Source of the DNA: Streptomyces uncialis | GTDB lineage: Bacteria > Actinomycetota > Actinomycetes > Streptomycetales > Streptomycetaceae | DNA: 64,000 nucleotides | Direction of reading: 5' to 3' | Assembly: GCF_036250755.1 (NCBI RefSeq) | Contig: NZ_CP109584.1 | Location: 1-64,000 of the forward strand | Shown here: piece after piece, positions 1 through 64,000 of the stretch | How positions within the stretch are numbered: the first letter of the stretch is position 1 | Layout: every line of letters starts with the position of its first letter | Program-made: the position numbers and the translations under genes | Notes under the pieces: model-generated | The model's database searches: none | What the model was told of the DNA's origin: nothing | Seen by the model: the letters and a program-made list of their open reading frames with translations, nothing else

Positions 1-260
1 AAAAACGCGAAAGCGTTTCACGATAAATGCGAAAACAACCAAGACTCGCTGTGCCTAGTTGGTTAAACACCTGAAATCTGATCCTGCCCAGTTGCCGACG
101 GGCGGATACGGGGCGGCAAGCCGCCCCGTAGAGCGTGAATTGCGCAAGCGCAATTCGAATTCCAGCGCAAGCGCTGGAATAGAATTCCGTAAACGGAATT
201 CCCGGGGGAACCCAATTCGCGCAAGCGCGAATTGGGGGCGACCGCGCAAACGCGATCACC
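1..260. repeat. Telomere-like array of palindromes at the left end
   Basis: A series of inverted repeats fills this stretch. Positions 3-18 form a hairpin with a GAAA loop. Five perfect palindromes then follow, each with a central AA: 108-129, 137-156, 159-180, 182-201 and 211-236. A weaker one lies at about 240-256 whose arm mismatches are mostly G/T type. Streptomyces linear replicon ends carry such palindromes, which fold in the single-stranded 3' overhang and are patched from a terminal protein. The outermost bases are A-rich and do not match the common chromosomal end beginning CCCGC, so this would be a non-archetypal telomere. That base 1 is the true physical end is inferred. Confidence 0.65.
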
Positions 261-657
261 GGGCTGGCTAGAGGGGAGGTGCATCACGTGCGGGCCTGTG
301 TAGAACCTGGGGTTACTGGCCACTACCCCCGACAGGAACGTGACGGTCTGTCGGCCCGATCGGGTGCCGGCCTCACCGCAGTGACGGGTTCCGCTGCGCT
401 CCACCCGAACCCCTCCTCACCCGCCGAAGCCGTCCGATCAAGCCCACCAATCCTCGCCAGCATACCCCATCAACCGTGCGTGCAGGGGGGATTCGGCCAA
501 GAATCAGCCGACAGGGCGAACATGCTCTGTGAGTGATGCATCATGGGTCATGACTGTGTAGCATCTGGGTACAGACTTCAGCACCCCCGGCCCCTCACGC
601 CGCGCCGGATTTTCTTTTCTGATTGCGCGCCGATTCCGCTAAAAGGAGAACACGGGA
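261..657. promoter_or_regulatory. Gene-free leader between the end palindromes and the helicase gene
   Basis: I see no convincing gene here. The segment ends in an A-rich stretch with AAAAGGAG about 643, a good ribosome binding site for the ATG at 658. A GATGCATC palindrome lies near 536-543, in the likely promoter zone. No -10/-35 pair could be assigned with confidence. Confidence 0.4.
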
Positions 658-3054
658 ATGGCCAGGAAACTATTTCCTCACCAGATTGAGGCCGTGGCGG
701 CCATTGTGCGCGGCCTGGATATCCCACCGGGTGGCATTCCCATCCATGGCCTGCGTGGCCAGGTACATGCTGCGTGCGGAACGGGAAAGACCACTATTGC
801 TGCGGTGTCGGCAAAGCGCCTTGTGCCCAAGGGGCGCATTCTCGTTTTGGTGCCGACGCTGGATCTCCTGACTCAGACGGTGCGGGAGTGGCGGGGGGCC
901 GGGCACACGGGGCCGGCCGTCGCGGTGTGCAGCCTCAGCGACGACCCGGAGCTGTGGAACCTGAAGGTGCGCTCCACCACCAACCCGGTACAGCTGGCCC
1001 TGCGCCACGGCGAGGGGCCCGTCACCATCTTCGGGACGTACGCCTCGCTGTCGGTGCTGGCGGAGGCGTTCGAGGGCGTCTACGGGCAGCAGCTCGCGCC
1101 GATGGACCTCGCCGTGGTCGATGAGGCACACAGGACGTCCGGCTCGATGGGTAAGGCGTGGGCCGACATCCACAACCAGCACGTCATCCCCGCCCACCGG
1201 CGGCTGTATCTGACGGCGACGCCGCGGATCTGGCAGGAGCGGCCGAACTGGGAGGTCGCTGAAGGGGTGCGGGAGGCGCTGCCCAAGGAGATGGCGGCCT
1301 CAATGGATGACGAGGCCGTGTTCGGGCCCGTCCTGTACAGGCTCTCGCTGGCATCGGCGGTGTCCCGGGGCTTGCTGGCGCGGTATCAGATCATCGTCCT
1401 GGAGCTGAAGGACCCGGTCGTCACCCCGGAGCGGCTGATGGGCGAGGAGCGGCACACCGAGAGGGTCCGCGGTGAGCGCCTCGGAGCCCTCCAGGCCGCG
1501 CTCCTGCACACCATGGAGCAGCACGACCTGTCGACGTGCATCACCTTCCACCACCGGACCATAGAGGCGCAGGCGTACGCGGAGGGCTTGGAGCGGGTGG
1601 CGGCGAAGCTGCACGCGGACCAGCCCGAGAAGTACCCGGCGAGGATCTGGGCGGACTGGCTGTGCGGCGAGCACGTGCCCGAGCGGCGTCGCGACGTCCT
1701 GGGCGAGTTCGGGTCCACCGCCCGGCGTGCGGTGCTGTCGAACTGCCGGGTCCTGGGCGAGGGCGTCGACATCAGAGCGGTGGACTCCGTGGCCCTGATG
1801 GACCCCAAGGGCGCCCCGCACGACATCGTCCAGGCGATCGGCCGGGCGCTGCGGCAGAAGCCCGGACAGGGGAAGCTCGCCTCGTTGATCGTGCCGGTAT
1901 TCCTCCAGCCCGATGAGGAGCCGGAAGATATGTTCACCTCCGGTTCGTACCGGCCGTTGGTGAAGGTATTGGAGGGTCTGCGGGCGCACGATGAAGAGGC
2001 CGTGGAATTGCTGGCGATTCCACAGGAGCCTCAGAAAGACGACGTGGACCCGTCCGGGTACATCGGTCCGGCGCCCGAGGATGGTGAGGAGGAAACCCGT
2101 CTTCTGCTTCGTTTCGCGGCTCCGCGTGATCCGGTGATGGTCGCGGACTGGGTTTCGTTCAACGTGATCGACACCGAGCGCCAGGACTGGGCTCGCGGCT
2201 GGTCGGCGCTCAAGATGTTCACGGAGCGTGAGCATCACGCCCGAGTTCCCTATGGGCACAAAGAGGGCGCGACACCGCTGGGGCAGTGGGTCGCGGAACA
2301 GCGACGGGCCTACGCGGCCGGGGAGATGACCGGCAGGCGGGCGCAGCGGCTGGAGAAGCTGGGCATGGTCTGGAGCGTGGCGGACGAGCGGTTCCAGGAG
2401 AACCTGGAGGCCGCCAAGGCGTACTACGCGGACCATTGGACCCTCTGCGCTCCGAGGTCCGCCGTGGCCCTGTCCAGGCCGGTAGGACAGTGGTTGAGCA
2501 ATTTGCGGCGCCCCGGTGCGCTGGAGGACCGCCCTGAGTGGAGGGCTGCGCTGGAGGCCGTGGACGCGCACTGGGATCCGGCGTGGCCGGCGGAGTGGCA
2601 GCGGCACTACGCCGCGCTGCGGGAGCTGCTGGCGGACGAGGAGGACCGGTCCGAGGTCCTGCCCGGGGTCACCGTCCACGGCATGGACATCGGGAAATGG
2701 CTGGCGAAACAGCGTCAGCACACCGTCTGGGCAGGGCTGATGGACGGGCAGCGCGAGCTCCTGGAGGCCGTCGGCGTCGTGCCGCTGCCCCCGGAGCCGG
2801 AGCCCGCCAAGACGCCCAAGACGGCTTTGAGCGCCTTCGAGAAAGGCGTTGCGGCCCTGGCGCAGTACACGGCCCGCGAGGGCCACATGAAGGCCCCCAG
2901 AGGCCATGTGGAGGTTTTGCCGGATGGGTCTCAGATCAAGCTCGGGGTGTTTTTGAGCAACAGCAAGAGCCGCCGGGCCAAGCTGACCACGGACAAGCTC
3001 GCCGCGCTCGCCGCTCTGGGGCTGGAATGGGCGGCCACGGAAGGAGCGGCGTGA
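658..3054 (+). CDS. Superfamily 2 DEAD/DEAH helicase with helicase-associated repeats
   Basis: 798 aa. It should be an ATP-driven DNA helicase or translocase. Walker A (GTGKTT) lies at residues 41-46, the DEAH box at 155-158, TATPR at about 186-190, and the C-terminal RecA lobe ends in the motif VI-like QAIGRALRQ. Roughly residues 490-790 hold three or four repeats of the helicase-associated (HA) type, with W and G spacing typical of that family. A clear AAAAGGAG precedes the ATG. Genes of this architecture are common beside the ends of Streptomyces linear plasmids and chromosomes, which fits the palindromes upstream. A role in end replication or transfer is inferred. Confidence 0.85.
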   Translation: MARKLFPHQIEAVAAIVRGLDIPPGGIPIHGLRGQVHAACGTGKTTIAAVSAKRLVPKGRILVLVPTLDLLTQTVREWRGAGHTGPAVAVCSLSDDPELWNLKVRSTTNPVQLALRHGEGPVTIFGTYASLSVLAEAFEGVYGQQLAPMDLAVVDEAHRTSGSMGKAWADIHNQHVIPAHRRLYLTATPRIWQERPNWEVAEGVREALPKEMAASMDDEAVFGPVLYRLSLASAVSRGLLARYQIIVLELKDPVVTPERLMGEERHTERVRGERLGALQAALLHTMEQHDLSTCITFHHRTIEAQAYAEGLERVAAKLHADQPEKYPARIWADWLCGEHVPERRRDVLGEFGSTARRAVLSNCRVLGEGVDIRAVDSVALMDPKGAPHDIVQAIGRALRQKPGQGKLASLIVPVFLQPDEEPEDMFTSGSYRPLVKVLEGLRAHDEEAVELLAIPQEPQKDDVDPSGYIGPAPEDGEEETRLLLRFAAPRDPVMVADWVSFNVIDTERQDWARGWSALKMFTEREHHARVPYGHKEGATPLGQWVAEQRRAYAAGEMTGRRAQRLEKLGMVWSVADERFQENLEAAKAYYADHWTLCAPRSAVALSRPVGQWLSNLRRPGALEDRPEWRAALEAVDAHWDPAWPAEWQRHYAALRELLADEEDRSEVLPGVTVHGMDIGKWLAKQRQHTVWAGLMDGQRELLEAVGVVPLPPEPEPAKTPKTALSAFEKGVAALAQYTAREGHMKAPRGHVEVLPDGSQIKLGVFLSNSKSRRAKLTTDKLAALAALGLEWAATEGAA

Positions 3055-3344
3055 TGGCCGCGGACCAGGCCGCCGCGGCCGGCCCCGCTCCCGGTCTCTC
3101 CGGTCGAGGTGAGCGGGAGGAGCAGCGTGTGCGGGCGGCCGGGCGGCGGCACGTCCGGGGCAGTGCCTTCGCCGAGACGGAGGACATTATCTCGGTTCTG
3201 CTGTCCGACCCTGGGGTGCGGGAGGCGCGGGCGCGGGTGGAGGAGGCGGAGGCGGAGTTCGGCAGGGAGTTGTGCGCCCGTCTCCAGCCGTTCCAGGACC
3301 GGTACGACCAGGCGGGGTGCGTGACGGCGACGCGGCCCGGCTGA
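3054..3344 (+). CDS. Small charged protein coupled to the helicase
   Basis: 96 aa, not recognised. Its ATG overlaps the helicase stop as ATGA, so translation is probably coupled. The N-terminus is rich in Ala and Gly. The second half is an Arg/Glu-rich helix (VREARARVEEAEAEFGREL) likely to be a short coiled coil. It may partner the helicase, but nothing in the sequence shows a catalytic site. Confidence 0.6.
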   Translation: MAADQAAAAGPAPGLSGRGEREEQRVRAAGRRHVRGSAFAETEDIISVLLSDPGVREARARVEEAEAEFGRELCARLQPFQDRYDQAGCVTATRPG

Positions 3345-3493
3345 CCGAGCTCTGTGCGGGCAAGCACGGCCGCTGGGGACGGATCTGCGTCCTGCCCGAC
3401 GGTCACGAGACCTCGATGGAGGAACCGCACTGGGGCCGCACCGGCGAAGGCCGGCCGGTCGCGTGGGTGGGCAGCGCTCCCGACGACTGGTGA
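3317..3493 (+). CDS. Short conserved-type hypothetical protein
   Basis: 58 aa from a GTG inside the end of the preceding gene. It contains two Cys (CAGKHGRWGRIC) and a DGHE/HWGR segment, a composition seen in small actinobacterial plasmid and phage proteins of unknown function. It could bind a metal. It is the last gene before a strong hairpin at 3560-3584. Confidence 0.5.
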   Translation: MRDGDAARLTELCAGKHGRWGRICVLPDGHETSMEEPHWGRTGEGRPVAWVGSAPDDW

Positions 3494-3559
3494 GAGACCA
3501 CGTTCACGGCGCCGCTTCGGGAGTGGCGTGGGCGGCGTCGTGAACACTGCGGAAAACAG

Positions 3560-3584
3560 CCCCGGGCGCACAGCGCGCCCGGGG
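3560..3584. terminator. Perfect 10-bp GC hairpin
   Basis: CCCCGGGCGC and GCGCCCGGGG flank a 5-nt loop. It lies downstream of the helicase operon and can also end transcripts from the minus strand. A related hairpin occurs at 5679-5706 beside the second copy of the nearby duplicated segment. Confidence 0.7.
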
Positions 3585-3687
3585 CGGATTCGCTGCCTGG
3601 GGTCGGCGCGATCCAGGCCCAGGGCCTACACACACACCTCAGCCCGATGCGGCTGCTCAGGGCCTGGCATCGCACTGGTGTGCGTGT

Positions 3688-3925
3688 AAGCCCTGGGATC
3701 TGGGGCCACTCCCCCACGCCGTGAACAGCACTGCGGCCCGAGCGGGTTCGGTGAGCCGGTCCAGACGCGTGCAGAGGGCCCGTGCGGGGCGGGCACGGTT
3801 CTGGACGCAGCGGGCGGTGCCCTTGAGGGGTGCGGACAGGCGTCCGTCGGCTTCACGGAGGACGATGTCGGCGAGGGCGCCGCGGCCGTCGTTCCTGGGC
3901 AGGGTGCCGGCGTAGCGGCGGATGT
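3688..3925 (-). pseudogene. Duplicated gene remnant, copy 1
   Basis: About 240 bp closely similar to 5273-5500 in the same orientation. The minus-strand reading contains GRGALADIVLREADGRL and a C-terminal part with RARPARALCTRLDRLTEP, which looks like the end of a real protein that I cannot name. There is no start or upstream domain. The segment between 3494 and 4036 otherwise holds the hairpin at 3560 and a long imperfect inverted repeat (about 3613-3688), and no gene. Confidence 0.45.
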
Positions 3926-4036
3926 CGGCAGTGTGTGCGGGGTCCCGGCTTGCCGGAGCCGGTGGCGTGCCGGCCGGGTGGGCCGGCACGCCACCGGTGG
4001 GTGGCGGGGGGCGGGGTTGGTGGTGCGGGTGTCGGG

Positions 4037-5011
4037 TCAGGCGTCCTGGATGTACCAGCGCTGGTTGGTGTAGCCGGCATCGCTCCACTGGTCGACGTTT
4101 CCGCCGTCGTCGGTGGACGCGCCGTGGACGGTCAGGGCCTTGCCGCTGTTCGCGTTGGTGAGCTTGTAGCCGTTGCCGGTGTCTTCGAGGTGCCAGTGCT
4201 GGTTGGCCTGGTTCTTGTAGGTCCACTGGTCGACGTTTCCGCCGTCGTCCGTGGTCGCGCCGTGGACGGTCAGGGCCTTGCCGCTGTTCGCGTTGGTCAG
4301 GCTGTGGCCGTTGCCGGTGTCCGCCAGGTGCCAGTGCTGGTTGGGCTGGCTCGGGTAGTAGGTCCACTGGTCGACGTTGGCGCCGTCGTCGGTGGACGCG
4401 CCGCTGACGGTCAGGGCCTTGCCGCTGTTCACGTTGATCAGTTTGACCCGGCGGCTCGGGGCGCCGGTGTGGGCGCGGAGCCTGAGGCGGACGCGGGTCT
4501 CACCGCGGGCGGTTCCGTCGATCAGGGCCTCGAAGGTGCTCGGGTTCTGGGCTGTCCCCAGGTCCGTGAGGGGGATCTTGAACACATAGCCGCCGACCGT
4601 GTCATCCCCGTCGAGGGCGCTGTGCGAAGAGCTGTGGCCCCAGATCCGGTTTCCGGACTGTATCTGGAGGCCTGTCAGTCCTTCCGCGGTCCCGCTGCCC
4701 TGGGTCCCGAGGATGGCGTGGAAACGCTCTCGCCTGCCGCGTTCGTCGATGCCCCCGTCCTCTTCCCATGCGATGACGGCCACGGTGAGGCCGTCCGCCG
4801 GTACGGTCTGCTGCCAGAGGACGGCGTTGGTGAAGCTGTGCGTCTCTCCGGCGTCGACGCTGGTGAACACCTGGGACAGCACGGTCGAATTGGCGCCGTT
4901 GCTGGTGTGGGCGTAGAAGTCGAAGTAGATCTCGTCGGAGGACGATGCTTCGGTCGACTCCCGCTCGCAGACGAAGTTCTCCGCCCAGACCGTGATCTGC
5001 TGATCGCTCAT
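4037..5011 (-). CDS. Ricin-type beta-trefoil lectin, apparently not exported by Sec
   Basis: 324 aa. The last ~135 residues form one beta-trefoil with three repeats (NSGKALTV...DDG.NVDQW, each followed by N.HWHL or NQRWYI), the pattern of RICIN/QxW carbohydrate-binding domains. The N-terminal ~190 residues are a separate beta-rich domain I do not recognise. There is no signal peptide: the protein starts MSDQQITVWAENF. The start has a strong GAGGAGGGG site. It is flanked on both sides by copies of one duplicated segment, suggesting the gene arrived or was rearranged as a cassette. Binding of a cell-wall or host polysaccharide is inferred. Confidence 0.75.
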   Translation of the reverse strand: MSDQQITVWAENFVCERESTEASSSDEIYFDFYAHTSNGANSTVLSQVFTSVDAGETHSFTNAVLWQQTVPADGLTVAVIAWEEDGGIDERGRRERFHAILGTQGSGTAEGLTGLQIQSGNRIWGHSSSHSALDGDDTVGGYVFKIPLTDLGTAQNPSTFEALIDGTARGETRVRLRLRAHTGAPSRRVKLINVNSGKALTVSGASTDDGANVDQWTYYPSQPNQHWHLADTGNGHSLTNANSGKALTVHGATTDDGGNVDQWTYKNQANQHWHLEDTGNGYKLTNANSGKALTVHGASTDDGGNVDQWSDAGYTNQRWYIQDA

Positions 5012-5272
5012 AAGGGCCCCTCCTCAAGGGGGACAGAACCCCCGCACACCGGAGGTCACAGCCAGTGATCGTTTCAGCACCCGTCCGGATGGTCCAGAGC
5101 GCTTTCCGGCCGAAACCCGGATGACTCACCGGCATACGGCACAACAGCCACCCGGCCACCAGCCGCCACCCCCGAACACCGCACCGAGACCCACCGCCCC
5201 GCCGATCCCGGCTCCCGCCCGATGCCGTCCCCTGCCGGCGCACGAACCGATGAGGGCCGAACGGGGACCTCG

Positions 5273-5500
5273 GAGGCCCTGGGATCCTGGGCCGCTCCCC
5301 CGCAGAACTACTCGATGGCCGCAGCGGGTTCGGTGAGGCGGTCCAGCCGCGTGTAGAGGGACCGTACGAGGCGGGCGCGGTTCCGGACGCAGCGTGCGGT
5401 GCCCTTGAGGGGTGCGGGCAGACGTCCGGCGGCTTCGCGGAGGACGATGTCGGCGAGGGCGCCGCGGCCGTCGCTCCCTGGGCAGGGCGGCGGCGTGGCG
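5273..5500 (-). pseudogene. Duplicated gene remnant, copy 2 (frameshifted)
   Basis: Second copy of the segment at 3688-3925. On the minus strand it reads GRGALADIVLREAAGRL, then RARLVRSLYTRLDRLTEP and ends in AAAIE plus a stop. One extra base relative to copy 1, near the CCCAGG(G) run at about 5475-5485, breaks the frame upstream. The rest of 5012-5826 holds no gene I can support, apart from the hairpin at 5679-5706. Confidence 0.45.
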
Positions 5501-5678
5501 GCGGACGACGGCGGCCACAGCGCGGGCGTGTCCGGTGAAGCTGGAGGGCGCTCTCCTCAGCGGCTGGAGCGGCGCACCGACCGCTGGCGGACCGTCCTTT
5601 GGGAGGCCGGAGTCGAGTGAGCGTGACACCGCCCTCAGCCGGTCGTTGAACCAGCCGGTCAAGCGAAGTGCACCACCA

Positions 5679-5706
5679 GGCCCCGGGCGCAGCAGCGCCC
5701 GGGGCC
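5679..5706. terminator. Perfect 12-bp GC hairpin
   Basis: GGCCCCGGGCGC and its complement flank AGCA. It shares the CCCCGGGCGC stem with the hairpin at 3560-3584. It lies downstream of the lectin gene at 5827-6453 on the minus strand and is well placed to end its transcript. Confidence 0.7.
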
Positions 5707-5826
5707 GCGTGCTTCACGAGATGATGGGGGCGATGACGGGTAGGAGGTGCTCGATGATGGCGATCACGTGGTCCACCCAGGTCACAGCGGCCGGCCTTCT
5801 TTTCTCACAGTGATGTGCAAGGGGGG

Positions 5827-6453
5827 TCAGACGGGCAGGAGCTGGAATTTCTGGTTCTGCCCCTGGTTGCAGGTCCAGTAGACGACGCCCGCGTTGTCGT
5901 TCATGTTGAACTCGGCGACGTCAAGGCAATCGTGCGTCCCCCATTCGTTCGGGTCCGAGAACTGCTTGATCTCGTATCCCGCCGAGGGGTTGCCGCCGAA
6001 CGAGAACGCGATTTGCCGGTAGTACCTGTCGCAGCCCGTCGTACGGGCCGACTCACCGAGGGCCGCGCCCCCGCCGGGCTGCGGGCCCCACGGCCTGTTG
6101 TAGCCCCAGCAGTAGCCGCTCGTGCCGGCGATGCTGTACCAGTTCTCCCCGAACTCGTTGCTGCGGAGGTTGAGCCTGAACTGCTGGGTGGGGCGTCCGT
6201 CGCAGGGCTGCTGCACGAGCTGGGCGTCCCAGCCGGTGCTGTTTCCGTAGGGGCCGATGCACTTGCCGGAGTGAACGGCCCGGATGGTGTAGAGACCGTT
6301 GTGCTGCGGCGCCGACGGCTCGGCCGCCACCCTCTGGGGCGCTGCGGCGGGTGCGGCGCCCGCGGTGGGTGCGATGCCGAGAGTGGCGAGGGCGAGGGCG
6401 ATTAACGTGAGGCCGCCACGGGCCGTACGCGAGCGGGGGGAAATACGGGACAT
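5827..6453 (-). CDS. Secreted ricin-type lectin
   Basis: 208 aa. The N-terminus is a Sec signal peptide: basic residues, a hydrophobic stretch (GGLTLIALALATLG) and an AGAAPAA cleavage zone around residue 33-36. The mature part is a single RICIN-like domain (GLYTIRAVHSGKCIG..., DAQLVQQPCDG, QQFRL, DCLDVAEFNMNDNAGVVYWTC, QKFQLLPV) with paired cysteines fitting an exported protein. Start chosen at the ATG before the signal peptide, with GGAG upstream. It probably binds extracellular glycans. Confidence 0.8.
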   Translation of the reverse strand: MSRISPRSRTARGGLTLIALALATLGIAPTAGAAPAAAPQRVAAEPSAPQHNGLYTIRAVHSGKCIGPYGNSTGWDAQLVQQPCDGRPTQQFRLNLRSNEFGENWYSIAGTSGYCWGYNRPWGPQPGGGAALGESARTTGCDRYYRQIAFSFGGNPSAGYEIKQFSDPNEWGTHDCLDVAEFNMNDNAGVVYWTCNQGQNQKFQLLPV

Positions 6454-6981
6454 GAGCTCACACTCCGGCAGACAGGGGGTGGGGGCGACGGCGTTCCGGC
6501 GGAGGAGAACCCTCCGCCACGCCGTGCTGATGTGCAGTATGACGAATGAAACACCTGATGAAATGGGGTGCGGACAGTCCCGTTCGGGTGAATTGGAGAA
6601 CGCGCGTACGCGCACCCTCGGCCTCACCAACAACGGACCCGATCCGCTGAACGAAGCCACGGTCACCGCAGCCACCGTCGTTCGCCGTTCGCCCCGATGG
6701 AGCCGGACGACGTCATCCGCGCGTTCGCCTGCCTCCGGGCGATGCAGGCCCACGGCATCGTCACCGACGATTCCGTGCGCTTCCCCGCGATGTCTGGCAT
6801 CGCCGGTGACGATGCCGTGCATCCGGTCCACGCCGGATGCACGGGAGCCGGAGTGCCCGGTATCGTCCGGCGATGCCGGGCACTCCCGCACGACGGCCCC
6901 TGCCCGCCGGTGGAGAACACTCCGTCCAGTGGACTCCACCGGCATCGACCGGCCGGTGGGCTCCACTGGCCGGGGGTCCGC
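6454..6981. repeat. Gene-free spacer with GATGC-type palindromes
   Basis: No gene seen. Between about 6740 and 6890 are several GATGC/GCATC units, the best a hairpin of GAGTGCCCGG with CCGGGCACTC at about 6853-6888. At about 6931-6975 the arms CCAGTGGACTCCACCGG and CCGGTGGGCTCCACTGG form a strong hairpin just after the DUF11 gene and probably terminate it. The palindromes belong to the same family as those at 14.6-15.3 kb. Confidence 0.5.
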
Positions 6982-8370
6982 TCAGGTCTGCGCGGTGCAG
7001 GCGGGTGCGGGGGTGACGCAGACGGTGACGCTGTCGGAGTTGTCCGTCTGGTCGGGGTCGCTCTCGCTGCCGGTCACGGTGGCGGTGTTGGCGACCCGCC
7101 CGGGGGTGGTGGCCTTGGCCCGCAGGGTCAGGGTGGCGGTGGAGCCGTGGGCGAGGGCGCCGACAGCCCATTGGCCGGTCGCCAGGTCGTAGGCCCCGGT
7201 GGAGGTTTCGGCGGAGAGGAAGACGAGGGAGGCGAGGAGCTGGTCGGTGACGGTCACGCCGGTCGCCGGGTTGGGGCCGGTGTTGCGGACGGTGATCCGG
7301 TAGGTCACGGTCTGCCCGACGGTGACGGTGGTCGCGTCGGCGGCCTTGGTCACGGTCAGGTCGGCGGCCGGGCGGACTTCGACGGACGTCTGGTTGGAGG
7401 TGGCGGTCAGTTGTTCGGGGGTCGCCGCGAGACGGTTCTCATAGGCGGCCGAGGCCGTGTTGGTGATCCGCCCGCCGCCGCTCGCGGTGTTCACGGTGAC
7501 CTTGTACTCCACCGTGGTCCCCGCGGGCAGGACGGCGGTGTTGGCCAGCGCGCCGCCCTGCGTCGCGGTCGCCCCGTTGCCGAGGCGGAAGACCACCTTG
7601 TTGTTCGTGGCGTCGAAGTTCGCCTGGTCGTCGCCGCTCTGGTCCGTCTTCGCGCCGACGTTCGGCCCGTCCACGATGCGCAGGGAGCCGGGCAGGAAGG
7701 TGGTTCCGGACGGGACGGCGTCGGTCAGGACGAGTGCCTCGGCCGCGTCGCCGCCGGTGTTCGTCGCCTTGAGGCGGTAGGTGAGGACGCTGCCGACCTC
7801 CACCGGGCCCGCCGGGGAGACGGTCTTCTCGAGGACCACGGCCGGGGCGGTCCCGAAGAAGACCCCGTCCAGGAAGTTCCCGACCGTCGGGCCCCCGACG
7901 GAGGAGACCGAGCGGAACGCGAACCGGGTCAGGTTCTGGCCCGCCGGGACGGTGTAGGTCCCGGTGTAGAAGCCCCAGGCGGTGTTGCCGTCGCTGAAGG
8001 TCTGCTGCTGGACCACGGAGCCCGGCGCGCCGATGTCCAGCGCCATGACATCCGTGCCGGCCCGCCCCCGGTGGTACAGCTTCCAGTAGAGCCTGGTCCC
8101 CGGCGTGGTCGGCAGATCCTGGTAGAGCGTGGACACCTGATACGCGTTCAGCTCGGCGAACTGGGAGCCCACGGCGGAGGGGACGGCGTTGTGGCCGGAG
8201 CGCCACAGCTCGATCAGGTGGTCGGTCGCGGTGGTGATCCAGCCGGGGACTTTCCTGGCCTGCGACTGGGTCGAGTCCGGCAGGATCTCGAAGGTGCCGT
8301 TGAGGACCGGCTCCTCGAAGCCGCCGTTGACCAGGGCGACCCGGAGCGGAGTAGTGGGAGGTGTGGTCAC
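6982..8370 (-). CDS. Surface-type protein with DUF11 repeats
   Basis: 462 aa. Residues ~10-180 form a lectin-like jelly-roll type domain (ALVNGGFEEPV..., PGWITTATDHLIELW, FAELNAYQ). Then come two DUF11 repeats (VLEKTVSPAGPVEVGSVLTY; DLTVTKAADATTVTVGQ), each with the alternating Thr/Val pattern and the NTGGDAA / NTGPNPATG turn of that family. Start taken at the GTG with GGGGAAG upstream. There is no classical signal peptide and no LPXTG tail, so the export route is unclear. DUF11 proteins are usually stalk or adhesion modules at the cell surface. Confidence 0.7.
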   Translation of the reverse strand: MTTPPTTPLRVALVNGGFEEPVLNGTFEILPDSTQSQARKVPGWITTATDHLIELWRSGHNAVPSAVGSQFAELNAYQVSTLYQDLPTTPGTRLYWKLYHRGRAGTDVMALDIGAPGSVVQQQTFSDGNTAWGFYTGTYTVPAGQNLTRFAFRSVSSVGGPTVGNFLDGVFFGTAPAVVLEKTVSPAGPVEVGSVLTYRLKATNTGGDAAEALVLTDAVPSGTTFLPGSLRIVDGPNVGAKTDQSGDDQANFDATNNKVVFRLGNGATATQGGALANTAVLPAGTTVEYKVTVNTASGGGRITNTASAAYENRLAATPEQLTATSNQTSVEVRPAADLTVTKAADATTVTVGQTVTYRITVRNTGPNPATGVTVTDQLLASLVFLSAETSTGAYDLATGQWAVGALAHGSTATLTLRAKATTPGRVANTATVTGSESDPDQTDNSDSVTVCVTPAPACTAQT

Positions 8371-8759
8371 AGTTCTTCCCCTTGTTTCGGCGCTGCTGGG
8401 GGTGCGTCCGGACGGCCGGACCACGGACACGGCCCCGGCAGCGCCGGGACCGATGGAGGATCAGAACACAGTCGGACAAACGCGAAAAGCGACACTGACG
8501 ACTCCTCGCCAAACCACCCGCACCGGGTTTACCGGACACCGCCACCGATGCCGCCGCACAACCCTCTCCCTTCGTGCTTCACCCCCGTCACACCGGCCGC
8601 ACTTCTCACCGCCGCCCCTCCCTCAAAGCCCGAAAAAAACCCCGCACCCCTTCCTTGAGCACCCCTCGATCGAGTGGTTTGCCGACCGCCGGGCCGGTTA
8701 CGGAACACACCCCGCCGAGGACCCCGAGACCCCGGAGCTCCAAAGGCCGTCCATGGCAG

Positions 8760-9060
8760 CGCGACCGTACGGATGGCTGCCGGCGCGGGATCGACGCCGG
8801 CCGGGGCCGGAGGCAGTGCGTTCCCCTGCGGGCAATAGGAGCCGAGGAGGGTGTTGGCGAGACCGAGTTCGTGGGGACCGGTCGCGGGGCCGGGAGCGGC
8901 TGTGTGCCAGTCTCCGAGCCGGATCGGTCGCCGTCCCGGAGGGTGTTGCTGGGGTAGGCGTCGCCGTGCCGGCCAGGGCCGGATGACCGCCGCGTCCCGG
9001 GGCACCGGCCGACACGACCCGGTCTCCCGGGCGCGGAGACGACCAAACTCTTCCACCGGG
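8760..9060 (-). pseudogene. Frameshifted remnant of an aminoglycoside-phosphotransferase-like gene
   Basis: On the minus strand one frame reads GRHGDAYPSNTLRDGDR (about 8974-8924). The next frame continues RPIRLGDWHTAAPGP...HELGLANTL (about 8930-8840). Together these resemble the HGDxxxxN catalytic loop and the D(W)-containing metal loop of APH/choline-kinase-fold enzymes. One frameshift separates them and no intact start or N-lobe is visible. The rest of 8371-9413 shows no supportable gene. Confidence 0.35.
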
Positions 9061-9413
9061 TCCGAACGGGAACAGCTGGAACAACTGGCGTGAGGCTGAA
9101 GGCGCGGCTGTGTGATGACGTCGACTCGCTGGACAGCTACCTGCCGCCGCGGAAGGTCGCCGGGTGCTGGAGGAGCCCCGGCCGGCCAGGGTGTGACGCC
9201 AGTTCGGCGTCGTCGCTGGGCGGCGCGAACCGTGAGCGGGCCCCGTGCGCACACGTGTGCGCGCCCGGGGCCCATGGTCTGGCCGGGGGGCAGCTCTCAG
9301 TGTCGTGCGGGTCGGTGAGCCGGTTGACGACGAGATCGCAGGCGCACCCGCGGTGTGTCCGGGCTGGGCGGGCCGTTGTCCGTCGCGGCGGCGCGGCCGG
9401 TGGAGGGGCGGGG

Positions 9414-10244
9414 TCAGATTCCGGTGCGGGTGTTGATCCAGAGGCGGTAGGTGCCGACGTTGGTGTAGACGGTGGGGCTGGACCGGCTGCACCTGCCGGA
9501 GCCGAAGCTGACGATGCCGATCTGCGTCCCGTTCTGGGCCAGGGGGCCGCCGCTGTCGCCGATGCAGCCGGAAGCGGGGTTGGGGTCGTCGTCGGGGGCG
9601 AGGGTGCAGATGTGGCTGAGGGGGTCCACGGCGCCGGAGGTGAAGTGCAGGGCGCAGGTGGCGACGGGCAGGACGGTCATGCCGGCGTGCTGGAGGGTGT
9701 TGGACGGCCCGCCGTCGGCGTGGGTGGCTCCCCATCCGGTGAGGGTCGCGGTTCCGCCGAGGAGTTCAGGGAGAGCGGGGAGGGTGATCGGCTGGATCCG
9801 CGGCGTGTAGGTGATCGGGGTGGTCAGTTTGACGACCCCGATGTCGTGGGGCGAACCACCGCCGGAATGGACATAGCGCTCGTGAAGTACACGCCGTTCG
9901 ACGCTGTGGGCGGTGCCGCCCGCGTCAAGGGTGTTGGTGCCCGCCACGACCCGGATACCGGTGGTGGGCACCCCTTTCAGGCAGTGGGCCGCGGTCAGGA
10001 TCCACTCGGTTCCGATGATCGAGCCGCCGCAGATGTGGCTGCCGCCGTACTGCAAGGACACCTGATACGGGTAAGCGCCTTCCGGCGCGTCCGTCCCGCC
10101 GACGATCTGCGCGGACACAGGCGGCTCATCGGCGGATACCGGCCCCGTCCCCGCCACCAGGGCACCTGCCATCGCCACCCCCGCGACCGCGGCCCGCGCC
10201 GATAAACGGACCCGTGTGCGGAGCCTGCAAGCCATAAGCCGCAT
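9414..10244 (-). CDS. Secreted trypsin-like serine protease
   Basis: 276 aa, chymotrypsin fold (family S1). A signal peptide with hydrophobic core AAVAGVAMAGALVAGTG precedes a short propeptide and the mature N-terminus IVGGTDAPEG. The triad is complete: His in LTAAHC, Asp in HDIGVVKL, Ser in GDSGGPL. Cysteines around the His and Ser loops fit the usual disulfides. Its length is typical of Streptomyces trypsins. It is probably activated by cleavage before IVGG. A truncated relative lies just upstream at 10587-10964. Confidence 0.9.
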   Translation of the reverse strand: MRLMACRLRTRVRLSARAAVAGVAMAGALVAGTGPVSADEPPVSAQIVGGTDAPEGAYPYQVSLQYGGSHICGGSIIGTEWILTAAHCLKGVPTTGIRVVAGTNTLDAGGTAHSVERRVLHERYVHSGGGSPHDIGVVKLTTPITYTPRIQPITLPALPELLGGTATLTGWGATHADGGPSNTLQHAGMTVLPVATCALHFTSGAVDPLSHICTLAPDDDPNPASGCIGDSGGPLAQNGTQIGIVSFGSGRCSRSSPTVYTNVGTYRLWINTRTGI

Positions 10245-10586
10245 ACCCGTCCTCCTCGTGTGTGGTCACCGGCTCACCCGGACAGGGAGCCGTGCCCGCG
10301 AAGCCTTCCCCTCCGCTCCCACGCCGAAGCCCTACACGACCCGGACACCGGCCCCGTCCCCGCATCGGGACACCCGCGCGTGACGTGTCGTGTTCACGGG
10401 GCCTCCGTCAGCGCGGGCAGGATGCCGCCGGTCCCCGCTTGTGCCCGGCGGCCCCCTGGCACGGGCCGACCACCCCCGTCTCGGGGCAGGAGAGCCGGGG
10501 TCGTGGTCGCCACGGTGATCCGGCAGGAGCATGCCGTACCAGACCACGGGGGTTTCATTTTTCGTTGTGCGGGGGCGGGCCGGAGC
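10245..10586. other. Spacer between protease and protease remnant
   Basis: No gene, clear terminator or repeat stands out. The only AT-richer patch is a TTTCATTTTTCG run near 10554-10565, just downstream of the remnant on the minus strand, possibly part of a degenerate terminator or a recombination scar. Confidence 0.3.
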
Positions 10587-10964
10587 CTAATCGCGCAGGA
10601 CGGCTTGTCCCGTCGCGCTGAGGCAGTGCGCTGCGGTGAGGACCTTGTTGCGGGCGATGAGGACGCCGGCGCAGATCCTGTACCAGGGGTCATCGGCCTG
10701 CGCCTGGGCGGACACCTGGGTGGCGGCCGGTTCCGGCCGGACCTGCGCGGCCGTGGCAGGGACGGCCGCCACGGCCGTCAGGAGTACGGAACCGGTCAGA
10801 ACGGCGCCCGCGGACGCCACGGCGCGGAGCCGGGACCCGGGCACTTTGACGACGGGCGAAGCGGGCGAGGAGTGGGTGTCCCGGGGCGGCCTCGTCAAGT
10901 CTGCTCCCTGTTCTCTGGTGTTCTGCATGTGTGAACCCGGTGACATTGCCGGGCTCGTCCGCAT
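10587..10964 (-). pseudogene. Truncated serine protease (N-terminal part only)
   Basis: At most 125 aa. A signal-peptide-like segment (AVLTGSVLLTAVAAVPATAA) is followed by ICAGVLIARNKVLTAAHCLS, which contains the His-loop of an S1 protease. The reading frame stops a few residues later (ATGQAVLRD), so the Asp and Ser of the triad are missing. The start is uncertain: codons at 10964, 10928 or a GTG nearer the signal peptide are possible. It is most simply a deletion remnant of a protease like the one at 9414-10244. Confidence 0.6.
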
Positions 10965-11248
10965 GTCTTACCAGCCACGGCCGGCCCGCCGCCGGGAAAC
11001 GAAGCAGATCTCCCGAACCGGAGCGCCGGAGCAATGCCGTGAGGTAAAGGGCGGGGACGGCGGCGTTCCGGCCTGCCGGGCACAGCGCCTCGGCATTGTC
11101 CAGGCCGTGACGTGCCGTTCCGGAGTTGTTCCAGAGGTTCTGGGTGCTCTCCGGGGTGGCGTCGAGGTCCGCGGCCGCCGCATAGCCGCCCGGCCCTGCG
11201 CGCGCCCCCTACCGCGAGGCAGGGCAGCAGGCGCTGCCACCCCGCCCG

Positions 11249-11428
11249 CTACGAACGGCGCGGCACATTGCCCTCGACCTTCGGCAGGATGCGGGTCCCG
11301 GCCCGCCAGAACGTCGCATCCGTCCTGCGGACCCCGTCCAGGTCCCGGCCGGCCAGGATCTTCCCGATCCCGACCACCACCGACTCGGCGTTCTCCTCCA
11401 CCTGCCGGTCGAACCTGCTCTGCCCCAT
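11249..11428 (-). CDS. Small protein of unknown function
   Basis: 59 aa, starting MGQSRFDRQVEENAESV, with GAGAGGG ahead of the ATG. Mixed charged helix followed by RTDATFWRAGTRILPKVEGN. I do not recognise a family. Good codon bias and a proper ribosome site argue that it is real. It stands alone between the protease remnant and the gene ending at 11595. Confidence 0.45.
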   Translation of the reverse strand: MGQSRFDRQVEENAESVVVGIGKILAGRDLDGVRRTDATFWRAGTRILPKVEGNVPRRS

Positions 11429-11594
11429 GAGTTGTGCCCTCTCAGCCGTGCTGTCGATGTCCCGGGCACCCAACACCCAGAAGCGGACACGACCATAAAA
11501 CAGGGGGCTTGTGCATAGATTCCGGCGAATCCCGGGGCACTTGTGAATAAAAAATCAGGCCCGGGCCGGGCGGGCGATGGCCCGGTGCTGGTCG

Positions 11595-12092
11595 TCAGCC
11601 GCTGGCGGCCGTCACCGCGTGGTCGATGACCGCGGTGAGCACGGGCAGATCGGCGGTGTAGTCGCCGTAGCCGTGGAGATCGGCGGCGAGCCGTGCCGCA
11701 CCGGCCACCCCGAGCACCGCAGTCTTCTGTCCGGGCGTCAGCCCGTCCCCGAGGACCACCGCGCCTTCCCACAACTGCTCCCGCACCTCGGGGCCCACTC
11801 CCCCGTCGCCGCCGGTGACGGTGCCGGTGTGCGGGTCGCGGACGGCGGTGTCGAACGGGTCCAGGCGGTCGAGCGTCATCTCCACGGCGTCGGCGAGATC
11901 GAGGAGGGGATGGGTGACCCCGGGAACGGGATGGGCGTCGGCGGGGGCGAGGGAGCGCAGCCAGCGCCCCGCGCGGATACCGGCGGCGCGGGCGTCGGCG
12001 AGGACAGCGGCCTGCTCGCGGTCGTGTTGTTCGGGGTTGAGTTGTTCGGCCGACGGGTCCGGCAGGGTGCCTGGTGCGGGGAAGGTGGTCAT
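11595..12092 (-). CDS. Hypothetical plasmid protein
   Basis: 165 aa from the ATG at 12092 (an in-frame upstream start at 12140 is possible). Ala/Asp-rich, mostly helical, with LADAVEMTLDRLDPFD and a C-terminal AVLGVAGAARLAADLHGYGDY. No membrane segment, signal or catalytic motif. Together with the next gene it looks like plasmid-backbone filler of unknown role. Confidence 0.5.
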   Translation of the reverse strand: MTTFPAPGTLPDPSAEQLNPEQHDREQAAVLADARAAGIRAGRWLRSLAPADAHPVPGVTHPLLDLADAVEMTLDRLDPFDTAVRDPHTGTVTGGDGGVGPEVREQLWEGAVVLGDGLTPGQKTAVLGVAGAARLAADLHGYGDYTADLPVLTAVIDHAVTAASG

Positions 12093-12164
12093 ACCGGTCC
12101 AATGAGCCGGGCACCCCGGCGGTGGCGCAGGGCCGGGCATCCCGCGCCTTGCCCGACGCCGGGT

Positions 12165-12630
12165 TCAGCGTTCCGTACGGATGCCCTGGTACCCGGGCCC
12201 GAGACCACGCCGCCGCGGCCGGGGCAGCGACGGCGCCCCGGGTGCGGGGGCGGTCTGGGGTCCGGTACCGGCGGCGGGTCCGGCCGGCTCCCCGGCGGGG
12301 AGACCGAGATGGCGGCGGGCGGCGGCCGTGGCCGCCGCCACCGCCGCGAGCGCCTCAGCGGTGGCGGGGCTGATCCCGGACAGCGCGGCGGTAAGGACGT
12401 CGATCGCGTCCAGGGCGTCCTCCGCCGCCGCCTCGCTCCAGGTGGTGGGTGTGACGACGTCGGCGAGATGGCAGGCGCTCTCGACCACCAGCTCGGCCCG
12501 CTGCTCGACCCCGGGTGCCGCCCGGGAAGTAAGTCCCATACCCGGGTTCAACGACGCTGGTGGCGGAATCGATCGCCCTCTTCACGCTGATGTCGATCGG
12601 GTCCTTCACGTCACTGTCCGGGATGTTCAC
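12165..12630 (-). pseudogene. Helical protein gene, apparently frameshifted
   Basis: The start region reads MNIPDSDVKDPIDISVKRAI in one frame (from 12630). The rest, GVEQRAELVVESACHLADVV...EDALDAIDVLTAAL, is in another frame ending at 12165. The switch falls at about 12530-12555 around a CCCGGG-rich stretch. Either one gene has suffered a one-base indel, or two short overlapping genes exist; both halves look coding. It sits upstream of the unknown gene at 11595-12092, in the same direction. Confidence 0.45.
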
Positions 12631-12708
12631 GCCGTCTCCGGGATGACTGACTGCCCAGGCCGGAGACGGTGGTCGCCCTCGGGGATGCAGACCCCGGGGG
12701 TGTGCCGG

Positions 12709-14331
12709 CTACCGGCGACGTCCGAACAGGCCGCGGCTCTTCTTCACCCCCGCTTCCGCAGCCTCGCGGGCAGCGGCCTCCTCCGCCCGACGGCGGGCAG
12801 CACGTTCGGCTTCGGCGGCGGCTTCCTTCCGGGCGACGTCGTCGCCGTGGCAGCTCCCGCACACGGACAGGTCGCCGGCCTTCCAGGCTCCGGGGCGCGC
12901 GGTGGTCTCCTCCCAGCGCTGGTCGGTGAACTTCGCCCCGCACCGCGAGCACACCGGGCGCTGCGCCTCCCGTTCGGCGGCCCGCTGCCGCTGGTCCTTC
13001 TCCTCGGCCCGCTCGTACTGGCGCCGGTAGAGGGCGTCGCCGTCGGGGTTGTCGAGCGCGGCGGTCAGCGTCTGCTCACCGGTGCGGCCGAGACGTCGCC
13101 ACACCGCCGCGTCCGCGCCGTGCTCCTGGAGCCGCTCCAGGGTGGTGACGACCACGGGCACCACCTGGCCGTGGTCGAGGGCCGTGATCCCACGGTAGAA
13201 GCTGTCGTACCTGCGCGGTGCCCAGTGCCGTCGGCCCGCCTCCTCCAGCACCTTCACCGTGTTGGCGACCCTGGCGTCCGTGGTGTCGGCGAACACGAAC
13301 GCCAGCGGAGGTGTGCCTTCCCTGCCGGTCGGCGGGTAGACCCGGCGCCACAAGCGCTCCTCGTGGCCGACGAGCTGCTCGATCGCGTCCGGCCGGGAGC
13401 GGACCAGGTCCACGGTGCGCTGGTCCGCGTCCGGAGGGAGCAGCCGGAACCAGTCGGCGTAGCGGTGGAGTTTGCGGACCAGCTGGTGGGCGTCTTCGGT
13501 GCGGCGGTCGATCTCCAGGAGCAGGATCGGCACCTTGGCCTGGGGTGCCCGCATCACGAGGTCGGCCCGCTGCACGAACCCGTTCCCGAGCCGGTGAGGG
13601 ATCTCGGTCTGGAAGGCGAGCGGGTGCCCGATCCCGGCTCGGTGGAGTTCGGCGGCGGTCGAGGTGACCGCCGCGGCGTGGTCGCTGTAGCCGGTGCCGA
13701 GCAGCTCCCCGGTGTCCGGGTCGTACTCCTGCTTGCGGAGCACCGAGATCCGTATGCCCTCCGGCTCCAGCAGCTTCCTCGCCTCGCGGTGTCCCCGGTC
13801 GGTGAGTACCCACACCTGCCGCTGGTCCTTCTGGACCGATTCGATCCTCACCAGGCGGTGGTCCTCCATGTCCAGGAGGTTGTCCCGCGTGAGCCTGTCG
13901 TGGCGGTTGCCGGGGCGGGTCAGCTTCCACAGCTGGTCGGGCGTAGCCCTCTGGAAGATGCCCAGCGCTTGCAGCAGTTCCTGGCGCCGGGGTTCGGTCG
14001 AGTTCTTCCTGTGCACAGGTCGCCTTTGGACAAGAGGGTTGTCGGACCTGCGGCGACCCCCTGACCGGCCGGGCTGACCTGCGGAAACGCCCGGCTTCTG
14101 ACGACGAGGCGCGGAGGGGGTGATGGAGGGGCCCGTGGAGGGGGCCTGCGGAACCCGGTCGGCGTCGCCGCCGGGCGCCTGGTCGGCGGTGGCGTGCGGC
14201 TCGCGGGCGGGGCCGGGTGTGCGGTCGGCGGGCACGATTGTCCTCGGATTCTCCGGCCTGAAGGCCGGGTCGGCGATCGTCCGGCCCGTACGCCGAACTG
14301 CGCACGGGCCGGGCCCACCGTGAAAGCGCAC
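12709..14331 (-). CDS. Replication-relaxation family protein
   Basis: Up to 540 aa; the true start may be well inside, since the first ~110 residues are low-complexity and the GTG at 14331 has poor spacing. From RRQELLQALGIFQRATPDQL a winged-helix domain (DNLLDMEDHRLVRIE) is followed by a nuclease-like/relaxation core (LLLEIDRRTEDAHQLVRKLHR, a D/E-R-K pattern). The C-terminus has a zinc site (CSRCGAKF...CGSCHGD) and a Lys/Arg-rich tail. This matches the Replic_Relax type found on actinobacterial plasmids and ICEs. It probably acts on plasmid DNA in replication or transfer; the biochemical role is not established. Confidence 0.7.
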   Translation of the reverse strand: MRFHGGPGPCAVRRTGRTIADPAFRPENPRTIVPADRTPGPAREPHATADQAPGGDADRVPQAPSTGPSITPSAPRRQKPGVSAGQPGRSGGRRRSDNPLVQRRPVHRKNSTEPRRQELLQALGIFQRATPDQLWKLTRPGNRHDRLTRDNLLDMEDHRLVRIESVQKDQRQVWVLTDRGHREARKLLEPEGIRISVLRKQEYDPDTGELLGTGYSDHAAAVTSTAAELHRAGIGHPLAFQTEIPHRLGNGFVQRADLVMRAPQAKVPILLLEIDRRTEDAHQLVRKLHRYADWFRLLPPDADQRTVDLVRSRPDAIEQLVGHEERLWRRVYPPTGREGTPPLAFVFADTTDARVANTVKVLEEAGRRHWAPRRYDSFYRGITALDHGQVVPVVVTTLERLQEHGADAAVWRRLGRTGEQTLTAALDNPDGDALYRRQYERAEEKDQRQRAAEREAQRPVCSRCGAKFTDQRWEETTARPGAWKAGDLSVCGSCHGDDVARKEAAAEAERAARRRAEEAAAREAAEAGVKKSRGLFGRRR

Positions 14332-14766
14332 CCCTTGACCGCGGTCTGACGCCCACCACCGACCGGTGTCCGTTTTACCCCTTGACCACCCCTTGGCTGC
14401 CCTGAATGTCCGTGACCGACGTCATGAACGGGCTCCTGGCGAAGCCGTCCGCGTTCCCGCACCCGGAAAGGAGGCGGAGAACTCTCTCCTCCCCCAAGGG
14501 GCGATGCCCGGCCGGGGCGTGGTGGTGCGGATCAGCGGGTGGCACAGCTGCCGGACGGAGAGGAGACCGGGTCGCCAGCCGCACGGTTTGCGGGAGCGGA
14601 AGGGGTCGCCCGGATGCCGGTGGCGCACCGGTGTAGGCGGTGGCGCGCACCCGGCACGATGCGCGGGACACGATGCTCCGCACTCCCCCGACCCCGATGG
14701 TGCGCACCGGATGCCGCGCATCACGGTGGACACCGGCACGGCATCCACTCCCCCGGCCGGCGACAC

Positions 14767-14819
14767 GATGCTGTGCACTCCCACCCGATGGTCTCCACCG
14801 CGTGGGAGTGCACAGCATC
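14767..14819. repeat. Perfect 18-bp inverted repeat
   Basis: GATGCTGTGCACTCCCAC at 14767-14784 is mirrored exactly by 14802-14819 around a 17-nt centre. It is the cleanest member of the GATGC repeat family in this block. Confidence 0.85.
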
Positions 14820-14925
14820 CCCGCACCACGTACCGACGCTACGCACGGTCACGATGCACGGCCCGGGCCGGGGCGGAGAGATCTCCCCTCCCCCGGCGCA
14901 TCCGGCGTGCATCGCAGACCGGATG

Positions 14926-14951
14926 CTCGGCATCGCCGCAGCGATGCCGAG
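14926..14951. repeat. Perfect 11-bp inverted repeat
   Basis: CTCGGCATCGC and GCGATGCCGAG flank CGCA. It is a short-loop member of the same GCATC/GATGC family. Confidence 0.8.
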
Positions 14952-15326
14952 CCGGGTCAAGGGGAAACAGCGAAATCCAGTAGCTGGTCAAGGGTTGCAT
15001 TCCGCCCGGTGACCGCTGCCGTGCTCGGAGGGCATCCCCGGTCAAGGGGTACCCACCGAGTGCACAGCATCCGATGCGCCATCACCCTCCGTGTCCACGA
15101 CGGGTTCGCGGGGCCGGGCCGGAGTGCCCTCTGGCGGGCACCGCGGTGCTCATCGTGCGGGCGTGGGAGTGCTCGGCATCGCCGGCGCGTGCACCGGATG
15201 CACCGGATGCGCTCGGTTCGGTGCATCGTGCGCACCTGGGTGAGTGCACGGCATCGCCGGGCACGGCACGGGGCGGGTGCACGGCATCGTCGCTCCGGGC
15301 ACCGGATGCCATGCACCCGCCCGCAC

Positions 15327-15563
15327 TCACCGCCGGCGGCGGCGCAGGCGCATCGTGCGCCACGGGTTCGGCCGGCTGCCGGGGTACTGCCGGGAGAACC
15401 GGCGCGGGCGCACGGCCGGGGGCGGTTCCGGCGCCGGATACAGCGCTTGGCGCAGCCGGGCCGCGTCGGCGAGCTGCTCCAGGCGGTCGATACGCCGGTC
15501 CAGGTCCGCGGCGAGCAGTTGCAGGTACTCCGGTGTGACGCGGGGCGGGGTCGGATCAGCCAT
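15327..15563 (-). CDS. Small basic protein, possible relaxase accessory
   Basis: 78 aa, starting MADPTPPRVTPEYLQLLAAD. An amphipathic helix (DLDRRIDRLEQLADAARL) is followed by a strongly basic tail ending RRRRR. It lies just downstream of the relaxase gene and beside the repeat block, so a DNA-binding accessory role in transfer is plausible but unproven. Confidence 0.5.
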   Translation of the reverse strand: MADPTPPRVTPEYLQLLAADLDRRIDRLEQLADAARLRQALYPAPEPPPAVRPRRFSRQYPGSRPNPWRTMRLRRRRR

Positions 15564-15741
15564 GCGGGCCTCCAGCGGTGAGAAGGGAAGTCGGTTCCCC
15601 GCACCCTCGCCGCTCCCGGATGGCTGCGGGGGTGGGCGGGCGGTCGCGTCCCGGCTGCTGGCGCGGTGACTTCGGACCCTGTCCCGCCGGGCGGTCTCCC
15701 GCCGCCCGGCGGCAGTCCGGGCGTCGTGGTGGTCCCGGCCG

Positions 15742-17736
15742 TCACGGCTGAACGCCCCGGCCCTGATTCTGGCCGTGGCCGTGGCCGGGTTGCTGGTGCT
15801 GCTCGTGCTCCTGGCGGCGCCGGTCGACCGGTCCGGCCGGGTCCGGGAGTTCCCCGTCGGCCAGGGCGCTGCGGTCGGCGTCCTCTTCGGCGAGCCTGCG
15901 TTTGCGGGCCTCGGTGGCGGCGGTCAGTTTGGCGAGTGCAGCGAGGCGTTCCGGGGCGGTCGTCCACGTCCCGGGGTCGGTCGTTCGGCCCTGCGCGTAC
16001 ACCTCGGGCATCGCCGCCCGCAGATGGGTGTGGATGGCGGCGGACCGTTGTGCCGGGGTGAGGAGGGTGTCCCGGCCGGGGTGGCCGACGGCGTGCGGCG
16101 GACCGGCCGCCGCCCAGTCGTCGTGGTGATGGTGGTGGTCGACGGCGTGCGGCCGGTCGGCTGCCGCCCGGTCGTCGTCGTGGTGGTGACGGTCGTCGGT
16201 GTGCGGGGGCGGTGTGGTCGCGGCCGGGGCTCCGTCCCGCGCAGGGGGTGTGGTGCGGGCGGTGCGGATCGCGTTCTGCAAAGCCAGGCTGGCGACCTGG
16301 GCCCGCTCGTACCGGGTCGCCGAACGCGGCGGTTTGCCGTCGGTGCCGGCGATGAACCAGCGGTCGGGCCACGGGAAGTCGGCGGTGTAGGTGATCTGGT
16401 CCGGCGCCGGGGTACGGCGCCCTTCCCGGGGCACCGTGAGCTGGCGGCTGTGGCGGGCGAGGGCCTGGTCGGCGATGTAGTCGTCCACACGGGGCGGGAA
16501 CGCGCGGCCGCGCAGGGTCTCCAGCAGATGCCGCCGCGCTTCGGCCAGGACGTGGCGGCGGGCGAACGCGTTGCGGACGGTGTAGACGACGGCGGCGACA
16601 TCGACCGCCGCGAGCGCGGTGTCCACGAGCGGGCGCACCCGGGCCCGGATCAACGCAGCTGCCGTACGGCAGCGTTCCAGCAGCCCGCCGATCATCGCCT
16701 TGCCGAAACGGAGGATCGCGGACGCACGCCACCACGCGAGCAATTGGGGCAGCGGGTGCGGGGTCTTCTTGTCCGGGCGGGTGTCCTGCGCCGCCCACCA
16801 CCCAAGGTTGTGGCGGGCACGCTCGTCCGGCAGCCGCCCGTACGTCTTCACGTACTCGTCGGTGATCGTCTCCAGGGCGTCCTCAATCCGCCGGCTGCGG
16901 GTCGACTTCCACTCGATCAACTCGGCGGGAACACCGGCGATCTCCATCACCGGCCGCAACCCGGGGGTCACCTCCCGCGGCACCGTCGCCAGGCCCAGTT
17001 CCTCGCACACCTCGGTGGTCATGGCGAGGGTGTAGAGCGTCCCCGCGGCCACCGCGTGCCGATAGAGCCGGCGGGTGTCGAGCGCGTACCAGGTGCCGTC
17101 CGCACGTTGGGCCCGGTTCAGGATCAGCACGTGCTCGTGGAGCAGCGGGAAGCCGTCGCGGTTGTCCCAATGCCGGAAGGATGCGGCCACCAGACCGGGC
17201 GGCTTGGCCCGCTTCCTGCCCGAGGACCAGCGGATCTCCGCGACCTCATCCTCCAGCCACTCCAACACCCTCGCGACCGCGCGTGCGTGCGCCCGCTCGA
17301 TCACCTCCCGGGTCCGGCCGTCCCCCAGCGCCCACAGCACCACCAGTGACGCCTGCGGCCGGAACACGAACTCCAAACCCAGCAGCGGCACCAGGTCCCG
17401 CTGCTCGATCTCCTCGACCGGCTGCCCCAGAACCGTCGCCAACCGCGCCGACACCGAATCGTCCCCGCCGGCCAGGCCCTCCCGCTCCAGCCAGTCCGCG
17501 TCCGGATGCCGCAGCTCCCCGAACACCAACTCCAGCTCCCGCTCCCCCACCACCGCCCCCGCGACCAGCCCGAGCCCCGGAAGACCGCGGCCCATCCACA
17601 CCCCGGGCGGGAGCCCCGCCTCCTCCTGGGCGTCCTTCAGCGACTGACCAGCCGGACGGCGGCCGTCGCCGACGACCACACCCCGCAGGAAGTACTGCCA
17701 CGCATTACGCCTCTGGATCTTCGCGACACTCAGCAT
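15742..17736 (-). CDS. MobF-type conjugative relaxase (TrwC domain only)
   Basis: 664 aa. The N-terminus MLSVAKIQRRNAWQYF carries the likely nicking tyrosine, Y15. The three-histidine metal site is intact: FRHWDNRDG...PLLHEHVLILN, with H189, H200 and H202. These are hallmarks of MobF relaxases, which cut one strand at oriT and stay bound to its 5' end. The usual C-terminal SF1 helicase is absent. Instead residues ~500-560 are His/Asp-rich with a repeated PHAV unit, and the tail is Gln/His-rich. The start at ATG 17736 matches the conserved beginning; a GTG at 17727 is better spaced from GGGGGG. The single-stranded mechanism contrasts with the FtsK-like ATPase at 35838-38045. Confidence 0.8.
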   Translation of the reverse strand: MLSVAKIQRRNAWQYFLRGVVVGDGRRPAGQSLKDAQEEAGLPPGVWMGRGLPGLGLVAGAVVGERELELVFGELRHPDADWLEREGLAGGDDSVSARLATVLGQPVEEIEQRDLVPLLGLEFVFRPQASLVVLWALGDGRTREVIERAHARAVARVLEWLEDEVAEIRWSSGRKRAKPPGLVAASFRHWDNRDGFPLLHEHVLILNRAQRADGTWYALDTRRLYRHAVAAGTLYTLAMTTEVCEELGLATVPREVTPGLRPVMEIAGVPAELIEWKSTRSRRIEDALETITDEYVKTYGRLPDERARHNLGWWAAQDTRPDKKTPHPLPQLLAWWRASAILRFGKAMIGGLLERCRTAAALIRARVRPLVDTALAAVDVAAVVYTVRNAFARRHVLAEARRHLLETLRGRAFPPRVDDYIADQALARHSRQLTVPREGRRTPAPDQITYTADFPWPDRWFIAGTDGKPPRSATRYERAQVASLALQNAIRTARTTPPARDGAPAATTPPPHTDDRHHHDDDRAAADRPHAVDHHHHHDDWAAAGPPHAVGHPGRDTLLTPAQRSAAIHTHLRAAMPEVYAQGRTTDPGTWTTAPERLAALAKLTAATEARKRRLAEEDADRSALADGELPDPAGPVDRRRQEHEQHQQPGHGHGQNQGRGVQP

Positions 17737-18051
17737 CCCCCCACAGGACACCCACTCTGACCTGCGGAAAAGCGCGATCCCGTGAGACGGGACAGTTCAC
17801 CGGAACTTCACCGCCCATCCCGCCCGGCGGGAGCCGGCGACCACGCCACGCCCACCAGGCGGACACCGGCCAGGCCAGGCAAATGCTGCGCTGCGACCAC
17901 CACACCAGCCACACCAGCCTCAAAAACATGCAGTAGACGACTCCGTCGCCACCACGCGTATATCTACGCGCCACTCCCCCACCCGACGGCTGAAGAAGCC
18001 CCACCCCCGCTACGTCACCAACCCCCGCCCGACCCGAGCGAGACACCCACC

Positions 18052-18072
18052 GCCCCCGGCAACGCCGGGGGC
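18052..18072. terminator. GCCCCCGGC / GCCGGGGGC hairpin
   Basis: A perfect 9-bp stem with an AAC loop, 26 bases before the GTG of the RelE-like gene. It may insulate that gene from upstream transcription. The remaining part of 17737-18097 shows no gene. Confidence 0.65.
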
Positions 18073-18097
18073 TTCGTGCTGCCCGGAGGACACCGCC

Positions 18098-18409
18098 GTG
18101 CCCACATACGAGACCACCACCCGCTTCACCCACGACCTGGACCGCCTCACCCCCGCCCAACGCGACCGCTTCCGCCGCATCGTGCGCACAGCCTTCGTCC
18201 CCGACCTCCACACCGGCCGCACCTTCCGTCCAGGGCTCCGCGTGAAACGCGTACGGTGCGCCCGGAACGGCGTCTACGAGCTCACCTGGTCCATGGGCGC
18301 CGGCCCCGCCGGACGTGCCACCTGGGAATACGGCACCCCGGTACGCCCCGGTGAGCAGCACATCATCTGGCGACGCATCGGCGGACACGCGATCCTGTCC
18401 GTGCCCTAG
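18098..18409 (+). CDS. RelE/ParE-fold small protein (possible toxin)
   Basis: 103 aa from a GTG with GGAGGA upstream. The sequence FTHDLDRLTPAQRDRFRRIV, then FRPGLRVKRVR and ELTWSMG...ATWEYG, ending IIWRRIGGHAIL, has the helix-helix-beta layout of RelE-like interferases. No antitoxin gene is visible next to it, so it may be an orphan, or act with a partner elsewhere. The family match is by pattern only. Confidence 0.5.
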   Translation: MPTYETTTRFTHDLDRLTPAQRDRFRRIVRTAFVPDLHTGRTFRPGLRVKRVRCARNGVYELTWSMGAGPAGRATWEYGTPVRPGEQHIIWRRIGGHAILSVP

Positions 18410-18509
18410 CCGGGACACCAGGCGAGGACATACCGGCCAGAATCAGCGGTGGCTACGCGGAGAGTTCTCCGTGATTCCCGTGACGGGGTGGTAGCAGCGC
18501 ACCACCGTG

Positions 18510-19241
18510 CTACGCGTTCTCGTCATCGTCGGCTCCGGGGTGCGCCTTGTCCCATGCGTAGGCGGCGCTACCAGCAAGGAGAGCAGTGGAGATCAAGGCG
18601 TTCCCGGCCATTTCGACGAGTTCCTTGACGGCGTCGTGCTCGATCTGGGCCTGCAGCAGGACCACGTAGAAGACCGTGACGATGAACCCGATGAACAGCT
18701 TCCTCTGGGCTGCCTTGGACAGCTCGGCGGGCTGAGCGGAGGCGAAGGTGCGGGCGGATTCGGCCAGGCTGTCGAGTACTTCGTCGGGCACTTCGTTCGC
18801 CAGTTCGGCCGTGTCCGGGTGTGCGGCAGCGTCATCGACGGCGCGGCGGGCCGACTCGCGTTGCTCGGCTGGCAGGGCGTCGAAGGGCGAAGCGAGTACG
18901 GCGTCAATGTTGAGACGGGAGATGTCCAGGCGGAATCCGGTGTCGATGCTGGTGTGCCGGGTCCGTATCTCTTCAGCGAAGGCGGCTACGGACTGGGCAA
19001 ATCGGTTGGTGCTGGCCTCCAGAGCCGGAGCCACGAACCGTGCGTAGCGCTGGACGAACTGCTCTTCATGGGCAGCGATGAGGCTGCGGAACGCTCCGCT
19101 CAGTGCAACCGTCTCCGCAACGGTGAGGTCGGTGATCTGGCGGCGGATGTTCTCCATCGCGGAACTGATGGCTGTGGACTCTCCGAGACGGCGAGTCAGC
19201 TCTTGCATGGGGTCGGGTTGCTCGTCGGGCATGGCGCTCAT
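18510..19241 (-). CDS. Helical membrane-anchored protein of unknown function
   Basis: 243 aa from the ATG at 19241. Long amphipathic helices with Ala/Arg/Glu (GAFRSLIAAHEEQFVQRYA) are followed by one clear transmembrane stretch (FIGFIVTVFYVVLLQAQI) and a weaker hydrophobic one near the end (LISTALLAGSAAYAW). The domain ahead of the membrane would be on one side of it. No family recognised. It lies between the RelE-like gene and parB and points the same way as parAB, separated from parB by a terminator. Confidence 0.55.
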   Translation of the reverse strand: MSAMPDEQPDPMQELTRRLGESTAISSAMENIRRQITDLTVAETVALSGAFRSLIAAHEEQFVQRYARFVAPALEASTNRFAQSVAAFAEEIRTRHTSIDTGFRLDISRLNIDAVLASPFDALPAEQRESARRAVDDAAAHPDTAELANEVPDEVLDSLAESARTFASAQPAELSKAAQRKLFIGFIVTVFYVVLLQAQIEHDAVKELVEMAGNALISTALLAGSAAYAWDKAHPGADDDENA

Positions 19242-19359
19242 TCTCGCCGATAGCAGTCCCGTCAAGTGATTCTCCGGCGGCTTCTTGGTCCAACACGATC
19301 CGGGCAGCAGGACCGAGCACACCGATCACTGCCCAATCTGCCTCCACGGACATCATCAA

Positions 19360-19403
19360 CCAAGGCGGCGGCTCCACTCGCAGAGTTGGGGCCGCCGCCT
19401 TGG
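19360..19403 (-). terminator. 13-bp hairpin after parB
   Basis: CCAAGGCGGCGGC at 19360-19372 pairs with 19391-19403 around an 18-nt loop. It lies immediately after the parB stop codon on the minus strand and should end the parAB transcript. Confidence 0.75.
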
Positions 19404-19408
19404 CGGAA

Positions 19409-20506
19409 TCAGTCAGGCTGAGTGGATCCACCAGCAGAGACTGCCTGACGCTCTCTGTGGCTGTTGAGCACGTCCAGCATCTTGTTGAACTCGTCAGCCG
19501 GCATCTTGTGGATCAGGTAGTGCGCCGCATCGATGCCGTCCTCGTAGGGAAACAGCTTGGGCTGGTGGCCACCTCCCCCGGTCTCCGCTTTGACCTGTCC
19601 AGGAACGGCTGGTGTGGTCCCCTTCGCTGTATCGGCGGAGGGGGCCAGTCCCGGGGCAGCAGGATCCAGCACTGGGTCCGAGCCGGTTTTACGGCCGTAA
19701 AACGGATCGCCGACTCCGATCCGTCCAGGCCCGGCAGGCGGCTTCGCTGGCAGAAGTTTGGGGGCAGCTGACACTTTGGCTGCCTTCTTGGCGGCTGACC
19801 GCTCGGCGGATGCTGTGGCACGCTGCTTCTGCTCGCCTTGCCACCATGCCAGCTGTTCGGTGGTGCCCCATTGCTTGTCCCGGGCTAGCTTGCCCAGCGA
19901 CCGCGCAGCGTCGAGGGGCATGTTCTTCTTTCGTACCAGGTCCTGAAGCTCTGGGGCCAGGTTGGTGAGGAGGATGCGCTGGGTGACCCATCCGTCGACT
20001 CGCTCGAAGTGCTGGGCTACGGCGCGGTTGGAGCCGAATTCGGCGACCAGGGTCTGGACGGCGTACGCCTCTTCGATGGCGTTGAAGTTCTGCCGGTCGA
20101 CGTTCTCGGAGACGACGGCCTCTATGAATGTCCTGCGGTCTTTGGCCAAGCCGTCGTCGACGACGCAGTTCAGGGTGGGGTTGCCGTTGGCTGTAGCGCC
20201 CCGGTATCGACGTTCACCGGCGACGAGAACGTAGTCGACGTCGGCGACCTGCTTGGCGTGGTCGGGCCACAGCTTCAGGTAGGCGCTGCGGCTGACGGCG
20301 GGGCATGCCTGGATCTGTCGGCGTTGCAGGCTCTTGCCGAGGTCGATCAGTTCGGCTTCGGTGCCGAAGTCGGTGCGTGGATTGACGACGTTGGGGGTGA
20401 GCCGGCTGAGTGGGACCCGGAGCAGGCGGCCGTCGGCTCGGGTGTCAACGACTGGGGCGTCGTCTCCTTCGCCGAAGAAGTCGTCGAAGTCATCGCGCTT
20501 GGCCAT
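19409..20506 (-). CDS. parB: ParB/RepB/Spo0J-type centromere-binding protein
   Basis: 365 aa. Conserved ParB CTPase-domain blocks are present: NPRTDFG near residue 42, LVAGERRYRGA near 93-103, and then a helix-turn-helix region (NRAVAQHFERVDGWVTQRIL). The C-terminus is a linker and a helical end likely for dimerisation. It starts directly beside the parA stop. The coding sequence itself contains a copy of the TTTTACGGCCGTAAAA palindrome (19687-19702). Function: binds parS sites and, with ParA, partitions the plasmid. Confidence 0.9.
   Translation of the reverse strand: MAKRDDFDDFFGEGDDAPVVDTRADGRLLRVPLSRLTPNVVNPRTDFGTEAELIDLGKSLQRRQIQACPAVSRSAYLKLWPDHAKQVADVDYVLVAGERRYRGATANGNPTLNCVVDDGLAKDRRTFIEAVVSENVDRQNFNAIEEAYAVQTLVAEFGSNRAVAQHFERVDGWVTQRILLTNLAPELQDLVRKKNMPLDAARSLGKLARDKQWGTTEQLAWWQGEQKQRATASAERSAAKKAAKVSAAPKLLPAKPPAGPGRIGVGDPFYGRKTGSDPVLDPAAPGLAPSADTAKGTTPAVPGQVKAETGGGGHQPKLFPYEDGIDAAHYLIHKMPADEFNKMLDVLNSHRERQAVSAGGSTQPD
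19687..19702. promoter_or_regulatory. parS-like palindrome inside parB
   Basis: A perfect 16-bp palindrome TTTTACGGCCGTAAAA, within an 18-bp one from 19686 to 19703. The same sequence occurs twice upstream of parA. AT-rich arms inside a GC-rich gene suggest selection on the DNA. It encodes FYGRK in ParB. Confidence 0.7.
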
Positions 20507-21262
20507 CTAGCGTTCTCCCGCGTACTTCCGGCGGCGGAGCTGATGCTCCAGGGCGAGAGACACGAAATCCTGCTTCGCCTTGGTGGCGATGTGGTTGGAC
20601 TCGTACTGAGTGCAGAATCGCCCGTTGGTGATGCCGCGGGTGTGGGGCTTGTAGTGACGCACGGTGGCGTTGTACAGCTCCCAGCCTCTGCGTTGGACGA
20701 GGCTGATGGTGCGGTCACGGTCTGCGGTGCCGTCGCGGGGGTCCCAGTTGTTGACGACGACCCCGTAGGGGATCTGGCGGGGGACCAGGACGCGCTCGAC
20801 GGTGACCCTGGTGGGGGTGAAGGCCGATCCCTCCGCTTCAAGGGGGACGATGACGTCGTCGGCGACATCGAGGACGGCTCGGAGGGCGTCTCCGGTGGTT
20901 CCGTCACCGAGGGGGTCGATGGACTCGTCTTCGTCTTCTTCGGCCTTCAGCGGCATGAAGCCCGGCGTGTCGACGATGATGATGTCGGCCTTGGCGCTGC
21001 GCAGACGACGCAGCTTGTCGAGGCTTTGGCTTGCGTCGACCACGCGGAAGGGAACGGGCCTGCCGGCCTTCTCCACCTTCTCGGCGTGTTCGATGCTGGT
21101 GCCCTGTGGGTCTATTGAGACGACCGCTACGGACGGGCCACCACCTTCGGCGTCGGTGGCATCGCAGCCGAGGATTTCGGCGTAGACCGCGGCGAGGTTG
21201 ACCGACAAGAGGGACTTGCCGACCCCGCCCTTACGGTTCAAGAGCACGGTGATGTAGGGCAT
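20507..21262 (-). CDS. parA: ParA-type partition ATPase
   Basis: 251 aa, small ParA without an N-terminal DNA-binding extension. The deviant Walker A motif RKGGVGKS lies at residues 10-17, Walker A' around SIDPQGTS, and Walker B in IIIVDTPGF. ATP-bound dimers would coat the nucleoid and be driven off by ParB. The gene is directly followed by parB. Two palindromes lie upstream at 21370 and 21429, which could serve as both centromere and operator. Confidence 0.92.
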   Translation of the reverse strand: MPYITVLLNRKGGVGKSLLSVNLAAVYAEILGCDATDAEGGGPSVAVVSIDPQGTSIEHAEKVEKAGRPVPFRVVDASQSLDKLRRLRSAKADIIIVDTPGFMPLKAEEDEDESIDPLGDGTTGDALRAVLDVADDVIVPLEAEGSAFTPTRVTVERVLVPRQIPYGVVVNNWDPRDGTADRDRTISLVQRRGWELYNATVRHYKPHTRGITNGRFCTQYESNHIATKAKQDFVSLALEHQLRRRKYAGER

Positions 21263-21369
21263 GTACTGCTCTCCGACTACTTCCCGGGAACCCGGTACTT
21301 CGGATGGACGTCACGCATCCTCTCAGATGATCAGAGGGGTCCAGCCGAGGCGTGCGGATCTCTCTGCGG

Positions 21370-21444
21370 TTTTACGGCCGTAAAGCCAGCGGTTGGAACC
21401 AGCCCTCCTTGGCAACAGTGCAGCCGCGTTTTACGGCCGTAAAA
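21370..21444. promoter_or_regulatory. Two parS-like palindromes upstream of parA
   Basis: TTTTACGGCCGTAAA at 21370-21384 (last base changed) and TTTTACGGCCGTAAAA at 21429-21444, 59 bases apart. With the copy in parB they make three sites. Position before parA fits a partition centromere and autoregulation site. Confidence 0.75.
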
Positions 21445-21484
21445 CGCCCAGGGACCCAACCGACGGCTCTGGAAGCACAAAAAA

Positions 21485-21529
21485 AGCGGTCCCTGCGCCC
21501 GACTCGAGGTCGGGGCGGCAGGGACCGCT
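21485..21529 (-). terminator. 12-bp hairpin with T-tract
   Basis: AGCGGTCCCTGC at 21485-21496 pairs with GCAGGGACCGCT at 21518-21529. A run of A on the plus strand at 21478-21484 becomes a T-tract for transcripts coming leftwards. It ends the operon of the gene at 21615-22301 and separates it from par. Confidence 0.8.
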
Positions 21530-21614
21530 TCGGCTGTTCAGCTGGAGAACGTAGTGCTTGCGGAGTGCATGGTGTCGTCGTCGCCCGTCTCGATCTCGCA
21601 CAGGGCCGAGCCAG

Positions 21615-22301
21615 TCACGCGTTCGCCTCCGCGATAGCGGCGTTCAGGAGCGCCGCGGCGTCGGCCTGGTACGGGGCGGTGAACATCTGGCGGTCGCTGA
21701 CGCCGAGCGGCCCGAACCTCGCGGAGATGCGGTAGCCGGGCGCGAGGGTGGTCTCTCTTCCGTCCAGTGCAGCGGTGAGCCGGTCGTAGTCCTGCTGGGC
21801 GTGGCGGGTCTGGGTGTACGGGCCGAGGCGCAGCAGGGTGAAGCCGTCGAGGCTGTCGTCGCGTTTGCGGGCCTCGATGTAGAGGGCGTAGTGGGCGGGT
21901 TCCATGCCGAGGTCGTCGGGCAGGGGGATGCTGGCGGCGGCGTGGGTGAGCGTCGCGTATGCGGGCTGCCAGGTGCCGAGGATCGCGGTGGTGTTGCAGC
22001 GGAGCCAGCCGCGTTCGGTGTAGCCGAGGTGGCGGCGGTGGAGGTAGGCGGCGTGCGGGGTGTCGGGGTGGACCATGGAGACGGCGATCTGGTCGGTGCC
22101 GTGGTCGTCGCCGGGTCGGGGTTGCGCGCGTTCGGTGAATGGGCCGACCTGGACGGCGATGTCGTCTCCGGTGCCGGGTGTCCAGGGCTGCGGGTTCTTG
22201 CGGGCGGTGAGCATCGCGCGGAGCTCGTCGTCGGCGGCCTGGTCGGCGGGGGCGAAGGTGCCGAATGCGTGGCCGCAGCGCTTCCCTCGTAGACGCTTCA
22301 C
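21615..22301 (-). CDS. Unknown protein of the nucleotide-metabolism cluster
   Basis: 228 aa from a GTG overlapping the end of the transferase gene as GTGA. Contains CGHAFGTF near the start, a middle region (YTERGWLRCNTTAILGTW) and a repeat-like FTLLRLGPYTQTRHAQQDYDRL. No family recognised. With the mobile element removed it would be translated directly after the HIT and deoxyribosyltransferase-like genes, so it is probably part of the same pathway. It now lies 6 kb from its original promoter. Confidence 0.6.
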   Translation of the reverse strand: MKRLRGKRCGHAFGTFAPADQAADDELRAMLTARKNPQPWTPGTGDDIAVQVGPFTERAQPRPGDDHGTDQIAVSMVHPDTPHAAYLHRRHLGYTERGWLRCNTTAILGTWQPAYATLTHAAASIPLPDDLGMEPAHYALYIEARKRDDSLDGFTLLRLGPYTQTRHAQQDYDRLTAALDGRETTLAPGYRISARFGPLGVSDRQMFTAPYQADAAALLNAAIAEANA

Positions 22302-22486
22302 CGGGTGGCCTTCTGCCGGGTGATGAGCGTGAGGGCGGCGCTGACGGTGTCGGGGAGGGTGGTGAGGACTGGTACGCCGTGGCGGCGGGCGATGTAGATC
22401 AGGTAGCGGTTGCGCTGCGGGTCGGGGCAGTCGGGCGGGCAGCCGAGGACCGCGCGGCCGGTGGTCACGTCCAGTCCGAATTCGAC
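22298..22486 (-). pseudogene. 3' part of the interrupted deoxyribosyltransferase-like gene
   Basis: 63 codons. It begins with GTC GAA TTC GGA CTG GAC, reading VEFGLDVTTGRAVLG, and continues PQRNRYLIYIARRHGVPVLT to the stop. The other part is at 28581-28898. Joining the two and removing one copy of the 6-bp core gives a 166-aa protein in frame. A GTG at 22468 might still give a 56-aa product. Confidence 0.85.
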
Positions 22487-22510
22487 TTCCCTGTCAAGTC
22501 AGCGTGTTGA
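22487..22510. repeat. Left terminal inverted repeat of the element
   Basis: TTCCCT (22487-22492), nine bases, GCGTGTTGA (22502-22510). It matches the right end at 15 of 15 fixed positions. A GTCCGGT/ACCGGAC hairpin at 22556-22578 just inside may terminate the recombinase operon. The rest of 22511-22707 holds no gene. Confidence 0.85.
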
Positions 22511-22707
22511 GACTTCTGGCCGACGTGCGCCGTGCAGTCCCTCAAGGGCAATAAGGTCCGGTCGGGTCCGTACCGGACGGAGCCAGCACGGACCCACTGC
22601 ACACTCCCTGCGCGTCGGCCGGGCAGACGACCCGGCACTGTGGACGATCAGCCCTCTTGCCGGGCCCCGAGCGATGAGTTGGGCCGAACGAGGTGAGGAT
22701 CCCTGGC

Positions 22708-25249
<2,542 letters not shown>

Positions 25250-25253
<4 letters not shown>

Positions 25254-26998
25254 TGGTCAAGCTCCCCGGTCAGAAGCGAGTTGATGAGGGTGCGGTCGGC
25301 GTCGGTGACCCGATCAAGAGCCTGCTCCCACACGCCGTCACCGACCTTGCGTTTGAGGTCCTCAAGGCGGTCGTAGGGCTCGCCCCAGTCGTCTGCCCAG
25401 GTCTTCGTCGGCAGGATGGAGCGGAGACTGGCCAGTGAGGCGTGCAGATGGACGAGCCGCGGGTGATGCCCGGGATGGACGTGGGCGTTCTCGCAGCCCA
25501 GACACATCAGGAACGACGCTCCACAGCCACCATCAGGTGCCGGATAGGGACTGTCGTCGAAGTCCCGGCAGTCCGCGGTCGCGGTCTCCACGTCCCCTGG
25601 GGTCGGTTCGTCGCGCAGTTCGGCCACGAGGACCGCCGCGCGGGCGCGGTCGGCCGCGTCCTCGGCACCGGCCGCGATGGTCTCGACGGCGTCCGCCTGG
25701 ACCCGCCTGTCGACCAGGGCGTACTTGCTGTCGTGGGTGGCCTGGCTGTGTTGGGCCGGTTCACGGCGGTCCACCGCCGTCACCGTGCGTCGGCCCCGAC
25801 GGAACGGCGAGCTGTCGAACCCTTCGGCCCGAGCCCAGTGCTGTGCGCTGCTCTTGTTGACGCCGAACCCGAACGGGCCGACGTTCGCCTGGCGGTCGCG
25901 GTCCGAGTGCGGTCGCTCCATGTGCCCGCGCCACACGACCAGGAGGTCTGTGCCAGGGGAGCGCGCGGCGACGGCGCCGCGGGCGAAGCGGGTGGCCTCC
26001 AGCGCCTGTGTGATCAGCCTGCCCCGGGATGCCGCCCCGTCGTCCGTGACGTTCCGCGTCTCGAAGGAGTAGCCGCCGCCACGGCGATGCTTCTGCACCG
26101 GAATGCGGTAGGTGGGATGGCCGTCCTCGCCCGGGTCCGGCGTCGCGCGCGGCACCCGGGCATGGTCAATCACGGACAAGTTCCAGCCGTACTCCGCCAT
26201 CAGCAGCACCCCCAGCGCCGCCGCCTCCAGACGCGTCAGGAACAGCCGCTGCCACGTCGCCTTGGCACCGACTCCGCCGAAGGCCCGCTCATAGCGGCTG
26301 AGGATGGTGGATTGTCTGCCGCTCTTCTCGGTGTAGCGCGGCAGATCCCCGGTGCGGGCGAGGAGGTCCAGGCCCTCGCCGAGCAGCCAGTCAAGGCTCC
26401 CCTCTGCGAAGACACCCGCTCGCCATCGCTCCAGGTGACGGGCGTTCTCTCCGATCCGCAGCAGGGCCGCCCGGAACGTTCGCCGTGCTGCCGCCTTGAC
26501 CAGGTCGAACTCGGCCTCCGAGTACGACTGCGTGCCGCTCTTGGGGACCTTGATGCGCTTGGCCAGTTCGTCGGCGACGGGCCCGCTCTGCAGACGTTCA
26601 TCGTCCAGCAGCAGCCCGATGGTCGAGGCGTACGTGTTGTAGTCGCCCATCGTGCCGCCCAGGCTCGTCCGCCACCGTTTGACCAGGGCGCCCGTCAGTT
26701 CGTCGAGGTCGCGGGGCGGCGACTCCTGCTTCGATACAAACGTCGCGAAGCGGCTCAGCCGCTCCCAGTTCGCCTTGGACGAGCTGTGCCGACTCCAGTG
26801 CCCGGGGACACAGCGGGCGGCGAACAGGACGGCGAGCGAGTGCTGCATCGACTCGGCGACGGGCAGGGCGGAGAAGTCGTAGACCTTGGCCTGGTTGCGC
26901 TTGTTGTAGTGCCGCACCACCAGGCCGTCGACCGCCAGTGGCTCGGGGCGTACATGATCCGCCGGCGGGAGGGAGGCCCGGCGGCCGCGCCCGCTCAT
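25250..26998 (-). CDS. Second recombinase-like protein of the element
   Basis: 582 aa. The N-terminal part resembles a SAM-like core-binding domain (WERLSRFATFVSKQE..., YNTYASTIGLLLDDE). The region where the first catalytic Arg is expected reads LLMAEYGWNLSVIDHARV, with no obvious GxR motif. A Cys-rich tail (GGCGASFLMCLGCENAHVHP) is present. It may be a catalytically degenerate partner that works with the other two recombinases. Placement between two clear recombinase genes, with 4-bp overlaps, is the main support. Confidence 0.65.
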
Positions 26999-28563
26999 GC
27001 TGTACCGGTCTTCGCGGGCAGCAGCCGCTCGTCGATGTCCTGGATCCCCTCGGACTCCCGGGCGACGCGGGCGAACACCGCATCCAGCGCCGGCATCGGG
27101 GCCTCGTCCGGGTCATCGTCGGCCGAGGCGAGCATCGCCCGCAACTGCAGGTCGGCGACGGGCGCGAGGTAGTGCTTGACCGTGGTCTCCCGCGAGGAAT
27201 GACCCAACAGGTTCTGCACCATGAACCACGGGTCACCGTAGAGCAGTTGGAAGTCTCGTCGCTCCTCCGGCGTCAAGCCGAACCGCTCGTCCATCAGGTA
27301 GTTCAGGACAACCAGCATGAACAGGGCGAAAGAATGGCGTGCGGAGTGGGGCGTGGCGTACGGCGCGTATACCTGGTGCGGGTCACGACGCAGGTGCTCG
27401 GGCGGGGTCAGCACCCGCTCGCACCGCTGGTTCGCCGCCCGGAAGACCCCCTCCCACGAATGCGGATGAAACGGCAACCCTCGCTCGTTTAGCCACAACC
27501 ACAGCGGCTCCGGACCGTGCGGTCCTTCCTCGAACAGCAGCGTCCGCTCCCGCCACGTCAGCTTGTTCAGCTCCCGCTCGCCGACCACACCGTTGCGGTC
27601 GCACCAGCGGACCTTCGGCTTCAACCCGCGGGTGACCTCGATCAGCATGCGCATCTCGGGCAGCCGATCATAGCGGCCGGCCCGCTGGGCCTTGCGCACC
27701 GCCCAAGCCCGTGAGGACGCTGCGTACGACTCGATCTCACCGACCGCGTCCGACGCCACGTAGTAGGTCCGCGCCTTCTTCGACCGCGTTACCTGCGCCG
27801 CGACCTTCCCCCGGTAATAGCGGCCTCCACCCAGACGCCGCTTGGGGATCTCAAACAAGAGCAGGGATCCGGCCTCCGATAGCCGGAGCCCCGACGAGGT
27901 CAGCGTCCGCACGAACGCGACGTTGCGGTCCTCCAGGCGCCCCACCCACCCGGCTTCCGGAACCCCTTCCCGGGTGTGTCCTCGCAGCCCAACGTCGATC
28001 CAGCGGCGCCAGGTACGCGGCGTCAGCCAGTGCACGTTGCTCGGCCCGGCGCCGTCACCTCGACCATTCGAGCTGTAGCGCATCGCCACCGGGTCGTACG
28101 GCAGATGCCCTTCCCGCTTGGCCCATCCGTACAGGCTCGCGAAGGCCGCCAACTCCCGATGCCACTTGGCGTCCCCAATCCGCTCCGGGTTTGCCTCGGC
28201 CTCCCGCCGCCATTGCTCGTAGTCGTACAGGTCCTTCGGGGACACGTCCGTCCATCGACGGCTCCGACTCCATAAAGCGGTGAGGAGCAGCGTGATGTCC
28301 GTGGCGTAGTTCCGCTGGGACTCATCCGTGTACCCGCGGAAGATCTGCGACTGGCCATACAGGCTCAGGAGCGCGTCGACCTCGTGGTCCGGCGACAAGA
28401 AGATCGCGTCTCCGGCCCGGACTCCCGCCTCATCCTCGCGCGCGGCCAGGTCGCCCCAGCCCTTGATCAGCGCGCTTCGTACGCCGCCTCGCATCGCATT
28501 CTGCGGAACCCAAAACACGCGCCAACTCACCGTGGTTGCACCCCTCTTGAACGGCTTCAACAC
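26995..28563 (-). CDS. Tyrosine recombinase (TnpA-like)
   Basis: 522 aa, first gene of the operon. All catalytic positions are present: R227 (SSGLRLSE), H406-x-x-R409 (PHSARHSF), H455 (LLGHSSRE) and Y465 (TVKHYL). The N-terminal ~170 residues form the core-binding helical domain. The start lies 17 bases from the right end of the element, so the promoter must sit within the end itself or in flanking host DNA. Confidence 0.88.
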   Translation of the reverse strand: MLKPFKRGATTVSWRVFWVPQNAMRGGVRSALIKGWGDLAAREDEAGVRAGDAIFLSPDHEVDALLSLYGQSQIFRGYTDESQRNYATDITLLLTALWSRSRRWTDVSPKDLYDYEQWRREAEANPERIGDAKWHRELAAFASLYGWAKREGHLPYDPVAMRYSSNGRGDGAGPSNVHWLTPRTWRRWIDVGLRGHTREGVPEAGWVGRLEDRNVAFVRTLTSSGLRLSEAGSLLLFEIPKRRLGGGRYYRGKVAAQVTRSKKARTYYVASDAVGEIESYAASSRAWAVRKAQRAGRYDRLPEMRMLIEVTRGLKPKVRWCDRNGVVGERELNKLTWRERTLLFEEGPHGPEPLWLWLNERGLPFHPHSWEGVFRAANQRCERVLTPPEHLRRDPHQVYAPYATPHSARHSFALFMLVVLNYLMDERFGLTPEERRDFQLLYGDPWFMVQNLLGHSSRETTVKHYLAPVADLQLRAMLASADDDPDEAPMPALDAVFARVARESEGIQDIDERLLPAKTGTA

Positions 28564-28580
28564 GCCAATTCAATAGGGAA
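28557..28580. repeat. Right terminal inverted repeat of the element
   Basis: TCAACACGC (28557-28565), nine bases, AGGGAA (28575-28580). It is the inverse of the left end and overlaps the start codon region of the first recombinase gene. Confidence 0.85.
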
Positions 28581-28898
28581 CTCGACGTTGGTCGTCATGC
28601 CGGGCATGGTCCGCAGGTCGCGGGGGATCCAGAAGAGGATCGCGGTCGCGTTCTGGCGGGCGGTGGTCTCCCAGTCGACCTGGTCCTCGTAGCGGGCGGC
28701 GCGCTGTCCGTTGCGGGACTCGGGGGACAGGACGGTCAGCGGCGTCTCGCTGTTCCACTGGGCGGTGAGGGTGTCGAGGGCGGCGGGCCGCCAGGACGGG
28801 GCGGGGGCGCTGCGGTCCGGGGTGGGGCCGGCGAGGAAGACGGACGGGCTGCCGGAGGCCGGGAGGGGTTCGCGGGCCATGACAAGGCGTGTGGTCAT
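28581..28898 (-). pseudogene. 5' part of a nucleoside 2-deoxyribosyltransferase-like gene
   Basis: 106 codons up to the element. The sequence VFLAGPTPD, then AARYEDQVDWETTARQNAT and ILFWIPRDLRTMPGMTTNVE, matches the nucleoside-deoxyribosyltransferase-like fold (GP loop, catalytic-type E/D pair, substrate loop). Such enzymes exchange bases or cleave N-glycosidic bonds of nucleosides or nucleotides. GGAGACA precedes the ATG, which overlaps the HIT gene stop (ATGA). Readthrough into the element adds only a few residues (FPIELAC), so the product is truncated. Confidence 0.8.
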
Positions 28899-29272
28899 CG
28901 GGTGTCTCCGTTCTGCGCGGTGGCGCGGGCGGTGTGCTGCGGGGTCCAGGGCAGGGGCAGTCCGTCGCCGTCCTCGCGGGGGACGACGTGGACGTGGAGA
29001 TGGAGAACGGATTGAGTTGCCGCGTCTCCCTTCGACGTGATCAGGTTCGCGGCCGGGAGGCCGGCCATCAGCTCGGCGGCCCGGCGCATCACGGCGGCGG
29101 TCACGTCCGGGTCGGTGCCGGCGTCCTGGACGTGGACGCGGGGCAGGACGAAGACGTGCCCGTCGTTCACGCCGCCGCTGCGCGGGCGGATCGCGAGGGC
29201 GTCGGGCCACTGGCGGACGATGAGGGCCGGGGCCTGTCCGGCGGCGATGGCGCAGAAGACGCAGGTGCTCAT
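28895..29272 (-). CDS. HIT-family hydrolase
   Basis: 125 aa from the ATG at 29272, with AAGGGAG upstream. CxFC zinc-type start (STCVFCAIAAGQ), GHVFVLPRVHV and the histidine triad LHLHVHVVP are present. HIT proteins hydrolyse or transfer nucleoside monophosphates (AMP-lysine, AppppA, GalT-type). Its stop overlaps the transferase start by 4 bp, so the two were translationally coupled. Substrate unknown. Confidence 0.85.
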   Translation of the reverse strand: MSTCVFCAIAAGQAPALIVRQWPDALAIRPRSGGVNDGHVFVLPRVHVQDAGTDPDVTAAVMRRAAELMAGLPAANLITSKGDAATQSVLHLHVHVVPREDGDGLPLPWTPQHTARATAQNGDTR

Positions 29273-29323
29273 GGCGGACTCCCTTGTCGGGTTGGTCACT
29301 GGTGAGGAGCGAGCGGGAATGGC

Positions 29324-29364
29324 GGAGCGCCGTGCGCGGCCGGGAAGGTCGTGCGCGGCGCTCC
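29324..29364 (-). terminator. Hairpin between NUDIX and HIT genes
   Basis: GGAGCGCCG (29324-29332) and CGGCGCTCC (29356-29364) flank a GC-rich loop that can extend the stem. It sits in the gap after the NUDIX gene. Confidence 0.6.
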
Positions 29365-29377
29365 GGGTGGTTCTGCC

Positions 29378-29809
29378 TCAGGGGGTGGGGGTCACGGCCG
29401 CGTTGATGATGTCTGCGTGGTCGAAGGCCAGTTGTTCGGGCAGGGCGTTCAGGGGCCACCAGCGGGCGTTGCGGGCGTCGTCCCCGGCGGTGACCGGGGT
29501 GCCGTCGGGGACGGTGACCATGTAGGCGAAGGTGATGTACCGGCCGCGGGGGTCACGGCCGGGCTGGTCCCAGGCGCCGATCTGGTGCAGGTCGCCGACG
29601 TTCACGTGGACACCGGTCTCTTCGGCCAGTTCGCGGGCGCCGGCCGTGTGGGGGGCTTCCGCGTCGTCCAGGTGTCCGCCCGGAAGGGCCCAGGCCCCTT
29701 CGAAGGGGGGCCGGCCGCGCTCGATGAGCAGGACGTTGCCGCCGGGGGTCAGGGCGACCACGTCCGCGGTGTAGCGGATGGTTGCGGACGTGGTCGTGTT
29801 CTCGGTCAT
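29378..29809 (-). CDS. NUDIX hydrolase
   Basis: 143 aa. The Nudix box is complete: GGHLDDAEAPHTAGARELAEETGV, following the GX5EX7REUXEEXGU pattern with the first E replaced by the DAEA context. Start chosen at the ATG with GAGAGG six bases upstream; a GTG six bases earlier lacks spacing. It hydrolyses a nucleoside diphosphate linked to another group. It follows the small gene at 29812 with a 2-nt gap and precedes HIT and transferase genes, pointing to nucleotide salvage or signal turnover. Confidence 0.88.
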   Translation of the reverse strand: MTENTTTSATIRYTADVVALTPGGNVLLIERGRPPFEGAWALPGGHLDDAEAPHTAGARELAEETGVHVNVGDLHQIGAWDQPGRDPRGRYITFAYMVTVPDGTPVTAGDDARNARWWPLNALPEQLAFDHADIINAAVTPTP

Positions 29810-29811
29810 GC

Positions 29812-30060
29812 TCACCTCTCGGTCGGGCGGGCGGTGTCGGCATTCCGGTAGCGCTTGGTCTGCCGCAGGATCTGGTTGCGCTTGACGTCCAGGGCTTCGG
29901 CGATGTCCTGCTGGGCGCCGTGGTAGCTGCTCTGCAGGCGGTCGATCTCCTGCCAGAAATCGGTCTCGACGCGGTCGTGCTCTTCGTCGCGGCGCTGGCT
30001 GGCCTGGGCGACCAGGTCCCGCAGTTCGGCGCGGGCCTGCTCATCGGGTCGGGGGGACAT
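29812..30060 (-). CDS. Small coiled-coil protein
   Basis: 82 aa, highly charged, helical throughout (QRRDEEHDRVETDFWQEIDR, QQDIAEALDVKRNQILRQTK). The second part could be a helix-turn-helix (AEALDVKRNQILRQ), so a DNA-binding role is possible. First gene of the run leading to NUDIX, HIT and transferase. Confidence 0.55.
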   Translation of the reverse strand: MSPRPDEQARAELRDLVAQASQRRDEEHDRVETDFWQEIDRLQSSYHGAQQDIAEALDVKRNQILRQTKRYRNADTARPTER

Positions 30061-30102
30061 GGCTTGCTCCAGGTGGGATACGAGGGACGATGTCTCTGCC
30101 CC

Positions 30103-30173
30103 CCGCTCCGTTTGGAGCGGGATGGGAGGCCCGGGGCGGCCGGTGAGTTTGGCGACCTGGCGGCCGCCCCGGG
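30103..30173 (-). terminator. Two strong hairpins after the DUF4097 gene
   Basis: CCGCTCC/GGAGCGG at 30103-30120, and a 13-bp stem CCCGGGGCGGCCG at 30130-30142 with 30161-30173. They occupy most of the short gap and should stop transcription from the DUF4097 gene. Confidence 0.7.
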
Positions 30174-30179
30174 GCGGAA

Positions 30180-31010
30180 CTACCAGACCCGGCCGTTGTG
30201 GGTGGACGTCTTGAGGTCCAGGTGACCGGCCCCGCGCACCCGGATGTTGCCGTTGTGGGTGCGGGCGGCGAGCTTGCCGGAGGCGGCCGGGGTGGCGCTG
30301 ATGGTCACGTCGCCGTTGTGGGTCCGGGCGGAACCGCGGCGGCCGTTGTAGGCGCCGACGGTGATCGAGCCGTTGTGCGTGGACGCCTCCAGCTCCGTCT
30401 CGACGGTGTCGATGAGGACCGAGCCGTTGTGGGTCTCCGCCTCCAGGACCTTCACGCCGCCCGCCTGCAGCGAGCCGTTGCGGGCGTCGAAGCGGATCGC
30501 TTCCAGGTCGCCGCGCACGGTCGTCTCGGCGTTCTTCGTGCTCACCGCGAGCGAGGACCCGGCGGGGAGGATGACGTCGACGGCGATCGTGCCGGTCCCG
30601 GCGCCGACCTTGGCGCCCCGCTCGGCGACGACCTGGCCGCCTGCGACGAGGCGCTGACCGCCGACCCAGATGTCACCGCCGCTGATGGTCACGCCGGTCA
30701 TCGAGCCGGTGCTGACCACGCTGCCGCCGTTGAAGCTGATGGTGGAGCCGCCGACCTGCATGACGTTGGTGCCTCCCATCCCGCCGACCATGTCGTCGGG
30801 GACGGAGACGGTGAGGGTGTTGCCGTGCGCGGTGAACTTCGTGTTGTTCACCGCGTCGGCGACCGCGCCCTCGGTGGCGGTGGTGTGCACCCGGACCCGG
30901 CCGTAAACGGCCTTGGGGTCGACGGTGACGTTGACCGCGCCGTTGGACACCGACAGGTCCAGCTCGGTGGCTCCGGCGGTGGTCATGATGTGGATCTTCT
31001 CGCTGCTCAA
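30180..31010 (-). CDS. DUF4097-type beta-repeat protein
   Basis: 276 aa from a TTG with AAGGAG at good distance; the ATG 21 bases inside (MTTAGATELDL) is less well placed. The C-terminal half is a regular beta-helix-like repeat with five THNG turns (ETHNGSVL, STHNGSITV, RTHNGDVTI, RTHNGNIRV, STHNGRVW) plus related ARNGS and AYNGR turns. This is the DUF4097/adhesin-like pattern. No signal peptide. Two operator-like repeats sit just upstream. Function unknown; such proteins often bind at membranes or act with regulators. Confidence 0.75.
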   Translation of the reverse strand: MSSEKIHIMTTAGATELDLSVSNGAVNVTVDPKAVYGRVRVHTTATEGAVADAVNNTKFTAHGNTLTVSVPDDMVGGMGGTNVMQVGGSTISFNGGSVVSTGSMTGVTISGGDIWVGGQRLVAGGQVVAERGAKVGAGTGTIAVDVILPAGSSLAVSTKNAETTVRGDLEAIRFDARNGSLQAGGVKVLEAETHNGSVLIDTVETELEASTHNGSITVGAYNGRRGSARTHNGDVTISATPAASGKLAARTHNGNIRVRGAGHLDLKTSTHNGRVW

Positions 31011-31064
31011 GGCTGCTCCTTGGTCGGAGAGTGCGGGAGCCGGGCGACCCCCGCACAACTGATA

Positions 31065-31115
31065 ATGCATCCTCACAAGATGCATTTCAAGCGTTTGGCA
31101 TCTTCTGAGGATGCC
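31065..31115. promoter_or_regulatory. Tandem operator GCATC-N7-GATGC
   Basis: Two inverted repeats, ATGCATC-N7-GATGCAT at 31065-31085 and GGCATC-N7-GATGCC at 31097-31115, have centres 31 bp apart, about three helix turns. The patch is unusually AT-rich and lies upstream of the DUF4097 gene. It looks like a dimeric repressor site pair, e.g. of a GntR or TetR type. The core matches the GATGC repeats at 6.7 and 14.6-15.3 kb. Confidence 0.6.
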
Positions 31116-31175
31116 TTTTCTGTTTGTGCAGACCAGACGGCCGCGGCCGGGGGCGCGGGCCGTCGGCGGCACGGC

Positions 31176-31442
31176 TCACCGGTCTCCGCCTCCGGCCGGC
31201 GGCCGGTCGGCGAGGACCAGGAGCTCCGCGGCGAGGTCCGGCGCGGACAGGACGGTGCGCAGGATCGAGGTGATCCCGGACCGCTCGATGGCGTTGAGGC
31301 GGTCCCACACGGCGTGGGCGTCACCGTGGACGCCGATGGCCTTGAGGTAGTCGGCCTCCGTAGTGGCGGTGTGCTCAGCACCGCACCGGCCGCACCGGAA
31401 AACCGCCTGGTCCCAGCCGCACGCAGGGGTCTTGGTGCTCAT
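31176..31442 (-). CDS. Small zinc-ribbon protein
   Basis: 88 aa, start overlapping the kinase stop as ATGA. The N-terminus has CGWDQAVFRCGRCGAEHTAT, a likely zinc knuckle with a later His. The rest is helical (RLNAIERSGITSILRTVLSA). Coupled to the P-loop kinase gene and probably its partner. Confidence 0.6.
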   Translation of the reverse strand: MSTKTPACGWDQAVFRCGRCGAEHTATTEADYLKAIGVHGDAHAVWDRLNAIERSGITSILRTVLSAPDLAAELLVLADRPPAGGGDR

Positions 31443-32395
31443 CCGCTGATCCCCTCCAGGTCCTGCGCCTCGAGGTCGGCGCGGTCCTCGGGGTCGTCGT
31501 CCTGGTCGTCGCCGTTCGGGCCGTGGACGGTGCAGACGATGTCTTCGTCGTCGTCCAAGTCGCCGTTGAGCGCGCGGAACAGGCAGGTGACGCTGTAGGC
31601 GGGCACCCACGCGTAGCCGGTGCACTCGTCGTCGTGCGGGCACGGCACCATCACGTCGAACCCGACGTCGCCCTCGCCGTCCACGTCGGTGCGCAGGGCG
31701 AGGGTGAGGTACATCTGACCGAGGCGGATCTCCGCGACGCGGTCGCCACCGGCGACGTTCGAGCCGGGCTTCCACCGCCACAGCGGCAGGATCTCCTCGC
31801 CAAAGGTCCGGCGTACGAGGTTCAGTTCGCCCAGGCCGTCGCTGCCGTCCAGCCCGAGGTCGGCCTGCCGCGTCCCGCTCAGGCGCTCCAGGAACGGCAG
31901 CAGCCGGAAGAGGCTGTCGGAGAAGACGACCTCGTCGAAGCCCTCCGCCTTGAGGGTCCGGTGCGAGTCGACCATGGCCTGGCGCTGCTTGACGACCACA
32001 CTCTCCGGCACCGTGCGGTTGGCCGGCCTCGGTCCCTGCCGCTCGATGCAGACGCTGCCGGGCGTGGTGACCATGACCGCGACGGGCAGCATGTTGTGCC
32101 GCCTGGCGGCGGCGGCCAGGGGCTCCCTGGCGGACCTGATGACATTGGTCGCGTCGACGACGGTGAACAGCCGGCGGCGCATCCTCGCCTCCAGGAGCAG
32201 GTGCAGGGCGGCGACCGCATCGCCGGTCGCGTCCTGGTCACCCGCGTCGTCGCTGACGACCTCGCGCAGTGCGTCCAGGGACAGGACCTGCGAGGCGGGC
32301 CAAGTGCGCGCGATCGTGGACTTCCCGGCGCCGGACGGGCCGATGAGGACCACGAGGCTGTGCGCGGGCATCTCCGGGTAGATCAGCTCGGTCAT
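31439..32395 (-). CDS. P-loop kinase / polynucleotide-kinase-like protein
   Basis: 318 aa from the ATG preceded by AAGGAG. Walker A is GPSGAGKST (residues ~18-26), followed by LSLDALREVVSDDAGDQ and FTVVDATNVI, the pattern of the AAA_33/Pnkp kinase fold that phosphorylates nucleic-acid ends or small molecules. ERQGPRPANRTVPE looks like the lid. The C-terminal ~130 residues form a separate domain with a CPHDDEC segment and an acidic tail rich in Asp. It is placed in the nucleotide-processing cluster. Substrate unknown. Confidence 0.75.
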   Translation of the reverse strand: MTELIYPEMPAHSLVVLIGPSGAGKSTIARTWPASQVLSLDALREVVSDDAGDQDATGDAVAALHLLLEARMRRRLFTVVDATNVIRSAREPLAAAARRHNMLPVAVMVTTPGSVCIERQGPRPANRTVPESVVVKQRQAMVDSHRTLKAEGFDEVVFSDSLFRLLPFLERLSGTRQADLGLDGSDGLGELNLVRRTFGEEILPLWRWKPGSNVAGGDRVAEIRLGQMYLTLALRTDVDGEGDVGFDVMVPCPHDDECTGYAWVPAYSVTCLFRALNGDLDDDEDIVCTVHGPNGDDQDDDPEDRADLEAQDLEGISG

Positions 32396-32493
32396 GTGAG
32401 ATCTCCTTGCGGGTGAGGGTGTTTCTGGGTTGAGGGGCCACTGCGACCGCCCCGGCCCCGGCGGGTGCGGGACCGGGGCGGCACAGAGTGCGC

Positions 32494-32826
32494 TCAACTC
32501 AGCGGCGGTCCCGAAGAATGGGTGTTGGCGATCACTGGCCCTCGCGGGGTGTCCCGGGACCAGCGGGTGTAGTCGATCGCGCTGGACACGTAGCTCGTGC
32601 TCATCAGGCTTCCGGCGTTGTCGATGCGGTCCCGCAGCTCTTCCAGGTGCCGGTCCGCCCGTGCGAGCTGGTCAAGGAGCCATCGCGCGTCGTCCGGTGT
32701 GAGCCGATCCGGGCGGGCCTGAAGCTCGGCAATCCGGGCTCGCTGCTCGGAGATGTAGTGGTCACCATCCGGCGTCATCGCGGCATCGGCGGTACAGCGG
32801 ATGCTCCCGGGCTTGGGTTCGGTCAT
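32494..32826 (-). CDS. Small hypothetical protein
   Basis: 110 aa from an ATG with AAGGAGAGA. Helical centre (QRARIAELQARPDRL, DDARWLLDQLARADRHLEEL) and a C-terminal part reading YTRWSRDTPRGPVIANTH. The frame is open 40 codons further up to an ATG at 32946 that also has a good ribosome site, but a strong hairpin lies between them, so the internal start is preferred. Confidence 0.55.
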   Translation of the reverse strand: MTEPKPGSIRCTADAAMTPDGDHYISEQRARIAELQARPDRLTPDDARWLLDQLARADRHLEELRDRIDNAGSLMSTSYVSSAIDYTRWSRDTPRGPVIANTHSSGPPLS

Positions 32827-32852
32827 GCGAGATCTCTCCTTGCGGGTGAGGG

Positions 32853-32885
32853 CGCCGGGCAGTGCGGATGAGGCACTGCCCGGCG
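32853..32885 (-). terminator. 13-bp perfect hairpin
   Basis: CGCCGGGCAGTGC and its exact complement flank GGATGAG. It lies 27 bases upstream of the ATG at 32826, inside the possible N-terminal extension, so it may attenuate readthrough into that gene. Confidence 0.7.
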
Positions 32886-32945
32886 TGGCCGGTGAGCGAG
32901 GCGGGCACTCCTTGCGCGGCGGGTTCGTCGCCTTCTTGCCCGCCA

Positions 32946-33282
32946 TCAGCTGTCTCCCTGCGGGTAAAGGGCGCGGGCAGCCCAGATCAGGCGCATCCCG
33001 GCGTTGTCGGTGATCAGGGCGGCAGCTTCGTGGAGCGGGCACGAGGCGTCGCCGTCGCGGTCGGGCTCGATCTGCTCGGCACGGCGCGCGGCGACGGTGA
33101 CCAGCTGCGCCAGGGCCGCGATGAACCCGCCGGGCGGGTCGGTGTCCTCGATGAGCTCGCGCAGGATCGCGGCGAGCTCCTCCTGGTCGATGTCGTCGGC
33201 GCTGAGGTCGTCCTCGATCTGCTGGAGAGCAAACGAGGCGATGCAGACGGCAGCCCGTACGCGTTCGATGCGGGTGCGGTCA
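32946..33282 (-). CDS. Helical protein with no clear start codon
   Basis: About 110 aa. Good coding character: VRAAVCIASFALQQIEDDLS, then DDIDQEELAAILRELIEDTD and AARRAEQIEPDRDGDASCPL. The upstream gene ends at 33280 and a GTGA overlap is present, but that GTG is in the wrong frame. In the right frame no ATG, GTG or TTG occurs near. Either a rare start, an error in the read, or a real frameshift just after the GTG is involved. Family unknown. Confidence 0.5.
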
Positions 33283-33864
33283 CCGGCGGGCGCCGGGGCG
33301 GGTGGTGAGCCAGACGGTGACGGCTGCGGCGCCGACGCCGATCGCGCGGTGCAGTGCGGCGTCCAGCTCCATCCACGCGCTGCCGGGCCCGGTGAGCTCC
33401 GAGGTGGCCTTGCCGTCGTCGTCGACACGGGCGGCCTTGCAGTGCTCGATGTAGCCCGTCTTCTTGGTCTTCTTCGCCAGCCACAGCAGCAGCGCGCCGC
33501 GGTCGATCGCCGCGTGTGTCCCGGCGTTGATGGCCGCGCCGGCGAGCAGCGCGGTCGGTGTGACGCGGTAGCCGAACGCGCGGGTGATCGCGATGGTCGC
33601 CCCGAGCTGCACGGCGGTGTATGAGGCGACGTGGCAGGCGACTGCACGCCTGCCGAGGGTGCTGGTGGTCATGGTCGGGCGGGTGGAGTCCGGGGCGGCG
33701 GGGGAGCCGTCGCCGTGGACCAGGTCGTCGCCGTACAACCTCTTCCGCGAAGCCGTCTTCGATCCCTGGACCCAGTGGTCACAGGCAGGGTGCAGCTCTC
33801 CGAACGTCGCCAGGAGGGCGCCGAAGAGGGCCAGGCGCTCGGTGGTGAGGGGCAGACGAGGCAT
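33280..33864 (-). CDS. Membrane protein of unknown function
   Basis: 194 aa from an ATG with AGGAGAA. An early CDHWVQG segment, then hydrophobic helices (CHVASYTAVQLGATIAITRA; PTALLAGAAINAGTHAAID) and a C-terminal hydrophobic stretch (GVGAAAVTVWLTT). The repeated H residues within helices are notable. Similar small membrane proteins sit in transfer regions of actinobacterial plasmids. No family named. Confidence 0.6.
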   Translation of the reverse strand: MPRLPLTTERLALFGALLATFGELHPACDHWVQGSKTASRKRLYGDDLVHGDGSPAAPDSTRPTMTTSTLGRRAVACHVASYTAVQLGATIAITRAFGYRVTPTALLAGAAINAGTHAAIDRGALLLWLAKKTKKTGYIEHCKAARVDDDGKATSELTGPGSAWMELDAALHRAIGVGAAAVTVWLTTRPGARR

Positions 33865-33941
33865 GCTGGGGTTCTCCTGATCGCGAAATCTCGGGTGGAG
33901 GGAGCGGGGCGCCGGCCTCTTGCCGATGCTGCGGCGCCTTT

Positions 33942-33976
33942 GATCCCGCCCCGGCCGGGCCGGCCGGGGCGGGATC
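33942..33976. terminator. 15-bp perfect GC hairpin
   Basis: GATCCCGCCCCGGCC and its complement surround GGGCC. It lies right after the stop of the RRQRL-type gene on the minus strand. It is one of the strongest hairpins in the window. Confidence 0.8.
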
Positions 33977-33980
33977 ACGT

Positions 33981-34397
33981 TCACGCGGCCAGGCGGTGTG
34001 CGGCCGGGGCCGGGGGAGCGGTGTAGCTGCTGGGGTCCGCGGGCGTGCCGTCGTGGCACTCCAAGCAGCTCTTCAGGGAGGTCGGAAGCACGAAGAAGTA
34101 CCGTCGGCGGCAGGTGCCACAGGTCTGTCTGGCAGCCATCGCCCGGTCGAGCGCGAACTCCTTGGCGAGGGTCATCGGCCGCACCGGCCGGGCCTTCGCG
34201 ATCTCGTACAGCAGGCCGTTCTTCGGGCCGCGGGTCTCGACCTCGGCGACCGGGTCCTGGCCGCCGGGACGCAGACCCATAGCCCTGAGCTGGCGTTTGG
34301 TCGCGTATCCCAGGGGCGCGCACAGGCGCTTGAACACCGGGATCGTCGTCTCGGGGACGTCCGGGACGCAACGGTCGGCGTCGTCCTGGCCGGCCAT
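33981..34397 (-). CDS. RRQRL-motif zinc-binding protein
   Basis: 138 aa. The motif KRQLRAMGLRPGGQDP corresponds to the RRQRL signature. Later come CGTCRRRYFF and SCLECHDG, two CxxC knuckles that would hold zinc. Such proteins are common on actinobacterial plasmids and ICEs, with unknown biochemical role; nucleic-acid binding is likely. Its ATG overlaps the stop of the small gene upstream. Confidence 0.75.
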   Translation of the reverse strand: MAGQDDADRCVPDVPETTIPVFKRLCAPLGYATKRQLRAMGLRPGGQDPVAEVETRGPKNGLLYEIAKARPVRPMTLAKEFALDRAMAARQTCGTCRRRYFFVLPTSLKSCLECHDGTPADPSSYTAPPAPAAHRLAA

Positions 34398-34618
34398 CAC
34401 CGGCTCCCGGTATCGGACGGACGGCGCTGACGCAGCGGACAGCGGGGGCCGGGGGCGGCGGGGCGAGGGAGGCCGGTCCTGCGGCGTGGCCGGGGGATGA
34501 GCACGGTGAACCCTCCGAGTCGGGACGGGACAGTGGCTGACACGTACAGGCGCCCGCCGTCCCCGGGACGGGGGTGGCGGGCGGGGATGCGCTGAGCCCG
34601 GTCGGCCTGCCGGGTCAC
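34397..34618 (-). CDS. Small basic protein, weakly supported
   Basis: 73 aa from GTG. Contains GGRLYVSATVPSRLGGFTVL followed by an Arg/Pro-rich tail. The TGATG junction with the RRQRL gene suggests coupling. Composition makes it hard to separate from chance, so it is tentative. Confidence 0.35.
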   Translation of the reverse strand: MTRQADRAQRIPARHPRPGDGGRLYVSATVPSRLGGFTVLIPRPRRRTGLPRPAAPGPRCPLRQRRPSDTGSR

Positions 34619-34686
34619 CGGAACCGTCCGCCCGGTGCGGTGCGGGCGGCGGTGCCGGTGGCCGGGCAGGGCGGTCGGAGCTGGGG

Positions 34687-35022
34687 TCAGAGGGCAGTGG
34701 AGAGGACGCCGAGGACGAGGGCGGCCGCGCTGCCGAGGACGAGGGCGGCGCTGCCGGAGGCCCAGAAGGGGCGGCCCATGCCCTTGGGGTCGCGGAGGTC
34801 GCTCAGCCCGTCGGCGATGCGCGCGTGCATGGCGGTCAGCGGGGGGAGGGTGGCGTACCAGCGGCCGAGGCGGTCGACCTCGCCGGCGGCTTCGTCGTCG
34901 GGTATGTGTCCGCCGTGGAGCGTGAGGCGGTGGGCGTTGCCTTCGGCGGCCAGGTCGGCGAGGTTCAGGACGACGGGGCTGGTGGTGCGGCAGACGGTGC
35001 AGCGGTAGCGGTAGCGGCGCAC
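34687..35022 (-). CDS. Small zinc and membrane protein
   Basis: 111 aa from a GTG after AGGAG. The start RRYRYRCTVCRTTSPV has a CxxC pair. A later segment has TLHGGH, and the end is a single membrane helix (GSAALVLGSAAALVLGVL). Probably anchored by its C-terminus with the metal site in the cytoplasm. Confidence 0.6.
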   Translation of the reverse strand: MRRYRYRCTVCRTTSPVVLNLADLAAEGNAHRLTLHGGHIPDDEAAGEVDRLGRWYATLPPLTAMHARIADGLSDLRDPKGMGRPFWASGSAALVLGSAAALVLGVLSTAL

Positions 35023-35072
35023 GGGGTGTCGGTCTCCTGGGGGCGGGTGGTGTTTCCGGCAGGGAACGGCGA

Positions 35073-35100
35073 CGCCCCGCCCGGGTGTCCGGGCGGGGCG
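35073..35100. terminator. 12-bp hairpin with GTGT loop
   Basis: CGCCCCGCCCGG and CCGGGCGGGGCG. It lies between the gene starting at 35365 and the gene at 34687-35022. Confidence 0.75.
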
Positions 35101-35155
35101 CGATGTCGAGCGGGGGTTTTGGTGGTGTTCTCCGCGTTCTGGGCGGAGGGGGTGG

Positions 35156-35365
35156 TCAGTTGTTGATCTGCCTGCGGAGCTCCGCGGCGAGGCGGAGGAT
35201 CTCGTGGGCCATGTCGGTGATCGTCTGGAGCTGCCTGTCGATGTCGGCCGGGTCCGCTCCGGTGAACGAGAACGAGCGGCCGTCGTCGCTGCCCGGCTGC
35301 GGGCCGGTGAACGAGAACGACCGGTCGTCGCGGTTCGGTTCGGGGTTGGTGAACGAGAACGACAC
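35156..35365 (-). CDS. Short protein with SFSFT repeats
   Basis: 69 aa from a GTG with GGAG seven bases upstream. The first half repeats SFSFT three times (VSFSFTNPEP, RSFSFTGPQP, RSFSFTGADP). The second half is a helix (DRQLQTITDMAHEILRLAAE). The repeat may be a beta-type interaction motif. Unknown function. Confidence 0.55.
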   Translation of the reverse strand: MSFSFTNPEPNRDDRSFSFTGPQPGSDDGRSFSFTGADPADIDRQLQTITDMAHEILRLAAELRRQINN

Positions 35366-35382
35366 GGGCAGCTCCAGCCGGG

Positions 35383-35841
35383 TCAGATGTTCATGTGGTG
35401 GGCGCGCCGGATGGCGGCCTCCCACACGCTACGCACCTGTGCTCCGGTGTGGGAGTCGTTCCAGGAGGGGATCGACTGCCACTGGTTGCCGTGCTGGCGG
35501 CGGGCCTCGTCCAGGAGGAGGTTCCCGGCGTCGCGGTAGGCGGTGGTGCGGGCGCCGGCCGCGGCGCGCAGGGCGCCGATGGAGCAGCGGGCGCCTTCGG
35601 GGTGGATGAGGGTGCGTCTGGCCCAGCCGTGGGTGTAGAGGAACGTGAGCGCGTCGGTGAGGGTGTTCTCGACCGGTCCGGTCAGGCGCACCTGTGGGGC
35701 GGCGGTGAGGTGGAGGGGCACCTGTGCCGGAGCTGCGGGGGTCACGGCGGCGGGTTCCGGTGTGGGGTCGAGGAGTTGGAACGCCTTCGCGTACAAGTCG
35801 GTGTCGAGGGGGGTGAAGTCGGTGTCGGTGCGGGTGTTCAT
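35383..35841 (-). CDS. DUF6197-like protein
   Basis: 152 aa. The C-terminal ~90 residues (TDALTFLYTHGWARRTLI, GARCSIGALRAAAG, IPSWNDSHTG) fit the DUF6197 pattern common in Streptomyces accessory regions. The N-terminal part is a Pro/Ala linker. It overlaps the end of the ATPase gene by 4 bp. Role unknown. Confidence 0.65.
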   Translation of the reverse strand: MNTRTDTDFTPLDTDLYAKAFQLLDPTPEPAAVTPAAPAQVPLHLTAAPQVRLTGPVENTLTDALTFLYTHGWARRTLIHPEGARCSIGALRAAAGARTTAYRDAGNLLLDEARRQHGNQWQSIPSWNDSHTGAQVRSVWEAAIRRAHHMNI

Positions 35842-38045
35842 GCTGCTCTCCACAGGCCGTTCTCGTTGGTGACCTCGTCCCGCTTCTTCAGCTCGGACAG
35901 GCGCGGCTTGATGTTCTTGGCGGAGGTGCCGAGTTTTCGGGCGATGGTCTCGGCGGTCATGGGGAGGGATTGCTCCCGCAGGAGTTCGAGGATGCGCGGT
36001 TTGATCAGCTCCTGTCCGTCAGGCGGCCCGCCGGGTCCGGCAGGTCCGGCGGTCTGGTGGGGGCCGCCGGGGTTGTGGTGGGGCTGCTGCTGCGGGGAGG
36101 GGGCGCCCTGTGCTGCGGCGAGGAGGTCGGCGAGGCTGCCGACCAGGTTCTTGCCGCGCTTGTCGACCATCGGCGTCTGGGCGACCGCGTCGCGCTCGCG
36201 CCAGGCGTCGCAGTCCTCGATCCCGACCGGCGGCTCGCCTCCGGCGAGGGAGACGGGCGGCACGTCCAGGTGCAGGGAGCGGAACTGCACGGCCTGGGAG
36301 CCGGGGGTGAGGAGGTAGCCCAGGCCGAAGGTGCCGTCCTCGGGAGCGGCGGCGGCCTCGGTGGCCAGGCCGCTCATGTCCCGGTTGCTGACCTTGGCGT
36401 ACTGGCCCGGCCACTGCGAGGGGATCATCGACAGGTCGAGGCCCTCCGCGCCCTCCACCGCGTTCGCCCCGACCAGCGATCCCTGGCCCTTGGCGCACCG
36501 CAGGAACACCGCGCCACCACCGATCAGCAGCTGTGAGCGGATCACGGTGGAGTTGCCGAGGTCTTCGGCCAGCGGGGTCTGGGTGGCCAGGACCACGCCG
36601 ATGCCCCGCTTGAGGGAGCGGCGGGTCAGCTGTTCCACGATCGCCTTGGCCTCCAGGTGGTACGGGGAGGAGGCCGACAGCAGCATGTGCGCTTCGTCGA
36701 TGACGACCAGGACCAGCGGGTCGGTGAACGGGAAGGCGGGGGAGCGGTAGCGGGCTTCGCGGTCGAGCATCATCGCGTAGGCCAGGCGCAGCGCGCCCAT
36801 CGCCTCGTCCAGGCCGTCCCCGAGGTAGGCCGAGAGCGAGGCGCCGGCGATGGTCCCGGCCTGCGGGGAGGCGAGGATCACCGCGATGCCGGAGCGGTGG
36901 GCGGAGAGCAGGATCTGCTCCAGCAGCCCCGACTTGCCCGAGCGCGAGCCGCCGACGAGGTAGAGGTGGCGGGCGCCGGACCCGGGCTGCGCCAGCGGCA
37001 GGAGCGCGGCCCGGCCGTCGACGTAGGTGCCGGCGCGGACGTAGCCGCGGGAGTCCATCGACAGCTCGTCCAGGACCGAGGAGAGCATCGTGCCGTGCAT
37101 CAGCGCGTGCTCCCGCATCACCCGGATCCCCATCTGCGACGGCTTGTCGCCGGGGGCCAGGGCGATCTGGATCGTCTCCAGGTCCAAGTTGCCCGCGAGG
37201 TCCTGGAGGTTGACGGTGCCGATCGCCCGGCGGTCGCGGGTGGCGATGCCCTCCCAGTCCAGCGGCCCGTCGTAGCGGGTGACGGTCAGGGTGGTGCCGG
37301 GCATCGCGCCCTCCGGGACGCCGACGTACGCGGCCCACAGCTCCTCGGGCGTCGTGGGAGTACCGGCCGTGATCTGCGGCTGCGCCGCCGGTGCCGTCAG
37401 CTGCACGGTGACGGGCAGCGCGTTCGGCGCGAAGTGCTTGGGGTCGCCCAGCTCCACCTGGGAGATGGGCACCCGGTAGACGGCGGCGATGTCGCCTTCC
37501 CGGACCTTCACCTGCTGCCCGGGGGGCAGCGTGATGATCCCGGTGAACGCCACGTGGCCGCCGTCGCCCTGGAGGACGAGCTGCTCCAGGGCGGCGCCGG
37601 GCTGGATGAGCTTGCGGCCCTCGGTCTGGGTGGGGCCGGAGATGAACTCCGCCCAGAAGGCTGCGATCACCTGCTCCTGCGAGGTGAGCCCCGCTCCCGT
37701 GCCCGCGCCCTGGGTGGTGGTCGCGGGCGTGAGCGCGGCGGTGGGGGTGTGTCCGGTGAGGTTGCGGTGGTGGGCGAGGGCGGCCGCCCCGGCCGGGGCG
37801 GCGAGCCCGAGGGCGATCAGCGGGTTCCCGCCCGCGGCGAGGACCTCGCCGGCGGCGATGCCGCAGCCGGTGGTGGTGAGCCCGCACGCGATCAGGGACC
37901 GCAGAGCCGGGGCGGAGGCGCCGACGGCCCACGCTCCGGCTCCGGCCGCCGCGGCGGCGAGGGCGGACCAGGGGCCGGCCACGAGTGGCACCACCGCGAG
38001 CGCGGCGGGCGCGTACTGAACGAACTGAGCTCGGGTCGGCCCCAT
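35838..38045 (-). CDS. FtsK/TraB-like DNA-translocating ATPase
   Basis: 735 aa. Hydrophobic segments between about residues 10 and 90 would anchor it in the membrane. The motor domain has Walker A GGSRSGKS at 365-372 and Walker B VLVVIDEAH at 445-453. A Q-rich linker leads to a C-terminal winged helix (MTAETIARKLGTSAKNIKPRL), as in FtsK/SpoIIIE and Streptomyces TraB, where it recognises DNA. A strong AGGAG precedes the ATG. It is the likely coupling or pumping ATPase for conjugation and is followed by a cluster of small membrane and coiled-coil proteins. Confidence 0.8.
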   Translation of the reverse strand: MGPTRAQFVQYAPAALAVVPLVAGPWSALAAAAAGAGAWAVGASAPALRSLIACGLTTTGCGIAAGEVLAAGGNPLIALGLAAPAGAAALAHHRNLTGHTPTAALTPATTTQGAGTGAGLTSQEQVIAAFWAEFISGPTQTEGRKLIQPGAALEQLVLQGDGGHVAFTGIITLPPGQQVKVREGDIAAVYRVPISQVELGDPKHFAPNALPVTVQLTAPAAQPQITAGTPTTPEELWAAYVGVPEGAMPGTTLTVTRYDGPLDWEGIATRDRRAIGTVNLQDLAGNLDLETIQIALAPGDKPSQMGIRVMREHALMHGTMLSSVLDELSMDSRGYVRAGTYVDGRAALLPLAQPGSGARHLYLVGGSRSGKSGLLEQILLSAHRSGIAVILASPQAGTIAGASLSAYLGDGLDEAMGALRLAYAMMLDREARYRSPAFPFTDPLVLVVIDEAHMLLSASSPYHLEAKAIVEQLTRRSLKRGIGVVLATQTPLAEDLGNSTVIRSQLLIGGGAVFLRCAKGQGSLVGANAVEGAEGLDLSMIPSQWPGQYAKVSNRDMSGLATEAAAAPEDGTFGLGYLLTPGSQAVQFRSLHLDVPPVSLAGGEPPVGIEDCDAWRERDAVAQTPMVDKRGKNLVGSLADLLAAAQGAPSPQQQPHHNPGGPHQTAGPAGPGGPPDGQELIKPRILELLREQSLPMTAETIARKLGTSAKNIKPRLSELKKRDEVTNENGLWRAA

Positions 38046-38060
38046 GATCCTTCGTTCTCC

Positions 38061-38453
38061 TTACTGCTGGGCGTAGAAGCCGGCTTCGGCCATGTCGACG
38101 GGGGAGGAGTCGACCGCGTCGGCGATGCCGCCGTGGTCGTTCTCGGTGGTGGTCTTCGCGTCGTCGGCGGCAGCGGAGGCGCTGTCGGCGGCGGAGGTGT
38201 AGGCGCCGGCCGCGTCCTTGACGCCGGTCATGGTCAGCGCGGCGTCGGCGAACTCAGCGGTGGTCGCGTCGTCGACGGCCAGCGCCTTCATCGTTTCGGA
38301 GGCGTCGAGCATCTGCTCGGCGGCGTCGTCGACGTCGGAGGCGAGGGTGGTGACGGTCTGGGCGTGGGCGTGGACCTTGTGGGTGAGCCAGGCCAGCTTG
38401 GTGCGCAGGGCCGCGTAGTTCGCGGCGTCCTTCAGGGTCTCGGTGGCGCTCAT
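38061..38453 (-). CDS. Small helical protein with shared C-terminal tail
   Basis: 130 aa, acidic helical protein (TLASDVDDAAEQMLDASETM, EFADAALTMTGVKDAAG). It ends HGGIADAVDSSPVDMAEAGFY plus three residues. The adjacent protein at 38474-39532 ends with a matching tail. Helical length and position next to an FtsK-like ATPase recall WXG100/ESX partners, but no WXG motif is seen. It may be a secreted or channel-associated substrate. Confidence 0.65.
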   Translation of the reverse strand: MSATETLKDAANYAALRTKLAWLTHKVHAHAQTVTTLASDVDDAAEQMLDASETMKALAVDDATTAEFADAALTMTGVKDAAGAYTSAADSASAAADDAKTTTENDHGGIADAVDSSPVDMAEAGFYAQQ

Positions 38454-38473
38454 GGGGGCCTCTCCTGCTCTCT

Positions 38474-39532
38474 TCAGCGGTGGTTGTAGAAGTCGCGTTC
38501 GGCGGGCTTGGTCAGGGGGGAGTCGGCGACGGCCCTGAAGATCGGCCCGTGGCGGAGCTCCGCGTTCGCGGACGCGGTGCGGCATGCCTCCTCGCCGCCC
38601 TGGATCTTGTCGTGGACGTCCTTGGCTGCGGCGGCCTGGAGGTCGAGCTGCTCCTTGAGCAGCTCGCACTTGCCGATGAGGTTCGATCCGACGCCCTTCG
38701 CGGTGATCTCGGCGATGAGTCCGTCGCAGTCCGTGGCCAGCTCCGTGGACTCGTCCATGAGTTCCAGGGCGGTGTCGGTGCTGGCCTGGCACAGGGTGGC
38801 CGAGCCTTCGGCGAGGTCGATGACCTGGGTGAGGGTCATGACCTCACCGCCGCTGTAGGTACGGGACTTGCCCGCGGCGGTCGTGACGTGAACGCCCTTG
38901 TCGTCGACGGTCGCGGAGTGCGGAACGGGCGGGTTGGGCTGCATCGCGGGGTCCTTCCGGATGTGGTCGGGCAGCTTGACGGTGCGGGGCCGCGGAATGG
39001 TGCCGGGGGGCGGGACCGCGGATCCCGGCGGAACCGTCGGCGGCGGCGGGGGTGCGGACGGCGGGGTCGTCGGCGGCGGAGGTGCGGACGGCGGGGTCGT
39101 CGGCGGCGGAGGTGCGGACGGCGGAGGGGGCGTTGCCGTCGGCGGGGTCGGCGGAGTCGTCGGGGGTGGGGGCGCCGTCGGGGGTGGGGGCGCCGTCGGG
39201 GGAACCGTCGAGGACGGAGACCCTGCGGGCGGCGTTGCCGCAGAAGGCTTGCCGGACGTGGAAACGGAAGGCTTGGCGGTCGGCTTCTTGAGGTAGGCCG
39301 AACGCCATCCGTCGCGCAGGCCACCGGCCATATGTGCGCCCGCCAGCAGACCGTAATGCGTTTTCGCCGCGACGTTGTACGGGGCGTTCCTGAATGTGTC
39401 CGGAGCCCGGGTCGGCTTCCATTTCTCCTTTGTTTTAGCGGGGGGTTTCTTGATTCCCGCCTGCTCGTATTTCCCGTTTGTTTTCTCCACGCCGAACAGG
39501 TAGCTGATGGCGAGGAGTACCAGGAGTTCCAT
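38474..39532 (-). CDS. Membrane-anchored Pro-rich protein with shared C-terminal tail
   Basis: 352 aa. One N-terminal membrane helix (ELLVLLAISYLFGV) and a basic segment lead to a ~75-residue Pro-rich stretch (repeats of SAPPPPTTPP, probably extended). The C-terminal third is a helical domain with three Cys (TLCQAST, ATDCDGLI, GKCELLKEQ) ending RHGPIFRAVADSP...AERDFYNHR. The tail mirrors the neighbour at 38061-38453. The Pro-rich linker could span the cell wall. Confidence 0.7.
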   Translation of the reverse strand: MELLVLLAISYLFGVEKTNGKYEQAGIKKPPAKTKEKWKPTRAPDTFRNAPYNVAAKTHYGLLAGAHMAGGLRDGWRSAYLKKPTAKPSVSTSGKPSAATPPAGSPSSTVPPTAPPPPTAPPPPTTPPTPPTATPPPPSAPPPPTTPPSAPPPPTTPPSAPPPPPTVPPGSAVPPPGTIPRPRTVKLPDHIRKDPAMQPNPPVPHSATVDDKGVHVTTAAGKSRTYSGGEVMTLTQVIDLAEGSATLCQASTDTALELMDESTELATDCDGLIAEITAKGVGSNLIGKCELLKEQLDLQAAAAKDVHDKIQGGEEACRTASANAELRHGPIFRAVADSPLTKPAERDFYNHR

Positions 39533-39679
39533 GACCCTCCCTTCTGTGACTGTGTGTGGTTGTGGTCGGTTACCGGTTACCGGTTACAGCCCCCAGAGCC
39601 ACGCCGAACCCCCCGCTGGAGGGTCCGAATCAGGGTTCTGGGGGCCTGTAACCGGTAACCGGTAACCGAGTCTGCTCAC

Positions 39680-39898
39680 TCAGCGCGACGACGAACCGAT
39701 GTTGTTCACGGTCGTGTTCGCCGTGTTGAACACCGACTCCAGCGTGGTGCGGATCTCCTCACTGAACGGCGTGTACGGCAGGAAGATCCCGGAGACGATC
39801 AGCATGATGCAGACCATCATCTGCTTTCCCTTCGTCTTCTTGAAGGTGAAGAACAGGGCCCAGCAGAACAGGGCGAGAGCGAAGAACTGGAGCGTCAT
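39680..39898 (-). CDS. Small two-helix membrane protein
   Basis: 72 aa from the ATG with GAAGGG eight bases upstream. Two hydrophobic helices (FFALALFCWALFFTF and MMVCIMLIVSGIFL) are joined by KKTKGK. The C-terminal part (TLESVFNTANTTVNNIG) would lie outside. Likely a component of the conjugation membrane complex (Spd-like). Confidence 0.6.
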   Translation of the reverse strand: MTLQFFALALFCWALFFTFKKTKGKQMMVCIMLIVSGIFLPYTPFSEEIRTTLESVFNTANTTVNNIGSSSR

Positions 39899-39899
39899 T

Positions 39900-40538
39900 T
39901 CATGCACCCTTCTCGAAGGTGAATCCCTTGTCGTTCATGGGGGTTACCGCACCCGAACCGGAGGGCGCGGAAAGCTTCTTGTAGGCGATGAATCCGCCGC
40001 CTCCGACAAGCGCCACCCACAGCCACGGGCTGGAGGTGATGCCGCCGCCGGCACTGCCACCGGAGGACTTCTGGGCCCTGGCGGCCGTCCCGCTGAAGAC
40101 CGGGGCGTCGCACTCGGGGATCCTCGCGATGTCGTACGAGGCCGCCTTGGCGACCGCCGCCGCACGCTGCTTCATGCACTCGCGGTAGACGGTCATCTCC
40201 CGCTCGTACACGACCTTGGCGGTGGCCTCCGCGGTCTGCGCCCGCTGCTTGTCGGCCTCCGCTTCGACCAGGGCGTTCGCGGCGCTCTCCTGGGCGCGCG
40301 CACGCTCCTGGGCGGCCTGCTCGTTCTGCATGCTGGTGACGGTGATGACCGTGCCGCACACGGCGACAACGGCGAGCGTGCCGCACACGGCGAGCGCCGC
40401 AGTGTTGCGGCGCATCCCGCCGACCGCAGTGGAAAGACGCGAGGTCGCGGGCTTCTCCGGCTTATCCGGAGTCGGGGGCGTCGGAGGGGTTGGGGGGTTC
40501 ATGAGGTTGAACTCCTTGTCCCAGTCGATTCCGGACAT
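39900..40538 (-). CDS. Membrane protein with coiled coil, transfer-associated
   Basis: 212 aa. After a Pro-rich start, a membrane helix (AALAVCGTLAVVAVCGTVI) leads to an Ala/Glu coiled coil (QAAQERARAQESAANALVEA) and then a Cys pair (YRECMKQ, IPECDAP). A second hydrophobic stretch (WLWVALVGGGGFIAY) precedes the end. Stop and next start are 1-2 bases apart. It may line a transfer channel. Confidence 0.65.
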   Translation of the reverse strand: MSGIDWDKEFNLMNPPTPPTPPTPDKPEKPATSRLSTAVGGMRRNTAALAVCGTLAVVAVCGTVITVTSMQNEQAAQERARAQESAANALVEAEADKQRAQTAEATAKVVYEREMTVYRECMKQRAAAVAKAASYDIARIPECDAPVFSGTAARAQKSSGGSAGGGITSSPWLWVALVGGGGFIAYKKLSAPSGSGAVTPMNDKGFTFEKGA

Positions 40539-40629
40539 GGGCGGCTGACTCCTTTTCGATGTGGAAAGGGGGTTCTGACCAGGGGGAACGTGCTGTACCG
40601 GCCGGGTGACTGCTTCCGGCAGTCGCAAC

Positions 40630-40662
40630 GAGGGCCAGCCCGATTCACGCGGGCTGGCCCTC
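40630..40662 (-). terminator. 12-bp hairpin after the DUF2637 gene
   Basis: GAGGGCCAGCCC at 40630-40641 pairs with 40651-40662. It follows the stop of the long gene at 40687-42957. Confidence 0.75.
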
Positions 40663-40686
40663 ACTGGTGTGTGCCGGACGGGTGGG

Positions 40687-42957
40687 TCAGGTGAGGTACT
40701 TGTCGGCGTCCTCGGGCCGCAGCAGGCCGGACTCCTTCAGCAGCCGGACGGCCCTGGGCTGGTTGACCGAGAGGTCGGTACGGACCCGGTAGAGGGTGAC
40801 GAACCCGTCCTCGTCCCGCGGGAGTTCCTGTACGAGCGGGAGGAGTTCGGCGTCCGTCCGGGCGGGCGTACCGGGTCGGTCCGTACCGCCTGTACGGCCC
40901 GCACCGTTCGTTCCGGTTGCACGGGAGGAGGCGGTGGCCGTACCTGTACGGCCACCCTGTACGGCGTCACGGCCGGGCTGTGTACGGACGCTGACCGTGC
41001 CGGTGCGGTCCTGTACGGCCGCGTGAGCCGCACCGGTACGCCCCCGGGGCGCCGTACCTGTGCGCGCCGCCCCGTCCGGGGTGGTGTGCACGCCGTATGT
41101 ACGGTCGCTGTACGGCCTGGTCAGCGCCCCTTCGCCCCCGTCGTGGTGCGAGGGGTGCGAGAGGGCATGTGCCGGGTCCGTACCGTCGTGTCCGGTGCCC
41201 GTACCGTCCGCTCGTCCGTCGCTGTTCGCGGCGTACAGACCGTCGTGAGCGGGCTGCGTACGGCCGGACGTCGCACTGTCCGTACCGTCCGCCCGGCGGT
41301 GCGTACCTGTACGGGCGTGCGTTCCGCTTCCGCCGTCCGTACCGGTACGGCCCGGCGTACCGGTGGCCGTTGCGGACGGTGCGTCCGTACCGCCGTGGCC
41401 GTCCGTACTGTCGTCGTGCATGAGGGTGTGGACGCGCCAGATGACGGCCACGAAGATCAGGACGACGAAGGTGGTGAGCTGCCACGGAGCCGCTCCGCCC
41501 TCGGGGACGAGGTGCGCCTGCTCGGAGAGGTGGAAGACGACGTTGGCCGACGCCATCAGCAGCAGCGCCGGCGCGATGTCCCGCTTGGTGCGGAACGCGG
41601 TGACGCAGTAGACGTCGATGCTGACCGGCAGGAGCGGGGCGACGTACTCGTTGATGCCGACCATGCGGGCGAGTTCGTACTCGCCGGAGGCGGCGAGGCC
41701 GACGCCGGCGGCCAGCGCGACCCACGGCGCCATCTTCCACAGTTTGCCGCCGAGGTTCTGGCGCCGGCCGCGCCACTTCGAGGCGGACTTCTTGGCCTCG
41801 CGGGCCTCGTTCAGCAGCCGGCGGGCGCGGGCCTCGTCGGCCTGCGCCCGGTCTGTGATGCCCTTGGCCTTGCGCTCGGCCTCGGCGGTGATGCGCTCGG
41901 CCTGCTTCTGGGCGGCCTCGCGCAGCTCCTGGGCGACGGTGGTGGCCTCGGTCCGCAGCTTCTCGCGCTGCTTGTCGCACGCCGTCTTCAGCCCGGCGAG
42001 CTCCTCGGCCAGGGCCTGGCGCTTGGCGGCGGCCTCGGTATCGAACTTCTCACCGAGCTCGCGCAGCTCGGCGCGCAGTTCGGCGCGGGCCGTCTCCGCC
42101 TCGGCGCTCACGGCGGCGACGTGGGCGTCGGCCTCGCGGCGCCGCACGGCGGCGGCCTCGACCGCGTCCGCGTACAGCGCCTCCGCCTCGGTGCGCCGGG
42201 CGTCGTACTGCTCGGCGGCGGACTTGGCGAGCTGGGCGTGGCGCTCGCGGGCCTGGTCGACCTCCTTCTGCGTAGCGGCGAGCAGGTCGTCGGCCTCCTC
42301 GCGGGCGCGGGCGAGGATCTGTCCGGCCTCGGTGCGGCGGGTGGCAACCAGGGCGGCGATCTCGGTGAGGTCGGCCTCGGCCAGGCGCCGCAGCTCGGCG
42401 ACCGCGGTCGAGGTGGCCTGGTGGTCGGCGCCGGCCAGCTCGGTCAGCTCCACCACCTGCGCCCGCGCCCGGGCGAGGAGCTGGTCGGCGCGGGTACGGG
42501 CCTCGGTCAGGAGCCGGTCGGCTTCGCCACGCAACTTCTGCGCCTCCGCGCGCAAAGTCTCGGCCTCGGTGGTGGCCGCCGCCCGCTGGGCGGTGACCTC
42601 TTCCTGGGCACCGGCGGTGACGGCCTCGGCGCGGGTGTGCGCGGCGGCCAGGAGGACGGTGGTCTGCTCGTGGGTGTCGGCGACGGTGCGCGCCGCCTGT
42701 TCCTCGGCCTGCGTCTGGAGGACGAGGGCCTGTTCGCGGGCGGTGTCGATGATGTCGGCGGCCCGGTCGCGGGCGTCCGCGACCCTGGCCAGCACCGCCC
42801 AGTCCGTCTCCAGCACCGTCTCCTTCTCCGAGACGGTCCCCGGCTCGGGGGCCGGGGCCGGGGCAGGCAGGGTGGAGGCGGCGGGCTGCGCGACCGTCGT
42901 GGTCGGCTTCTTGGTGCGGGCGGTGGCCCTCTTGGTCCGGGTTCGAGTGGCGGCCAC
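40687..42957 (-). CDS. Long coiled-coil DUF2637 protein
   Basis: 756 aa from a GTG after AAGGAGG. Residues ~45-390 are almost unbroken coiled coil (Ala/Glu/Arg, e.g. RAEAVTAGAQEEVTAQRAAA). Then a DUF2637 membrane domain (WVALAAGVGLAASGEYEL, LPVSIDVYCVTAFR, VVLIFVAVIWRVHTL). A ~200-residue low-complexity Gly/Thr/Arg linker ends in a winged helix (GFVTLYRVRTDLSVNQPRAV). DUF2637 (SpdB-like) proteins are typical of Streptomyces plasmid transfer or spread regions. The DNA for the linker is dense in GTAC. Confidence 0.8.
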   Translation of the reverse strand: MAATRTRTKRATARTKKPTTTVAQPAASTLPAPAPAPEPGTVSEKETVLETDWAVLARVADARDRAADIIDTAREQALVLQTQAEEQAARTVADTHEQTTVLLAAAHTRAEAVTAGAQEEVTAQRAAATTEAETLRAEAQKLRGEADRLLTEARTRADQLLARARAQVVELTELAGADHQATSTAVAELRRLAEADLTEIAALVATRRTEAGQILARAREEADDLLAATQKEVDQARERHAQLAKSAAEQYDARRTEAEALYADAVEAAAVRRREADAHVAAVSAEAETARAELRAELRELGEKFDTEAAAKRQALAEELAGLKTACDKQREKLRTEATTVAQELREAAQKQAERITAEAERKAKGITDRAQADEARARRLLNEAREAKKSASKWRGRRQNLGGKLWKMAPWVALAAGVGLAASGEYELARMVGINEYVAPLLPVSIDVYCVTAFRTKRDIAPALLLMASANVVFHLSEQAHLVPEGGAAPWQLTTFVVLIFVAVIWRVHTLMHDDSTDGHGGTDAPSATATGTPGRTGTDGGSGTHARTGTHRRADGTDSATSGRTQPAHDGLYAANSDGRADGTGTGHDGTDPAHALSHPSHHDGGEGALTRPYSDRTYGVHTTPDGAARTGTAPRGRTGAAHAAVQDRTGTVSVRTQPGRDAVQGGRTGTATASSRATGTNGAGRTGGTDRPGTPARTDAELLPLVQELPRDEDGFVTLYRVRTDLSVNQPRAVRLLKESGLLRPEDADKYLT

Positions 42958-43126
42958 GCCGCCTCCTTCCAGGTCGGGTGCCGCCCCAGCATTCCCGGGG
43001 CGGCGGTGGTACGGGGTGGGTGAATGAGCCACGCGGGTTGGGCAGCTCCGGCGGCCTGTCCGGGGCTCCCGCCGGGCGGGCGTGGTCCCGGATTCCGCCG
43101 TCGGGTGCCGGGTGGGCGGGGCCGGG

Positions 43127-43384
43127 TCAGTCGCGGGGGCGGTCCAGGCGGTGGACCCGCTCGGGGCCGCCGCCGGTGGCGGCGACCCGGGTGCCGTAGT
43201 CGTGGATCTCGGCGCCGCGCGTGTCGCGGCCCCGGCGGGTCAGCGCCGCGGCGAGGGTCCCGGTGCCGGAGGTGAACGCGGCCCGCGCCTCCTGGTCGCC
43301 GGACTCGACGGCCCGGTCGATGCCGCGGGTGAGGCGGCGGTGGCCCCGGACCTCGGTGGCGGTGTCGCGCAGGCGTCGGAACAT
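43127..43384 (-). CDS. Small basic helical protein
   Basis: 85 aa, start ATG with AGGCAGGG. Basic helix (RGHRRLTRGIDRAVES) followed by TGTLAAALTRRGRD. No family recognised. Confidence 0.5.
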   Translation of the reverse strand: MFRRLRDTATEVRGHRRLTRGIDRAVESGDQEARAAFTSGTGTLAAALTRRGRDTRGAEIHDYGTRVAATGGGPERVHRLDRPRD

Positions 43385-43443
43385 GAAAGGCCCTGCCTCT
43401 CTGGATTCTTGCGGGTCCGGGCTGTCCGGGCTCCCCTGGACCG

Positions 43444-43484
43444 CGCACAGCCGCCACTCCCACGCGGGGGGCGGCGGCTGTGCG
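43444..43484. terminator. 12-bp hairpin
   Basis: CGCACAGCCGCC (43444-43455) and GGCGGCTGTGCG (43473-43484), after the small gene at 43512-43694. Confidence 0.7.
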
Positions 43485-43511
43485 GGTCAGGCAACCGACA
43501 GACAGGGAAGC

Positions 43512-43694
43512 TCAGTTGAGGTCCGGGACGTCCGGGGCGCGGCGGTCGGAACATCCGGGCGGGTGCGGGCGGCGGGCCCGGGTCACCAGGGCCGCCGCGT
43601 GCGGGACGCCCAAGTCGGCCAGGACCCCGTAGGAGTCGTAGTCGGCGGCGGTCCAGGCGGGCTGGGGGCCGTCGGGGGAGTCGGGCTGTGTCAC
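43512..43694 (-). CDS. Small protein coupled to WhiB
   Basis: 60 aa from a GTG overlapping the WhiB stop (GTGA). Reads PQPAWTAADYDSYGVLADLG in its first half and has one Cys near the end. Unknown; possibly co-regulated with the WhiB factor. Confidence 0.5.
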   Translation of the reverse strand: MTQPDSPDGPQPAWTAADYDSYGVLADLGVPHAAALVTRARRPHPPGCSDRRAPDVPDLN

Positions 43695-44029
43695 GCTGCG
43701 GCCTCCCCGGTACGGTGCGCGGTCCGGGCGGCGGCGCGGAGCATCGCCCGCCGCTCGGACGGGGTGGTACCACCCCAGATCCCGTCCGGTTCACGGCGCT
43801 CCAACGCACCGCGCAGGCAGGCACCGATCACCGGGCAGACCGAGCAGATCGCCTTGGCGTCATCGGCCTGGAGCACGGCGGGGCCGTTCTCCCCGACAGG
43901 GAAGAACAACTCCGGGTCGACGTCGGCTCCGGTGCCCGGGCCGCACAGGGCCCGCGCACGGAAGTCGCCCTCGGCGGTGGCCGGGGTAAGGGCGGGGGAG
44001 GGAGTGCGGAAGACACGGCGGGAGGTCAC
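43691..44029 (-). CDS. WhiB-family iron-sulfur regulator
   Basis: 112 aa from GTG. The four cluster cysteines are C29, C62, C65 and C71 (ALCGPG, AICSVCPVIGAC). The GIWGG turn (83-87) and basic TPSERRAML segment follow. WhiB-like (Wbl) proteins hold a [4Fe-4S] cluster and act with the sigma factor; plasmid copies are frequent in actinobacteria. It may regulate genes of this block. Confidence 0.92.
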   Translation of the reverse strand: MTSRRVFRTPSPALTPATAEGDFRARALCGPGTGADVDPELFFPVGENGPAVLQADDAKAICSVCPVIGACLRGALERREPDGIWGGTTPSERRAMLRAAARTAHRTGEAAA

Positions 44030-44104
44030 CAGGACCTCCCGGCGGGGAATGCGAAGGTGTGCATGATCGCCTCCTTCATGTTGGGGTTTGGAGTGGTGCG
44101 GTCC

Positions 44105-44134
44105 GCGGCCCCGGAGTGCTCAGTCCGGGGCCGC
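44105..44134. terminator. 11-bp hairpin
   Basis: GCGGCCCCGGA and TCCGGGGCCGC flank an 8-nt loop. It lies just past the gene at 44154-44345 on the minus strand. Confidence 0.75.
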
Positions 44135-44153
44135 ACACACCCGCGTCGGCCGG

Positions 44154-44345
44154 TCAGGGCCGGCGCTTCTGCGCGGCCAGGTACCGGTCCTGCACCTCGG
44201 CGAACTCGGCGAGCAGTTGCTCGCCGAGGCGGCAGCCGGTGCGGGCGGGTGTGCAGTGGTGGCAGGCCGTCAGGTGGGCGGTGCGGGCCTTCGCGGCGGC
44301 CATGTACCGGGCGTACAGGGACGCCGGCTTCTTTGCGTTCGGCAC
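44154..44345 (-). CDS. Small Cys-rich protein
   Basis: 63 aa from a GTG with GGAAGAA. Helical, with CHHCTPARTGC in the centre, a probable zinc site, and ends in a basic segment. Small proteins of this type occur on actinobacterial plasmids. Role unknown. Confidence 0.6.
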   Translation of the reverse strand: MPNAKKPASLYARYMAAAKARTAHLTACHHCTPARTGCRLGEQLLAEFAEVQDRYLAAQKRRP

Positions 44346-44450
44346 TCGTTCTTCCAGCGGTTGAGGGTCGTGTGCCCGCTCGTGTCTGTCTCGTGCCCGT
44401 GGTGTCAGGGCCGGTACGGACAGAAGCAGGACCAGGAGCAGGTCGGGCTG

Positions 44451-44786
44451 TCAGCCGTTGGAGCGGTCCGGGCCGGCCTCGGCCCGGCGCTCGACGGCCG
44501 CCCCGACGGCCTGATGCGCGGCCATGAGCCGCTGGTCCAGCTCGGCATCGGGCGCGGGGGAGGGGGTGTCCGGCTCGTTCGTGCTCATGTGGGGCTCCCG
44601 TTCTCGGGTGCGGGCGCATCGGACGTTTATGTCGTGTATGTCGTGCACCCGGTGTCCGGCGTCCCACGCACGGGCGGCGGCCGCCGCGGCCTGGGCCAGC
44701 AGCCACCGCGCACGCGGATGGGACGAGCCGAACCGGGCGAGGGCCCGTGCCGCGCGATACTGCGCGGCACGGGCCGACCGGACCAT
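44451..44786 (-). CDS. Small Ala-rich protein (two possible starts)
   Basis: 111 aa from ATG 44786, or 45 aa from ATG 44588, which has ACGGGAG ahead of it. The longer version adds a helical segment (RWLLAQAAAAAARAWDAGHR) that looks coding. The shorter is MSTNEPDTPSP and LDQRLMAAHQAVGAAVERR. Perhaps two overlapping in-frame products exist. Confidence 0.45.
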   Translation of the reverse strand: MVRSARAAQYRAARALARFGSSHPRARWLLAQAAAAAARAWDAGHRVHDIHDINVRCARTREREPHMSTNEPDTPSPAPDAELDQRLMAAHQAVGAAVERRAEAGPDRSNG

Positions 44787-44808
44787 CCGGGGAATGGTGG
44801 GGCTCCGC

Positions 44809-44919
44809 TCAGTGGTGCGGGCAGCGCTTCAGGTGGTCGTCCACCTGATTCCTGCAGATCCAGCACTGCCAGCCCAACCGGGCCAGGTCACGCACACGCA
44901 GGCGGAGGTGGGAGCGCAT
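44809..44919 (-). CDS. Tiny zinc-finger-like protein
   Basis: 36 aa. ATG overlaps the upstream stop (ATGA). RLGWQCWICRNQVDDHLKRC ends with PHH: a compact C-x2-C...H...C layout that could bind one zinc. Translation coupling supports it being real. Confidence 0.55.
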   Translation of the reverse strand: MRSHLRLRVRDLARLGWQCWICRNQVDDHLKRCPHH

Positions 44920-45326
44920 CAGCGGCGCCCCGATCCACCGCACGAGCCGCAGCCGATCCACGTCCGCCGGCGCACACCGCCCGAGCTGGTGTCCTCGACC
45001 CGGCCGCCGGTGCCACCGCACGCCGTGCACACCAGCGCCGCCCCCGGACCCGACGGCGTGCGGGTGAGGCCGGCCTCCTGGGCGCAGCGGCAGATCCAGC
45101 ACCCGCACAGGCCACAGGCGTCGTCGGCCATCCGGGCCTGCATGGCGGCCAGGGTGCGCGGCGCGCGCCGGCCGAGACGGGCGGCCCGCAAGTCCCCCTC
45201 CATGACGAGGTACTGCACGAGCTGGTGGAACGCGGAGTCGTCGTCGGGCTCCAGGCCGCGGGCGTCGTCCTCGCGCTCGACATCGTCGATTACGCCGCCG
45301 ATGGGGCGTGACATCATCGTCTGCAC
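44919..45326 (-). CDS. DnaJ-like zinc-motif protein
   Basis: 135 aa from a GTG with GAGGAAC. Acidic N-terminus, then two zinc segments: CGLCGCWICRC, and CTACGGTGG...CGSCGGSG, the CxxCxGxG pattern of DnaJ zinc domains. No J-domain. May bind nucleic acids or act as a small chaperone-like factor. Confidence 0.65.
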   Translation of the reverse strand: MQTMMSRPIGGVIDDVEREDDARGLEPDDDSAFHQLVQYLVMEGDLRAARLGRRAPRTLAAMQARMADDACGLCGCWICRCAQEAGLTRTPSGPGAALVCTACGGTGGRVEDTSSGGVRRRTWIGCGSCGGSGRR

Positions 45327-45355
45327 AGGTTGTTCCTCTCATTGGTGGCCTGTGC

Positions 45356-45388
45356 GCGCCGCCCGGGACTCCACATCCCGGGCGGCGC
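45356..45388. terminator. 13-bp perfect hairpin
   Basis: GCGCCGCCCGGGA and TCCCGGGCGGCGC flank CTCCACA. Upstream of the DnaJ-like gene on the minus strand, so it ends readthrough from 45983-46387. Confidence 0.8.
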
Positions 45389-45982
45389 ATCTTCGTTTGG
45401 GGCCCTGTGACCCCACGCCGCCACCAGCCCGCACGCACAGTGCTGGGCTGGGGACGACGTGCAGAACAGGGACGATGCGCGGCCTGCTGCCTTCCGCGCT
45501 GACCACCTTTCGACCGGGAGGTGGAGTGCCCGCGACCACTGGCTCACCCGCCGGGTCGTGCGATGTTCCGCTTACCGGCTGGGGGCTGTCGTCGCGCTAC
45601 CGCCGCATGGTGCTGCGGGGGAGGGTGATCGCTCGGCCCACGCGGCAGCCGAACCAAATGGCTTGCTGCCGCTCCGTGGCACGAAGAAGGGTCGCTCTCA
45701 CTCCCCCGCCTCGTGCCGCCGTTCACGGTGACCGGATTCTGGCTCCGGTCGTGCCCTTCTGACGCTCCCGAGCCGGTCACCCTTGCCGCAGCACCCGGCC
45801 AGTTGCCTGGCCAGGGGCGGTAGTCGTCACCCGGTGGTCGCGTCTTCAGTTCTCAAGGAACGAGCACTCCCCGGTCCGGCCGCGTGGCACGCGGCTTTTC
45901 CGGGAGCTGGCGGGAAGATCTGGCCGCTTCGACCGTCGCCACCCGAGGTGGCGACGATGGGAGCCGTCAGAGCCGGAAAGGG
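45389..45982. other. Gene-poor stretch
   Basis: No supported gene. Some minor hairpins are present, e.g. GTCGCCACC/GGTGGCGAC around 45935-45956 and CCGCG...CGCGG followed by CTTTTCC near 45878-45900. Nothing else stands out. Confidence 0.35.
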
Positions 45983-46387
45983 TCAGGCCGCGATCGGCAG
46001 AGGCGCTGCGGCGGCCGGCCGCCGCGCGATGCGCAGCCGCTCGGCGTAAGGGAGGAGCACGTCGACCAGGCGCTCGCGCACCAGCTCGGTGATCGACGGG
46101 TCGGCCGCAAGGATGTCCCGCGCCGCCTCCCGCCGCGCCCCGGAGTCCGCGATGACCTCGTCGCGGGCCTTGGTCTTGCCCTTCTTCACCGCAGTGGCGG
46201 CGTCCCATCGGGCCAGCTCGTGCACGGTCACCAGGTCGTACATCTCAAGCGGTGTGCCGAAGGCGACGTCCAGGTCGATGTCGGCGAAGTCGGCGAGCGG
46301 CACCTCGACGGCCTCCAGGAGAGCGAGTGTCTCCGTGTCGAAAGTCTCGGTAGCGAGGCCAGCGGCGGGGCGGCGGGCGGTGTTCAT
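45983..46387 (-). CDS. Hypothetical acidic helical protein
   Basis: 134 aa from an ATG with AGAAGGGAG. Acidic first half (ALLEAVEVPLADFADIDLDV), then a helical part (TKARDEVIADSGARREAARD, ELVRERLVDVLLPYAERLRI). Divergent from the GntR gene, sharing its control region, so it may be a target of that regulator. Confidence 0.55.
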   Translation of the reverse strand: MNTARRPAAGLATETFDTETLALLEAVEVPLADFADIDLDVAFGTPLEMYDLVTVHELARWDAATAVKKGKTKARDEVIADSGARREAARDILAADPSITELVRERLVDVLLPYAERLRIARRPAAAAPLPIAA

Positions 46388-46483
46388 GCGGTGCTCCCTT
46401 CTAGGTTCGGGCTCTGCGTGATCCCGGCGGAAATAGCAGGTGTTGGGGGCTTTGCCACCCGTCCACCCTGTCGACATACATAA

Positions 46484-46547
46484 CTTAGCTGATACAGTCG
46501 GGGGCGTGTCAAGCACTTGATTAAGGAAGCTATGGAAGCTAGCTAAG
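46484..46547. promoter_or_regulatory. Divergent control region with CTTAGCT ... AGCTAAG
   Basis: An AT-rich patch between the divergent genes contains CTTAGCT at 46484-46490 and AGCTAAG at 46541-46547, with AAGCTATGGAAGCTAGC between. The spacing and inverted halves suggest an operator for the adjacent GntR-type repressor. Confidence 0.5.
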
Positions 46548-46566
46548 GCGAGGGGGTCGACCTACG

Positions 46567-46908
46567 ATGTCGCTCATGAGCAACGAGGCCGTGCAGCCGT
46601 ACCAGCGAATCGTTCAGGATGCCCGCGACAAGATCCGCTCCGGTCGTTGGGCCGCCGGAACGAAACTGCCGAGCACGCGCGAGCTGGCAGAGGAGTACGG
46701 CGTCGCGGCTGGCACCGTCCAGCGAGCCCTGACCGAGCTGCGCACAGCCGGGCTCATCTACTCCCATCAGGGCCGCGGTTCCTTCATCACGGACACGGCC
46801 GCCGAGACCAACGAGGACTCGACCGCCCGTGCTCTCAAGGCACTTGAGGAGCAGGTAGCCGATCTGGCCGCGCGACTCGAAAAGATCGAGAAGGGGCGCG
46901 ACGACTGA
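46567..46908 (+). CDS. GntR-family regulator (KorA-like size)
   Basis: 113 aa. Winged helix with the HTH EYGVAAGTVQRALTELRTAG and wing IYSHQGRGSFI, preceded by the typical YQRIVQDARDKIRSG. Instead of a large ligand domain it ends in a short coiled coil (LKALEEQVADLAARLEKIEK), like the YtrA/short class and plasmid Kor repressors. It likely represses itself and the divergent gene. Confidence 0.88.
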   Translation: MSLMSNEAVQPYQRIVQDARDKIRSGRWAAGTKLPSTRELAEEYGVAAGTVQRALTELRTAGLIYSHQGRGSFITDTAAETNEDSTARALKALEEQVADLAARLEKIEKGRDD

Positions 46909-46957
46909 GGTCCTTCCCTGCGTCTCGTTGCGCATCGCCATCTCTCTCCGGTGGGGT

Positions 46958-46977
46958 CAACTTCGTTAACAAAGTTG
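46958..46977. promoter_or_regulatory. Palindrome CAACTT-N8-AAGTTG
   Basis: Perfect 6-bp arms around CGTTAACA, 84 bases ahead of the XRE start. AT-rich centre fits an operator. Confidence 0.5.
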
Positions 46978-47060
46978 TAGGCCCGGTCGGGGTCCGAGTT
47001 CCAGATCAGCCGTGTATCCAGCCGCCGGATACACCGAGTGGAGACATGGAGGATCACCAA

Positions 47061-48494
47061 GTGGGCCAGCAGCCGAACGCGTTGACACCGGAACAGTCGC
47101 CCCAGCACCGCTTCGGCTACACGCTTCGCGAACTCCGGAAGGTCCGTCGCCTCTCTCTGCGAGGGCTCGCCGACAAAGCCTTCATGTCGCACTCCAAGCT
47201 GCAGAAATGGGAGAACGGCGATAGAGCCCCGAAGGACCGGGCAGAGGTCGAACTGATCGACTCGCTGCTCTGCGCCGGCGGCATCCTGGTCGACCAGTGG
47301 GAGCGGATCGGGTCGGCTCTATCCGCATCCGGCCTTGTATCCGTTTCGACCCCCCATGTATCCGAAGCGTCGGTTGGGCTGGCCACAGCCGCCTCCCAGC
47401 AGGCAGCGTCTGAACATGAGGGGATCTTTGTCCCCGCTCGTCTACGGGATGGATCGGTGGTCTTTGTGGCGCTCGATCGACGCGCGATGCTGCGTGGCGG
47501 GATGGGACTCGGTGCAGCGGCTGCGCTGGGCGTAGGAACGCCAGCAGCCGCAACTTCCAACGCGCTGCCGGGGCTGACACGACCCGCACGATCCGCAGCC
47601 GCCTACAGCGGCTCGCCAGTGGAACACTTTCAGCGCGCCCGCCGCTTGCTGATCGACAACGACAATCTCCTCGGACCCAGCCGAACCGTCGTGACCGCCC
47701 GCGAGTACATCGAGACCATCAAGGATCTGCGCCAGGACGCCAAGGGCACGGACCGTCACGCCCTCATGGAACTGCAGACGCAGTACGCGGAATTCACTTC
47801 CTGGCTCTACCAGGACCTGGGTGACTTCGACAGCGCCCAGTTCTGGCTCGACAGGGCGTTCCAGTGGAGTCAGACCGTCGGAGACAGCGACCTGACCTCG
47901 TACGTGATGGCCCGCAAGGCACAGCTCGCCGGTGAGATGCACGACCTGGTCGACGTCGTCGACCTCGCCGAAGCCGCGCAGCGCATGGCCCGTCCTCGCA
48001 GTCGGCTGGCCGCCGTCGCCCGGACCTACGAGTCGTACGGTCACGCGCTGCGCGGCGAGGCTGCCGACAGCGAGCGTGCCATCGACGACGTGCGCAACGC
48101 TCTCGATCGCGTCTCCGACGACACAACCCCGTGGGGCGTGTGGCTGAACGAACAGTACGTGGAGGTGCACCGGGCGCAGGGCCTGGAGGTGCTGGGCAAC
48201 CACGCGGAGGCTGCGGAGGTCTTCACCAGCGCCATCAAGTCGTTGCCCGATGGCTACCACCGCGACCGCGGCGTCTACATGGCTCGGGCCGCTGTGGCCC
48301 ACGCCGGTGCTGGTGCCCCGGACGAAGCGGCCTCGGTCGGCCTTCAAGCCCTGACCGTGGCCACCGACACCGGTTCGGGTCGGATCGTCCGCGAGCTCGC
48401 CCGTCTCGACAAGGCACTGGCCCCCTGGCAGCGCCAGCCCGAGGTGGCAGAGTTCCGTGCGCGCTTCGACGGCCAACTCGCCCACGAATCTTGA
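47061..48494 (+). CDS. XRE regulator with TPR-like C-terminal domain
   Basis: 477 aa from the GTG with GGAGG seven bases upstream; an ATG at 47046 is possible. The N-terminal HTH reads LRELRKVRRLSLRGLADKAF and SKLQKWENGDRAP. The middle has RRAMLRGGMGLGAAAALGVG, a twin-Arg-like hydrophobic stretch common in this family. The C-terminal 270 residues are TPR-like helices (DLGDFDSAQFWLDRAFQW). Such regulators control accessory clusters in Streptomyces, and the gene begins the reductase/deaminase operon. Confidence 0.8.
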   Translation: MGQQPNALTPEQSPQHRFGYTLRELRKVRRLSLRGLADKAFMSHSKLQKWENGDRAPKDRAEVELIDSLLCAGGILVDQWERIGSALSASGLVSVSTPHVSEASVGLATAASQQAASEHEGIFVPARLRDGSVVFVALDRRAMLRGGMGLGAAAALGVGTPAAATSNALPGLTRPARSAAAYSGSPVEHFQRARRLLIDNDNLLGPSRTVVTAREYIETIKDLRQDAKGTDRHALMELQTQYAEFTSWLYQDLGDFDSAQFWLDRAFQWSQTVGDSDLTSYVMARKAQLAGEMHDLVDVVDLAEAAQRMARPRSRLAAVARTYESYGHALRGEAADSERAIDDVRNALDRVSDDTTPWGVWLNEQYVEVHRAQGLEVLGNHAEAAEVFTSAIKSLPDGYHRDRGVYMARAAVAHAGAGAPDEAASVGLQALTVATDTGSGRIVRELARLDKALAPWQRQPEVAEFRARFDGQLAHES

Positions 48495-48514
48495 GAAGAA
48501 TCGGATCACACCGA

Positions 48515-49198
48515 ATGATCACGCATCCGTACGTCATCCTCTCCGCTGCCATGTCGGTCGACGGCTACCTGGACGACACCAGCCCCGAGCGACTGCGCCT
48601 GTCCAACGCGGCCGACTTCGACCGCGTCGACCGGGTCCGCGCCGAGTCCGACGCCATCCTGATCGGCGCGAACACCATGCGGCGGGACAACCCCCGTCTG
48701 CTGGTGAACAGCGACGAACGACGCGCTCAGCGCGTTGCGGACGGCAAGCCGGAGTACCCCCTCAAGGTCACGGTCACCGCGAGCGGCGACCTCCCCGCCG
48801 ACCTGAAATTCTGGCACCACGGCGGCTCCAAGCTGGTGGTCACAAAGGACAGCGCGGTGGAGAAGGTGCGCGCCACCCTCGGCGATCTGGCCGATGTGGT
48901 CAGCGTCGGCCCGGAGCTCGACTGGGGCCTGGTCCTCGACGAGCTCGGGCGCCGCAGCGTCGGCCGGCTCATGGTCGAGGGCGGCGGCACGATCCACACC
49001 CAGCTCATGGCGCAGAACCTCGCCGACGAAGTGCACCTCGCCATCGCGCCGCTCTTGGTCGGTCAGCCGGAGGCGGCCCGTTTCCTGGGCACTGCCGACT
49101 ACCCGGGCGGGTCGACCGCTCGGATGAAGGTTCTGGAAATCCGCGCGATCGAGGACGTCGTGTTCGTCCGCTACGCCCCGAAGGAGCGCACCGCCTGA
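48515..49198 (+). CDS. RibD C-terminal-like reductase
   Basis: 227 aa. Dihydrofolate-reductase fold as in RibD/RibG reductase: YVILSAAMSVDGYLDD, DAILIGANTMRRDNP, LMVEGGGTIHTQLM, HLAIAPLLVGQPEA. The natural RibD fuses deaminase and reductase; here the two are separate neighbouring genes in reverse order. It probably reduces a pyrimidine or pterin intermediate with NADPH. Confidence 0.85.
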   Translation: MITHPYVILSAAMSVDGYLDDTSPERLRLSNAADFDRVDRVRAESDAILIGANTMRRDNPRLLVNSDERRAQRVADGKPEYPLKVTVTASGDLPADLKFWHHGGSKLVVTKDSAVEKVRATLGDLADVVSVGPELDWGLVLDELGRRSVGRLMVEGGGTIHTQLMAQNLADEVHLAIAPLLVGQPEAARFLGTADYPGGSTARMKVLEIRAIEDVVFVRYAPKERTA

Positions 49199-49680
49199 TG
49201 TACGCGCCCGACCGAGCCCAGGACCTGCGCTGGATACAACGTGCGATCGACCTCGCCGCGCTGTGCCCTCCGGCCGTCGGCGCCTACTCGGTGGGGGCGG
49301 TCATCGTCGGCGAGGACGGCAACGAGCTGGCGTCCGGGTATTCCCGGGCGACCGGCCCCCGTGAGCACGCGGAGGAAGTTGCCCTCGCCCAGCTCCCCCA
49401 GGAGGACCAGCGTCTCGCGGGAGCGACGATCTACAGCACGCTGGAACCCTGCTCCCAGCGCAGCGCGTCCCGTACGCCCTGCGCGCGGCGGATCCTCGAG
49501 GCGGGCATCCCGCGCGTTGTCATCGCCTGGCGCGAGCCGAGCCTGTTCGTCGACGACTGCGTTGGCTACGAGCAGTTGGTGGAGGCCGGAGTGATCGTGC
49601 TGGAGCTGCCCGAGTTGGCGGCGGCCGCGAAGACGACCAACTCTCACCTGCCAGGCTTGGGCGGAAAGGGGTGGCGTTGA
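49198..49680 (+). CDS. RibD N-terminal-like cytidine/pyrimidine deaminase
   Basis: 160 aa, ATG overlapping the reductase stop (TGATG). The zinc site is complete: HAEE at the first ligand and EPCSQRSASRTPC for the two cysteines, with the catalytic Glu next to His. The spacing of the second part (C-x8-C) matches the RibD/dCMP-like group. Coupled with the reductase it forms a split RibD-like unit for a modified base or flavin/pterin precursor. Confidence 0.85.
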   Translation: MYAPDRAQDLRWIQRAIDLAALCPPAVGAYSVGAVIVGEDGNELASGYSRATGPREHAEEVALAQLPQEDQRLAGATIYSTLEPCSQRSASRTPCARRILEAGIPRVVIAWREPSLFVDDCVGYEQLVEAGVIVLELPELAAAAKTTNSHLPGLGGKGWR

Positions 49681-49768
49681 ACGTATCGACGCTCGCGGTG
49701 ACAGCGCGCCTCTGCCGGGAGCCCGATGGTGTATCTTTCGCTACATCTTCGATCATGGAAGGTTGGCT

Positions 49769-50074
49769 ATGCCCAACTCCGACGGCGCTCAGCGGGTCGA
49801 TGCCCTACTGAACAGCCTGGGTGACGTCCTACCGCCACCGAGTGTGCGCGGGAAGCTGCGCGTTGCCGCTGGCCTCACGCAGCAGGACGTCGCGGACACC
49901 GTGGGCGTGAAGCGCCTCGCGGTGGCACGTTGGGAACTCGGGGAGGCTCACCCCCGGCGCCCGCACCGCGAGGTCTACCTGCGCCTGCTTCGCGGGCTCG
50001 CGGAGCGTTTTCCCGAAGCGGCGCGAGCGGATGAGGGCATGCCGACGCCGACCTCCGGAGGGGGATCAGGATGA
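49769..50074 (+). CDS. Small XRE-type regulator
   Basis: 101 aa from an ATG with GGAAGG. HTH: LRVAAGLTQQDVADTVGVKRLAVARWELGE, split as a standard five-helix Cro fold. It follows the reductase/deaminase pair and may control it or the replication genes. An ACGTGGA/TCCACGT hairpin at 50104-50123 follows the stop. Confidence 0.75.
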   Translation: MPNSDGAQRVDALLNSLGDVLPPPSVRGKLRVAAGLTQQDVADTVGVKRLAVARWELGEAHPRRPHREVYLRLLRGLAERFPEAARADEGMPTPTSGGGSG

Positions 50075-50662
50075 CCTAGCGGCCATCGACCGCGCGTGCC
50101 GATACGTGGACGGCAATCCACGTGGCCTCGCGCGGCCCGTCTCGCCGACCAGACGTACCGTCCAGGTCGGCGCCCAGCTCCCGGTTGACGCCGGTTCTGG
50201 GCTCCAGCTCATGAGCTGGTCTATCTCTCAGTAACACCCGGTCCTCAAGGACCAGCACTACTTGCTACCCGCAGAGGCCCCCCGGCAAGGGGACTTCTGC
50301 ACCGCAGTACCGAAGTACCGCTTCACCGTTCCATGCACGGTTCCGACGGCCCCGGCAAGGGCCTCGGAACACAACAACCGCCCCAGCCCCAGCAAGAGCA
50401 AGGAGGTCGCCTTACGCCACGTCCAGCCCGAGGGCTGTCCGCCGTCCGAATCACCAAAGAAAGGCTCGCCTCTGGTTCTTCGTCCGGTCGGTTCCGTCCG
50501 CTCCTGACGAAGTGGGCGCAACCCCACCAAAAGGAAGGGAGAAATCTCCCCCCTCCCACCCGGTCACTCCTCGCGGAGGAACTGGGTGGTGTCACATCCG
50601 TTGGTCATCCCGTCCCGCGTCGCGGGGTGGTGCGGCCGTGAACGTGAAAGTGGTGTCCCCTC
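50075..50662. promoter_or_regulatory. Hairpin-rich region upstream of the initiator gene
   Basis: Contains a 16-bp palindrome CCAGCTCATGAGCTGG (50204-50219), GGTCC/GGACC at 50240-50253, and two larger hairpins at 50271-50300 and 50340-50370 that share the apical CCCCGGCAAGGG. Farther on, GGGAGA AA TCTCCC near 50539. No gene I can support. The position before the replication module suggests copy-control RNA or origin elements. Confidence 0.45.
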
Positions 50663-51004
50663 ATGGTGCCCGATCTCCGCGCCCTTGAAAAGCTGACTTC
50701 CGACCGTTTCATCCAGGTTCGATCCGCCGATCTGTTCCACTCAGTCGAATTCGTCCCGCGATCTGTGGCGGTTTGCCCACTTCGACAGGCACCGTCGTGT
50801 CCGGGCCGTGGGCTGCCCGAGGGGTCCGGGCTCGCCGGTCCCCAGAGCGTCGTGCCCGCCGCGCCCGTCCCGCCCCACGGGACGCACACCAAGATCCTTG
50901 CCCGCGTGACGGGAGCGCTTGGCGTTCGGCCGTTGTCCGCAGGTGATCTGGGCCAGGGTCGCCGGATGGACCTTTTTCAGCTGGCTCTGCGGGGTGCCCG
51001 GTGA
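50663..51004 (+). CDS. Possible leader gene before the initiator
   Basis: 113 aa open frame ending with a GTGA overlap with the initiator start. The first part (LRALEKLTSDRFIQVRSADL) and last part (ARVTGALGVRPLSAGDLG) look moderately coding, the middle does not. The start ATG has no clear ribosome site. Treat as tentative. Confidence 0.25.
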   Translation: MVPDLRALEKLTSDRFIQVRSADLFHSVEFVPRSVAVCPLRQAPSCPGRGLPEGSGLAGPQSVVPAAPVPPHGTHTKILARVTGALGVRPLSAGDLGQGRRMDLFQLALRGAR

Positions 51005-52299
51005 GCGCGGTCGCGGCGTCGGCCGCCGCGACGGACCGCCTTCTTGACGAGGGCGCCAGCGTTCTCACCGACGCGCCCGCAGGGCGGGTACCGGGGCCGC
51101 GTCCGGCGGCAGACGACGGCTCGGTCGTCATGTTCTCCCCGGTGGCGGGTTCGGGTCAGTCCGTGTCGGGTACGCGGTCGCGTCGTGCGGAGCCTCGGGC
51201 GTGGCTGCGGTCGGTGGTGTGGCTGGTCGCGGCCGGGCTGCATCCGAAGGCCGGCCCGACGACGCTCGTGGTCGCGCGGGACCTGGCTACGCGGATGGAC
51301 TACCGGCGCGGGCTGGTGATGTACGACCTGGACGGCACGGTGGCGCGGACGGGGCTGTCACGGGCGACGGTGAAGCGGCATGTGCGGACGCTGCGGGAGC
51401 TGGGTGCGCTGGCGTGGTGGCGGCACGGCTCGAAGCAGAACCTGCGGCTGCCGGGCCGGGCATACACGGCGACGGCGACGATCTACGCGGCGGTCATCCC
51501 CAAGGCGTTCGACGTGGCGATGGGACACCGGCTGACCGGTCACGGGTACGAGGCGCGGGTGTGCGGGGTGACCATCGCGGGCCGGGAGCGTGCAGTCTCC
51601 GAGGCTGCGGCGAAGGCTGGTCAGCCTGTGGATAACCGGGCTGTGGACAACTCGGTCCCAGCAGCGCGTGAGCCCCATTCTCCTGGTCGGTACCACCCGT
51701 CATCCGCAGTGCAGGTGGAGAGGGGTGTTAAAGACACCTCGCGGCACGCGAGTCGCCGAACCGCATCGCCCCGTCCTGACAAGTCCACCACCACCAACAG
51801 CAGCAGCAACAGCGGGGGTGGGACGCGCCGGACCGCCGCGGAAACGTGCCGGTCGATCTGGGTGACCCGGCAGGTACGAGCCCGCGTCAACTGGACCCAG
51901 ACCGCGCCGCTGCGCCGGCTGGAGTACGTGCTGCGGCCTCTGACGGACGCCGGACTGGACGCAGACATGATCGCGGCCGAGCTCCACTCCTGGATGCTGA
52001 CCTGGCGTCCGGCCCGCCCCGCGGAGTACATCCGCGCACAGCTGGCCAAGCAGGCCGCCGTCGAGCACCAGGTCGCGGAGTTCGAAGCGGCAGAGGGCTG
52101 GAACGAGGACGAAGCCTCCGGTGCTCTCCGGGCCTCCCGCCCCGACCTGGTGGCCGATGTCCTGGCAGGTCTGGCGCAGGGCATGGCCGCGTACTCCGCC
52201 CACCAGGCCGCGAACGGCCTGGACAACCTCCTCGATGACGACGATGACAGCGCCGCGGCCTCGATAGCGGCCTTCCTCGGGACGGGAACCCTCGCATGA
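51001..52299 (+). CDS. Winged-helix protein, candidate replication initiator
   Basis: 432 aa from GTG. Residues ~65-165 form a winged helix (TLVVARDLATRMDYRRGLV, GLSRATVKRHVRTLRELGAL, WWRHGSKQNLRL). The middle is a low-complexity Ser/Thr/Asn linker. The C-terminal helical domain (LRRLEYVLRPLTDAGLDADM, PAEYIRAQLAKQA) resembles partners of plasmid initiators. Operon with a DciA-like and a DnaB-like gene makes initiation at an internal origin its likely job. Families of this type are frequent on actinomycete plasmids. Confidence 0.6.
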   Translation: MSAVAASAAATDRLLDEGASVLTDAPAGRVPGPRPAADDGSVVMFSPVAGSGQSVSGTRSRRAEPRAWLRSVVWLVAAGLHPKAGPTTLVVARDLATRMDYRRGLVMYDLDGTVARTGLSRATVKRHVRTLRELGALAWWRHGSKQNLRLPGRAYTATATIYAAVIPKAFDVAMGHRLTGHGYEARVCGVTIAGRERAVSEAAAKAGQPVDNRAVDNSVPAAREPHSPGRYHPSSAVQVERGVKDTSRHASRRTASPRPDKSTTTNSSSNSGGGTRRTAAETCRSIWVTRQVRARVNWTQTAPLRRLEYVLRPLTDAGLDADMIAAELHSWMLTWRPARPAEYIRAQLAKQAAVEHQVAEFEAAEGWNEDEASGALRASRPDLVADVLAGLAQGMAAYSAHQAANGLDNLLDDDDDSAAASIAAFLGTGTLA

Positions 52300-53135
52300 C
52301 CGACACCACCGTCAGCAGCAGCGAGGAGGGGCTGAGCGGGGTCGACCTCGCCCGGGTCGCGCTCGCCAACGCCCGCGCCACCGCGAAGTCGGCCCCGGTA
52401 CAGAAGCGCCGCACCGGTGCCTCCAGCAGGCGGGCCCGGGGGAGTGGCCGCGATCCGCTGCCGTTCGGCGCGGCGATCACGCAGATGATGGCCGCGCGCG
52501 GCTGGGACATGGCCGCCCGGGGCGGCAGCGTCCTCGACCAGTGGCCCGCCATCGCCCCGGAACTCGCCGGGAAGGTCGCCGCCGCCTCGTTCGAGGAGGA
52601 GACGCGGACGCTGCATCTGCGGCCCTGCTCCGGCGCGTACCGCACCCAGCTCACCCTCCACCAGCAGCAGATCATCGCCAAGGTCAACGCGGCCGTCGGA
52701 GACGGCACCGTCCGCCACCTCAAGATCCTGGCACCCGGCGGCGTCGACACCCCCACCACCCCGGCCACCCCCGTGCCCGGCACCACGCCTGTGCGCGAGG
52801 AGCCGGCACCGACCGGACAGCCGACCGGGCCCCGGCCGCAGAGTCCCGGGTACCTCGCCGCGCTCACCGCCCACCAGGAGCACCGCACCACCCGCGACAG
52901 CGGGATGGACGCCCGCGTCCGCGCCGCCGCCGAAAGCCAGACCCGGCGGCTACGGCGGAACCGGGAGCCGGAAGAGGCGTTCACCGAGATCGCCGCCCAG
53001 GAGGAGATCCTGCGGGAACAGCACGCACGCGCCCATGCCTCTGACAGCCTGGAAGCCAGCGTCCGGGCCGCGCTCGCCCACAAACGGCGCGAGAGTGTCG
53101 CAGCCTCCCCGTACCGGCTGTCCGCAGCGTCCTGA
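52296..53135 (+). CDS. DciA-like (DUF721) helicase loader
   Basis: 279 aa, ATGA overlap with the initiator gene. The core (FGAAITQMMAARGWDMAARG, VLDQWPAIAPELAG, LHLRPCSGAYRTQLTLHQQQ) is the DUF721/DciA fold, which loads DnaB in bacteria lacking DnaC. A Pro/Thr linker leads to a C-terminal tail starting PGYLAALTAHQEH. Two more copies of that tail occur at 56351 and 57216. A plasmid-borne loader next to a helicase suggests an independent replication start. Confidence 0.8.
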   Translation: MTDTTVSSSEEGLSGVDLARVALANARATAKSAPVQKRRTGASSRRARGSGRDPLPFGAAITQMMAARGWDMAARGGSVLDQWPAIAPELAGKVAAASFEEETRTLHLRPCSGAYRTQLTLHQQQIIAKVNAAVGDGTVRHLKILAPGGVDTPTTPATPVPGTTPVREEPAPTGQPTGPRPQSPGYLAALTAHQEHRTTRDSGMDARVRAAAESQTRRLRRNREPEEAFTEIAAQEEILREQHARAHASDSLEASVRAALAHKRRESVAASPYRLSAAS

Positions 53136-53297
53136 CACTGCTGTGCCCTACGGCAGCCGATGCAGAAGAACCAAGCGATTCCGGAGAACAGTTCATGACC
53201 GACGCGGAGCCGCTGCGGAAGAGCCCGTGAAGAAACCACCATCGACGTTCGACTACGCTCCTCCAGCCTGTCCCTATCCTCCTTGTCTGGAGAGCCC

Positions 53298-53579
53298 GTG
53301 TCTGTGCGAAAGACCCCCGAAATCCTCGCGGCGCTCCGGAAGGAAGCCGAAGAGATCACCCGGACACTCGCGGACGCCACCGATTCCGAGACCGACGTTG
53401 CCCGTGTCCTGGAACTGGTCAAGGCGGCCGAGGACCACCTGGAACTCGTCGATGAGTTCTACTACCCCAACGAAGGAAACCAGGTCCACCTCGACCTGGC
53501 CGCAGCTCTCGCTGCACTCGCCAAGGCCGGCGCCCGTGCTATCGCCCTCCGCCTCGACCACGCCGACCCGCGCGAGTAG
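53298..53579 (+). CDS. Small helical protein
   Basis: 93 aa from a GTG with GGAG five bases ahead. Helical: PEILAALRKEAEEITRTLAD, LELVKAAEDHLELVDEFYYP, LAAALAALAKAGARAI. No family. Located between the loader and the helicase genes, so probably part of the replication block. Confidence 0.55.
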   Translation: MSVRKTPEILAALRKEAEEITRTLADATDSETDVARVLELVKAAEDHLELVDEFYYPNEGNQVHLDLAAALAALAKAGARAIALRLDHADPRE

Positions 53580-53959
53580 GCCCCCGAATTCCTCTGGGCG
53601 TTGAAGCCACAGGCATCCGGTGCGGCCGGGTGTCACCCGCTGTCTCGCCAATTGGTCTGCCAGGCCCTGGGCAGGACACCGAGCACCACGTCACAGCGTC
53701 GCTGCTGGCCACGGGGCGCGAGACCCTGCACCACTTGTGGGGTCTCAAATCCAGCTTCATAGTCTCAGCCTGCTCTGCATATCGGCTGCACCAAGCAAAC
53801 TCTTCAGGTCAGCTGCACCAGCCCGGCACCGCTGACAGAGGAAATGCAGCAGCTGGTAAGTCTGGTCCCGGCCGCCGAAGCTATGCGGCGCCGAGACAGC
53901 CCAGGTCAGATCCTCACCAGCTCAGCCTTTCACCCTCATCAAGTTCCCAGGGGGGGACC
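53580..53959. promoter_or_regulatory. Spacer before the DnaB-like gene
   Basis: No gene. GAGACCC ... GGGTCTC forms a hairpin at about 53719-53745. Its TCTCAAATCC also appears in the block after the helicase gene. GGGGGGACC serves as ribosome site for the ATG at 53960. A promoter likely lies here but was not located. Confidence 0.4.
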
Positions 53960-54880
53960 ATGACCGACACCACCACCCAGAACCAAGCCGCCGACGAGCC
54001 CGTGTCTGCCAAGACCAGCGTCATCGCAGACCTCCTGGAGAACCTCCTCAACGACACAGCGGACATCGTCGAAGACCCCAACAGATACTCCAGCCTTCGC
54101 GGCCTGCCGACCGGCTTCCGGGACCTTGACCTGGTAACCGGCGGGCTCACCCCCGGATCGCTCACGGTCATCGCGTCCCGCCCCCAGGTCGGCCGGACAA
54201 CACTCCTCACCGACATCTGCCGGAACACGGCGATCCAGAACAACATCCCGACCGCGGTGTACTCCCTCGAGGAGACCGGCGAGTTCTTCCTCATGCGGGT
54301 CCTGGCCGCCGAAGCCCGCGTGGCTCGGCATCACATCATCTGCGGCACCATGACCGATGAGGACTGGGCCCGCATGGCCCGCCGCGTCCCGAACGTGTCC
54401 GCAGCCCCGCTCCACGTCAAGACCCCCGGCCGCCTCACCATGGCCACCCTTGAAACCGAGGCCCGCGAACTCGTCGAGGAACACGGTGTGGCGCTCCTCG
54501 CCGTCGACGGCATCCAAGACATCCGTCCGGCAAAGCGCAGCGACCTCCGCGAACGCGAAGTAGGTGACGTCGTCCGCGACCTGAAGACCCTCGCCCGGGA
54601 GCTGAACATCCCCGTCGTCGCCACCAGCCACCTGAACCGCAACCCCGAGCAGCGGTATGACCGCCTGCCCAAGCTGGATGACCTCCGCGAGTCCGGAGCC
54701 ATCACGTTCGCCGCGGACACCATCCTGCTGCTCCACCGGGAGGACGCCTACACCCTGGACACCCCGCGGGCCGGCGAAGCCGATTTCTACGTGGCGAAAC
54801 ACCGACAGGGGCCCATGGTCGTGATTACCACCGCGTTCCAGGGCCACTACGGACGGTTCGTCGACATGGCACAGACCTGA
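53960..54880 (+). CDS. DnaB-like replicative helicase core
   Basis: 306 aa, the C-terminal RecA-like half of DnaB only. Key parts: GFRDLDLVTGGLTPGSL, YSLEET (catalytic Glu 104), Walker B LLAVDGIQDI, SHLNRNPEQR and LDDLRESGAI. The Walker A reads SRPQVGRTT: Arg 79 replaces the conserved Lys, which should affect ATP use. The N-terminal collar is missing. With the DciA-like gene it forms the replication module. Streptomyces linear plasmids such as pSLA2 also pair a DNA-binding protein with a helicase-like Rep. Confidence 0.8.
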   Translation: MTDTTTQNQAADEPVSAKTSVIADLLENLLNDTADIVEDPNRYSSLRGLPTGFRDLDLVTGGLTPGSLTVIASRPQVGRTTLLTDICRNTAIQNNIPTAVYSLEETGEFFLMRVLAAEARVARHHIICGTMTDEDWARMARRVPNVSAAPLHVKTPGRLTMATLETEARELVEEHGVALLAVDGIQDIRPAKRSDLREREVGDVVRDLKTLARELNIPVVATSHLNRNPEQRYDRLPKLDDLRESGAITFAADTILLLHREDAYTLDTPRAGEADFYVAKHRQGPMVVITTAFQGHYGRFVDMAQT

Positions 54881-54893
54881 CCCGCCCGGCTAT

Positions 54894-55117
54894 GGGATCT
54901 CAAATCCCGTGTCGGAATCTCACGGTCGATGTCGGATGGAAGTCGGATCCGACATCGACCGCGAGACACCGCAGTTCAGCGGGTTGCGCCGCCGCAGCCG
55001 CTCGCCTGTGCCATCGATTTCCGACACGGAGCTGAGACGCCGACCGTCCGACATGACGTGAGACATCGGACGGACCCGCAGGTCGCGAGACCGACGTCCG
55101 ACACGAGCGGCGAGACC
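54894..55117. repeat. Iteron/palindrome block, candidate origin
   Basis: TCCGAC or GTCGGA occurs at least seven times (54911, 54931, 54942, 54948, 55020, 55047, 55097) and GAGAC five times. CTCACGGTCGATGTCGGA (54919-54936) is mirrored by 54948-54965 at 17 of 18 positions. GGGAT...ATCCC opens the block and CCGTCCGA...TCGGACGG spans 55044-55073. It lies immediately after the helicase gene. No gene is seen from 54881 to 55471. Confidence 0.6.
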
Positions 55118-55471
55118 CTACACCGGCCCAACAGGCCCCAAAAGTCGCCTGAGCGGCCCGTACAGCGACGATCTTCACCCCGGCAACCCTCCCCGACCCG
55201 TCCGGGGTGGAGATCGTCCGTCAGTGATCCACTGAGGCGGTCCTGCCGTTGCGGAGTGGGACGGCACCGCGACCGACACCGTCCCGGTGTACGTCCCGGC
55301 CCGGTCCGTAGGCGGGATCCGGCCGCAGACAACGCAACGGGAACGACGCCGGCGCTACCCGTGAGAGCCTCCGCCCGGCCTGTCATCCGATCGGGTGACA
55401 GGCCGCCAGCCCGTGGCGCTCCGGGGGTGACACTGAGGGGTTGCCGCCGTCAAGCAGGGAGAGGGACCTCG

Positions 55472-55837
55472 ATGAGTGAGCCGCGTCCGCAGTCCGGCGA
55501 CGAGCCGGCACCCACCCGTTCGCCGCACCAACTCGGTGAGGACGAGGGGCCGCAGAGTATCGCCGCGCTCAAGGCCGCTCTCGCCCCGTGGCCGCAGCAT
55601 CTGACGGCGTTCACCGCGGAGCTGGAGGCCGCGCCGTTCGCCGCAGTGCTGAACGTGGTCACCGAGTACCGGGTGGTGTGGATGGCCCTCGTCCACCCGG
55701 AGATCCAGGCCGCGAGTGCCGAGTCCGAGGGCGGCACCGCCGACCCCATCCCGTCCGAGGCGGTGTGGGCCGACTACGACCCCGACACCTTCGAACCCCT
55801 CCACCAGCCCGGTGCCGCCGGGGGGCGGGAGGCATGA
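55472..55837 (+). CDS. Antitoxin of a type II toxin-antitoxin pair
   Basis: 121 aa from an ATG with GAGGG. Helical, acidic: SIAALKAALAPWPQHLTAFT, VVTEYRVVWMALVHPEIQAA. It resembles the Streptomyces DUF6247-type partners placed ahead of RelE/ParE toxins. The toxin start overlaps its stop. Confidence 0.65.
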   Translation: MSEPRPQSGDEPAPTRSPHQLGEDEGPQSIAALKAALAPWPQHLTAFTAELEAAPFAAVLNVVTEYRVVWMALVHPEIQAASAESEGGTADPIPSEAVWADYDPDTFEPLHQPGAAGGREA

Positions 55838-56091
55838 CCTACCGCGTCGTCTACAGCGCCAAAGCCAAGCGCGACATGGCCGGCCTCACCGCCCAACGCC
55901 GCCAGGCCGTCCTCCAGGCCGAGCGCGGCCCCCTCGCCCAACGGCCGCTCCAGGTAGGCAAGGAGTTCGAGGGCAGCGGCCCCGGCGCGCTCCGCCGGCT
56001 GGCCCTGGCAGACGCGGGCGTCTCCATCGGGTACCGGGTGTACACCGACCGCGTCGAAGTCGAACTCGTCTGGCTCCTCGGCTGGCCCTGA
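55834..56091 (+). CDS. RelE/ParE-family toxin
   Basis: 85 aa, ATGA overlap with the antitoxin. YRVVYSAKAKRDMAGLTAQR start, LRRLALADAGVSIGYRVYTD and VEVELVWLLGW make the RelE/ParE beta sheet. Likely an mRNA interferase or gyrase poison used for plasmid maintenance. The second pair in the window lies at 63221-63793. Confidence 0.75.
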   Translation: MTYRVVYSAKAKRDMAGLTAQRRQAVLQAERGPLAQRPLQVGKEFEGSGPGALRRLALADAGVSIGYRVYTDRVEVELVWLLGWP

Positions 56092-56207
56092 GTGGACGGT
56101 GAGCGCAGGCTCTTCCCGGGGGTGCCCATCCTGGCGCCGAAATGTCCAGATCTCTTAAAGTGAGTAAAAACCGAGGTCGGTGCCGGTAACGTCGCAGGTC
56201 AGAAACT

Positions 56208-56350
56208 GTGGTCCCCGCATCCGCGGGGGTGGTCCCAGGCACCGAGACCACCGGCGGGGTGAAGACCTGTGGTCCCCGCATCCGCGGGGGTGGTCCCGCC
56301 GGACATGCTGCGCCGGCCACCGCCGCCCCGTACGAGTGGTCCCCGCGTCC
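56208..56350 (+). CRISPR. Type I-E mini-CRISPR array
   Basis: Two identical 29-bp repeats at 56208-56236 and 56269-56297 (GTGGTCCCCGC...GGGGGTGGTCCC) enclose a 32-bp spacer. After a 38-nt gap comes a decayed third repeat starting GTGGTCCCCGCGTCC at 56336. The repeat pattern is that of actinobacterial I-E systems. A typical AT-richer leader lies upstream: TTAAAGTGAGTAAAAACC at about 56155-56172, then CAGGTCAGAAACT up to the first repeat. No cas gene is in the window, so it would rely on a chromosomal system. Confidence 0.8.
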
Positions 56351-56725
56351 GTGAAGGATGGCCCCGCCCCTGTGGCCGCCGCCCCAGCCCCGCAGCCGAG
56401 TGCACCCGCCGAGCCGGTGCAGCGCCCGGATCCGCCGGAGGGCTACCGCGAGGCTATCGCCGCTCACCGCGCTGCGTGGGCAAGACAGCAACACACCAAC
56501 CCCGAGGTCCAGGCGGCTGCCGAACGGCGGCTCCGCGAACGGCTCCGGGAACCCGAAGAACGCTTCGCCGACGGCCGCCAGGCCCTCGAGGAACTCCGAG
56601 CCGTGCGGCCCAGCGACGTATCCCGGGCACGGGCCCTGCAACGCCTCGCCGCCGAACGCGAGGGGCTGGCCACGCTCACACCAACCTCCGCTCTCAACCC
56701 CGCCCGGCCTTCCCAGGCCGCCTGA
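56351..56725 (+). CDS. DciA-like tail, truncated copy
   Basis: 124 aa from a GTG, no good ribosome site. A Pro/Ala linker is followed by PPEGYREAIAAHRAAWARQQ, EVQAAAERRLRERLREPEE, and RARALQRLAAEREG. The middle matches the C-terminal tail of the DciA-like protein (GY..A..AH). The DUF721 core is absent. It starts within the last, degenerate CRISPR repeat, so the array and this fragment meet at a recombination point. Confidence 0.5.
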   Translation: MKDGPAPVAAAPAPQPSAPAEPVQRPDPPEGYREAIAAHRAAWARQQHTNPEVQAAAERRLRERLREPEERFADGRQALEELRAVRPSDVSRARALQRLAAEREGLATLTPTSALNPARPSQAA

Positions 56726-56743
56726 CCACGTACGGAGAGACAC

Positions 56744-57199
56744 ATGCCGGACCAGACCGAGTACGACTACTTCTCACCCAACGAAGGCCCGGACCACAGC
56801 CCGGGCTGCACACGGTGCGCGGAGGCACGTCCTGAGCTGGAGAAGATCAGGGACTTCGCCCTGGCCCAGAAGGAGCGGTTCGCCGATCAGACCCTCCACC
56901 CGTACGTCGCGGGAAAAACCTCTCTCCACCGCAGCAGCTGCTCCACCCTGGAAGGCCTCGCGCAGCAGGGACGCCCCCTGTCGTGGGACGAGGAAACAGA
57001 GTCGCCGGCAGACGTGTTCGAGGGTGAGTTGCTGGGGTTTGCTCACGCCGACGTCTTGTCCGCGTACCGGCCGAACTTCACCGTCATGACCGCCCAGGAG
57101 GCCGCCGGGTGGGTTCGAGCCCGTACCGGCCCCAGGGGCGGAACCCGGTTCAGGCTCTGCAAGGTCTGCACCCCGGACCTTCCGGCCGGCGGAGCGTAG
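56744..57199 (+). CDS. Hypothetical protein with Cys pairs
   Basis: 151 aa, GGAGAGA before the ATG. Start region YDYFSPNEGPDHSPGCTRC, then a helical part and TSLHRSSCSTLEGLAQQG, with a late CKVC. Possibly a zinc-binding nucleic-acid factor. The stop is followed by a hairpin at 57222-57252. Confidence 0.6.
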   Translation: MPDQTEYDYFSPNEGPDHSPGCTRCAEARPELEKIRDFALAQKERFADQTLHPYVAGKTSLHRSSCSTLEGLAQQGRPLSWDEETESPADVFEGELLGFAHADVLSAYRPNFTVMTAQEAAGWVRARTGPRGGTRFRLCKVCTPDLPAGGA

Positions 57200-57215
57200 A
57201 CGGAGGAGCAAGACC

Positions 57216-58328
57216 TTGGACAAGGGCCGCCCGGTACCTCCCGGCGGCCCTTGTGCGTGCGGGGAAGGACCCGCTCAGGTTCCAGGGGCCGGGCGGTTAC
57301 CTTGTGTCAGGCTGAGCCGGCGGGGTGCCCGTCGCCGTCGGACGGATCCGGAGGGCTACCGCCGCGCGATCGAGGCGCACCGCCAGACTGCGGTGCCGTC
57401 CCGGGTCGACCCGGGCATCGCGGAGGCAGTGGAGCGGCAGAACCAGGCGATGCGCGAGTTGTCGCGTCGGGCGTTCCCTGAGCCGCCCGCAGTTGTGGAC
57501 GATGCGCCGGCCTCGATCGAGCAGGCCCGCGTGCAGCGCCGCCGCCAGGTCGCGGCGACCGAGGCCGCCGCTGCGGAGCGGCAGGCGCAGCAGGAGCGTG
57601 CCGAGAAGCCCGACTCTGAGCCGGCAGTGAGCGAAGACGTGCCTGGCAGCTGGCCCGAGCTCCTGGTTCAGGCCGTGATGGTGGGGTTCGCGCCATCGTT
57701 CGTCAAGATCCAGCGGGCCCGTTCGGCTGTCGCGATACTCGTTCCGCCCGCCTCCGGAACGCCTGGGGAGGGCTCGGAGCGAGGGGGGCCGGTGGGCGAA
57801 GCGCGGACGGAACACGAGGTGCACCAGGAGCACCAGAAGCTGGAACATGCTCTGGCTGATCAGCACGCCCGCACCGACGTCCAGGACCACGACGAGGGTG
57901 TCCCGGACGAGGCGTTCGACATCCTGATGGAGCGCGCGCAGGCCCTGATGACGTACGAGCAGCAGATGCCGGCCCTGCTGGCCGAACCACAACGCCTGCG
58001 CAGCCAGAAGGTCATCTTCTGGTCCTGGCGGGCCCAGAGTGCGGTGGCGATCGCCCTGATCCTCGCTTTCCGCCTGCTGGGGTACTCGGACGGGTGGTAC
58101 GCCCTGGTCGTGCCGCACCTGGTGGGCACCTTCTGCGGCTGGCGGCTCGAAGCGACCGTGAAGAACCACCTCGCCCGCCGCAACGCGTCCATCGTTCTGC
58201 ACGCGGTGGGGGTGCTGCTCGTCCTGGTCGTCCTGGGCGCCTTGTCGCCATGGTTCATCGTCGCCCTCCTGATCGGCTGGGCCTTCGTGGGCACAGCTGT
58301 CGCGGACGAGCAGGGGGCGGGGAAGTGA
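57216..58328 (+). CDS. Chimeric membrane protein with DciA-like tail motif
   Basis: 370 aa from a TTG with a strong GGAGGA. Residues ~45-95 carry DPEGYRRAIEAHRQ and the following tail pattern of the DciA-like protein. The centre is an acidic helical linker. The C-terminus has four hydrophobic helices (VAIALILAFRLLGY, WYALVVPHLVGTFCGW, VGVLLVLVVLGALSPW, FIVALLIGWAFVGTAV). A hairpin AAGGGCCGCC/GGCGGCCCTT covers codons 3-13. It looks like a fusion by recombination. Function unknown. Confidence 0.55.
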   Translation: MDKGRPVPPGGPCACGEGPAQVPGAGRLPCVRLSRRGARRRRTDPEGYRRAIEAHRQTAVPSRVDPGIAEAVERQNQAMRELSRRAFPEPPAVVDDAPASIEQARVQRRRQVAATEAAAAERQAQQERAEKPDSEPAVSEDVPGSWPELLVQAVMVGFAPSFVKIQRARSAVAILVPPASGTPGEGSERGGPVGEARTEHEVHQEHQKLEHALADQHARTDVQDHDEGVPDEAFDILMERAQALMTYEQQMPALLAEPQRLRSQKVIFWSWRAQSAVAIALILAFRLLGYSDGWYALVVPHLVGTFCGWRLEATVKNHLARRNASIVLHAVGVLLVLVVLGALSPWFIVALLIGWAFVGTAVADEQGAGK

Positions 58329-59317
58329 GCGACGCTCTGGACTCCCAGTTCCGGGACACCGACCGGCGGGTCCGCGATACCGACCGGCGAGTAAGCGATC
58401 TCGACAGCCGGCTGGACGACCTGGAGGGCGAGCACGAACGGTTGAAGTCCCGGTTCGGCTATACCGAGGACCTGGTCCACGAACTGCGTTCCCTTCGCGA
58501 CGACATCTCCGGCCTGGAGACCACGACCGAGGAAGCCGACGGCCGGGCTGACGAGCTCGATGACCGCGTCAAGGCCGCGGAGCGGACGGTGAAGAGGCTC
58601 ACCCAGCACGTGCGGCTGCTGGAAGGCCAGATCATGGCTGTCGGGAACGTCCCTCCCGCAGACCTGGACACCTACACCAAGGACCAGCGCGCACTGGCCG
58701 CCACGATGGAGTCCGGCTGGGACGCCGCCGACGCCCTGCTCACCAGCACCCTCCGCACCCACCACCACCACCGGGTACAACGCTTCCACGACGCCCAAGC
58801 CCGGCACCAGGCCACCCGGAAGGAAGCAGTCGCCCTGGTCGGCACGCTGCTCTCCACCCCCTACAACACCCAGCCCCACGCCAAGGCCGCCACCAAGCTG
58901 CGCTCCGTCATCGCGCGCGAGGCCACCGAGCAGCAAGGTCTCGCCCGGCAGGCTTCCGAGGCACGCACGTCCACCGCAGCGCTCGCCGCGGACCGGACAG
59001 CCACCGCCGACAAACAGCCGGCCATCGCCGCCGGCCAACGAGCGGAACAACGCCTCACCCTGGCGCTACGCAGCAAACTGGCCGACGCCGTCAGCAACCG
59101 CCTGCTCCTGCCCGCCTGGTTCGCCACCGTCCTCGGCCCGGCCCCACCAGCACGAGACACCGAACGCTGGCTCGAGTGCGCGACCCGAGTCCTGCTCTAC
59201 CGCCTCACCTACCACGTCGACGACCAGGTCCTCGCCCTCGGCCCCTGCCCCGACCCCGAAGACGAACACCAATATCAGTGGTGGGAGGAACTGACCACCG
59301 ACCTCCGCCCCTGGTGA
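58325..59317 (+). CDS. Long coiled-coil protein coupled to the membrane protein
   Basis: 330 aa, GTGA overlap. Nearly all coiled coil to residue ~110 (RRVSDLDSRLDDLEGEHERL, ERTVKRLTQHVRLLEGQI). A helical middle has THHHHRVQRFHDAQARHQAT. The C-terminal ~90 residues are globular (LVLYRLTYHVDDQVLALG-like, WWEELTTDLRPW). The membrane protein and this one probably form a complex. Confidence 0.6.
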   Translation: MSDALDSQFRDTDRRVRDTDRRVSDLDSRLDDLEGEHERLKSRFGYTEDLVHELRSLRDDISGLETTTEEADGRADELDDRVKAAERTVKRLTQHVRLLEGQIMAVGNVPPADLDTYTKDQRALAATMESGWDAADALLTSTLRTHHHHRVQRFHDAQARHQATRKEAVALVGTLLSTPYNTQPHAKAATKLRSVIAREATEQQGLARQASEARTSTAALAADRTATADKQPAIAAGQRAEQRLTLALRSKLADAVSNRLLLPAWFATVLGPAPPARDTERWLECATRVLLYRLTYHVDDQVLALGPCPDPEDEHQYQWWEELTTDLRPW

Positions 59318-59369
59318 TCGCACTTCCAGCAGACGCCTGCGCCAGGACGGGCCAGGAAGCCGGGGCCGG

Positions 59370-59679
59370 CTACTCGCGGCGGGCGAGCTCCTCGAGGGTG
59401 CGACGGTGCCGGGTGCCGTACGTACGGCTGACCGCTGTAGTCGACGGTGACCGTGTGCCGAAGGACGTCGTCGTCGGCGTCGTAGAAGATGTGCTCGATC
59501 TCCAGGCAGACCCGGTCAGTGGAGATACCGAAGCCGCGGGCCTCCTGGTCGTTCACCTGCCGAGCCTGACTGCCGGTGACCACTCGCACCGTGCCGACCG
59601 GCGCGGGTGGCGGCGGCTCGGCAACACCGCCCAGCCGTGCCCTCTCCGACGCGTTCTGATCCTCACCGTGATCCGTCAT
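59370..59679 (-). pseudogene. Frameshifted UTRA-domain-like gene
   Basis: From the ATG at 59679 the frame reads STDRVCLEIEHIFYDADDDV and LRHTVTVDYSGQ, like the C-terminal half of a UTRA ligand domain of GntR regulators. After about 59432 the natural end appears in another frame: RTYGTRHRRTLEELARRE, then a stop at 59370. A one-base indel explains this. The DNA-binding half is absent. Confidence 0.4.
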
Positions 59680-59878
59680 GGTCGTGACCGAAGCGAGCAC
59701 GCCTCTCGCCTCGCGGCCGAACGGGCCGGACTGGTCACGACTACCCCGGTAGTCGTGCCCGGCCGGCTGGACCGTTCGGCGTGATCGCACGGCATGCGAC
59801 GGGCGGGCAAACAGCACGATCGGCTGCGAAGCGAAGGGGACGGATGTCACGCTGTGTTGAGAAGAAGGGCAGGGGCAC

Positions 59879-61573
59879 GTGCGTGATAAACGGCAGATCC
59901 AGACAGCGGTTCTCAGCAGCGCGGATTCCGAAGAGCCGCTCGTCTTGCCGCTGGAGGCCATCGAACTGGACGCCTTCCGCAGCCTCTACGAGAACGACTC
60001 ATTCTGGTGCGGGCTCCTCCTTGGAGGCTGCGGCGGTCAGCTGACGACGAAGCTCTACACCGACCGGGTCTGTCACTTCGCCCACCACCCCGGCCCTGAC
60101 GGCCAGCCCCACGTCTGCGGCCGGCGGGCCCGCAGTGTCAACAGCGCCGACCACCTCTACGTGAAGTCCGCGGCCGCGGACTGGCTCCGTAACCGCGGTA
60201 CGCAGGCCGACTTCGACTTCGCGCGGCCGGACGGGACACCGCTGGGCTCCGTCGTCGATATCCAGCTCGCACACAAGAAGCTGCGGGTGCACATGGACCA
60301 AGGCGTGGCACCGGAGTGGGACAGCCCAGATGAGCCGGTGCTTGGCCTGTCGGTCCCAGTGGACCAGGACACTCTGATCAAACGCTGGTACGTGCACCGC
60401 ATTCGCCTGGACAGCGAAGGCACCAGTCGCCGGGTCCGCATCGGGACCGAGGCCTTCGCGCGGCCGACCGAATGGTTCTCCCTGGAGGAGTGCGAGGTTA
60501 CCGAGCGGGGACTGTCCACCCCGGCCGTCGAACGGATCATTCAGGCACACAGCACGCCCGAGCCGGCGCGATGGACCCCGGGGATGAAGCAGAAGTCTTC
60601 GCCGCAGGACGAGCGGGGGCAGGAGTTGATGCGCCGGCTGCTCTACGCCCGCCGGACCGAGTCGCCCAACCTGGCGGCATCGGTCTGCCGCGAGATCACC
60701 GAACTTTCCGGGGCCAGCCCTCATCTGCAGAAGCGGCTGGACGCCGCTCAGCACAGCGCCTTGCTCTGGGCGGAGAAAGAAGTTGAGTCCCGCCGGACGC
60801 AGGTCTCCTTACTCGACCAGGCTGTGGCCGCTCAGAAAATCAGCCAGGTTAAGGACTTGATCGCGCAGACCAAAAGGGTCACCAAGGTTGACCGGACCGG
60901 GGAGGAAGAAACGGCGATCCGTGCAGCTGTTGACTACCTGTCGGCCGCCATTCCAGCCGCAGTCGACCGTCTGAATGCGCTCCTGCAAGAAGTGAGCCAT
61001 GTTCGCCCCGACGACGACCCGGAGCTGCTGGCCAGGAAGGTTCAGCAGATGTCCCGAGAGGCTGATGAACTCGTCAGGGTCGGAAAGGACGTGCCGCACC
61101 AGCGCGCCGAGCTCACCTTGTGGGAGGAACGCCTCAGATCCATCCTCGTTCTGCCGCCCGGCGCCCCGGTGCCAGGTCCGTTGCACCACCTGCTCGGTCA
61201 GGGGTACTGGACCACGAAGATGTGCCCGCTCTGTGCGGCAGACCACGGCCAGCAGTGCGTCATCCTCGACGGCCCCCGTACGGGGCAGTTGCGAGGGACA
61301 CCCCATGCCGACCGGCTGCGGCTACTTTCCGGGAAGACCGATGAATCGCAGACGGAAAAGAAAAAGGAAGCCCGGACGGTATGGCAGGCATACGACGTGA
61401 CCTGCCCTGCCTGCCATCAACAGCCAGGGGCCTGGTGTCGCACGCCCGGCAGACCACATGCCCTACGGTCCAAACTTGCCGCAGATTTCACGCAGCAGAA
61501 GAAGCCGAATCCAGAAAGAAACAACCATCAGCGAGGTACCGGACAGGCTGTATCCAGCGTCCCGGGCCGATAA
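59879..61573 (+). CDS. CoiA-like nuclease-domain and zinc-finger protein
   Basis: 564 aa from a GTG with AGGGG. Residues ~45-130 resemble CoiA: CGGQLTTKLYTDRVCHFAHH, HVCGRRARSVNSADHLYVKS, then DFDFARPDGTPLGSVVDIQL, a Cys/His cluster followed by a D...D-x-Q pattern. A helical middle (residues ~250-410) follows. The C-terminus has two zinc units (CPLCAADHGQQC...HADRL and CPACHQQPGAWC). CoiA promotes DNA uptake or recombination in Firmicutes; here a defence, DNA-processing or entry role is open. Confidence 0.6.
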   Translation: MRDKRQIQTAVLSSADSEEPLVLPLEAIELDAFRSLYENDSFWCGLLLGGCGGQLTTKLYTDRVCHFAHHPGPDGQPHVCGRRARSVNSADHLYVKSAAADWLRNRGTQADFDFARPDGTPLGSVVDIQLAHKKLRVHMDQGVAPEWDSPDEPVLGLSVPVDQDTLIKRWYVHRIRLDSEGTSRRVRIGTEAFARPTEWFSLEECEVTERGLSTPAVERIIQAHSTPEPARWTPGMKQKSSPQDERGQELMRRLLYARRTESPNLAASVCREITELSGASPHLQKRLDAAQHSALLWAEKEVESRRTQVSLLDQAVAAQKISQVKDLIAQTKRVTKVDRTGEEETAIRAAVDYLSAAIPAAVDRLNALLQEVSHVRPDDDPELLARKVQQMSREADELVRVGKDVPHQRAELTLWEERLRSILVLPPGAPVPGPLHHLLGQGYWTTKMCPLCAADHGQQCVILDGPRTGQLRGTPHADRLRLLSGKTDESQTEKKKEARTVWQAYDVTCPACHQQPGAWCRTPGRPHALRSKLAADFTQQKKPNPERNNHQRGTGQAVSSVPGR

Positions 61574-61991
61574 GTTAATCCGACGTCAGCGGTGTCTGCG
61601 GGGCGCCCCGTGCTCGGTGCGGACCTACCCCTGCTATGCCGGTCCACCCGCACCTCGAAGTCCGGCAGCGGGGACGGGTGTCACTTCGCTCCGCGCGAGC
61701 CCTTCACCGCGGCGGACTGTGCGCCGCCGACGCTGGAGGTGCGGCAGTCTTCGGCATGATCGGGATTCTCCACCGTAGGCGGCAACCGTGACGGCGTGGG
61801 CGTCAACCATGGTGCCGCACAGCCCCTTTCCGGTGAACTCCGCCGACAGCCACCCGCTGTGATCAAGGCCGACGCCAGACTCACGCTCGTGTCCGATCCC
61901 CCATGCTCCTCTGCCCTCCGCTGATGCTCCTGACGGGGCAGATCCGACAACGGCCGGCACCGGCAGGGTCCGCTTCTCGCTCACGCGGCGG
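61574..61991. other. Probable decayed coding region
   Basis: No intact gene. On the minus strand GLDHSGWLSAEFTGKG in one frame and VENPDHAEDCRTSSVGGAQ in another look like pieces of a broken gene. On the plus strand a frame enters the next small gene from 61861 without a usual start. Confidence 0.3.
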
Positions 61992-62156
61992 GTGCTCGCC
62001 CCGCGCACGACGTGGCAGGCGCGGCGCCTGGCCGCCGACTTCGGCGAAGGGATGGACGCGAGGACCGCGTGGGTGATGGCCCGGCTCGCCCGCCATCCCG
62101 ACGAGCACGGCTACGCGATGGCCCACCTGGAAGACGAACAGCGCGCTGCCGACTGA
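61992..62156 (+). CDS. Short helical protein or gene end
   Basis: 54 aa from GTG. TTWQARRLAADFGEGMDART, then VMARLARHPDEHGYAMAHLE. The coding pattern begins earlier (VRFSLTRRV) without a start codon after the stop at 61858, so it may be the end of a longer decayed gene. Confidence 0.4.
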   Translation: MLAPRTTWQARRLAADFGEGMDARTAWVMARLARHPDEHGYAMAHLEDEQRAAD

Positions 62157-62170
62157 ATGCCGTGCGGCGT

Positions 62171-62650
62171 TCAGGCACCGGCCTTCGGCTCGCGGGGCTC
62201 CCGCTGTCCGGTCTGCTCTGAGGCCAGGGTCTTGTCGGCATCGTGTGCGGCGCGCTCCTGATCGTTCAGCCAGAGCGCGTGCCCGAGGTAGTACATGGCG
62301 ACGATGCCGGCGCCCATGAACGCGCCCCAGCCGATAGCCAGGACGAAGAGGTTGGAGCCGGTGCGCTGACCGCTGTAGGCCATGCCCTGCCCGGTCGTGA
62401 ACAGCCACGGAAACCAGGTGATCCGGCCGAAGCCCGGGTCCGCGTGCCAGTGGCCTCCCATGCGCCACCCCAGCAGAGGGACCGATGCGAAGCTCACGCA
62501 GGCCACGCAGTACATGAAGGCAAAGAAGTCGTTCTCGATGAAGTCGTGCCCGTTGCGGATCCCGAGGTAGGCGATGCCGGGTAGGAAGAGCACGACCGCC
62601 AGGCCGAAGCCGAGCACATCTCCGCGCCGTCGAACCGGTCCTGCCGTCAC
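62171..62650 (-). CDS. Four-helix membrane protein
   Basis: 159 aa from a GTG with GGAG. Hydrophobic helices GFGLAVVLFLPGIAYLG, FFAFMYCVACVSFASVPLLG, ITWFPWLFTTGQGMAY (weak), NLFVLAIGWGAFMGAGIVAM. A basic N-terminus and charged tail (EQTGQREPREPKAGA) suggest both ends inside. Unknown. Confidence 0.65.
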   Translation of the reverse strand: MTAGPVRRRGDVLGFGLAVVLFLPGIAYLGIRNGHDFIENDFFAFMYCVACVSFASVPLLGWRMGGHWHADPGFGRITWFPWLFTTGQGMAYSGQRTGSNLFVLAIGWGAFMGAGIVAMYYLGHALWLNDQERAAHDADKTLASEQTGQREPREPKAGA

Positions 62651-62877
62651 GTTCCACCCACTCCTGCTGCCGCGGTTATCCCGGGCACCGTACCGGGCAC
62701 GGGTACGGGCACGGCTGCTTGTACGGCGGTCCGGCCGTAGCAACAGCGCCTTCTCGGCCAATGCTCGTGATGAACCGGGCACGCCGGGCCATTGCGGATA
62801 TGGCGGGGCTGCGCCCGCTCCATGATCTGCGGCAGCGGGACGCGACGGGCGGTCCTGGTGGCAGGGGGAGGTACCCG

Positions 62878-63231
62878 GTGGCAGTGACCGAGTTGTTGAT
62901 CGCGGACGAGATCATGTCCCGGCTGTCGGACAAGGCCCGCCAGGAGGTGGCGCTCAACCTGCACAAGCGGGACTGCCAGACCTGCGGGGCGCCGATCGGT
63001 GAGCAGACGCCGGCGCTTGTCGTCGACGACTGCGGTCCGTTCCTGAGCGCGACGCTCAACCACCAGGACTGCCGCCCCTCGGGCTGGTACGAGCTCCGCT
63101 CGCTCATAGTCGGTGCGCACCTGTTCTCGGCGGCATCATGGCAACCGTGTGGAACAGCCCGGCCGACATCCGCACCGCGGTGCTCCGCCAGCCCGTGCCA
63201 GGGTGCCGGGTGCCCAGGTTTCAGAGGATGA
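62878..63231 (+). CDS. Zinc-site protein, C-terminus perhaps altered
   Basis: 117 aa from a GTG with GGGGGAGG. Core: ELLIADEIMSRLSDKARQEV, CQTCGAPIGEQTP, LNHQDCRPSGWYELR, with a probable C-C-H-C zinc site. The last ~30 residues are Cys/Pro-rich and out of character. Another frame reads MATVWNSPADIRTAVLRQPV, so a frameshift or fusion at about 63135 is likely. The 3' end overlaps the toxin gene. Confidence 0.5.
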   Translation: MAVTELLIADEIMSRLSDKARQEVALNLHKRDCQTCGAPIGEQTPALVVDDCGPFLSATLNHQDCRPSGWYELRSLIVGAHLFSAASWQPCGTARPTSAPRCSASPCQGAGCPGFRG

Positions 63232-63463
63232 TCAGCCGGACGGCGGTGATGGTGAGAGCGGCCGGGGCGCTGACCGCCTGGGCGCCGGGGAGGGCGACCT
63301 CACGGTAGTCCCGCTCGCGCGGCCGGGGCGCGGTGGATCCGTGGCCGTAGGGGTCGCGGGCGATGGTGGAGCGCATCGCGGTGTCGATCTGTGTGCGGCG
63401 CGGGCTGGGCAGTGCGCGCAGCGCGGACTCTGCTTGTCCGGCGTAGGCGATCCGGTAGGGCAT
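63221..63463 (-). CDS. RelE/ParE-like toxin, second pair
   Basis: 80 aa. YRIAYAGQAESALRALPSPR, IDTAMRSTIARDPYGHGS and REVALPGAQAVSA, ending in a beta strand AALTITAVRLIIL. Directly follows its antitoxin (TGAATG). Confidence 0.7.
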   Translation of the reverse strand: MPYRIAYAGQAESALRALPSPRRTQIDTAMRSTIARDPYGHGSTAPRPRERDYREVALPGAQAVSAPAALTITAVRLIIL

Positions 63464-63793
63464 TCAGGCGGCTTCGCCGTCGAGCGGGATCGGGTCGCCG
63501 TTCTCGTCCAGGGTGACGACGCCGCTGTATTCCCCGGCGCGCAGCCGGGCGACCTCCGCGTCGGTCTCCTCGACCGCGCCGGGCACGGTCTCCAGCGCCC
63601 ACCACACCAGCCGCATCGTCCGCAGTTCCTCCGGCGCCCCAGTCGCGTCGAGCTCGGCGAGCGCGGCGTCGAACTCCGCCTGGCGCTCTGCGGGGAGAGC
63701 GGCCCGGATGTCGACGGTGCTGCTGGGCAGAGTGACGGTCTCGCCGTTGACCTGGGTTGACCAGGGCTCGGCGGGCGGTGTCCTGCTGTTCAT
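63464..63793 (-). CDS. DUF6247-like antitoxin, second pair
   Basis: 109 aa from an ATG with GGAAGGG. DIRAALPAERQAEFDAALAE, LRTMRLVWWALETVPGAVEE fits the same antitoxin class as at 55472. A GTG three bases upstream is possible. The last 200 bases of the window beyond it hold no gene I can support. Confidence 0.65.
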   Translation of the reverse strand: MNSRTPPAEPWSTQVNGETVTLPSSTVDIRAALPAERQAEFDAALAELDATGAPEELRTMRLVWWALETVPGAVEETDAEVARLRAGEYSGVVTLDENGDPIPLDGEAA

Positions 63794-64000
63794 CACTCGG
63801 ACCCTTCCCGCGAGGTGCTGTCCGGGTCACGGTACGCCGCGCGGTCGGAGCAGTGGCACGGCGCGCACGGTTCGGCCGCGCGCCCCTGGAGGAGACAGGG
63901 CGTTCCGGTCTGGGGACGCGCGCCACCCCTTACTCGTATGGATGAACGGGGGGTGATCAGCTGGCAGGCTCCGCCGCTAGGGCCACGCTGGCTTCTACGG

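Follow-up and report, generated by a model that had tools for sequence, protein, structure and literature searches.

The stretch of DNA analysed here (the window, 64,000 nucleotides from Streptomyces uncialis) is part of a 90,296-bp contig that looks like a plasmid, with ParA/ParB-like genes at 19409-21262 of the window in accord; the chromosome of the same genome measures 9.1 Mb. A deoxyribosyltransferase-like gene spanning 22298-28898 is split, as read from the sequence, by an element of 6,094 bp (22487-28580) carrying four genes, whose products are called P1 to P4. The features of the locus are as follows.

22298..22480, minus strand: 3' part of the split gene, 61 codons including the stop (sequence; relatives)
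22481..22486, minus strand: P4-side hexamer GTCGAA; under the family rule this would be the target's native hexamer (sequence; rule from other copies)
22487..22510, plus strand: alpha end, TTCCCTGTCAAGTCAGCGTGTTGA, P4 side (pattern match; comparison with other copies)
22511..22707, no strand: stretch from gene 4 to the alpha end, in which no cargo gene was found (sequence)
22708..23130, minus strand: gene 4 (P4), Srap/TnpC-like protein of 140 aa (profile match to SE Srap)
23127..25253, minus strand: gene 3 (P3), long tyrosine recombinase of 708 aa, IntB position (alignment, profile)
25250..26998, minus strand: gene 2 (P2), tyrosine-recombinase-fold protein of 582 aa, Tfp position (structure model, alignment)
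26995..28530, minus strand: gene 1 (P1), active-type tyrosine recombinase of 511 aa, IntA position (start by comparison with relatives)
28557..28580, minus strand: beta end, TTCCCTATTGAATTGGCGTGTTGA, P1 side (pattern match; comparison with other copies)
28581..28586, minus strand: P1-side hexamer GTCGAG; under the family rule this would be the foreign 'fingerprint' (sequence; rule from other copies)
28581..28898, minus strand: 5' part of the split deoxyribosyltransferase-like gene, 106 codons, last hexamer GTCGAG (Pfam PF15891, E 5.1e-11; unbroken homologues in relatives)

When one hexamer is kept, the split gene reads through as 106 + 61 codons, the cut falling after codon 106. A search for this gene in 246 Streptomyces genomes matched 19, the host among them, and the two halves are a single gene elsewhere, because nine of the 19 loci (L120-L128) read unbroken through the site as NVE-F(G or S)LD. 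The original prediction of a base-precise insertion was right to the base, judging from the sequence and the intact gene in relatives; its in-frame reconstruction holds as well, and the half-genes, which it had expected not to lie apart in related plasmids free of the element, are one gene in those nine. The hexamer at the site in the unbroken relatives is GTCGAG in three, GTCGAA in three, GTGGAG in two and GTTGAG in one. As GTCGAG and GTCGAA are both natural there (3/9 each), the window copy is uninformative on polarity, and reading polarity from the window alone was dropped.

The ends of the element are 24-bp imperfect inverted repeats, the same at 15 specified positions and largely unlike in the middle nine: alpha, on the gene-4 side, is GTCAAGTCA and beta, on the gene-1 side, is ATTGAATTG. 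The pattern TTCCCT-N9-GCGTGTTGA, with up to two mismatches allowed, has two matches in the 64-kb window, both perfect; 100 shuffled windows gave a mean of 0.12 matches, two being reached in 1/100. The sequence and this search confirm the predicted 24-bp ends with GTCGA(G/A) on either side, and similar ends, which the prediction had proposed to seek in other genomes, occur in other copies. The end consensus by side and clade draws on 9 and 12 alpha ends and on 17 and 26 beta ends, which were chosen by closeness to the motif, so that their conservation is partly by construction.

The genes encode, in order, an active-type recombinase, a degenerate recombinase-fold protein, a long active-type recombinase and a TnpC/Srap-like protein, and a 4-bp overlap, as had been claimed, occurs at all three junctions. 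The likely start of gene 1 is the GTG at 28530, giving 511 codons; the ORF-finder start at 28563 was rejected, as it falls within the end repeat. P1 has R216, H395, R398, H444 and Y454 (kept in 52/52) and P3 has R363, K397, R503, H525 and Y535 (kept in 45/45). In P2, Asn273 replaces the first catalytic arginine in 58/58 relatives, Tyr426 and Lys303 are invariant, and a C-terminal cysteine cluster is formed by C477, C492, C499 and C502. The structure model of P2 has a mean pLDDT of 68 and a pTM of 0.46, and its catalytic region is of low confidence and does not show whether Tyr426 acts as a nucleophile. Foldseek with this model returned tyrosine recombinases as the top 11 of 52 matches, but at E values of at least 0.17, and the fold call also draws on a further look at the model. 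P4 matched the SE Srap profile with a probability of 96.3 and an E value of 1.9e-9, which bears out the TnpC-like fourth gene that had been proposed.

The P2 search scored 549 homologues among 8,000 candidates kept. Among the 120 homologues listed, names are 'hypothetical' or 'uncharacterized', with one also 'Integrase', and Streptomyces is the source of most named proteins closest to P2. All 55 named loci lie in Actinomycetota, the query patterns having come from an actinomycete alignment, and, being gathered with P2 as query, they are uninformative on how often P2 is missing. The hosts are mainly Streptomyces, and also Kutzneria, Nocardia, Mycobacterium, Crossiella, Amycolatopsis and others; S. 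caniscabiei and Nocardia transvalensis we take to be germs. At eight plasmid loci fetched by P3 alone, P2 was detected beside P3 in six, the other two being L174 and L175. Among 61 relatives, 13 had a P2 match, with the own genome and weak matches counted, and a draw of 396 genomes across the phylum gave at least two (own genome counted, up to three candidates scored per genome). The family is evidently frequent in actinomycetes. A tree of 58 P2 rows contains clade A with the window copy, clade B, whose P2 is ~45-50% identical to that of the window, and a distant outgroup of four rows; P2 is full-length in both clades, and five mycobacterial copies group inside clade A with a support of 100/100. 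The host chromosome has a clade-B copy within yifB, its P2 being 45% identical over residues 1-487. That copy is itself broken in P2 by an apparent IS21-type pair; IS21 in L005 is our assumption.

The targets hit at an exact site comprise yifB, used by clades A and B alike, genes of LmbE-like deacetylase, GFA-domain, M15 dipeptidase-like, pRiA4b ORF-3-like, C5 methylase, SNF2 helicase and DUF4192 type, and others. Two target genes were confirmed by Pfam and the remaining names given by eye; comM, as a name, and several names of other targets are presumed. With one hexamer kept, 12 of 14 copies give a recognisable gene that reads over the junction (unclear in L006 and L017), and no common target-site consensus was evident by eye. 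Closeness to the motif located the P4-side end in 22 copies; in the others this end may be beyond the flank covered, decayed or different. The gap between gene 4 and the alpha end is 0.9-7 kb in 18 of these 22 copies and at most 200 bp in four (window copy 200, L041 118, L016 103, L054 101), in keeping with the original prediction that the element has no passenger genes and may be the minimal version of a larger family. The operon of L016 is itself interrupted. Some copies have defence-like cargo, and when cargo was compared with the broken target gene in 11 copies, with the pieces kept apart, a target homologue was present only in L027.

The scars, and the order of the hexamers at them, are evident from the relatives. 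Both hexamers are readable in 17 copies, nine of which have identical, uninformative hexamers and eight differing ones. For yifB, the comparison set consisted of unbroken genes from 30 genomes, the best among 120 of the same genus that gave a match, and the native site in element orientation reads GACCAC in 17, GACGAC in seven, CACCAC in three and three other hexamers once each. The yifB copy L005 has GACGAC at its P4 side and CGAAGC at its P1 side; L025 has GACCAC and CACCCA, respectively. Five yifB copies with the P1 end only carry CAGGGC, CCGCAG, GGTGAC, CTCAAC and CTCCAC, all found in 0/30 native genes, although the last three belong to close kin (L033, L034, L051) and L011, the CCGCAG copy, belongs to a different genus from that of the comparison genes. 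The yifB copy L018 was left out: its P1-side hexamer also occurs in 0/30, but would encode Met-Ile, which is perhaps natural, and no second end was found for this copy. Three copies count as mild cases, namely L020 and L016, with a better Pfam-model fit for the P4-side hexamer, and L023, in which codon use favours the P4-side hexamer. The P1-side hexamer is foreign in 10/10 decided copies of standard end orientation; for five of the ten the P4-side hexamer could also be read and was taken to be native, and in the other five the call came from the P1 side alone. The window copy and L017 (synonymous) are undecided. The tree places L016 as sister to L020 (100/99), and the hexamer that is foreign in L020 is identical to the one native to the site of L016, a hexamer with a frequency of about 0.001; this match is as expected if a circle carries the donor's alpha-side hexamer.

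SEs, in the available text of PMC9345347 and PMC10214605, have the native hexamer at the intA side and the donor hexamer brought to the far side, and Tn552-II, likened to Tn554 by its authors, has the same hexamer side in what is accessible of PMC12486829. Because the P1-side hexamer is foreign here and the intA side is native in SEs, the comparison suggests that most copies mirror the SE/Tn554 rule in their operon-relative polarity.

Mycobacterial copies add a second arrangement. Their P1-side ends score as alpha over beta by 13.9 bits in L015, 11.2 in L013/L014, 8.8 in L021 and, just slightly, 1.9 in L169, while the two P4-side ends found score as beta (4.3 bits in L015, 8.8 in L169). Not all mycobacterial copies have exchanged ends, because L173, a more distant copy outside the tree, has a beta-type end at its P1 side. 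L015 lies in a DUF4192 gene, where the site encodes Leu, Val or Ile followed by Pro in 29/29 unbroken genes. Its P1-side hexamer CTGCCT occurs in one of the 29 genes and its P4-side hexamer GCCCCC (Ala-Pro) in none; the native hexamer of L015 is evidently the P1-side one, which adjoins the alpha-type end and makes the polarity SE-like. L015 is the sole decided copy for this reversal with exchanged ends. Polarity seems to track the end sequence, not the operon direction, and the simplest rule covering all decided copies would be a native hexamer beside alpha and an imported one beside beta, whatever the operon direction. L169 is in agreement, as its beta-side hexamer, CTGCCC, is the most frequent native one in DUF4192 genes (10/29). 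The fuller scenario comes just short of an even bet: actinomycetes would have a sister lineage of SEs whose single-strand copy-out bias is set by the end sequence, with standard members mirrored and, in a mycobacterial subclade, an operon turned between the two end types, restoring SE-like polarity.

The closest build is that of the SEs (SE-6283, SE-6945 and the SE in pAQU1). The likeness covers gene order, close or overlapping genes, a second-place recombinase-fold protein without the full catalytic set, a long recombinase third, Srap fourth, imperfect inverted ends, a 6-bp scar and precise targets. The SE layout of intA (RHRY), tfp (without RHRY), intB (large, RHRY) and srap is present, and the 24-bp ends and hexamers correspond to the inverted end motifs (13-19 bp in the SE text available) and 6-bp scar. 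However, protein similarity exists at the profile level only, the P1(intA)-side hexamer is native in SEs and foreign here in 10/10 decided standard copies, being SE-like in L015 only, and the host phylum differs: SEs are known from Gammaproteobacteria only, as far as the accessible text goes, whereas 55/55 named loci here are actinomycete. The SE authors, in the same portion of text, tentatively ascribe the host limit to reaction complexity and host factors. Eight SE-type loci or plasmids were fetched, of which the pAQU1 copy alone is named an SE in the printed sources as available; six entered the profiles, leaving out L082 (no annotation) and L084 (interrupted). Against the six-SE profiles the positional counterpart was best in 4/4 rows, clearly for P4, fairly for P1 and weakly for P2 and P3; the Tfp profile scored P3 (34.5) slightly above P2 (31.4), and with single pAQU1 proteins P3 scored higher against IntA (25.6) than against IntB (21.5). 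As layout and ends agree, host range and hexamer side do not, and homology is partial, we assign the element to an SE-like actinomycete lineage and do not class it as a plain SE member. No such lineage was found in the open-licence literature searched, and the available text on the SE authors' own searches carries no mention of the actinomycete family.

The original prediction had described three long recombinases with a TnpC-like protein as a mix of RIT and Tn554 layouts. Tn554 has the map tnpA, tnpB, tnpC. The TnpC-like P4 stands, but the mix is not the best filing and gives way to the SE layout, because P2 has Asn in 58/58, each of the three recombinases of the archetype RIT element (315-410 aa) has a catalytic Tyr, and Tn554 has no P2-like recombinase-fold protein, the latter two according to the part of PMC10214605 available. 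RIT elements share three adjacent overlapping recombinase genes, but the archetype has three genes only, all short and with catalytic Tyr, in about 3.5 kb; membership is ruled out by proteins of 511, 582 and 708 aa, the added P4 and the degenerate P2. Tn554 and Tn552-II share a short and a long recombinase, a TnpC-like protein and 6-7 bp imported from the donor, but lack the second-place recombinase-fold protein and receive the donor sequence at the opposite side; strict Tn554 membership is ruled out by the extra conserved gene P2.

We regard it as probable that the element represents an actinomycete lineage of autonomous-type tyrosine-recombinase transposons built like SEs, with the native hexamer beside alpha and a polarity mirrored relative to SE/Tn554. 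Most likely it works like an SE, a kind marked by a strand-biased circle and no empty donor site, and by this analogy we infer its strand-specific steps, the formation of a circle and what P2 and P4 do. P1 and P3 would exchange one strand between the two ends, and assembly or bias would require P2 and P4. The product would be a circle bearing a single hexamer, which would be copied while the donor keeps its copy. The circle's hexamer would be the donor's alpha-side one (the GTCAAGTC type end). On insertion, the alpha end would have the target's own hexamer remaining next to it, and the carried one would come to lie next to the beta end (ATTGAAT type). Since the alpha end is on the P4 side in most copies, the window copy included, the operon-relative polarity would mirror that of SEs and Tn554.

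It is unlikely that the window copy is a dead relic, no longer mobile: the genome has no second close copy, the other P2 match being the one 45% identical over residues 1-487, but none of the four frames is broken, and P1 and P3 in their catalytic residues, like the two ends, agree with the family consensus. Slightly less probable again is an ordinary Tn554-related transposon of the kind described from actinobacteria by Van Houdt in 2012, plus a third gene, with Tn554-like left-to-right hexamer transfer. Those elements resemble the present family in hosts, in an abnormally long recombinase beside a shorter one and, in some, in a TnpC-like partner, but the accessible text (PMC3414803) describes two recombinases, the shorter of ~350 aa, and no P2-like gene. 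The 6-bp scar is also common to both (PMC10214605, available part). P2, however, is full-length in both clades and lies beside P3 in six of the eight P3-fetched plasmid loci, and the operon-relative polarity is opposite to that of SEs and Tn552-II. GInts (ginABCD) likewise have a four-gene operon, three recombinase-type proteins, site precision and cargo adjoining gene 4, and the text of PMC5385486 as available gives them four essential genes, imperfect direct repeats, precise targets common to distant members and a GinC that, as P2, lacks the first Arg. Yet a GInt, with three integrases and GinD, two-strand excision and heteroduplex repair leaving a partly random surviving hexamer, is the least probable of these readings, as the layout of catalytic ginA and ginB, degenerate ginC and ginD places the degenerate protein third whereas here P2 is degenerate and the third protein catalytic (a separation drawn from the published description), and as a random outcome is unlikely to give 10/10 in one direction, kinship allowed for.

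An actinomycete lineage of SE build would extend the range of SEs beyond Gammaproteobacteria, with Streptomyces as non-pathogenic, genetically tractable hosts for SE-type elements. With their mirrored and exchanged ends, these elements offer a way to test what the recombinase-fold protein does and where the strand bias comes from; if the end-sequence reading is true, they amount to a natural end-swap experiment on the choice of the exchanged strand. The family would also account for some of the genes annotated as 'hypothetical protein' or 'integrase', and for nearby gene breaks, in Streptomyces, Nocardia and mycobacteria.

Several relatives of the window element carry further DNA between gene 4 and the P4-side (far) end, and within one set of six such copies (loci L006, L019, L020, L025, L035 and L048) several seem to bear defence-type genes in their cargo. 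Among the proteins encoded by this set, with 10 cargo proteins scanned, are NB-ARC, trypsin-like, Schlafen AlbA and PIN proteins, one of each, together with a SIR2-like protein recognised by eye and a long WD40 protein whose P-loop part was likewise assigned by eye.

The host chromosome (C1, L005 3347-13865) holds a second copy of the element, which belongs to clade B and lies inside yifB. Its P2, the degenerate recombinase-fold protein, is 45% identical to that of the window copy across residues 1-487 and is interrupted by inserted genes that look like an IS21-type pair. The cargo of this copy spans ~1.8 kb and includes a DUF6932 gene, which matches the candidate defence family PDC-M63A.

Cargo of other kinds was also found. 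The element on a Mycobacterium intracellulare plasmid carries lipid metabolism genes: the stretch that separates gene 4 from the far end includes genes annotated as kasB, hadA and cutinase (L169 11621-17599). At L023, a UvrD-like helicase (14599-16719) was the single cargo gene picked out. The cargo of the L027 copy contains an MFS-type transporter (14397-15590) that is 49% identical to the transporter gene broken by this same element, the only such homologue of a copy's own target among the 11 copies tested. The transporter resembles the target-gene-like gene of the Tn554-like element Tn552-II and the bcp homologue of the gammaproteobacterial SE-6283, as described in PMC12486829 and PMC9345347, respectively.

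More remote P2 relatives from the host's order (L065, L068, L069, L073, L074 and L076), with 26-29% identity to the window P2 and adjoined by P1- or P3-like genes, constitute a third lineage.
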